A stretch of DNA of 28,234 nucleotides from a virus, in IMG/VR virus record IMGVR_UViG_3300004463_000255, positions 1 to 28,234 of that record; one strand, written 5' to 3'. Under the pieces are notes generated by a model that had not been told where the DNA came from, did no database searches, and saw only the letters and a program-made list of their open reading frames with translations. Positions 1-28,234 of this stretch are shown in pieces. The translations under genes were made by a program, and so were the position numbers. Numbering within the stretch: the first letter of the stretch is position 1; each line of letters opens with the position of its first letter.

Positions 1-2920
1 TCAATGACGCATCAGTTACGTGCTGAACGGCGTTTGATTTCTTCAGGTTCGCACTTGTTGAATGAGATACTGCCTGACCACGACGCTTGTTAGCTGAGGT
101 GCTGTGGATTACTACAGTAGCCTTACGCAAGTATGCATCTGTCGTGTGGTTTAGGATGTCACGTGAGCGTAGGAACGAATCAGTTGTGTGATCGATCTCT
201 GCTGGCTTACGCTTATTAGTATCTGTTGAGTGGACAACTACTGTAGCCTTGCGTAGATTTGCACCTGTAGAGTGAGTACGTTCGTTACCACCACGGAACA
301 TTGCAGAAGTCGAGTGACTGATAGCAACTGGCTTACGCTTGTTAGCGTCTGTTGTGTGGTCTACGGTTTCGCTTGCTCTCAAGAATGAATCTGTAGCGTG
401 GCTGATTGCAGCACGTAGTCTTGCAAATGCATCTGTAGCGTGAACTAGTGTACGTTCGATTCTCTTTAGGGTGTCGGTATCGTGAGATTCGCTGTAACCA
501 CGACGTAGGTTTGCACTTGTTACGTGGAATGTACCGTTAGCGTTACGCTTGAAGGCATCTGTGAAGTGAACCTTAGTTGCAGTCTTCTTCTTGTTAGCGT
601 CGGTAGTATGTGCTACTGTCGAACGCTTACGTAAGAATGAACTTGTGCTGTGTGATAGAACGTTTAATGTACGTAGTACTGTGCTTGTTGAGTGGCTTAC
701 AGAGATTGCACGGCGGAGAACTGCACTTGTTGCGTGAGTTACTAGGTTACCACCCTTACGCTTGTTAGCGTCTGTGCTGTGTGAGAGGCTATATAGGCGA
801 CGTTTGTTAGCAGATGTCGTATGTGTCAGGCTAAACAGCTTACGCTTGTTAGATGAAGTTGTGTGAGCTACAGCAGTAAGCTTACGCTTGTTTGCACTCG
901 TTGTGTGAGTAAGAGCGTTAGCCTTACGGATGAATGCACTTGTGCTGTGGCTTAGTACGTTTCGAGTTCTCTTGAATGCGTCAGTCGAGTGGGCCAAAGT
1001 CTTACGAGCACGTAGTAGAGTGTCGGTTGTGTGGGTTACTACTATTTCAATTCTCTTGAATGCAGAAGTTGTGTGGGCTAGAACGTTGCCGCTCTTACGC
1101 TTATTAGCAGAAGTAGAGTGAGCTACTAGGTTTCCGGCGATCTTCTTGTTCGTGTCTGTAGAGTGAACAATAGTGTACGCACGACGTAGGTTGGCATCTG
1201 CTGTATGAGATACGACGTTGCTTGCACGCTTCTTGTTAGAGTCTGTACTGTGGCTTAGTGTGTTGCTCTTACGAACGATTGCATCAGTTGTATGTGCGAG
1301 AACGTTTTGTGTTCGCTTGAATGCACTGGTTGAATGTGTAAGAGCGATTGTCTTGCGTAGGAATGAATCTGTTGAGTGAGCTAGAGTCTTTTCACTTCGC
1401 TTCAGGGCATCGGTTAGGTGGGTAAGAACGTTACGTGTACGCTTGAATGCGTCAGTCGAGTGAGTTAGAGATAGATTAGCCTTACGCTTGTTGGCACTTG
1501 TTGAGTGAGATACAGAGTAGACACGACGCTTGTTAGCATCTGTATTGTGGTTTAGCTGGTTAGCACCACGACGGAATGCATCTGCCAAGTGGCTGACTGT
1601 GTTAGCAGCCTTCTTCTTGTTGGAATCTGTTGAATGTGTTAACGCTACTCGACGACGTAAGAAGCTGTCAGTTGTGTGAGATCGAGTGATCGATGCAACA
1701 CGCTTATTAGCACTTGTAGTATGAGATACGGTGTTGTTTGCTTTCTTCTTGTTCGCATCAGTTGTGTGGGCGAGAACTGAAAGTTTACGCTTGTTTGCAG
1801 ATGTTGTGTGAACGATTGCAAGTTGACGACGTAGAACCGAGCTTGTCGTGTGGGTCTTAGCCAGCAGACGACGTAGCAGGGTGCCAGTTGTGTGCGATAG
1901 AACATTCTGTGTACGCTTCAGTGCGTTCGTGCTGTGCGTAAGAAGATTGTTCGCCTTACGCTTGTTGGCCGAAGTCGTGTGAGTAAGGACGTTACCGATC
2001 TTCTTCTTGTTCGCTGAAGTCGTGTGGCTTACGCTGTATGCACGTTTCTTATTTGCATCTGTTGAGTGCGATAGTTGGTTAGCACCACGTAGGAATGAAT
2101 CCGTCGAGTGAGCCAGAATTAGTTGACGACGCAAGAAGCTGTCTGTTGTGTGAGACTTGGTTGTAAGAGTTCTCTTGAGGGCGTTAGTCGTGTGAGCTAG
2201 AGTATTGACAGAACGCTTTAATGAGTCTGTAGTATGGAATGTAACAGTTGCCTTACGCTTATTTGCAGAAGTTGTGTGAACAAGTGCAGTCTGCTTGCGT
2301 AGGAACGAACTCGTGCTGTGAGTTAGAGCGTTGCGTGTCTTCTTGAATGCATCTGTTGTGTGCGATAGACTTAGCTGACGACGCTTGAATGAGCTTGTGC
2401 TGTGAGAGAGTGTGTTTAACTTACGCAGTACAGAGTTTGTTGTGTGCGTTAGTAGGTTATTTGCCTTCTTACGGTTAGCATCAGTAGTGTGCGAAATAAC
2501 CGTTAGCTTACGCTTGTTAGCAGAAGTGCTGTGGGCTAGAACGCTCTGCTTACGGATAACCGCTGAGGTTGTGTGACTTTGAGTGTTACGTGTCTTCTTA
2601 AGCGAATCGGTTGTGTGAGTTAGAGCGATCTGACGACGTAGGAATGAGCTTGTGGTATGAGCTAGTGTTAAGCCAGCCTTACGCTTATTCGCAGAAGTCG
2701 TGTGGCTTACCGTTAGGTTTGCTTTACGCTTGTTAGCGTCGGTTGAGTGAGATACTACGCTTGCTTTTCTCAGAACAGATGATGTAGTATGAGATACAAC
2801 GTTTGCAGACTTCTTCTTGTTTGAATCTGTAGTATGGGTCTTAACACCTTGAGTACGCTTGAATGCACTTGTAGTGTGGGTAAGAGTTGATTCTTTACGC
2901 TTTAGTGTGTCGGTTGAATG
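1..2920 (-). repeat. Coding repeat block 3 (HTTD-type units, continues past window)
   Basis: About 67 units without interruption, beginning HSTDTLKRKESTLT and still running at the window edge. Some multi-unit segments recur, for example RGANQLSHSTDANKKRAYS and RGANQLNHNTDANKRRVYS about 13 units apart, so longer stretches were duplicated at least once. Confidence 0.85.
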
Positions 2921-5900
2921 TTCTACGGTGTAAGAAGCAGCGTTAGAGTATGTTACCTCTAGGTCAACACGCCAAGCGTATACACCAGTAGACATACCGC
3001 CAGTGGCGATCCAGTAAGTTGTACCAAGTTCTTGAGCGAGACCGTCTGAGTAAACGGTTGCCTGGGCGTTCGTCTGACCCTTAACTCCGCCTGGAGTCAT
3101 TGTGATCTTAGTTTCTAGGTCGCTAACTTTTTGCCATGTCCAGCCACCAGTAGGTCCAGTTAGGGTTGCCCATGATGAGAAGTTAGCATAGTTGTCCTGG
3201 TCACCCTGAGCAAACATACGAACACGTACTTGAGTGATCGTTGAAACGTTAGATGATGGAGCACTAGTACCCTGACCGAGCAAGTAACCGAATGAAGTTG
3301 TAGAGGCCGTAGCAGAGTTTGCACCTGATGTGTAACTTGCATCGAATGTATCTGCGTCAGTAGGACCCCAGTAACCGTTAGGGTCTGAGATACCATCTGA
3401 ACCGTCGAAGTAGTAGTTGCCGATACTTACTGGGTTAGGTGCTAGGTAAGAGTTTGTGTTGTGCGAAACTACCGAAGTCTTTCTCTTATTTGCATCTGTA
3501 GTGTGAGCACTAATGAACTGGCTACGCTTGAAGGCACTAGTCTGATGTGTCAGTGTGCTTACCTTGCGCTTGAGAGCATCAGTAAGATGAGTTCGTGTGA
3601 ACTGTTGACGTTTTACGGCACTTGTAGTATGAGAGAGTACAGAGCGAGTCTTCTTAAGAGCGTCGGTGTTGTGGGCAGCAGTGATTGCTGCAACACGCTT
3701 GTTGGCCGAAGTAGTGTGCGATACGGTAATCAGTCTACGAAGAACTGAACCAGTTGTGTGGCTTAGTGTAGATCGTGTACGCTTCAGTGCATCAGTGATG
3801 TGCGAAACAGTGAATATCTTACGCTTCAGAGCGTCTGTAGTGTGAGCACGAAGATTTCCAGCTACCCTCTTGTTCGCACTTGTTGAGTGAGAGAGTACGT
3901 TATTAGCTTTACGCTTGTTGGCACTCGTTGTATGAGTAAGTGTTAGACGACGGAGTAACAAGCTATCAGTTTTATGCGATAGAGTATTGGCTGCCTTCTT
4001 CTTGTTTGCACTTGTAGTGTGAGAACGAACGAGTGCTGCACGCTTGTTTGCTGAGGTCGTGTGAGATACTACAGTGGCTTTTCTCTTGATAGAGTCTGTA
4101 GAGTGGGCAAGAGTAAACTGACCACCGATGTTCACGTTGTCTACGTAGAAGTTACCAACAGTAGTTACTGAGGCAACACCTTCTAGGCCGAATCCAGCAG
4201 TTACCTTGTCTAGAGTGATTGTACCAGCAGGAACTTGGCTTGCACGGTTTGTCCATGTAACGCCATCTGGTGAAGTGTCGAAGTAGATTGTACCACCTGA
4301 TTCACGGATTCTTACCCATGATACAGCAGCTGAGTATGCAACAGTGTAAAGAACGTTGTCGCCACCAGTGTTGTAAACGGCACGAAGGTTTCCGCCTAGG
4401 TATTGCCATGCTACGGCACGGGTTGTGCCGATGGTTACCCAACCGTAAGCAAGCTTTTGGTTGTTATCAGGTACGGTTACGATCTGCCACTTGAATGCCT
4501 GACCTACGAAGTTGAAGTAACGGCTGTAGTTCGTCTGGAAGTAGGCGTTGTCAAACATTGTAGCACCGATAGGAATCGATAGCTGTGCACGACCATTTAC
4601 CTCGGTAGCGTTGCCAGATACAGACCATAGAGCTGTGTTAATCGAGTTGTCGTTGAAGTTGTCTACTACAGTTGTGCTGAATGGGTAGTGCTGGAGGTAT
4701 GAACCAGTAGTGTGCGAAAGTACAGATGTACTCTTCTTGTTGGAATCTGTAGTGTGGGCTAGTGTGTTACGACTACGCTTAAGAGCATCTGTTAGGTGAG
4801 TGCGTAGGTTATTGGCTACACGCTTGTTGGCAGATGTGGTGTGTGAAGCGGTGTAGGCACGACGCTTTAATGAGTCGGTCGTGTGGGTCTTTGTGAACTG
4901 TGTTCTCTTGAACGAGTCAGTCGTGTGAGAGAGAGTGAACTGCTTACGCTTTACAGCACTTGTGGTATGAGACAGTACCGCTGTCTTACGTATGACCGTA
5001 GACGTTGTGTGAGATGCAGTATTACCTGAACGTTTCTTGTTCGCATCAGTTGTGTGTGATCGAGTAGTGGCTTTCTTAAGATTCGAGCTTGTTGTGTGCG
5101 AAACAGTAATAGCCTTCTTCTTATTTGAAGAAGTGGTATGTGAAACCGTTGCTGCTTTTTTCTTGTTCGCATCTGTTGAATGAGAGAGTAAAGTAGCTTT
5201 ACGCTTAAGGGCATTAGTAGAATGAGATATATCGATCGTCTGCACGCCCACAGCAATACGGGCATCAGTTGTGTGAGATACAGTTGTTCTAGTTTTCTTT
5301 AGAGCATCTGTCGTATGAGATCGAGTATTGTTTGCGATTTTCTTATTCGCAGATGTTGAATGCGAAAGAGTAAACGCCTTTCTCTTGAGTGAGTCAGTAA
5401 GGTGCGTCTTTAATACACCAGCTGTACGTTTATTCGCACTAGTTGTGTGTGATACTACATTGTTAGCACGCTTTTTATTTGCGTCTGTTGTGTGTAGCTT
5501 AGTAAATTGTTTACGCTTGAGAGCATCTGTAGTGTGAGACTTTGTACCAGTTGCACGCTTGAGTGAACTTGTTGTGTGCGAGATAGGTGGGGAAAGTCTC
5601 TTTAGGGCGTTAGTCGTGTGGGTCTTCGTTGTCTGCTTACGCTTGACAGATGAAGTACCATGTGTCTTAGTATAAGAAGCTACACCAGCCGTGAAGGATG
5701 CGGTGAAGTAGTCGGTAGAAAGAGTTGATTCTGTCTGGGCAACGTTAAAGCCTTCAACACTGGCCGATGAAGATGTGCTGGCAGTGTTGGCATTAAGTCT
5801 GATTCTAACAGCGGCGTTATCCATCGGTGCGTTGGTTGCTGCCTCGTCATATGCACTAGTCCATGAACTCGCATCAGATGAGTACTCATAGTAAAGTCTT

Positions 5901-6787
5901 CCGGTGCTCGTGCTGTGTCTGAATCTGATAAATTTATGTGTAGTGGTGCTGAAAGTTCCGATGTTTGTCAGCATCCCACCGCCACCGTCGTCAGTTCCGA
6001 ACACCATGATATTCCCGTTAGCTATACGGAAAGAACGCTCTACATTAGTGGCGTTGTTAGTCAATGTGTTGAATGTGAATATGTCATTAGAAGCAGCTAG
6101 GTTCATGCTGTCTATCTGTATAAAAGCATAGCTATCTGTCAGATCGTAGTTCGACGCACTCAGAATCGAGATACTGCCAGTTGCTGTTGAAGAAAGGTTA
6201 AGCTTTCCGTTAACCGTAGCTGATGAAGTACCGCTTGAAGATTGTGACCAGTTAGAGCTTAGTGAGCTTCCAGAGAAGTCGTCTTGTAGGGTGGACATAG
6301 ATGGCAGAGAAACGGTAACTTCTATTTCAACCTTAGCAAGGTTTCCTGAGTCGGCACCACCAGTGCTGGCAATAGCAGCCTGAACGGTTCCTAGATTCTG
6401 ACCATTTGATGCTGTAGTGATGTCGGTGTATACGTAAGTCGTGAATCCAGGATCGAACGTGTTGTAAGATCGAGACTCAAGCTGTGATACTTTTGTCCAA
6501 TCCCAGCCGCCAGTAGGGGTAGATAGGGTCGTATATGCACTCCACGAGCGAGTACCAGTAGTGTTACCACCAGCGTAGATTCTTGCACGAACCTGAGAAA
6601 TGGTACCGCCAGAAGTAGGGGCTGTGGTTCCTCGACCAACAAGAGCACCAGAAGAGCTTGAGCTTGTACCGCCCATAGAAGCAACTGTAGTAGTTGATCC
6701 ATCGAAGCCGTTAGCATCATTGACCCATGCACTTTGTGCATCGAGTATGCCTATGTTCGCATTGACATAGTATGTACTAACAGCCAT
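1..6787 (-). CDS. Giant repeat-rich tail fibre or adhesin-like protein (C-terminus outside window)
   Basis: The minus-strand frame beginning ATG at 6787 stays open for 2,262 codons and leaves the window without a stop. Its ATG overlaps the TAA of the Kelch gene (TAATG), so the two are probably translationally coupled. The protein starts MAVSTYYVNANIG. Approximate layout: residues 1-160 a beta-rich domain; 165-345 a lectin or LamG-like domain opening LQDDFSGSSLSSNWS; 376-699 repeat block 1; 700-893 a second lectin-like domain (DNFNDNSINTALWS); 895-1115 repeat block 2; 1116-1288 a domain similar to the N-terminal one (both contain PTGGW-W-KVS); 1290-2262 repeat block 3. The repeat is 14 or 15 residues, roughly H-[ST]-T-[DS]-[AS]-[NFL]-[KL]-[KR]-[KRT] followed by a variable hydrophobic or polar tail. 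Position at the end of the tail operon and repeats joined to lectin-like domains suggest a long fibre or host-binding protein of the virion. That role is inference. No signal peptide is seen. Confidence 0.85.
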   Translation of the reverse strand, partial: MAVSTYYVNANIGILDAQSAWVNDANGFDGSTTTVASMGGTSSSSSGALVGRGTTAPTSGGTISQVRARIYAGGNTTGTRSWSAYTTLSTPTGGWDWTKVSQLESRSYNTFDPGFTTYVYTDITTASNGQNLGTVQAAIASTGGADSGNLAKVEIEVTVSLPSMSTLQDDFSGSSLSSNWSQSSSGTSSATVNGKLNLSSTATGSISILSASNYDLTDSYAFIQIDSMNLAASNDIFTFNTLTNNATNVERSFRIANGNIMVFGTDDGGGGMLTNIGTFSTTTHKFIRFRHSTSTGRLYYEYSSDASSWTSAYDEAATNAPMDNAAVRIRLNANTASTSSSASVEGFNVAQTESTLSTDYFTASFTAGVASYTKTHGTSSVKRKQTTKTHTTNALKRLSPPISHTTSSLKRATGTKSHTTDALKRKQFTKLHTTDANKKRANNVVSHTTSANKRTAGVLKTHLTDSLKRKAFTLSHSTSANKKIANNTRSHTTDALKKTRTTVSHTTDARIAVGVQTIDISHSTNALKRKATLLSHSTDANKKKAATVSHTTSSNKKKAITVSHTTSSNLKKATTRSHTTDANKKRSGNTASHTTSTVIRKTAVLSHTTSAVKRKQFTLSHTTDSFKRTQFTKTHTTDSLKRRAYTASHTTSANKRVANNLRTHLTDALKRSRNTLAHTTDSNKKSTSVLSHTTGSYLQHYPFSTTVVDNFNDNSINTALWSVSGNATEVNGRAQLSIPIGATMFDNAYFQTNYSRYFNFVGQAFKWQIVTVPDNNQKLAYGWVTIGTTRAVAWQYLGGNLRAVYNTGGDNVLYTVAYSAAVSWVRIRESGGTIYFDTSPDGVTWTNRASQVPAGTITLDKVTAGFGLEGVASVTTVGNFYVDNVNIGGQFTLAHSTDSIKRKATVVSHTTSANKRAALVRSHTTSANKKKAANTLSHKTDSLLLRRLTLTHTTSANKRKANNVLSHSTSANKRVAGNLRAHTTDALKRKIFTVSHITDALKRTRSTLSHTTGSVLRRLITVSHTTSANKRVAAITAAHNTDALKKTRSVLSHTTSAVKRQQFTRTHLTDALKRKVSTLTHQTSAFKRSQFISAHTTDANKRKTSVVSHNTNSYLAPNPVSIGNYYFDGSDGISDPNGYWGPTDADTFDASYTSGANSATASTTSFGYLLGQGTSAPSSNVSTITQVRVRMFAQGDQDNYANFSSWATLTGPTGGWTWQKVSDLETKITMTPGGVKGQTNAQATVYSDGLAQELGTTYWIATGGMSTGVYAWRVDLEVTYSNAASYTVEHSTDTLKRKESTLTHTTSAFKRTQGVKTHTTDSNKKKSANVVSHTTSSVLRKASVVSHSTDANKRKANLTVSHTTSANKRKAGLTLAHTTSSFLRRQIALTHTTDSLKKTRNTQSHTTSAVIRKQSVLAHSTSANKRKLTVISHTTDANRKKANNLLTHTTNSVLRKLNTLSHSTSSFKRRQLSLSHTTDAFKKTRNALTHSTSSFLRKQTALVHTTSANKRKATVTFHTTDSLKRSVNTLAHTTNALKRTLTTKSHTTDSFLRRQLILAHSTDSFLRGANQLSHSTDANKKRAYSVSHTTSANKKKIGNVLTHTTSANKRKANNLLTHSTNALKRTQNVLSHTTGTLLRRLLAKTHTTSSVLRRQLAIVHTTSANKRKLSVLAHTTDANKKKANNTVSHTTSANKRVASITRSHTTDSFLRRRVALTHSTDSNKKKAANTVSHLADAFRRGANQLNHNTDANKRRVYSVSHSTSANKRKANLSLTHSTDAFKRTRNVLTHLTDALKRSEKTLAHSTDSFLRKTIALTHSTSAFKRTQNVLAHTTDAIVRKSNTLSHSTDSNKKRASNVVSHTADANLRRAYTIVHSTDTNKKIAGNLVAHSTSANKRKSGNVLAHTTSAFKRIEIVVTHTTDTLLRARKTLAHSTDAFKRTRNVLSHSTSAFIRKANALTHTTSANKRKLTAVAHTTSSNKRKLFSLTHTTSANKRRLYSLSHSTDANKRKGGNLVTHATSAVLRRAISVSHSTSTVLRTLNVLSHSTSSFLRKRSTVAHTTDANKKKTATKVHFTDAFKRNANGTFHVTSANLRRGYSESHDTDTLKRIERTLVHATDAFARLRAAISHATDSFLRASETVDHTTDANKRKPVAISHSTSAMFRGGNERTHSTGANLRKATVVVHSTDTNKRKPAEIDHTTDSFLRSRDILNHTTDAYLRKATVVIHSTSANKRRGQAVSHSTSANLKKSNAVQHVTDASL
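3440..4105 (-). repeat. Coding repeat block 2 (HTTD-type units)
   Basis: About 15 units between the second lectin-like domain and the duplicated N-terminal-type domain. It opens with HSTDSIKRKATVVS and closes with HNTNSYLAPNP. The closing NSYLAP resembles the GSYLQH that ends block 1, so the last unit of a block may be a specialised cap. Confidence 0.85.
4690..5662 (-). repeat. Coding repeat block 1 (HTTD-type 14-15 aa units)
   Basis: About 22 degenerate 42-45 bp units in the giant gene. The block opens with the cap KTHGTSSVKRK and closes at HTTGSYLQHYP. Units alternate between a 14-residue class (for example HTTDALKRKQFTKL) and a 15-residue class with an extra residue after the basic cluster (HTTDANKKRANNVVS). 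The amino-acid pattern is far better preserved than the DNA. Confidence 0.85.
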
Positions 6788-9700
6788 TACTGATAAACCC
6801 TGAAGACTACTTTGTTACCAGTCTGGTAGTAGTCGCTTAAGCTAGATGTAATACTTCCAGTGAGCGTAAAGTCAGTGTTGGCGGCAGTAGTATTGTCGCT
6901 TGCTAGTGTCTCCCATGAAGAAGATGTCTTGTTCCAAATCTGAAGATATACTGTGGAGGCAGATGGGGCGAGGGTGGTTTTACCATTCCATGTAGCACTA
7001 ATCTGATCGGTGCTATTCGTATTGGTTCTCTCGTACATATGTAGAAGATACTGGTTACCAGTTACATCTGTGTAAACTGAATTATCTGAAGAAACGTTAA
7101 CTACCTCTGCTTTTGTGTAAGCAGTGCTTAGTGGTGTTGCTGTCGTAGGAAGTGTTGGGTTGCTTTGCTTTGTGAAGTGGGCGTTTGTACGCATGTCTGC
7201 GTCGGTAGAGTGAGACTTAGTACCGAGAGTTTTCTTGAACGAGCTTGTACCGTGTGTCTTTGTGAACTGAGGTGTACCAGTACCAAGAACGTAGTCAGCA
7301 GAAGATTCAGCATTACCGCCGAATGAAACCCAGAGGCTGTTTTCTGAGCCTTCAGTTACTCGTGTCTGCCAGTGATAGCCACCAGCCGAACCACCAGTTA
7401 CTGTGTAGTAAACAGGAGAGAATGCGTCTGGGGTCTTATTCACCCAAGAGCTGTTAGAGATAGTAACATAGTCGGGTGTCAGTGCCCATGTGTCTTTATA
7501 CCAAGAACCAGTGCTAGGACGACCGCCGAATACGTAGAATTTACCGCTGATGAACTGGCCGATCGTAGAACGACGGTTAGCTGGATAGCTGATTGGGTAG
7601 TTGTGGTTCCAGACCGTGCTCGAACCAACCATGAGCGTACTTGTGGCACCGATAACATCAGTACCGTTGAACCCACCATAAACGATGAATGCGTTGTTCG
7701 TTTCATCGAAGTCGGCAGCTGGTGTACGACGACCAAGACCGTTAGTAGTTGAGATCGTAGTCCAGGTAGGGTTTACGTTAGTGTAGTCTAGGTAAGCTGT
7801 CTGAGTTGAGACAGTCGTAAGTGAGGCGTTGGTTGCACCAGCGTGGATGTAAAGTCGTTTCGCTGATTTGTTTTCACCGAATGCAGGACCAGTAACGGCA
7901 GTCACTGAGCCAGTAGGTGTAAGTTGTGACCAAGCACCTTCAGCACTTGACGAGAAGTCTAGTTGCCATACGTCGTTGAAGAGTGATGAGCCGTTGCTTC
8001 CTAGTGCGAAGATGGCACGGTTTCGAGCTGAGTCGAATACACCGACACCAAGCCAGCGAGGTGCTGGGCGAGTTCCAGTTGGGAATAGTTGCTTGACTGC
8101 GTAGTTGCCTACTGTATCACGTGTGAGTGAGTAAACACCGTTAGCCTGACCTTCTACCCCATTTAGACCACCAAAGACGATTGCACGGCCTCTCACGCTG
8201 TCCCAGACCACAACCTGACCCTCTAGTTGAGGCAGAGCCTTGTAGCCTTGAACTGCATAACGCCATTGGTTGTTGGTTGCGTTGTAAGTCCATACGTCAC
8301 CACCGTGTGAGCCGTTAGGAATAGTAGCGTCATCGTACATGTCTTCGAACCCACCAGTTTGAATCCACTCGTTAGCAGTTTCATCTAAAGTTGAGCCCAT
8401 AGCGTCACGTGAGTTTAGGTATTCACCGTCAGCGATTGAGTAGACTGGGAAGTTGCTTGTAGCCGTGTCTCTAAAGTCGATAATGTAATCGTAGCGTTCG
8501 GCACCTGAGTCTGGTGTTGCCATTTGGAAGAGAACCAACCAGCCCTTGTCTGTGTCTACAATGTTGCCTGAGAACATATGTCCTGGGAATGTCTGGTCGC
8601 CGCCACTGAAGGCTGCGTTAGCACGAACTTCTACGTAAGATTCAGAACCACCGACATCATTGATGTAGCCGATGTTATTTCGGTTTGTTGTGTAAGAGCC
8701 GTCAGTTGCCCAGCCACCTGAGAACCAGAAACGGTTGTTGATCGCATCATAACCACCAGCAGGGAACTCGGTACCAGTCGGTGCTGTTCCTGTAGGTGAG
8801 GTGTTAGTCCATGTGTTTCCTGCAATATCGTATTCCCAGAAGTCTGAGAGCATTGCTGAACCAGTGTTACCGCCGAAAAGATAAAGCTTGTGAGTAGATG
8901 GCTTATAGTCTAAGACACCACCGCTACGGCCAGTAGGGTTACCAGCTTGACCGTTAGTCTTAAGTGTTGTCCAAGTAACTGAGCCAGGACTTGCTGGGTT
9001 GAATACACAGCGATACATATCGTTCGAACGAGAAGCACCAGGCCAACCACCGAATAGATATACGTGGGTAAGATCAGAACCACCGCTAGAGGCAGGTGTA
9101 GAAACCATTTGCCTGTTTAGGTAGCTACGAGTAGTAGGTGTGTTTGTCTGAGTTACTGTAGTCCAAGATTCAGAGCCTGGAGTCGTAAGGTCGAGGTAGA
9201 ACATATCCTGACGGTCATTAGGGTCGGCACCACCCCATACATACATACCAGCCTTTAGAGAACCTGAAGTGCCTTCTACGTAGGTTGCACCGTGAAGGTT
9301 ACGTGCGACAGGTGCGGTACCAGTAGGGGTGATGAGCTGCCAAGTGTTACCTGGAACATCCATGTATTTCGCCCATACTTCGTTAAAGCGAGTCGTACCA
9401 TTATATCCGCCGAAAAATACGTATCGTTTATTTTTTCGATCATAGACAAGAGTACCACCACGCTTTGCGTACTGGATGTTGTTGTTACGGTAAGTTCTGC
9501 TTCTCAGTGTTTGAGTAGGTGTGTTGTCGAATGCCGTACCGATTGGTTCGATTTCGATTGAAGGTGTAGCTGCGTTAGATGGTGAACCAACGTGAGCGAT
9601 ACCAGCCTGTAGGTAGAGAGGGTCTGCCATACCAGCAGTACCAGTTGTGCCACCGACGGGAACTACTGTTGATAGGTTGCTGCTGTATTGACCGTACGGC

Positions 9701-11268
9701 TTGATCTTTGGGCGAGGTCCGTTGACTGTGAATGAACGAACTGTTGTTGGTGTCCAGCCCCAGAAGTTACCACCGCTAGGGTCACGAGCGTTGAATCGAT
9801 AGTAGTAAGTACCAGTCGGTAGAGCTGTCTGAAGAGTGTGTGCTACCTTCTGACCTGAGTTGAATGGGTTTGTGTCGCCAGGAGTAACTGTGTTTGCCCA
9901 ACCCGAACCAGTCGATATAGCGGTGTAAGAAGGTGTACCAGTGTAGATACCACAGGCAATGTCGATCGTGCTAGACGCACCCCATGAACCAGCGTTGTAG
10001 GCAGCATAGTTACCAGTAGTTACGCTGGCACTCGAACCAGTAACGATGATAGAGTTACCTGATGTTGAGAATCCAGAACCGACAGCGATTTCTACGGTTG
10101 CTACATAGTTCTGACCGCTGGATATAACGGCATCATCTAAGAAGTAGAAGTCAACCCACTGTGCACTAGCCGAGCTTGCCACAAGAGTTGAAGAGTCGAA
10201 GCTTGTGTACGATTCGGCGATAGCGTTGCCACTACCGACGGCACTCGTACCCATCGTACCTGTAGCTAGATAAATCTTAGAGATAATCTTAACAGTAGGT
10301 GCACCTTGTTTGTACAAGAAGAAACGAGTACGTCTGATTCTACCAGTTGCCCCAGCAGGGAAGGCTTGACCTAGGCGAGTGTTACCATCTCCACGAAGGA
10401 TATACCCACCAGCGGTGCTTGAGGCTTGCTCGAAGTTAAGCGTTTCATTACCTTGCATATTGCTTTGGGTGTCAATGTGAAGGCCGTACTGTACGTCGTT
10501 AGGCGTAGGGTCGGTAGCAGTTGCTTCAAGGACTGGAGTAGTGTCGCCGAAAGCAGTAGCATCAGTAGTGTTTACAGCGATTGTAGGTGGTTCGTTGAAC
10601 ACCTTTGTGATCGTCATCTGAGGGGTTACGGTGTAAGTGGCAAGCAACCCACCTGAGTCTAGAAGACGGAAAGTAATTACGTCACCAGTATTCAAGAAGC
10701 CGTAGTGAAGCATGATCGAGAACTCTACTTCAGAGTGGTCTGATCCTGAGTAAGTTACAGCCGCTGGGGTTACAGTATCACGGAATTGACCAGCACGAAA
10801 AGTACCAGTACCAGCGGTAAGCTGACCAGTAGTAGCAGTACCGTCTGTTACGTTAGGTGAATCTACAAGACGTACACCGTTAGTGGTAAGGTCGGCTGTC
10901 GCCCAACCAGCACCGTTGATGTTGTGCTGTACCTGAAAACTTGCGTTACCTGCCGCTGCACCAACTTCGTTTATTTCGAAACGTAAACGAAACTGGTAGT
11001 CACCAGTGATTGTAGGGTTGAACGCTGTGTTTTGGTTAGCCGCCCATGTAGCAGATGTTTCAGAGCCGTTGTCATTACGAAAACGGTACCCAACTTGGTT
11101 GAGCGTGAAGACAGAGTGACCTATTAAGTACTTTGGTACTGGTAGGTTATGCTTTTCAAACCACCAACAAAGTGGAATAGGCTTGAAGTCGTTACGAAGC
11201 CAAGTATGAAACTTAGAGTCTAAGAACCGCTGCTTTAAAGAGCGGTTATACTTATCGTGTATTCTCAC
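6787..11268 (-). CDS. Kelch beta-propeller tail protein
   Basis: A 1,493-aa protein. I start it at the GTG at 11268, which has AGGAG seven bases upstream and overlaps the end of the preceding gene by 17 nt; the longer open frame starting at a TTG at 11391 lies inside that gene and lacks support. Order: residues 1-40 basic (MRIHDKYNRSLKQRF); about 55-190 a beta domain with YRFRNDNGSET; a fibronectin-III-like part with PPTIAVNTTD and DPTPNDVQYGLHI; a further beta domain; about 600-1315 Kelch motifs, with strands such as YVFFGGYNG, VYLFGGWPG, LYLFGGNTG, AIVFGGLNG, FIVYGGFNG and FYVFGGRPS, each followed by W-T-type blade strands; about 1333-1370 three HTTD-type units; then a C-terminal beta domain ending VVFRVYQ. 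Kelch propellers bind proteins or glycans, so a receptor-binding or fibre role is likely. This is inferred from context. Confidence 0.8.
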   Translation of the reverse strand: MRIHDKYNRSLKQRFLDSKFHTWLRNDFKPIPLCWWFEKHNLPVPKYLIGHSVFTLNQVGYRFRNDNGSETSATWAANQNTAFNPTITGDYQFRLRFEINEVGAAAGNASFQVQHNINGAGWATADLTTNGVRLVDSPNVTDGTATTGQLTAGTGTFRAGQFRDTVTPAAVTYSGSDHSEVEFSIMLHYGFLNTGDVITFRLLDSGGLLATYTVTPQMTITKVFNEPPTIAVNTTDATAFGDTTPVLEATATDPTPNDVQYGLHIDTQSNMQGNETLNFEQASSTAGGYILRGDGNTRLGQAFPAGATGRIRRTRFFLYKQGAPTVKIISKIYLATGTMGTSAVGSGNAIAESYTSFDSSTLVASSASAQWVDFYFLDDAVISSGQNYVATVEIAVGSGFSTSGNSIIVTGSSASVTTGNYAAYNAGSWGASSTIDIACGIYTGTPSYTAISTGSGWANTVTPGDTNPFNSGQKVAHTLQTALPTGTYYYRFNARDPSGGNFWGWTPTTVRSFTVNGPRPKIKPYGQYSSNLSTVVPVGGTTGTAGMADPLYLQAGIAHVGSPSNAATPSIEIEPIGTAFDNTPTQTLRSRTYRNNNIQYAKRGGTLVYDRKNKRYVFFGGYNGTTRFNEVWAKYMDVPGNTWQLITPTGTAPVARNLHGATYVEGTSGSLKAGMYVWGGADPNDRQDMFYLDLTTPGSESWTTVTQTNTPTTRSYLNRQMVSTPASSGGSDLTHVYLFGGWPGASRSNDMYRCVFNPASPGSVTWTTLKTNGQAGNPTGRSGGVLDYKPSTHKLYLFGGNTGSAMLSDFWEYDIAGNTWTNTSPTGTAPTGTEFPAGGYDAINNRFWFSGGWATDGSYTTNRNNIGYINDVGGSESYVEVRANAAFSGGDQTFPGHMFSGNIVDTDKGWLVLFQMATPDSGAERYDYIIDFRDTATSNFPVYSIADGEYLNSRDAMGSTLDETANEWIQTGGFEDMYDDATIPNGSHGGDVWTYNATNNQWRYAVQGYKALPQLEGQVVVWDSVRGRAIVFGGLNGVEGQANGVYSLTRDTVGNYAVKQLFPTGTRPAPRWLGVGVFDSARNRAIFALGSNGSSLFNDVWQLDFSSSAEGAWSQLTPTGSVTAVTGPAFGENKSAKRLYIHAGATNASLTTVSTQTAYLDYTNVNPTWTTISTTNGLGRRTPAADFDETNNAFIVYGGFNGTDVIGATSTLMVGSSTVWNHNYPISYPANRRSTIGQFISGKFYVFGGRPSTGSWYKDTWALTPDYVTISNSSWVNKTPDAFSPVYYTVTGGSAGGYHWQTRVTEGSENSLWVSFGGNAESSADYVLGTGTPQFTKTHGTSSFKKTLGTKSHSTDADMRTNAHFTKQSNPTLPTTATPLSTAYTKAEVVNVSSDNSVYTDVTGNQYLLHMYERTNTNSTDQISATWNGKTTLAPSASTVYLQIWNKTSSSWETLASDNTTAANTDFTLTGSITSSLSDYYQTGNKVVFRVYQ
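7160..7270 (-). repeat. HTTD-type repeats inside the Kelch protein
   Basis: Three units: KTHGTSSFKKTLGTKS, HSTDADMRTN and AHFTKQ. The first closely matches the opening cap of block 1 in the giant gene next door (KTHGTSSVKRK), so both proteins carry the same module. Confidence 0.75.
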
Positions 11269-11629
11269 GAGTCCACTCCTGTAGATAGTCGTAGTCTCGA
11301 AGGGACTTAGCTGATTTAACCCCGAAGTCTCTGTCTTCAGTGGCCTTTGCCATAATTTCGTTAAACAGAGGAGTTGGAACTGATACGCCAAACTTAACTA
11401 TTTTAGCACCTGGACTGAACATGTATTGCCAGTAGCCAGCTTCATCTGAGCCCCACCATTCATTACTTGCCCACCAGTAGAAATCTTTCATTGCCGAAAC
11501 AATAAACCCGTAGTCTGGGTGCTTCTGCACAATGCAAATAACCCCTGTAGTAGGAGCGTCTGCTGGTTCACCCATTGAGCTGTCAAAAGTTGACTTGTCT
11601 CCGTAGTAGATACGCCATGTTATATTCAT
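11252..11629 (-). CDS. Hypothetical protein, Trp-rich, 125 aa
   Basis: Not recognised. Begins MNITWRIYYGDKSTFDSS and contains an aromatic segment at about residues 48-69 (KDFYWWASNEWWGSDEAGYWQY). Its start overlaps the stop of the upstream 95-aa gene by 4 nt (ATGA), and its 3' end holds the ribosome binding site and GTG start of the Kelch gene, so the three are probably translated from one message. There is no membrane segment or signal. The opening (WRIYYGDKSTFDSSMGEP...P..GV) resembles small proteins often found next to phage tail fibres, but I cannot name a family. Confidence 0.75.
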   Translation of the reverse strand: MNITWRIYYGDKSTFDSSMGEPADAPTTGVICIVQKHPDYGFIVSAMKDFYWWASNEWWGSDEAGYWQYMFSPGAKIVKFGVSVPTPLFNEIMAKATEDRDFGVKSAKSLRDYDYLQEWTRENTR

Positions 11630-11913
11630 CTTTTTGTTTTCCTAAATGCCCGTTCTTCGGCTGTCATGCCACCGTCAGACTTTGGCTCTAGTAGAGCCTC
11701 CATCTTTGCGGTAGCAATCTTGTATTCTTTAGAGGTTAACACCTCTGAGCCAAATAGCTGAGGGTCATAAAGCGGTTCAAGTTCACGGGTACCGTCATTG
11801 TAAAATGCAACGACACCGATCAGGTTCTTTGCGTCGAACGTCTTTCGGTTGGTCTTGCCCGTTACTTGCTTTGCGTCTGCATAGATTGCGACACGCTTTA
11901 TGAGCTTTGCCAT
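11626..11913 (-). CDS. Hypothetical protein, 95 aa
   Basis: Not recognised. Begins MAKLIKRVAIYADAKQVTGK and ends with a charged tail, MTAEERAFRKTKR. A short beta-like core (NLIGVVAFYNDGTRELEPLYD) is followed by a helical basic C-terminus. It starts 2 nt after the upstream gene's stop; GAGG lies about 12 nt before the ATG. It ends in a 4-nt overlap with the next gene. A small tail accessory or chaperone is possible from context only. Confidence 0.7.
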   Translation of the reverse strand: MAKLIKRVAIYADAKQVTGKTNRKTFDAKNLIGVVAFYNDGTRELEPLYDPQLFGSEVLTSKEYKIATAKMEALLEPKSDGGMTAEERAFRKTKR

Positions 11914-11915
11914 AG

Positions 11916-12305
11916 TTAAGAGACTACCTCGCTCTGAGGTGGGTAGAACCAGTTGCTGTTTGGGAGAAATTCTCCGACAGCTTCAATACGACCGTCAGAT
12001 TCGAAAATACCTAAGATACCTTTCTGACCGTCTCTACCAATTTTTCCTACTATGTGGCAAACCTCTAGAATCTGATTGCCTGGAGCCATCTCAGATCGTC
12101 TGCGCCAGACCAAGCGTTCGCCTGGTTTGAAGGTAACAAGAAGAACTCTTTCGTTTCTCTGCCAATCCCATAACTCAAAAGATTTCAAGTTATCAAGAGG
12201 CAAGTCCTCGTAAGAGTTCCTCTGTCCTGAAGCAGCTACTTGTGAGACTGCTCCTCCGTCGTTGTTATAAGCTACCCAACGAAATTTTTCGCCTAATTCG
12301 GCCAT
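11916..12305 (-). CDS. Hypothetical tail-region protein, 129 aa
   Basis: Not recognised. I start it at the ATG at 12305 (MAELGEKFRWVAYNNDGG), which has AAAGGA about 7 nt upstream; an in-frame ATG 36 nt earlier has no Shine-Dalgarno site. The protein looks all-beta, with KSFELWDWQRNERVLLVTF, GERLVWRRRSEM and a C-terminal EFLPNSNWFYP. It lies in the same tight minus-strand series as the fibre genes, so a virion or fibre-associated role is plausible but unproven. Confidence 0.7.
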   Translation of the reverse strand: MAELGEKFRWVAYNNDGGAVSQVAASGQRNSYEDLPLDNLKSFELWDWQRNERVLLVTFKPGERLVWRRRSEMAPGNQILEVCHIVGKIGRDGQKGILGIFESDGRIEAVGEFLPNSNWFYPPQSEVVS

Positions 12306-12355
12306 TGCATTGTCCTTTTCTATCGCATTGCATTGCGACAATAAGTTGTGTTATA

Positions 12356-12688
12356 TTAAGCTAGTTTTTGTACGTCTTCAAAAGTTGTCCACCAACCCTT
12401 GCCGACTACTGGCTGGTCGCCACCTTGTTCACGTTCGTCTACACGACCGTCAAGTGAGTGACCATATACTGTGTAATCGTCTAGTTCTACACCGACACGC
12501 TTACCAGCTTCGTCTTGTACGACTACTACGGTACCCGTTACTGGGTGACCTTCTGGTGTTCCGGTAAGAATCGTAACACGATCGCCTTCTGCTACTGAGC
12601 CTTCAGCGGCTTGAGCACTCTGAAGTGCTGCTTCCTGCTGTTGGTCCTGAAGAGAGACCTTGTTTTCTTCTGTTTTCTTGTCTGCCAT
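12356..12688 (-). CDS. Hypothetical protein with SH3/KOW-like segment, 110 aa
   Basis: Begins MADKKTEENKVSLQDQQQEA, a charged, probably disordered or helical N-terminus of about 32 residues. A small beta segment follows at about 35-75 (GDRVTILTGTPEGHPVTGTV...KRVGVELDDY), which reads like an SH3 or KOW-type barrel. The C-terminus is VGKGWWTTFEDVQKLA. AGGAG lies 9 nt before the ATG. The fold suggestion rests on pattern only. It lies just downstream of the strongly expressed-looking 179-aa structural gene. Confidence 0.7.
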   Translation of the reverse strand: MADKKTEENKVSLQDQQQEAALQSAQAAEGSVAEGDRVTILTGTPEGHPVTGTVVVVQDEAGKRVGVELDDYTVYGHSLDGRVDEREQGGDQPVVGKGWWTTFEDVQKLA

Positions 12689-12712
12689 ATCTTTAATCTC
12701 CTAGATTTAATC

Positions 12713-13252
12713 TTAGCTTGATGTGTCGTCGTAACGCCAAGTGAATGTTTCTTGAGCTGTTGCACCTGAAGCGGCTGTTGTGCCAACTTCGATTTGGTAA
12801 ACAACACGGTCACCGAACTGACCAGTAGTAGTAGTTGTACCAGTTACTGAAAGTGGAGAACCTGAAGTGTAGGTGAATGCGTTAGCGTTACCCAATGTGA
12901 ATGTTGGGTAGTTACCAACTGTTAACTGAAGACCAGTTGTACCAGCTGTACCAGTTGCCTGTGTATAACCAGTTGCTGTACCTACAGAACAAGTAACACC
13001 TGTACCGAAGTTGTTAGAACCATCAGTGTACCATTTAACGTTGTCTACAGTACCAGATGTGATAGCTGTAACGTTAAGGCGAGTACTTACCCAGTATGAG
13101 TAGTTAGTACCTGCTGCTGGAACAAGAATAGAGTTTGAAGTACCCGCTGTTGTGTGAGCGTCTTCTGCGTTTGCACGCGTGTTGATTGACGTAATATCAG
13201 TAGCAGTTGGACCTGCACCTGTAAGACGAACAATTTGTACTGTTGCTGCCAT
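12713..13252 (-). CDS. Putative virion structural protein, Thr/Gly/Ala-rich, 179 aa
   Basis: Begins MAATVQIVRLTGAGPTATDI and ends AQETFTWRYDDTSS. Composition is dominated by Thr, Gly, Ala, Ser and Val with no Cys pairs and no membrane segment, typical of small beta-sandwich virion proteins such as decoration or tail proteins. It is the only gene in the tail series with its own clear promoter (TATAAT at 13300-13305), a leader hairpin and AAAGGA before the ATG, which suggests it is made in larger amounts than its neighbours. It could be a head decoration, minor capsid or fibre-tip protein. I cannot choose among these from sequence alone. Confidence 0.7.
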   Translation of the reverse strand: MAATVQIVRLTGAGPTATDITSINTRANAEDAHTTAGTSNSILVPAAGTNYSYWVSTRLNVTAITSGTVDNVKWYTDGSNNFGTGVTCSVGTATGYTQATGTAGTTGLQLTVGNYPTFTLGNANAFTYTSGSPLSVTGTTTTTGQFGDRVVYQIEVGTTAASGATAQETFTWRYDDTSS

Positions 13253-13269
13253 TTAATTTATTTCCTTTT

Positions 13270-13305
13270 ATTTGTTTGAGTAGTAATTCTACTCTTTATA
13301 TTATA
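13270..13305 (-). promoter_or_regulatory. Promoter and leader hairpin for the 179-aa structural gene
   Basis: On the minus strand, TATAAT at 13305-13300 lies in GTTGTATAATATAAAG. The next bases form a perfect 6-bp hairpin, GAGTAG-AATTA-CTACTC, followed by A-rich leader and AAAGGA before the ATG at 13252. No good -35 box was found. A 5' hairpin of this kind can stabilise an mRNA. Confidence 0.5.
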
Positions 13306-13316
13306 CAACATTTAGA

Positions 13317-13691
13317 CTAATTGGTGTCTATCCAAGTGTCTTCTTCTGTTGCGTTATTTGGTGCTACGCTACCGACCCATTCAACGTAGAGTGCATTCGG
13401 TCGTGCCACATCGGGATCGCTCCCATGATGAACTCGAACGAACGTACTAACACCTGTGTCTCCCTTGTCTCCCTTATCGCCTTTCGGAATAAAGAAGTCG
13501 AGAACCGCTGCCGAAGGTGTGCCTGAGTTAGTAACACTGGCTGGATTACCTTCTGCTAATGTCGTAGTAGAGTTTACCTCTACCGTTCCCGCTGGACCTC
13601 TCTTACCCGTATGAGACAAACGAATGCTGTTACGGCGATTGACGATCTTGATAGTCCTATTTCTTTTATTAAGACGTATCTCGGCAATCAT
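13317..13691 (-). CDS. Collagen-like tail protein, 124 aa
   Basis: A basic N-terminus (MIAEIRLNKRNRTIKIVNRR) leads to GKRGPAGTVEV at 29-39, then the linker IPKGDKGDKGDTG at 68-80, followed by a beta-like C-terminus with ALYVEWVGSVAPNNATEEDTWIDTN. Gly-x-x triplets of the GDKGDKGDTG kind are common in tail-fibre and baseplate proteins, where they form short trimeric stalks. Its ATG overlaps the stop of the 111-aa gene by 1 nt, so the two are coupled. Very likely a small fibre or baseplate appendage. Confidence 0.7.
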   Translation of the reverse strand: MIAEIRLNKRNRTIKIVNRRNSIRLSHTGKRGPAGTVEVNSTTTLAEGNPASVTNSGTPSAAVLDFFIPKGDKGDKGDTGVSTFVRVHHGSDPDVARPNALYVEWVGSVAPNNATEEDTWIDTN

Positions 13692-14026
13692 TATGAAACC
13701 TCTGTTTCGTCTAGTGCCTCACCCACAATAAATTCTGGGAAGTCAACTTCACATCCACCACATTCTTCGTCTGGCGAAGGGTACTTTGTAGGGTAGCCCG
13801 AATCGTCGTTAACGTTGATCTGATAGTAGTATGTGCCAAGGGGAATTTTTGTTTCATCCGGTGTCAACTCGAATACGCCTACGCCTAGGGTAAGCTCGGC
13901 ATGTGATGTAAGGGTATAGATTTCACCTGGTTTTCCAATATAAATATCGGCAGAAACAGCAAGCGGGTCGCCCGCATCTATAGGTAGTGTTACGGGTTCA
14001 CCGTATCTAATGCTAATTTTTTCCAT
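13691..14026 (-). CDS. Putative baseplate/fibre adaptor protein, 111 aa
   Basis: Begins MEKISIRYGEPVTLPIDAGDP and contains PLGTYYYQINVNDDSG at about 62-77, the pattern of a small Ig-like beta-sandwich (strand - turn - GTYYYQI strand) seen at the N-termini of baseplate upper proteins. The Cys pair in EECGGCEVDF is unusual for this neighbourhood. AAGGA lies 4 nt before the ATG, and the gene end overlaps the collagen-like gene. The family link is inference. Confidence 0.6.
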   Translation of the reverse strand: MEKISIRYGEPVTLPIDAGDPLAVSADIYIGKPGEIYTLTSHAELTLGVGVFELTPDETKIPLGTYYYQINVNDDSGYPTKYPSPDEECGGCEVDFPEFIVGEALDETEVS

Positions 14027-14090
14027 TAGTTCCTTTTTTGGTAAGTAGTTTTTTTGCGAGATTGATTCCGTCGCTAGGAACCTTAGACAT
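14013..14090 (-). CDS. Possible 25-aa basic peptide overlapping the next gene
   Basis: An ATG at 14090 opens MSKVPSDGINLAKKLLTKKG and ends TNGKN at a TAG inside the start of the 111-aa gene, in a different frame. The promoter-like TATAAT at 14157-14162 lies upstream on the same strand. The AAGGA of the 111-aa gene lies inside this frame, so reading it could couple to that gene. Its own ribosome site is poor (AGAAG directly before ATG). It could be a leader peptide, or chance. Confidence 0.3.
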   Translation of the reverse strand: MSKVPSDGINLAKKLLTKKGTNGKN

Positions 14091-14156
14091 CTTCTGGTAG
14101 GCTTACCCCAACCAAGAAATTTCGCTTAATCTCTGGGATTTTTTCTGTCTATACTT

Positions 14157-14162
14157 ATTATA
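14157..14162 (-). promoter_or_regulatory. Extended -10 promoter in the 142-bp gap before the 111-aa gene
   Basis: TGATATAAT on the minus strand (TG-n-TATAAT) just after the stop of the 681-aa tail gene, with no convincing -35. The 14027-14168 gap otherwise holds a short GGTA-AGCC-TACC hairpin and the small frame above. Confidence 0.45.
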
Positions 14163-14168
14163 TCACAA

Positions 14169-16214
14169 TTAGAGGTCGCCGACTCTTTGTACTTTTATAC
14201 CGAAGAGACCGTTCATGTAGTTCGTTGTGTTGGCAGCATTTCTGCCGTTTACCTTACCGTTGATTGTGTAGGTTGCACCGTCGAGAACACCGATCGATGA
14301 ACTCACGAATGTCTTGTCTGTGTTACCAGCAGCGTTGTATGTATCGAAGCCAGTACCGAGGGTATAGATGCCGTTAACCGTAAAGTCGATCTTTGCACCA
14401 CCCGTTGCCCCAAACATGTAAATGTTGAACACATAGACACCAGCAGGAATGTAACAGTCAATTGTCCACTCGTTGCCGTTTGCACCTAATGTGCTACCAC
14501 CTGTTAGGGTGTTGGTATTGATAAGCATTCCCCAGCCACCGATATAACCAGAAGCACCAAGCCTCTGCCACACCGCCCCAGAAACAGAGTAGGCTTGCAG
14601 TGATGGGTAATAAAGGTCGGACTGCCCAGAGAAAGTATTAAAGAATTCAATTTCCTTATAGTAAAGACGACCATCAGCACCAATACGGAAGAATGGACGA
14701 CCAACGTCGATTGTTGCAGTGTAGTATTGAGTTTCTAGCTTGTCTTCTATCTTGAACAGAACGTACCACGGCACTGTATTGTCGGCAGAGACACCCGTAA
14801 CAGGGTCTAAGAACTCGACATTATTCATTCGTGTGTTGATGGTCGTGGCAAGAGCCGCTGGGTCAATAGTCACCAGACCAGTTCCAGCAGCGACGGTGAA
14901 TGGAATGTTTGTCCATGTAGTAGAGAAAGCACCTTCTCCCTTCGCCATGGTGAACTGAACCCCAGTCGTAGGGGTGACGGCGTTCTTGTCTGTGCCGTTT
15001 AGTGTCATAGGTGCGATCGAACCAATAACATTGGTATCGAAAACGTTTACGACTAAACCATCAGAGTTGTCGAAGTCGTTGGTGTAGTTCACCGAAAGGT
15101 TGTTATAGAAGCCAGGACTGAAGTATTCAAGGACTGTGACTGGCTTACTTACGGTAGTACCGTTACCACGAGAGTCAACCGCACGAACGTTAACCGTCTG
15201 AGAGCCAACTACGTCTGAAACTGTACCGATGTCCTGAACAATATCAGTGGTGTTGCTCCATGGGGTACTTTGTGAGTAGCCACCAATAGAGAAGATGTAC
15301 GATGACATCGTTGCATATTTTTGTGCAGTTGCTTTGTCTGCTACAGGTACGGTAGCCTGAAGAATAGACTTACCTTGTATCAGCACCTGATCAGAACCTG
15401 ACACCGCTACTGAAGTAGGGTTAGTATCAAGGTATGTGAAGTTAGAGAATACTGGGTTGGCTTGACCAGTATCATTTTTTATTGTATAACCAACATCACG
15501 GTAGTCGTAGGTTTCGTATCCAGCAATCGAGCTGTTAATACCAATACGCATTGTACCTGAGTTAGAGTTAGGGTATGCCTGTTGCAAGGCAGTCGTTAGG
15601 GAACCGCCATTTAGGTTAGGGAAGTTGAAACGAGAGCCAACATTACCAGAGGTATAGATTCGACTACCGCCACCAGGAGGGGCTTCAATAAATGCCTTAA
15701 CAGCGGCACCACCTGGGTTTGAGAACTCAAGCCAGATCGGACCCTCGTCAGTTGCTGGAATGTTACCAGCGTGCATCGAAAGAGCCGTAAGTGTTGCGTT
15801 ACGGTATCGTGTATCAACGTTATCATTCGAAGTAACCCACCCTGAAGTAAGGTAAGGACCGTTCGAAAGGTTAACGTCAGTACGAGATTGGAAGCCGAAC
15901 CCGACACCAGCCGAGTTACGGTAGACACGGGTAGAGCCCGTACCCCATGAGTTCATGTTACCAGTGCCCCCACCGTAGTCATAGTTGAAGTGACCAGATG
16001 TAGCAACACCATTCATACCTAGCTGAATCGTATAGGTCGCAGCGTTGTAGTTGTTCCAAATACGCCCACCAGAGGCTACACGCTTGATACCGCCTTCAAC
16101 ACGCCAGTCTTCAAAGTTTTCACCAGGAGACCCATAGTAAGTACGAATAGAGTTAACCCAGACACGGAACTGACCGCCTGAGCTACCACCGATGGTTGAT
16201 TCTGCGTATGCCAT
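14169..16214 (-). CDS. Tail fibre/tail-tip protein, DUF859-like, 681 aa
   Basis: Begins MAYAESTIGGSSGGQFRVWV and is beta-rich throughout. Residues about 325-380 (GGYSQSTPWSNTTDIVQ ... TVNVRAVDSRGNGTTVSKPV) have the 'VxDSRGN-T' strand pattern of Ig/Fn3-type modules repeated in DUF859 tail proteins of siphophages. A middle part with FFRIGADGRLYYKEIEFF and a C-terminal beta domain (GVYVFNIYMFGATGG, ending IKVQRVGDL) are typical of fibre tips. It starts 1 nt inside the stop of the 105-aa gene. Its probable role is adsorption, by position and fold. The DUF859 match is remembered pattern, not a search. Confidence 0.65.
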   Translation of the reverse strand: MAYAESTIGGSSGGQFRVWVNSIRTYYGSPGENFEDWRVEGGIKRVASGGRIWNNYNAATYTIQLGMNGVATSGHFNYDYGGGTGNMNSWGTGSTRVYRNSAGVGFGFQSRTDVNLSNGPYLTSGWVTSNDNVDTRYRNATLTALSMHAGNIPATDEGPIWLEFSNPGGAAVKAFIEAPPGGGSRIYTSGNVGSRFNFPNLNGGSLTTALQQAYPNSNSGTMRIGINSSIAGYETYDYRDVGYTIKNDTGQANPVFSNFTYLDTNPTSVAVSGSDQVLIQGKSILQATVPVADKATAQKYATMSSYIFSIGGYSQSTPWSNTTDIVQDIGTVSDVVGSQTVNVRAVDSRGNGTTVSKPVTVLEYFSPGFYNNLSVNYTNDFDNSDGLVVNVFDTNVIGSIAPMTLNGTDKNAVTPTTGVQFTMAKGEGAFSTTWTNIPFTVAAGTGLVTIDPAALATTINTRMNNVEFLDPVTGVSADNTVPWYVLFKIEDKLETQYYTATIDVGRPFFRIGADGRLYYKEIEFFNTFSGQSDLYYPSLQAYSVSGAVWQRLGASGYIGGWGMLINTNTLTGGSTLGANGNEWTIDCYIPAGVYVFNIYMFGATGGAKIDFTVNGIYTLGTGFDTYNAAGNTDKTFVSSSIGVLDGATYTINGKVNGRNAANTTNYMNGLFGIKVQRVGDL

Positions 16215-16531
16215 TAGTGAATAAACCCTTTATAATCTGTAATAATTTCCCTGCCAGCGACCAAGCTATCACAATGCAGATTAGTCCCTGCACCCACAAT
16301 AACATAGCCATCAGTGTTAATTTTGTCAATGTAAATATCTCCCAGCTTACCGTTGATTTTTAGGCTTCGGCTGCCGAGGTCTTCTACGTCGATATAGTTG
16401 TCTTCGCTACCCCACTTGGTATAGATGAGACGCTTCTCACCATCGACTTCTTGAAAATCATGCTTAGTAAAACCGAGAGCTTCCTCGATCTCCATCATGA
16501 TTTTTTCGCCTTCTTTGATTGTTACTTTCAT
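16214..16531 (-). CDS. Hypothetical protein with stacked-strand look, 105 aa
   Basis: Begins MKVTIKEGEKIMMEIEEALG. A helical N-terminus is followed by short repeating strands (NYIDVEDLGSRSLKINGKLGDIYIDKINTDGYVIVGAGTNLHC), a rhythm reminiscent of a small solenoid or carbohydrate-binding module. The ATG overlaps the stop of the 767-aa gene (TAATG), and the stop overlaps the ATG of the 681-aa gene, so it lies between two tail genes in one message. No family recognised. Confidence 0.7.
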   Translation of the reverse strand: MKVTIKEGEKIMMEIEEALGFTKHDFQEVDGEKRLIYTKWGSEDNYIDVEDLGSRSLKINGKLGDIYIDKINTDGYVIVGAGTNLHCDSLVAGREIITDYKGFIH

Positions 16532-18834
16532 TACTCTACTGCCCTAATGAATGCCAGCCCAGCTTTAGGGTTGCTAGAACCGACGGTTATCTGTTTAATA
16601 ATTGTATCACCATCACGGATATACGAGGTTCTACCGTTGATCGATAGGTTACCTGTGACAATACCCAAGTCATCGGCTTCAAAGAGAACCGTACCGTCAG
16701 ACTTACGTCTTGTCGAGAACTCGTTGTAAGATACCCTGGTTTCCGTATCGTGAACTGAGTCGAACACACGAACACCATCTGTAGTGAACTGTACGTTAGC
16801 TGAAAGGATTTCACCGTTTGCCTGTACCCAACCTTGAGTGGTTGAACCGTACATCAGACGAAGGTCGGTAAACATGAATTTCTGTGCATCTGTCACCTGA
16901 ACCTCAATATCGAGCCAAGGCATACGAGATTGGAAGTCTTCGAATTTAACCTCAGTCCAGTTAAAGGTTGCGGTGTCTGGCACCGTGATAACCCACGAAT
17001 CAAGATCGTTAGAGATTGTGAATGTACCCGAACCTGTGCCGATCGTGTTGTTCACCCTAAAGGCAAAACATAAAGGCACACCAGCACCGATAGTAACTCT
17101 TTGCTTGATGTACATACTCGAACCAGACATTTCTATAACCTGACCAGAAATACCACCAGCTGCCTGTGAGTCAGATGATGAGTAAGAAGTTGTACGGCCT
17201 ACGCTTGAGATCGTGTATGGGTCTGGATATTCCCAGTACAGCAACTTGTCGTAACTGATGTCTGCGGTGTCACGGAATGTTTCTTTTGCAAACCCTACCG
17301 AGTTATAGAGAATGTTGCCACCACCAGCTCTCTGGATGGTGATAAGAACATCGTCTACATCTTGCTCGATTGAGGTGAATTGTTCGTTTACGACACCTTC
17401 AAGGGTATCTTGACGAGACACAACAGAGGTGATCTCTTGTGCTTGCTTGTCAACTTTGATTTCTGTGTTATAAATAGTTTTTGCGATACCACCTGCTGCT
17501 GCATAGTTTATCGACTGAACATCAGGAACTTTAGATACTAACTGCTCTTTGATTGAACCAGCTAGAGTCATGTGTACCTCAGCCAAGAAAGCCCTAACAG
17601 TGTTGAGCCCTTGAGTAAACGAGATAACGTCACCGACTTCATGCCAGCCTAGCCCCACGGTGTCTGCTTTAACGTCCGTCCAGTCAATACCAGATAGTAC
17701 GTTATAGAGTGGTCCGATCAGGTCTTCACGAGCATCGTCTAGAATTTCGTTGTTGTTGATCTGAATCTCACGGTTAGTTAGAGTAGGCACCATTAAATCA
17801 CCACTACCAGCGGTTGTGATGTCTACGATGTTTGTGCCAGCAAGTGCATCGGCATAAGTTGGATGCAAAGTAAATGTATCTGCGTCTATGGTGTTTATGT
17901 AGTAATTCACATTAGCAGCAATCGGCAGCGGGAAGGCTCCCGTAGTCTGAAGTCGAATCAGGTTACCAGTAGGCATAGAGTGATTAACTAGAGTAAATTG
18001 ATCGGTAGAAGTATCAACGCCAGTAATTACGTTGTCAGCAGGTGCGTTAGCAGCAATAGCCACGTTGTCGTTCTGCGGTACACGACCAAGCACGAGCGAG
18101 GTAATAGGTCCGTACGTCTCGGAAATCTTTAGCGTCTTAAGTTCGGCAGAGTCAAGATTCTCACTTAACGGCTCAAAGGGTCTAAAGTCGAGGGTGGTGT
18201 CTGTCATGTGTGCTGTCGTACCAGTGGCACCAGCAATATCTTGTATGGCATTCTTCAATGTAGCAGTTGAGATGTTAGAGTAGAGGTCTTCAAGAATAAG
18301 GTACTGAGAGTTAGGTAAGTCAGCGAAGTTAGGGTCAAGCTCTACGTTCAGCAGGTTGGCCATAACCCCAGCAAAGTCTTGAACCGTGATCGGATATGAG
18401 ATGAAGTCGAGACCAACAGCCTCTGTGTAGAGAGTGTTAGATGCCTTCCACATATGGTCGTACATCGTAATAGTCGTAGAACCAGCGTCGTAGTTGTAGT
18501 CAACTGAGTCTACTAAGAAGTGACCGACCGAAATTGTATTCCATGTGTCAGTGTCGGTGTCCATAATACTCAGACGTACTTGCATCAAGTTACCAGGAGC
18601 AACCGTGTCAATAATACCGATAATCTTAGCGACCGCTTTTTTAGTAGCTACACCAAGCATCTCACCGACCGCATCGATCGTAACATCCATCAGAACATCA
18701 GAAGAAGTCCATGACACGATACCATCATCGTTCATGTCACCGAACTCGTCTAAGACACGGCGTGTTACAACAACATCAGTTTGTTTAACTGGTGCTTTAG
18801 CTAATTCTTCAAAACGGGAGTCGTGTGTGATCAA
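16531..18834 (-). CDS. Tail-associated structural protein (Tal/minor structural type), 767 aa
   Basis: I use the TTG at 18834 (MITHDSRFEELAKAPVKQTDVVV) because the alignment-like N-terminus starts there and no ATG is better placed; GAGA lies before it. The N-terminal part (residues 1-260) reads like the hub domain of siphophage tail-tip proteins: SWTSSDVLMDVTID, then GHFLVDSVDYNYDAGSTTITMYDHMWKA. Residues about 268-348 hold an inserted module (FTLVNHSMPTGNLIRLQTTG ... YYINTIDADTFTLHPTYADAL) commonly found in phage fibres. A coiled-coil-like stretch (KVDKQAQEITSVVSRQDTLE) sits near 455-500, and a lectin-like C-terminus follows. It probably links the tail tube to the fibres encoded downstream. 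Confidence 0.65.
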   Translation of the reverse strand: MITHDSRFEELAKAPVKQTDVVVTRRVLDEFGDMNDDGIVSWTSSDVLMDVTIDAVGEMLGVATKKAVAKIIGIIDTVAPGNLMQVRLSIMDTDTDTWNTISVGHFLVDSVDYNYDAGSTTITMYDHMWKASNTLYTEAVGLDFISYPITVQDFAGVMANLLNVELDPNFADLPNSQYLILEDLYSNISTATLKNAIQDIAGATGTTAHMTDTTLDFRPFEPLSENLDSAELKTLKISETYGPITSLVLGRVPQNDNVAIAANAPADNVITGVDTSTDQFTLVNHSMPTGNLIRLQTTGAFPLPIAANVNYYINTIDADTFTLHPTYADALAGTNIVDITTAGSGDLMVPTLTNREIQINNNEILDDAREDLIGPLYNVLSGIDWTDVKADTVGLGWHEVGDVISFTQGLNTVRAFLAEVHMTLAGSIKEQLVSKVPDVQSINYAAAGGIAKTIYNTEIKVDKQAQEITSVVSRQDTLEGVVNEQFTSIEQDVDDVLITIQRAGGGNILYNSVGFAKETFRDTADISYDKLLYWEYPDPYTISSVGRTTSYSSSDSQAAGGISGQVIEMSGSSMYIKQRVTIGAGVPLCFAFRVNNTIGTGSGTFTISNDLDSWVITVPDTATFNWTEVKFEDFQSRMPWLDIEVQVTDAQKFMFTDLRLMYGSTTQGWVQANGEILSANVQFTTDGVRVFDSVHDTETRVSYNEFSTRRKSDGTVLFEADDLGIVTGNLSINGRTSYIRDGDTIIKQITVGSSNPKAGLAFIRAVE

Positions 18835-18872
18835 ATCAATCTCGTGGGGATTTTACTTTATTATCTACTCTT

Positions 18873-18878
18873 ATTATA
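18873..18878 (-). promoter_or_regulatory. Possible promoter before the tail-associated gene
   Basis: The 118-bp gap 18835-18952 holds TATAAT on the minus strand at 18878-18873 (GGTATAATAAGAG), about 40 nt before the TTG start. No -35 consensus at 16-18 bp. The gap also contains AAGAGCTCTTAGAGCGGCTT, a partly self-complementary stretch. Confidence 0.4.
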
Positions 18879-18952
18879 CCTTATACGCCACAAGCCATTC
18901 TAAGCCGCTCTAAGAGCTCTTGGCGTAAGAAACGCTAATGTATACTTATTTA

Positions 18953-19324
18953 CTACGAAACGAAGTCAGCGGCCTTTACAACAACGTCTGTGGCCATTGG
19001 TGCGTTGCCGTCAATCTTGACTTTGTATTCTTTTTGTACTGTAGTGTTTTTTGGCTTCTTAGCTGGTGGTATAACACTGCCGTCTGCCGTGAGGATTGGG
19101 AAGTCATGCTCGTTCGCTGGCTTCTTCTCTTTTTTGTATTTTCCTACGTGCTGCTTGTGCTTTTCGTACATTAAAACATCAGCAAGGCGTTCTTCGTCGC
19201 CAGTCAGCTCTACACCAGCAGCGAGGTCTAAAAGAATGTCTTCTACGTTACGCATACTCTTGCTCATAGTAACGTTCTCTAATTTTTCTTGCTTGTTGTT
19301 GTTTGGTGCTTGGTCTTCGTTCAT
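18953..19324 (-). CDS. Hypothetical charged protein, 123 aa
   Basis: Begins MNEDQAPNNNKQEKLENVTM. The first half looks helical and acidic (NVEDILLDLAAGVELTGDEERLADVLMYEK), followed by a Lys-rich linker (KYKKEKKPANEHD) and a C-terminal beta-like part (YKVKIDGNAPMATDVVVKAADFVS). GAGGAG lies 8 nt upstream, and its start overlaps the stop of the 78-aa gene by 4 nt. A tail-assembly chaperone or scaffold-like helper is possible from position, but no family is recognised. Confidence 0.7.
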   Translation of the reverse strand: MNEDQAPNNNKQEKLENVTMSKSMRNVEDILLDLAAGVELTGDEERLADVLMYEKHKQHVGKYKKEKKPANEHDFPILTADGSVIPPAKKPKNTTVQKEYKVKIDGNAPMATDVVVKAADFVS

Positions 19325-19557
19325 AAACCTGACTCCTCTGGCTGAGGTATCGTTTTATCTACGACGTTACGAACACGAACATTTGTTTGCTTCGTAGACT
19401 GCTTCGAGCTCTTCTTCTGTGAGGTCGATGGCTCGTCGTCCTGTTGTTTCAATAAAAAATCGTCTATTACCGCCTGTTCTTCGGCCGTAAACTTATAGTA
19501 CGGATTTTTGTGTAGAAAGAGCAGTTGCTCTATCGATTTCATTGGTTGTTTTCTCAT
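19321..19557 (-). CDS. Hypothetical small protein, 78 aa
   Basis: Begins MRKQPMKSIEQLLFLHKNPY with a helical N-terminal half (FTAEEQAVIDDFLLKQQDD) and a low-complexity Ser/Gln/Lys tail (PSTSQKKSSKQSTKQTN). A strong AAGGAG lies 5 nt before the ATG. It overlaps both neighbours by 4 nt, so the three genes form one coupled unit. Function unknown. Confidence 0.7.
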   Translation of the reverse strand: MRKQPMKSIEQLLFLHKNPYYKFTAEEQAVIDDFLLKQQDDEPSTSQKKSSKQSTKQTNVRVRNVVDKTIPQPEESGL

Positions 19558-19790
19558 TTCATCTCCTTAACTAGATTATTGATTAGTAGAAACACATCTT
19601 CTGCTGGTTTGTCTAGGAAGACCCCCGCATTGGTTGCACATATCCATTTGAGTTCTTCTATCTTCTCAAGCGGTACGCTCGGATGGTTCTCTAAGAATGT
19701 TATCATAACTAGCATTCCGACCATTTGCCCAGAGTTGAATGGATCTTTAAAATCCTTATTGTTGGGCAGGGGTTGCTTCTTGCCAGCCAT
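19554..19790 (-). CDS. Hypothetical small helical protein, 78 aa
   Basis: I use the ATG at 19790 (MAGKKQPLPNNKDFKDPFNS) with AGGTGG five nt upstream; a GTG nine bases earlier lies inside that ribosome site. The rest looks all-helical: GQMVGMLVMITFLENHP, PLEKIEELKWICATNAG, AEDVFLLINNLVKEMK. It starts within the last 35 nt of the ParB-like gene in another frame. It has the size and helicity of phage head-tail or assembly accessory proteins, but I recognise no family. Confidence 0.7.
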   Translation of the reverse strand: MAGKKQPLPNNKDFKDPFNSGQMVGMLVMITFLENHPSVPLEKIEELKWICATNAGVFLDKPAEDVFLLINNLVKEMK

Positions 19791-20403
19791 CTTCGCCACC
19801 TGTCATTATTTTGTGATACTTTCTTCGGTAAGCGTCCATCTTGTCTGGTGCTACTTCACCCGTTTCGAGACCGCACTTCACTCGGTGGGGACCAAGTTCA
19901 TACGTTTCACCCTCCACGCTTTCGACATCAACCTCTACCTCTATCTCAGGGGTGTGGTCAACTGGTTCTTCTTCTGGCGGTGGTGCCATAGGAAAGTCAA
20001 ATATACTATCAAAGTTCGTGAGGTCTTTGATCTCCATCTCTGGTAGCTCGAACTTAGCAATGTACTCGTCGAGACCTTCTTGCGTCACTGTACCGTATTG
20101 AGAGGTGATCTGTAGCAGACGCTCGGCAGCAGCTTGCATGTTTGGTGCTTTTATGATAAGGTATGGAATTGGGTCATTCCAGCCCTCGGTTTCGAGTACA
20201 TGTTTACGTTGGTGACCATCTAGTAGCCACTTCTCGCCCTGCGAATCGATCCATACCGTTACTGGCATGTCGAAGCCATGCTTCTCGATTGTTTTCTTTA
20301 ATTTGTAGTAATTCTCTTTCGAGAGAAACTTAAGATCGCCCTGTGTAGCGTTAAGCTCTGAAATAGGGGCAGTTGGTAATTTGTTCGGATTTAGTACTTT
20401 CAT
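19756..20403 (-). CDS. ParB-like nuclease-domain protein, apparently lacking its methyltransferase half, 215 aa
   Basis: I start at the ATG at 20403 (MKVLNPNKLPTAPISELN) with GAAAGAG just upstream. Residues 1-115 are a ParB/Srx-type domain: PISELN, then WIDSQGEKWLLDGHQRKHVL with the DGHQR signature at 62-66, then PYLIIKAPNMQAAAERLLQI. Residues 163-178 read VEGETYELGPHRVKCG, which is the phrase that joins ParB to an adenine methyltransferase in phage ParB-MTase fusions ('yeLGpHRlxCGD'). Here only about 37 residues follow and no DPPY or FxGxG motif occurs. It may now act as a DNA-binding or structural remnant. It lies between the portal and tail genes. Confidence 0.7.
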   Translation of the reverse strand: MKVLNPNKLPTAPISELNATQGDLKFLSKENYYKLKKTIEKHGFDMPVTVWIDSQGEKWLLDGHQRKHVLETEGWNDPIPYLIIKAPNMQAAAERLLQITSQYGTVTQEGLDEYIAKFELPEMEIKDLTNFDSIFDFPMAPPPEEEPVDHTPEIEVEVDVESVEGETYELGPHRVKCGLETGEVAPDKMDAYRRKYHKIMTGGEDGWQEATPAQQ

Positions 20404-20428
20404 AAACTCTTTCGGTTTTAGATTTGAA

Positions 20429-20557
20429 TTATTTTTTGTCTGGTGAGACGAGTGCAGCAAGCTTGAAAAGTTTATCGCCTAAAGATTTGTTAGTCTTGTA
20501 GGTCTCTCTCGCAAGCTCGAACAGCCTGTTACCCAGCTTGGTGCGTAGTTTGTTCAT
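20429..20557 (-). CDS. Small basic helical protein, 42 aa, leaderless start
   Basis: The ATG at 20557 opens MNKLRTKLGNRLFELARETY and the frame ends SLGDKLFKLAALVSPDKK, a Lys/Arg-rich helical peptide that could bind nucleic acid. TATAAT on the minus strand ends 6 nt before the ATG, so the transcript would begin at or next to the start codon. There is no Shine-Dalgarno site. It lies directly upstream of the ParB-like gene in the same direction. Confidence 0.55.
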   Translation of the reverse strand: MNKLRTKLGNRLFELARETYKTNKSLGDKLFKLAALVSPDKK

Positions 20558-20563
20558 ATACTA

Positions 20564-20586
20564 ATTATACCATTATAGGGTATAAT
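20564..20586. promoter_or_regulatory. Back-to-back -10 boxes driving divergent leaderless genes
   Basis: Minus strand: TGGTATAAT with the -10 at 20569-20564, then 6 nt, then ATG at 20557. Plus strand: TATAAT at 20581-20586, then 6 nt, then ATG at 20593. Only 35 bp separate the two start codons, so the two promoters cannot easily be occupied at once. No -35 consensus is seen for either; the leftward one has an extended -10. Confidence 0.6.
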
Positions 20587-20592
20587 AGGGAC

Positions 20593-20877
20593 ATGGGACT
20601 GATCAAAAAGCCACGGTACGAGCTTACCCGTCGAAAAGTCAGAGCAGGTTTAGTCAACTACGAGTTTGTAGAAGGCTACATACGCACATTCGGCAAACCG
20701 AACTGCTACTGCTGTAAACAGCCGACCAGTCGATTCTTACCAGCTAGGTTTGTTGATTCAATCCGTTTTTACTGTATAAATTGTGCACTGACGATTCAGT
20801 GCTGTGGAGTATGCCAACATGGAGCGTCAGATTATATATTACTATCAACGAGGTATCGCCAGCTATCAGATCGCTAA
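20593..20877 (+). CDS. Cys-rich zinc-ribbon-like protein, 94 aa, homing-endonuclease neighbour
   Basis: Begins MGLIKKPRYELTRRKVRAGL. Cysteines at 38, 40, 41, 61, 64, 70, 71 and 74 form CxCC...CxxC...CCxxC, suggesting one or two zinc sites in the second half, after a basic N-terminus. It is transcribed opposite to the surrounding late genes, starts without a Shine-Dalgarno site 6 nt after TATAAT, and overlaps the endonuclease gene by 59 nt. It may be a DNA-binding partner or a former domain of that endonuclease. No family recognised. Confidence 0.55.
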   Translation: MGLIKKPRYELTRRKVRAGLVNYEFVEGYIRTFGKPNCYCCKQPTSRFLPARFVDSIRFYCINCALTIQCCGVCQHGASDYILLSTRYRQLSDR

Positions 20878-21457
20878 GAAATTTGGCGTATCTAATACCT
20901 ACGTGCGTAATCTCTTGACTAAGAAGGGTATTCCTTTGCGTAGCCACAACATCACCAACAAGATGTCGGCAGCTCGAAGAACCCCTGAAGAAAATAAAGC
21001 CATAACGAAAAAAGCCTCAGAAGCTAATCTGGGCTCAGTTCATACTGCGACGCACAGGGCTAAGTTAGCCTTGAGTCGTGAGATGAATCCTACTATTGAT
21101 CCTGTATATGAGTTACCTCTTGTGACTTTGTGCAATAAGATGAAAATTGCCGTCGTGCCCCAAAAAGCCTTCTCAAGATTCAATGTAGATTTGTATTTAC
21201 CTAAAGAAAATGTTGTAATAGAGATTTTCGGGGGCGGCTTTCACAATAAGAAGGACGCTGTTGAGTTATTCAACAATAAAATGTTCTATTTGTCAACAAT
21301 GGGCATCCCAGTTTTGATTGTCTGGGCAGATAAGTTGACATATTCGCCTAAAGATGTTTTAAAGATAGCCAGAACTTGTAAAGACAAGCTTACTATTATC
21401 AACGGTGACGGTACGCCGACCACTAGGGGTCTAAGCGACATCATCCTTCACGATTAG
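20819..21457 (+). CDS. Freestanding homing endonuclease, HTH-NUMOD3-Vsr/PD-(D/E)xK type, 212 aa
   Basis: I use the ATG at 20819 with GGAG 8 nt upstream; a GTG at 20804 is an alternative. Residues 1-41 are a helix-turn-helix (IIYYYQRGIASYQIAKKFGV ... VRNLLTKKG). Residues 55-90 contain KKASEANLGSVHTATHRAKLA, close to the NUMOD3 DNA-binding motif of homing nucleases. Residues 121-142 read FNVDLYLPKENVVIEIFGGG then FH, the Vsr-like catalytic core with D124, E135 and H142. C-terminal LSTMGIPVLIVWADKL fits the same fold. The gene sits on the opposite strand between the portal and the ParB-like gene and overlaps the portal stop by 27 nt. Probably a selfish element that cuts phage genomes lacking it. 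Confidence 0.75.
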   Translation: MERQIIYYYQRGIASYQIAKKFGVSNTYVRNLLTKKGIPLRSHNITNKMSAARRTPEENKAITKKASEANLGSVHTATHRAKLALSREMNPTIDPVYELPLVTLCNKMKIAVVPQKAFSRFNVDLYLPKENVVIEIFGGGFHNKKDAVELFNNKMFYLSTMGIPVLIVWADKLTYSPKDVLKIARTCKDKLTIINGDGTPTTRGLSDIILHD

Positions 21458-23908
21458 TTTGTAAGCACATCGACAGTTAGGATGCACGTTGCCAGCAATG
21501 ATATTCTCGAAGTCGAGGTGCATTGACTTGCCGTCAGCTTCTAGGGTGTCGCCAAGGTTGGCGAAGTTAGATGTAAACGGAATAGGTGACGCATTCGTGG
21601 CTGCAATAAGCGAAGCACAGAAGCGACAAGGATCACCACTCAGTGAGAACAAGACTTTATACGCTTGTTTGACTAAACCTGCACGAGTTAAGAACTGTAG
21701 GTCTGCTTCGTATTGAGAAATATTAAAGATACGAGCTGCTGCGTTGTTTGCGATCGCAATCGAGCGACGAGACTGTATCTGAGCGAAGGCTTGGTTGAAT
21801 AGAACCCTAAACTCTTCAGGGCTGCTTGCCTTGGCTGAAATAATAGCGATAGCGTTCTGTAGGTCAGAGTTTATCGTGTTGATGTGAGAGGTTGCTTCTT
21901 TACGGGCGAATTGATCGATACGTTGCTTAACGTCGTCAGTCATAGCGATAACAGGTACGTCATCTTTGATGCCGAGGTCTTCAGCTGTCTTCTGTACTCG
22001 GTACGAAGCGTAGATAGGGAACATAACTGTGAAGTACACAGCGAAAGGCAAAGTAAGCGAGTTAATGAACTGCTCTAAGTCTGTAGGATGTGGATTCTTG
22101 TTGCCACCATTGATTTCGTTCTCATACCATTCGAATAGCTTTTGTTCGGCAGCAGCAGCAGATGATTGTAGGTCGGCAGTATTAGAATCAATCGTAGCTT
22201 GCTTGTCAAAGACAGCGTTCTTGATTACTTCAGAGATGTCGTCGTGGTGGTGGCTATGCTTTTTTTTTACAGCAACAGGCTGGTTCTTGTAACGCTTGTT
22301 TAGAGTTGCGAGTATTGCAGCTCGATCAGCGTTGTCGTTGAAGTGGCCTAGTAGAACGTAACCGTTTTCGGCTACACCCCATATCATGCCTTCGTTGTCT
22401 TCTACAGTTTGAATGCGTACTGTTTTCGGATCAATCTCGTGAGTATAGATAGAAGAGCCATCTTCAGAGAATGGTTTGATCTGTTCAGCTAATTGGCCGA
22501 GGTATTGAACGATAGGCACAGGATAACCCTCGTACTCTTGTAGTTCATCACTTAGAGAGCTCTTAGGTTCTGCTGGCGGTACGACTGGTTCGGCAGGTGG
22601 TTCAACAGGATCAGCTGGATCAACAGGTGGTTGGGTGACAGGTGCTTCAACTTGTTCGGTTGGTTCACCAAGGTCGGTAATATCGATCTTACCCTTAGCG
22701 TACTTCGAGGCAATGTCAATAGAGTAGCCCTTGTCACGCAGTGAGGTGAATAGTACGAACTGAGAGTCACGAATGTCTACGTCAGCCTGTTCAGCGTCAC
22801 GGTTAGTTTCTAGAGGGTTGTCTAGAGTGATGATGTAGTTATTAGCTTTGTACTGGTCAGGATAGTAGTGACGGTAGTCAAGGTTCAATGCGTCGATGAT
22901 GTTCTCGATCTGAGGCATAACGGCGTTTTCTGTGAAGTCGTCTTTCTGGGTCCTCGATACCTCTCGTCCCGTACCTGATTCTTCAACACCTACACCAGTC
23001 TTAGATAGACCAGATACCGCTAGTAGTACGTCACGGTTAATTGAGTTGATTTTATCAAGGGCAGCTTTGTCAAGGTCGGTCTGCATGTCTGTCCATGAGA
23101 TTGTACCTGCACCGTTACCGAACAGAGGCTCACCACGACCGTGGTTCTTGATACGACTAACGAAGTTGTCGAATTGGTCGTCAGGCAGCTCAATAGCTGA
23201 AGAAAGAATACCAGGAGCGTTCAAGTTACCATCTATAGACTCACGAGCGAAGTCGTTAGCTTGTTTGAGGGTAAATTGTGAATCACGGGCTGCGTCAGCC
23301 AAAGAATACGTCTGGCTAGGATTGAATGGGTTAAGAAGCGTGATCGGAATAATCATTTCTTTAGGAATAACACGGTTACCGTAAATAGGATTCGCTTCAG
23401 CGTAACCACCGAGCTCGCCCTTAGTATTCACTACTGGTTTCACCCAGTAAGGATTAAGCAATTCAAATTTCTGAATATTACCTACACGGCCACTAGCCGT
23501 GACTGTTCGTACTGCGAGAAGGTAGAATACACCCTCTAGGTCGAGATAGGTTGAAATGTTGTACCAGAAGTCTCGTTCTGAGAAGTCAGTCGAATCACGA
23601 ATCAAGCCCAAGTAAGGATGGGTTACCGAAGTACCCTCATCGTTGGCTTTTTTCATTATGTCTTCTTTAGCTTCAGTAAAGAGGAATTTCTTACCGAGCA
23701 CAACCGAGCGGTTGGCACGTTTGTTGATTACGGCGAAGCCGTAGCCTGTATAGAAGTCTTGGTCATTGATTTCAGGAGTAGTCCAAGTTGACGGCATTCT
23801 TCTAGAGCCGTACTTTAAGAAGGCATTAGGATCAGCCCCACCTGTAACAGTGTTGTTTGTCTTACCGAATGCCGCTAGTGCGTTAATAAATCTGTTTCGT
23901 ATATCCAC
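21431..23908 (-). CDS. Portal protein fused to MuF-type head morphogenesis domain, 825 aa
   Basis: Start GTG at 23908 (MDIRNRFINALAAFGKTNNT); the frame closes upstream and no ATG fits. Residues 1-400 read as an HK97-type portal: DFYTGYGFAVINKRANRSVV, the stem region SYSLADAARDSQFTLKQAND, and LLAVSGLSKTGVGVEESGTG, then an Asp/Arg-rich end. A Pro-rich linker (PPVDPADPVEPPAEPVVPP) occupies about 410-450. A His-rich patch KKKHSHHHDD follows near 550. The last ~230 residues are MuF-like: helical, then DPCRFCASL, and GNVHPNCRCAYKL near the C-terminus, the classic CxxC / HPNCRC end. The dodecameric portal is the DNA entry vertex of the head; MuF acts in head morphogenesis. Fusion to the portal is uncommon but known. 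Confidence 0.85.
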   Translation of the reverse strand: MDIRNRFINALAAFGKTNNTVTGGADPNAFLKYGSRRMPSTWTTPEINDQDFYTGYGFAVINKRANRSVVLGKKFLFTEAKEDIMKKANDEGTSVTHPYLGLIRDSTDFSERDFWYNISTYLDLEGVFYLLAVRTVTASGRVGNIQKFELLNPYWVKPVVNTKGELGGYAEANPIYGNRVIPKEMIIPITLLNPFNPSQTYSLADAARDSQFTLKQANDFARESIDGNLNAPGILSSAIELPDDQFDNFVSRIKNHGRGEPLFGNGAGTISWTDMQTDLDKAALDKINSINRDVLLAVSGLSKTGVGVEESGTGREVSRTQKDDFTENAVMPQIENIIDALNLDYRHYYPDQYKANNYIITLDNPLETNRDAEQADVDIRDSQFVLFTSLRDKGYSIDIASKYAKGKIDITDLGEPTEQVEAPVTQPPVDPADPVEPPAEPVVPPAEPKSSLSDELQEYEGYPVPIVQYLGQLAEQIKPFSEDGSSIYTHEIDPKTVRIQTVEDNEGMIWGVAENGYVLLGHFNDNADRAAILATLNKRYKNQPVAVKKKHSHHHDDISEVIKNAVFDKQATIDSNTADLQSSAAAAEQKLFEWYENEINGGNKNPHPTDLEQFINSLTLPFAVYFTVMFPIYASYRVQKTAEDLGIKDDVPVIAMTDDVKQRIDQFARKEATSHINTINSDLQNAIAIISAKASSPEEFRVLFNQAFAQIQSRRSIAIANNAAARIFNISQYEADLQFLTRAGLVKQAYKVLFSLSGDPCRFCASLIAATNASPIPFTSNFANLGDTLEADGKSMHLDFENIIAGNVHPNCRCAYKLIVKDDVA

Positions 23909-23983
23909 GTTTGCTTTTTCTGTTATCGGTGCTAATCTGCACTCATGCGTTTACGCTTACGCTCTTAGCGTTTCTCTGTTATT

Positions 23984-23989
23984 ATTATA
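23984..23989 (-). promoter_or_regulatory. Extended -10 promoter for the portal gene and its leader
   Basis: TTGTGGTATAATAATAAC on the minus strand, TG-n-TATAAT with the -10 at 23989-23984, immediately after the stop of the 44-aa membrane protein. The ~70-nt leader before the GTG at 23908 can fold: GCTAA...TTAGC outside, GCGT-AAGCGTAA-ACGC inside. It also contains ATGAGTGCAGATTAG, a four-codon frame. Confidence 0.5.
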
Positions 23990-23997
23990 CCACAATT

Positions 23998-24132
23998 CTA
24001 TCTTCTAGCAGCAAAGTAGAGCGAAACTGCTAATGCGGCGAAGCCTGTATAGGGCGAAACCATAAAGCAAGCCCATATTAAGAGTCCGTACCAAAACGAA
24101 CACCAGATGATTTTTGAGATAGTTTCAATCAC
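23998..24132 (-). CDS. Small two-segment membrane protein, 44 aa
   Basis: GTG start at 24132 overlapping the stop of the 56-aa gene (GTGA), with GGTGG 7 nt before it. Residues 5-25 (ISKIIWCSFWYGLLIWACFMV) and 27-41 (PYTGFAALAVSLYFA) are hydrophobic and separated by a short turn; the tail is AARR. Size and topology resemble tiny phage holins or membrane accessory proteins. It is encoded just ahead of the portal, which is an odd place for a holin. The function is inference only. Confidence 0.5.
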   Translation of the reverse strand: MIETISKIIWCSFWYGLLIWACFMVSPYTGFAALAVSLYFAARR

Positions 24133-24299
24133 CAGAATACCACCAATAAGAAGAACCAGATTATGACAGTTACGACTTTCGCCGTGTATGAACGTTGGTG
24201 CGTTCGTCTATAGTTTAGATCACCCATGTCTTGCTGATATGGTGTATACCACGTACCGTTGCCTCTTTGCTTGGCTCGATCAGTCATGTATGTCTTCAT
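24129..24299 (-). CDS. Small C-terminally anchored membrane protein, 56 aa, leaderless
   Basis: The ATG at 24299 opens MKTYMTDRAKQRGNGTWYTP. The first 40 residues are polar and basic; residues 42-56 (VVTVIIWFFLLVVFW) form a C-terminal membrane segment ending at TGA. The ATG lies 6 nt after the TATAAT of a perfect-consensus promoter and has no Shine-Dalgarno site, so its mRNA is probably leaderless. It is coupled to the 44-aa membrane protein by a 4-nt overlap. Possibly a membrane-remodelling or lysis-related pair; no family recognised. Confidence 0.55.
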   Translation of the reverse strand: MKTYMTDRAKQRGNGTWYTPYQQDMGDLNYRRTHQRSYTAKVVTVIIWFFLLVVFW

Positions 24300-24305
24300 G
24301 TCTTA

Positions 24306-24334
24306 ATTATACAGGTTGTCTCTAATTATGTCAA
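24306..24334 (-). promoter_or_regulatory. Perfect sigma-70-type promoter with leaderless ATG
   Basis: Minus strand TTGACA (24334-24329), 17-bp spacer, TATAAT (24311-24306), 6 nt, ATG at 24299. Both hexamers match consensus exactly. It starts right at the end of the small-RNA terminator, and probably drives the small membrane genes and perhaps the portal. Confidence 0.8.
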
Positions 24335-24335
24335 G

Positions 24336-24372
24336 AAACAAAAAAGCAGGTCACGGCCAGAGGGCTACCTGC
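24336..24372 (-). terminator. Intrinsic terminator of the small RNA
   Basis: Minus strand GCAGGT (24372-24367) pairs with ACCTGC (24351-24346). An inner GCC-CTCT-GGC stem lies between them. Six T residues (24345-24340) then GTTT follow. The outer stem is a perfect 6 bp. Confidence 0.75.
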
Positions 24373-24410
24373 AATTTTGCCAAACATACCTGAGACTATC
24401 TTTGGTCTCT
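24338..24410 (-). ncRNA. Predicted ~72-nt small RNA
   Basis: From the probable start near 24410 the transcript begins with hairpin GAGAC-CAAAGATA-GTCTC, continues through about 20 unpaired nt, and ends in a strong intrinsic terminator. It has its own extended -10 promoter and no open reading frame with a start codon and ribosome site. No known RNA family is recognised. It could act in trans as an antisense or protein-binding RNA, or be a short decoy transcript. Confidence 0.5.
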
Positions 24411-24416
24411 ATACCT

Positions 24417-24422
24417 ATTATA
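24417..24422 (-). promoter_or_regulatory. Extended -10 promoter of the small RNA
   Basis: TATGGTATAATAGG on the minus strand, TG-n-TATAAT with the -10 at 24422-24417. No convincing -35. It lies 14 bp downstream of the T-run that ends the longer RNA. Confidence 0.5.
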
Positions 24423-24435
24423 CCATACGGCACTC

Positions 24436-24476
24436 AAAAAGACCCCTCTTTTTAGTTACCCTAACGGGTAAGGGGT
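24436..24476 (-). terminator. Nested-stem intrinsic terminator
   Basis: On the minus strand ACCCCT (24476-24471) pairs with AGGGGT (24447-24442). Inside it TACCC-GTTA-GGGTA forms a second hairpin. CTTTTTGAG follows directly, with five T residues at 24440-24436. Confidence 0.65.
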
Positions 24477-24708
24477 TTAGTATCAAGAGTCATACCTGCA
24501 TAATGGATTAGGGGCGGCACTTCTTTAAGAGTATATATAGAGATTATATTTACTAGTTCTTCTTTTTAAGGTTCACTGTTGTCTATGCAGTATAAGACTC
24601 AGGAGTTAACCGATCTCCTAAACGTTTAGCTGATTTGATACACTATTTAACCTGCGTGCAACTTGGTTCAGTCAACCTCACCCGACAGCTAGTATGTTTG
24701 AATACTAT
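24436..24708 (-). ncRNA. Predicted ~270-nt noncoding RNA
   Basis: The transcript from the leftward promoter at 24715-24744 would run to the terminator at 24436-24476 through a stretch with no supported gene. It contains local hairpins: GAATA-TAG-TATTC at the 5' end, GGTT-GACTG-AACC, the palindrome CTAAACGTTTAG, and AGGAG-ATCGGTTAA-CTCCT. I see no tRNA, tmRNA, RNase P or 6S hallmarks. No family assigned. Confidence 0.4.
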
Positions 24709-24714
24709 ATTCTA

Positions 24715-24767
24715 ATTATAGCATATTGGGCTTAGGGCTTGCAATACCCCAGAGACTGCTGTATAAT
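24715..24767. promoter_or_regulatory. Divergent promoters sharing one palindromic -35 box
   Basis: TTGCAA at 24739-24744 reads the same on both strands. Rightward: 17-bp spacer to TATAAT at 24762-24767, then 6 nt to the ATG at 24774. Leftward: 18-bp spacer to TATAAT at 24720-24715, with TGC before it (extended -10). One hexamer would serve both polymerases in turn. Confidence 0.65.
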
Positions 24768-24773
24768 TAGATT

Positions 24774-24986
24774 ATGACACATCAACACGACTTTAGTATC
24801 AGCCAATGTGAAGAGGGCTGTGGGTGCAACTATCTCTTCGTTAGCTGTAGCGATCAAGACTGTGAGATTCAAATGTATATCTCTCATGGCTGGGGTAACT
24901 GCAACGTCGATTGGCAGTACCACATTCACCACGACGTAGATCATCTCAAGCGACTGGCACCCGAATGGGGTGAAGATGTCAGCTAG
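24774..24986 (+). CDS. Cys/His-rich small protein, 70 aa, leaderless
   Basis: Begins MTHQHDFSISQCEEGCGCNY. Cysteines lie at 12, 16, 18, 25, 30 and 43 and histidines at 3, 5, 38, 50, 52, 53 and 57, so a metal site is likely; the CxxxCxC and CxxxxC spacings do not match a finger I know. The ATG lies 6 nt after TATAAT with no Shine-Dalgarno site. The gene converges on and overlaps the next minus-strand gene by 8 nt. Its function is unknown. The first-gene position at a divergent control region would suit a regulator. Confidence 0.6.
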   Translation: MTHQHDFSISQCEEGCGCNYLFVSCSDQDCEIQMYISHGWGNCNVDWQYHIHHDVDHLKRLAPEWGEDVS

Positions 24987-25248
24987 ATTCTATTGTAGAA
25001 TAGGCTTGCACGTTTACGCCGACTATGGGGCGATACTTGTATGTCAACATTGCTTCAAAGTACGCAAGGGTGCCTTCTGGCATCTTAAATAATTTGACAT
25101 TTCGTAGTTTTCGCGCCACCTTAACTCCGTCCTTGTTCAAAAATGTATATAGAGAGACATCAACCTTCATCATTACTGGTCTTGCCTTAAAGGTGTTGGC
25201 TTTGCACAGTAAACTAAGGGAATATCCAGGAAAAAAAATTTTACCCAT
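24979..25248 (-). CDS. Hypothetical protein, 89 aa (start uncertain)
   Basis: The frame from ATG 25248 reads MGKIFFPGYSLSLLCKANTF, then KVDVSLYTFLNKDGVKVARKLRNV ... and ends VGVNVQAYSTIESS. The second part looks like a compact alpha/beta domain. An alternative start is the ATG pair at 25173/25170 (MMKVDVSLYTF), giving about 63 residues, with AAGG upstream; I cannot decide. The opposite strand also has an open frame here (25025-25264), but its composition is less protein-like. No family recognised. Confidence 0.5.
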   Translation of the reverse strand: MGKIFFPGYSLSLLCKANTFKARPVMMKVDVSLYTFLNKDGVKVARKLRNVKLFKMPEGTLAYFEAMLTYKYRPIVGVNVQAYSTIESS

Positions 25249-25419
25249 AGCTTGTACCGTCTAACGTCATTTATCTGAATAAAGCGGAAAAAATTTTGTC
25301 TGGGGTCGCTGGACCTTAAAAAAATACATATAATGAACGGAATCAGATCAAAAGTCAAATGTCAAGGCTTGACACTTGCAAAAATATATGCTTTATGGTA
25401 TACGACCTCCGTCAAAAGT

Positions 25420-25428
25420 TATACACAG
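25420..25428 (+). promoter_or_regulatory. DnaA-box-like site 1
   Basis: TTATACACA, an exact match to TTATNCACA, preceded by TCAAAAG and followed by GGGGGTATTG. Confidence 0.45.
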
Positions 25429-25487
25429 GGGGTATTGTATTAAATACATTTTACTTGACAAGCTCGGCAAGGTATGCATGCAAGAGT

Positions 25488-25496
25488 TATACACAT
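25488..25496 (+). promoter_or_regulatory. DnaA-box-like site 2
   Basis: A second TTATACACA in the same orientation, preceded by AAGAG and followed by TATCG and an A-rich tract. Confidence 0.45.
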
Positions 25497-25542
25497 ATCG
25501 TTGTAAAAAAGTAATAAGTCTATAAAATGCCTATGCTTAGTA

Positions 25543-25571
25543 TTGCATAAGCGTTTTTTGTGTGCTATACT
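25543..25571 (+). promoter_or_regulatory. Sigma-70-type promoter of the right-arm operon
   Basis: TTGCAT (25543-25548), a 17-bp spacer that includes a T6 run, and TATACT (25566-25571). The predicted start near 25578 coincides with the first base of a 5' hairpin. Confidence 0.7.
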
Positions 25572-25577
25572 TAGGGC

Positions 25578-25619
25578 ATAGCCCAAGCAAGCAAGGGGTA
25601 GGGCTATCCAGTAATCCCC
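25578..25619 (+). promoter_or_regulatory. Structured 5' leader, possible pseudoknot
   Basis: ATAGCCC (25578-25584) pairs perfectly with GGGCTAT (25601-25607). The 16-nt loop contains GGGG (25595-25598), which can pair with CCCC (25616-25619) just before the Shine-Dalgarno of the first gene. This would be a pseudoknot or an alternative fold. Confidence 0.4.
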
Positions 25620-25641
25620 ATAATAAAAGAAGGAGCCTCCA

Positions 25642-25941
25642 ATGGCAAATCCAACACAAGGTCCAACAGTAGTAGCAACAGTAATCCGCAAGTGGGAATT
25701 GGAAGATGGTACTCCCGTCCGTCCAGTATCCAATGTGGAAGACTACAGTCCAAGCGTCCTCATTAAAGTAAAAGAAGCGGACGCAAAAAAGACTTATGTC
25801 CGCCTGGACGACTATATCGCTCCAGTACGTGTATCCGCAGGGGAGGACGACTTAGTAGCCGCCGCAATCCTCAAGGGTATTCCAGAGGACGTCGCAAGGG
25901 AGCTATTCCGAGAAGCAAAAGCTATCCGCAAAAATAAGTAG
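25642..25941 (+). CDS. Hypothetical protein, 99 aa, first gene of the right arm
   Basis: Begins MANPTQGPTVVATVIRKWEL; GAAGGAG lies 6 nt before the ATG. The middle looks like a small beta-barrel (VLIKVKEADAKKTYVRLDDYIAPVRVSAGEDD) and the C-terminus a helix pair (LVAAAILKGIPEDVARELFREAKAIRKNK). No membrane segment or Cys. Placed behind a strong promoter and a structured leader, it should be well expressed. A regulator or small DNA-binding protein is possible. No family recognised. Confidence 0.75.
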   Translation: MANPTQGPTVVATVIRKWELEDGTPVRPVSNVEDYSPSVLIKVKEADAKKTYVRLDDYIAPVRVSAGEDDLVAAAILKGIPEDVARELFREAKAIRKNK

Positions 25942-25948
25942 CAAAAAT

Positions 25949-25971
25949 GGGGAGCTCCACGTGGGCTCCCC
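25949..25971 (+). other. Intercistronic hairpin
   Basis: GGGGAGC (25949-25955) pairs with GCTCCCC (25965-25971) around a 9-nt loop that contains CCACGTGG. No T-run follows, so it more likely protects or partly terminates the message than fully ends it. The words before and after it (CGCAAAAATAA) are repeated. Confidence 0.5.
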
Positions 25972-26006
25972 TATATCGCAAAAATAAATCCATAATAGGA
26001 GGGTAT

Positions 26007-26153
26007 ATGAAAAAAGTTATAATTGGAATAATCATTGGAATCCTGGCTCCGCTTGTCCTGGACTTGTTCCTGTTCGGAACCCCGTTCCCGTGTTCCACCG
26101 TTACCACTTATGAGGACGGCTCCAGCGTCCAGAGTTGCAAGGTCCGGGGATAA
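26007..26153 (+). CDS. Small membrane or lipoprotein-like protein, 48 aa
   Basis: Start at ATG 26007 with AGGAGGG 3 nt upstream. MKKVIIGIIIGILAPLVLDL then FLFGTPFPC: a Lys-Lys N-terminus, a hydrophobic stretch at 4-23, and a short outer tail with Cys29 and Cys44 (TVTTYEDGSSVQSCKVRG). It looks like a membrane-anchored or secreted peptide with a possible disulphide. Cys29 is too far and in the wrong context for a clear lipobox. Function unknown. Confidence 0.6.
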   Translation: MKKVIIGIIIGILAPLVLDLFLFGTPFPCSTVTTYEDGSSVQSCKVRG

Positions 26154-26188
26154 TCATGTATACAGTATCCCGACGGGAGGAATTCCGC

Positions 26189-26452
26189 ATGATAGAATGT
26201 CCAGTCCGTGACTTGTTTAAATACCGCTTTTATGGTAAAAATAGGATTCCGATCTCCTGGGATGAGAAGCTCTCCACGCCTTCCAAGGTCCGAGCGATAG
26301 TCCAAGAGGAGGTCCAGGTATATGGGAAGCCTCATGCGTCCATATGGCATTATGAGTATATGAGGAACGCCCGCTTGCGATTATCCGGCTGGAGCAAGTT
26401 GTCCGACGATGAGCTCCTGGAGAATATGCTTGACTTATTGGAAAAAGTGTAG
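26189..26452 (+). CDS. Hypothetical protein, 87 aa
   Basis: I start at ATG 26189 (MIECPVRDLFKYRFYGKNRI) with GGGAGG 8 nt upstream; an ATG at 26156 (MYTVSRREEF) is less well supported. The protein is basic and mixed alpha/beta, with KVRAIVQEEVQVYGKPHASI, WHYEYMRNARLRLSGW and a C-terminal helix LSDDELLENMLDLLEKV. The 3' end contains the -35 box of the next promoter. Serine codons are mostly TCC here, unlike the left arm. No family recognised. Confidence 0.65.
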   Translation: MIECPVRDLFKYRFYGKNRIPISWDEKLSTPSKVRAIVQEEVQVYGKPHASIWHYEYMRNARLRLSGWSKLSDDELLENMLDLLEKV

Positions 26453-26458
26453 TATACT
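26430..26458 (+). promoter_or_regulatory. Sigma-70-type promoter overlapping the previous gene's end
   Basis: TTGACT (26430-26435), 17-bp spacer, TATACT (26453-26458). It is followed by a short frame and a strong terminator, giving a transcript of about 170 nt. Confidence 0.6.
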
Positions 26459-26515
26459 ATAATCATAGTTATAAAATAACTATTCCAAAAACACAAAAGA
26501 AAGGAAAAACACATT

Positions 26516-26584
26516 ATGGGAATTTTTGCAATCCGCCACTATGAAAATCCGAACCGTGTAATTTTTGTAAAAATCGGAAAATAG
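26516..26584 (+). CDS. Possible 22-aa peptide
   Basis: MGIFAIRHYENPNRVIFVKI then GK and TAG, with AAAGGA 9 nt before the ATG. It lies between a good promoter and a strong terminator and so could be the product of a small dedicated transcript. Alternatively that transcript is a small RNA. Confidence 0.4.
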   Translation: MGIFAIRHYENPNRVIFVKIGK

Positions 26585-26604
26585 TTGTATAATAGAATAT
26601 ATTG

Positions 26605-26636
26605 ACAAGTCCAGGAAATCCTGGGCTTGTTTTTGT
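26605..26636 (+). terminator. Strong intrinsic terminator
   Basis: ACAAGTCCAGG (26605-26615), loop AAAT, CCTGGGCTTGT (26620-26630): 11 bp with one T-G wobble, then TTTTGT. A TTGTAA-17-TATAAT promoter-like pair (26565-26593) lies just upstream and would make only a ~35-nt RNA. Confidence 0.85.
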
Positions 26637-26649
26637 ATTCCATCATATT

Positions 26650-26691
26650 TTGGAATTCAGGAAAGTTTATGGGATAATAATATACTATCCC
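26650..26691 (+). promoter_or_regulatory. Promoter with operator-like inverted repeat, upstream of the transglycosylase gene
   Basis: TTGGAA (26650-26655), 17-bp spacer ending TGG (extended -10), GATAAT (26673-26678). The inverted repeat GGGATA-N9-TATCCC (26671-26691) covers the -10 and start, which would suit a repressor. Confidence 0.45.
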
Positions 26692-26692
26692 A

Positions 26693-26712
26693 CTTTTCGG
26701 ACGATCGGAAAG
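26693..26712 (+). other. Leader hairpin
   Basis: CTTTTCG (26693-26699), loop GACGAT, CGGAAAG (26706-26712), 7 bp with one T-G wobble. It stands about 30 nt before the repeated leader element. Confidence 0.5.
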
Positions 26713-26742
26713 TATGTGGTCCAGTAAGTTTTTGTAAAAAAA

Positions 26743-26788
26743 TGTCGCTGGGCACGTAAACTGCACCTGGAGGAAAAATCCGGTGGCG
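26743..26788 (+). repeat. Repeated leader element, copy 1
   Basis: Shares TCGC..GG..CGTAAACTG, TGGAG, AAATCCG and TGGCG with copy 2 (27682-27723). Hairpin CTGGA (26767-26771) / TCCGG (26779-26783) with a 7-nt loop. It lies about 40 nt before the start of the membrane-anchor gene. Confidence 0.5.
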
Positions 26789-26827
26789 TATAAATAAATA
26801 ATAAAACAACAAGAAAGGAGGTCTTAT

Positions 26828-27019
26828 ATGACCTTTAACAAACAAATCAACACTAACGTAGTGGAGCAACTTAAGTCCGCTACAATCCTCATTCTTATTG
26901 TAGGGATTGCTGCCTTTATTGGTGGTGTCCAGTATCAGAAGAATGCAACAGTTAGCGTCGAAAATAAGGTAGTCCTGAGTTCTGCTCAAGTGGCTCCTAC
27001 TGCCGACGTAAAAAAATAG
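26828..27019 (+). CDS. Membrane anchor, zero-frame product of a frameshift gene, 63 aa
   Basis: Start at ATG 26828 with a strong AAGGAGG 7 nt upstream. MTFNKQINTNVVEQLKSATI, then a Gly/Ala-containing membrane segment at about 18-36 (ATILILIVGIAAFIGGVQY), then a polar linker ending TADVKK at TAG. Alone it would be a small type II membrane peptide. The last two codons are AAA AAA within a slippery heptamer, and the -1 frame continues into the transglycosylase. So this is probably both a stand-alone peptide and the N-terminus of a 190-residue fusion. The weakly hydrophobic Gly/Ala-rich segment also suits a signal-arrest-release anchor. Confidence 0.75.
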   Translation: MTFNKQINTNVVEQLKSATILILIVGIAAFIGGVQYQKNATVSVENKVVLSSAQVAPTADVKK

Positions 27020-27052
27020 AAGGGGTTGTTGCTTCCCCTATTAAAGAGCAAC
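27010..27052 (+). other. Programmed -1 ribosomal frameshift signal (slippery site and H-type pseudoknot)
   Basis: The heptamer A AAA AAA (27010-27016) is in the correct phase before the zero-frame TAG at 27017. After a 4-nt spacer, stem 1 is AGGGG (27021-27025) / CCCCT (27035-27039). Loop 1 is TT. Stem 2 is GTTGCT (27028-27033) / AGCAAC (27047-27052), a perfect 6 bp. A single T joins stem 2 to stem 1, and loop 3 is 7 nt. These are normal dimensions for a frameshift pseudoknot. Confidence 0.75.
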
Positions 27053-27399
27053 TAGCTCCATGTGAGTTAGTAAGGGCGGAAATTGCCAAGTATCAAGACT
27101 GGGACGTTAGCGTTATGAGTGCTATAGCCCAAGCGGAGAACGGCAGTTGCAATCCACATCGTCATAACTTAACTACATCCGAAACTCATCGTAGGGCGGA
27201 CGGTTCGGTTATATGTATAGGATCATACGGCGTATTACAGGTCGGATGCCTACACTACACAGCGGGGGACGATGTTGATAGCCTAGAAACTAACGTCCGA
27301 CTGGCACATAATGCCTGGACCAGTCGTGAGAAGTGGGGCAACGGTTACGAGGCATGGACGACCTATTTAAATGGTGCGTTCAAACAATTCCTAAGATAA
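27016..27399 (+). CDS. Lytic transglycosylase/lysozyme-like domain, reached by -1 frameshift
   Basis: The -1 frame continues the anchor as IEGVVASPIKEQLAPCELVR and gives a 190-residue fusion. The domain has the SLT pattern: DWDVSVMSAIAQAENGSCNP with the catalytic Glu at fusion residue 104, IGSYGVLQVGCLHY (the GxxQ strand), and YEAWTTYLNGAFKQFL (C-terminal A-W-Y-G helix). This fold cleaves the glycan strands of peptidoglycan. The only start codon in this frame is ATG 27115, which has no Shine-Dalgarno site and would cut into the first helix of the fold; between the stop at 26965 and 27115 there is no ATG, GTG or TTG. So expression from the upstream start by frameshifting is the simplest reading. 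A sequencing error in the A7 run is the main alternative. Confidence 0.75.
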   Translation: MEGVVASPIKEQLAPCELVRAEIAKYQDWDVSVMSAIAQAENGSCNPHRHNLTTSETHRRADGSVICIGSYGVLQVGCLHYTAGDDVDSLETNVRLAHNAWTSREKWGNGYEAWTTYLNGAFKQFLR

Positions 27400-27410
27400 G
27401 GAGAGAGAGC

Positions 27411-27599
27411 ATGGCAACTGACATCCAAGACCAAGACGGCGTAAGCATAACACGTTTTGCAGCCGGACAAGGACAAGTAGCATTCCAAGTAACGTGGCGA
27501 AGTAGCGATCCAAATCAACTATTCAATTTCGTATCATTCGATGATATATTTGATGCGGACGCCTTCGCTCAGTTATTAAGGAAGCGACTGGTCAGATAG
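27411..27599 (+). CDS. Hypothetical protein, 62 aa
   Basis: Start at ATG 27411 (MATDIQDQDGVSITRFAAGQ), with AAGGAG 7 nt before the ATG; the open frame extends further 5' but that part lies in the transglycosylase gene. Pattern: two or three strands (GQVAFQVTWRSSD, NFVSFDDIF) and a C-terminal helix (ADAFAQLLRKRLVR). No membrane segment. It follows the transglycosylase by 11 nt and probably shares its message. Function unknown. Confidence 0.65.
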   Translation: MATDIQDQDGVSITRFAAGQGQVAFQVTWRSSDPNQLFNFVSFDDIFDADAFAQLLRKRLVR

Positions 27600-27621
27600 G
27601 GGAACCCTACTGGGTTCTCCC
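27599..27621 (+). other. Intercistronic hairpin
   Basis: GAACCC-TACT-GGGTTC extended by GGG/CCC with one bulged T: 9 bp in all, overlapping the end of the 62-aa gene. No T-run follows. A second small hairpin, CTGC-TCAGT-GCAG, comes next. Confidence 0.5.
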
Positions 27622-27681
27622 ATTCTGCTCAGTGCAGAGAGGAGTTCACATCAAGTTACGCATCCGCATTAGAACAAATGG

Positions 27682-27723
27682 GGTCGCGGTCGTAAACTGT
27701 CGATGGAGCTCAAATCCGTGGCG
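27682..27723 (+). repeat. Repeated leader element, copy 2
   Basis: Matches copy 1 over TCGC, CGTAAACTG, TGGAG, AAATCCG and TGGCG. Its hairpin is ATGGA (27703-27707) / TCCGT (27715-27719) with a 7-nt loop; the outer pair is A-T here and C-G in copy 1. A further hairpin with GGAC/GTCC and GCT/AGC follows (27723-27745). The rest of the 27600-27780 gap shows no gene. Confidence 0.5.
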
Positions 27724-27780
27724 GACGCTTTATTGAGCGGTGTCCGTTACATAATTAAATAAGCTCAGGAGGGTAAAATA

Positions 27781-27852
27781 ATGTCAGACTATCAAATCGC
27801 ACTGGAAATCGCAAAGGTATACGTTGCAACTACTGGAAAAACAAAGCTCTAG
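27781..27852 (+). CDS. Possible 23-aa peptide
   Basis: MSDYQIALEIAKVYVATTGK then TKL and TAG, with AGGAGGG 7 nt before the ATG, one of the best ribosome sites in the window. The next gene starts 1 nt after its stop and has no good site of its own, so translation of this peptide may feed the downstream gene. A leader-peptide or coupling role is inference. Confidence 0.55.
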   Translation: MSDYQIALEIAKVYVATTGKTKL

Positions 27853-27853
27853 T

Positions 27854-28123
27854 ATGAAGGACGATAACCTAAGCACAACACTTACTATTGTCGTAGGACT
27901 ACTCACGGTGGCTATTGTCCTGTTGAGTGTCCTGTATCACACCAAACCAACTACAACCGCCATGGATGTAGTGTATGACTACTGTAACCACAGTAGGATT
28001 CAAGACGAACCAAAGACATCGGAACAGACCTGTGGTGACCTTCAGGATCATTATAACGTCGAATTCCTTTGTTCGGAGCGTAACTCACAAACCAATAACA
28101 CCTGCTGGGTGGAGGAGAAGTAA
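27854..28123 (+). CDS. Small membrane protein with four extracytoplasmic cysteines, 89 aa
   Basis: Start at ATG 27854 (MKDDNLSTTLTIVVGLLTVA). An N-terminal membrane segment spans about 8-28. The outer part has cysteines at 44, 60, 73 and 84 (DYCNHSR, QTCGD, FLCSER, NTCWV), enough for two disulphides. It is translated immediately after the 23-aa peptide (TAG-T-ATG). A membrane anchor with an exported disulphide-bonded domain could fit a spanin-like, exclusion or lysis-regulating protein, but I recognise no family. Confidence 0.65.
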   Translation: MKDDNLSTTLTIVVGLLTVAIVLLSVLYHTKPTTTAMDVVYDYCNHSRIQDEPKTSEQTCGDLQDHYNVEFLCSERNSQTNNTCWVEEK

Positions 28124-28234
28124 TGAAATATATGGAATTCACGAACAAACCAGTTCGTCCGATCGTTAAGAATATCAACGTAAAGTCTTTGGGACTTCCA
28201 CGAGTCGTCATAGTAAAGACTAAGAAAAATGGAG
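28123..28234 (+). CDS. Hypothetical protein, N-terminal fragment (runs off window)
   Basis: The ATG at 28123 overlaps the TAA of the membrane gene by 1 nt, with GGAGGAG 4 nt upstream. MKYMEFTNKPVRPIVKNINV is followed by a basic stretch ending KTKKNG at the window edge, 37 residues in all. Too short to name. Confidence 0.55.
   Translation, partial: MKYMEFTNKPVRPIVKNINVKSLGLPRVVIVKTKKNG

Follow-up and report, generated by a model that had tools for sequence, protein, structure and literature searches.

Among DNA phages, the most familiar cases of programmed -1 frameshifting are the tail chaperones. In known systems, a slip site of the A_AAA_AAN type, a short spacer and a downstream pseudoknot or stem give rise to a -1 fusion (PMC5009743, PMC4066793). 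The locus described here resembles the tail assembly chaperones, the IS3/IS911 transposases and dnaX of E. coli in having a slip site, a spacer and a structure. It differs from them in that the fusion would yield a wall hydrolase tethered to the membrane, and in that every member has its 0-frame stop directly after the slip codon.

SAR endolysins such as Lyz of phage P1 have an N-terminal transmembrane (TM) segment that exports and tethers the muralytic domain in an N-in/C-out orientation, and they are encoded by one continuous gene. The present locus likewise combines an N-terminal TM segment with a predicted muralytic domain, for which we infer the same N-in/C-out orientation, but here the gene is split. 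The nearest precedent is a Lactococcus phage lysin (1994) that is spread over two overlapping genes, and the authors of PRFect name lysins among the genes known to contain a frameshift (cited in PMC10274946, PMC4777826). The descriptions in these citing papers, which are the basis of our comparison, mention neither a membrane anchor nor a structured module for the Lactococcus lysin. The MS2 lysis gene, which is coupled to termination of the coat gene, is likewise a case of overlapping-frame lysis governed by ribosomes at a stop codon; in MS2, termination and restart lead to a separate protein (references listed in PMC5009743), whereas a fusion would be made here.

In the papers searched, we found no account of Saccharibacteria phages that produce a membrane-tethered hydrolase exclusively through frameshifting, from a conserved module that accepts different enzymes. 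The mechanism proposed here would thus be classical and its use unusual. The gene is very probably expressed by -1 programmed ribosomal frameshifting, giving a minority product predicted to be a membrane-tethered, outward-facing wall hydrolase, and it appears to represent a conserved recoding device, also present in 16 or more further viral sequences.

The split frame and its slip site

The sequence analyzed, referred to as the window, is the 28,234-nt virus record IMGVR_UViG_3300004463_000255. A Shine-Dalgarno sequence, AGGAGG (26816..26821, + strand; read directly in AAGAAAGGAGGTCTTATATG), provides a good ribosome-binding site upstream of a 63-aa ORF (26828..27019, +), which translates as MTFNKQINTNVVEQLKSATILILIVGIAAFIGGVQYQKNATVSVENKVVLSSAQVAPTADVKK-stop. 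This anchor ORF has a short N-terminal tail and one TM helix and ends V-K-K-TAG. Its final codons are GTA AAA AAA TAG (27008-27019), which puts the heptamer A_AAA_AAA (27010..27016, +) in the phase needed for simultaneous slippage, with the 0-frame stop TAG (27017..27019, +) directly 3' of it. Direct reading of these codons thus confirms the phase that an earlier sequence-only reading had assigned to the heptamer. The -1 frame is open from 27016 to 27399 (+), starts with the codon ATA, reads IEGVVASPIKEQLAPCELVRAEIAKYQDWDVSVMSAIAQAENGSCNPHRHN... and encodes 127 aa comprising a linker and a lysozyme-like/SLT domain. The fusion would therefore be 190 aa long (63 + 127), as had been stated. A reassigned TAG was not supported as an explanation, since opening TAG gains little long-ORF length in the window.

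According to the frameshifting model, most ribosomes would terminate at the TAG, and their product would be a peptide of 63 aa that crosses the membrane once, with its N-terminus inside and its C-terminus outside. A minority, delayed by a pseudoknot 4 nt downstream, would slip one base back on A_AAA_AAA and continue into the lysozyme/SLT-like domain, giving a ≈190-aa membrane-tethered peptidoglycan hydrolase facing the wall. As the anchor is the sole export signal of the enzyme, the frameshift would set both its amount and its location. If true, frameshifting decides the quantity and place of a potentially lethal wall hydrolase in phages of ultrasmall, hard-to-grow bacteria.

Using the -1 product of the window as a query against phage records, we identified the TM7 phage DolZOral124_53_65 (MG269973.1, here L003) with 60.5% identity and an E-value of 8e-43. 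Enzyme profile scans of viral contigs gave L004–L013 and L022–L024, and a scan with the anchor only gave L031, L032, L033, L035, and L036. L004 and L024 were left out of the count because their contigs end before the junction, and L012 and L042 because they are more distant and lack such an anchor. The final set contains 17 loci, i.e., the window and 16 further viral loci including L003. A single-protein search of viral contigs yielded nothing but L002, which was rejected as a chance match of 11 residues, and two scans of bacterial genomes gave no relative.

All 17 loci have a one-TM anchor that ends in Lys-stop and an enzyme that goes on in the -1 frame. No locus with this anchor module is unsplit, and the sense of the shift is the same throughout. 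The sequences are related, and the loci are therefore not independent events. In 17/17 loci the last sense codon encodes Lys; among 168 long ORFs from these phages, taken as background, this holds for 26. The complete A_AAA_AAA-stop is present at eight loci (window, L007, L008, L013, L023, L032, L033, and L035), while A_AAA-stop lacking the full heptamer is seen at six (L003, with C AAA AAA, L006, L011, L022, L031, and L036). In total, A_AAA-stop is kept in 14 of the 17 loci; L005 and L009 have C_AAG-stop and L010 has G_AAA-stop, so that these three have no canonical heptamer at the stop. In E. coli, A_AAA tetramers with a pseudoknot are weak but above background, and C_AAG with a pseudoknot shifts at 0.93%, which the authors credit to the shifty lysyl-tRNA(UUU) (PMC4066793).

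Additional heptamers could be identified in phase upstream of the stop, namely U_UUA_AAA at 12 nt (L009) and 27 nt (L005); L003 has A_AAA_AAC 24 nt upstream. In these three loci the shift might take place at either site. The -1 frame of L008 and L011 is open over no more than 10 nt ahead of the stop, so that the shift must fall within the final codons there.

The slip sequences also bear on two explanations that involve no ribosomal slippage. A continuous frame could have been broken by a miscounted A, through a sequencing or assembly error or in a decayed gene, and a homopolymer in metagenome-derived sequence invites this suspicion. However, the split recurs in 17 separate records with differing slip sequences, including a complete phage genome in GenBank, and it persists with a run as short as A4 (five loci; TCAAAATAG, TTAAAATAA, GTAAAATAA) or with CAAG instead (two loci), which miscounted A's do not explain. 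The -1 frame also shows purifying selection (see below). The A7 run of the window is accordingly not an assembly error, error can be regarded as excluded for the family on the strength of the 17 records, and this reading as a whole has a negligible probability. Transcriptional slippage on A7, giving mRNAs with an altered number of A's that encode the fusion, would suit the window and the seven other loci with A7, and such runs are under suspicion of it (PMC4066793). Yet the five A4 loci and the two CAAG loci have the same split, and covarying RNA structures downstream would be unnecessary; we consider this reading very unlikely.

The main rival is termination-reinitiation, in which the anchor would act as a holin-like peptide, while restart at the Lys-stop would give a separate soluble endolysin from the -1 ORF. 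Many phage endolysins are indeed soluble and need a holin. At the overlap, L013 (ATGA) and L007 (TAATG) have classical restart arrangements, and a GTG or TTG is found further inside at some other loci. In the window, however, the -1 frame contains no ATG, GTG, or TTG before 27115, just as the sequence-only reading had it, and the window, L008, and L009 all lack such a codon in this frame at or before the start of the conserved domain. In 16/17 loci, the -1 codon overlapping the stop reads ATA or GTA. Furthermore, reinitiation could do without the lysine codon and without a stable stem at a distance of 4 nt. It can account for L013 and L007, fails for the window, L008, and L009, and is improbable as the explanation for the family. 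Together with the downstream stems of the relatives (see below), the split in every copy supports, at the level of sequence comparison, the proposal that a frameshift joins the anchor to the enzyme.

The annotated gene CQ476_31 of L003 (“lysozyme-like domain protein”) ends GAC AAA AAA TAG and corresponds to the anchor alone, while the -1 enzyme has no annotated gene (MG269973.1, 17967-18227 and 17584-17922). The split explains this missing annotation, as CQ476_31 stops at the slip site. In L042, a TM anchor and an SLT-type domain are found within one frame, so the fused architecture is a natural one that exists without a shift. In L012 (1600-2220), a holin-like TM protein ends TAC TAG CTA. Beyond this stop, without a change of frame or an intervening ATG, GTG, or TTG, lies an SLT-type domain that has a hydrophobic stretch of its own, possibly reflecting stop readthrough or a rare start.

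RNA structure downstream of the slip site

A stable RNA structure follows the slip site in nearly all 17 loci, and in most of them the stem starts at about the fifth nucleotide after it (≈4 nt spacer). The stems of L003, L005, and L010 are 10–14 nt distant, and L035 has weak structure only. For the first 12 loci, the region was more stable than its shuffled versions, with a mean z of -2.17 (Stouffer -7.5) relative to dinucleotide shuffles, although single loci vary, and a mean z of -1.59 (Stouffer -5.5) relative to synonymous-codon shuffles of the -1 frame. In a gapless alignment of seven loci from one clade, 92.9% of the cells of the inner stem are paired, compared to 18–53% in slid controls, and five of its eight pairs have changed on both sides. 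The split relatives have thus kept their downstream stems, with compensatory changes.

In the window, stem 1 pairs AGGGG (27021..27025, +), located 4 nt past the slip site, with CCCCT (27035..27039, +). The 5' arm of stem 2, GTTGCT (27028..27033, +), lies inside the loop of stem 1 and pairs with AGCAAC (27047..27052, +). Both stems were found where the sequence-only reading had placed them, and stem 2 can be extended to 7 bp via a U-G pair. With a simple stacking model, the best H-type pseudoknot has -16.0 kcal/mol, a value reached by none of 600 dinucleotide shuffles. A competing hairpin (-15.4) is about as stable, and in this model the RNA may adopt either form. The plain MFE of the window is ordinary (z about -0.9 to -1.7), so the case is carried by the pseudoknot and the relatives.

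The pseudoknot is better than shuffles only in the window, L008 (p 0.005), L036, and marginally L011, and was therefore rejected as a family-wide structure. Most relatives have a two-part stem or a hairpin instead. The H-type pseudoknot of the sequence-only reading is thus confined to the window and L008, its closest relative, with L036 as a possible third case. With the window and L008 in register, 11 of the 12 cells of stem 2 are paired; in L008 one pair has changed on both sides (U-A to C-G) and one is broken. This covariation of stem 2 in two sequences only is suggestive.

In L003 (3926-4060) and L005 (5968-6060), the sequence CAGACAA at the slip site can also pair with TTGTCTG past the hairpin. 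The pairing is missing in L010 and may merely mirror conserved protein sequence.

The anchor and the enzyme domains

The TM helix of the anchor spans approximately residues 17–35, contains Gly and Ala, and has its hydropathy maximum (2.13) at residue 17. The anchors of the window and L008 are 66% identical. The predicted topology is N-in/C-out, as the N-termini of the relatives are rich in Lys and Arg and there is a single TM segment, and the enzyme would accordingly face the wall. A weak PHROG match of the anchor (E-value 0.084) to an Rz-like spanin had no other support and was set aside.

The window enzyme alone has no Pfam match, and its sequence matches in PHROG and PDB were weak and uninformative. 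PF18896 is matched by 5 of 12 aligned homologs (best E-value 2.3e-8). An AlphaFold model of the enzyme reached a pLDDT of 82.7, and its top PDB matches are all lysozymes, with modest scores (E-value ≈3e-3, TM ≈0.5). The -1 ORF has an A-E-N/S motif in which Glu41 is invariant among 14 aligned members, making it the putative catalytic glutamate. In seven of eight compared pairs, pN of the -1 frame was 0.15–0.30 compared to a near-saturated pS of 0.57–0.87, which indicates that the frame is under purifying selection.

L031–L033 carry the same anchor module followed by a more typical SLT domain (PF18896, 2e-14 to 1.7e-19; PF01464, down to 3.9e-12). The 100-aa product of L035 has no Pfam match but resembles, by eye, another lysozyme-type domain. 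Judging from these loci, different muralytic domains can follow one anchor, slip site and stem module. We tentatively suggest, while considering it somewhat less than an even chance, that the anchor, the Lys-stop slip site and the structured linker RNA form a portable cassette with which phages of Saccharibacteria supply the membrane with interchangeable cell-wall hydrolases in small, fixed amounts, while the more plentiful peptide consisting of the anchor alone serves as a holin or inhibits the enzyme. Such a cassette would also provide a sequence rule for finding enzymes of this kind.

Gene neighborhood, possible role and host

The neighborhoods of the anchor/enzyme gene are varied and do not form a uniform or classical late lysis cassette. 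The next gene is of helicase type in L006, L007, L022, L031, L032, and L036, and in L009 the anchor/enzyme gene comes after exonuclease- and SSB-like genes (all names assigned by eye). A ≈360-aa gene of the structural strand precedes the anchor/enzyme gene by no more than ≈600 nt in L003, L005, and L010. A role in lysis is plausible from the sequences, and the lysis control proposed in the sequence-only reading could involve an antagonist, a holin-like peptide or signal-arrest-release. However, the replication-type neighbors in several loci weaken a lysis role, and the enzyme may instead serve wall opening at entry, superinfection control or early wall remodeling.

Small one-TM proteins were also observed on either side of the gene. 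Proteins of 49–54 aa, which are candidate holins, overlap or abut the end of the enzyme ORF in L007 (6378-6542), L011 (6324-6479), and L022 (2392-2541). Another one-TM family (...YEDGSSVQSCKVRG / YEDGGSLQTCEVRG) is encoded shortly before the anchor gene in several loci, namely the window (26007-26153, +), L008 (5039-5305), and L031 (1341-1505).

DolZOral124_53_65 is recorded as infecting a bacterium of candidate division TM7 (Saccharibacteria). Based on similarity to this phage alone, the host of the window virus appears to be a bacterium of the Saccharibacteria type.

The window also encodes an 825-aa portal protein (PF04860; 21434-23908, - strand) that has no relative among the phage records. 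Its extra C-terminal part shows a weak match to the head morphogenesis family phrog_7625 (E-value 0.011). An open-ended protein of 2,262 aa (2-6787, - strand) consists mostly of short SHTTSANKRK-type repeats and is probably a fiber. A 1,534-aa protein located among phage tail genes (6787-11391, - strand) has a strong Kelch-repeat (β-propeller) match (PF24681, 7.6e-45).
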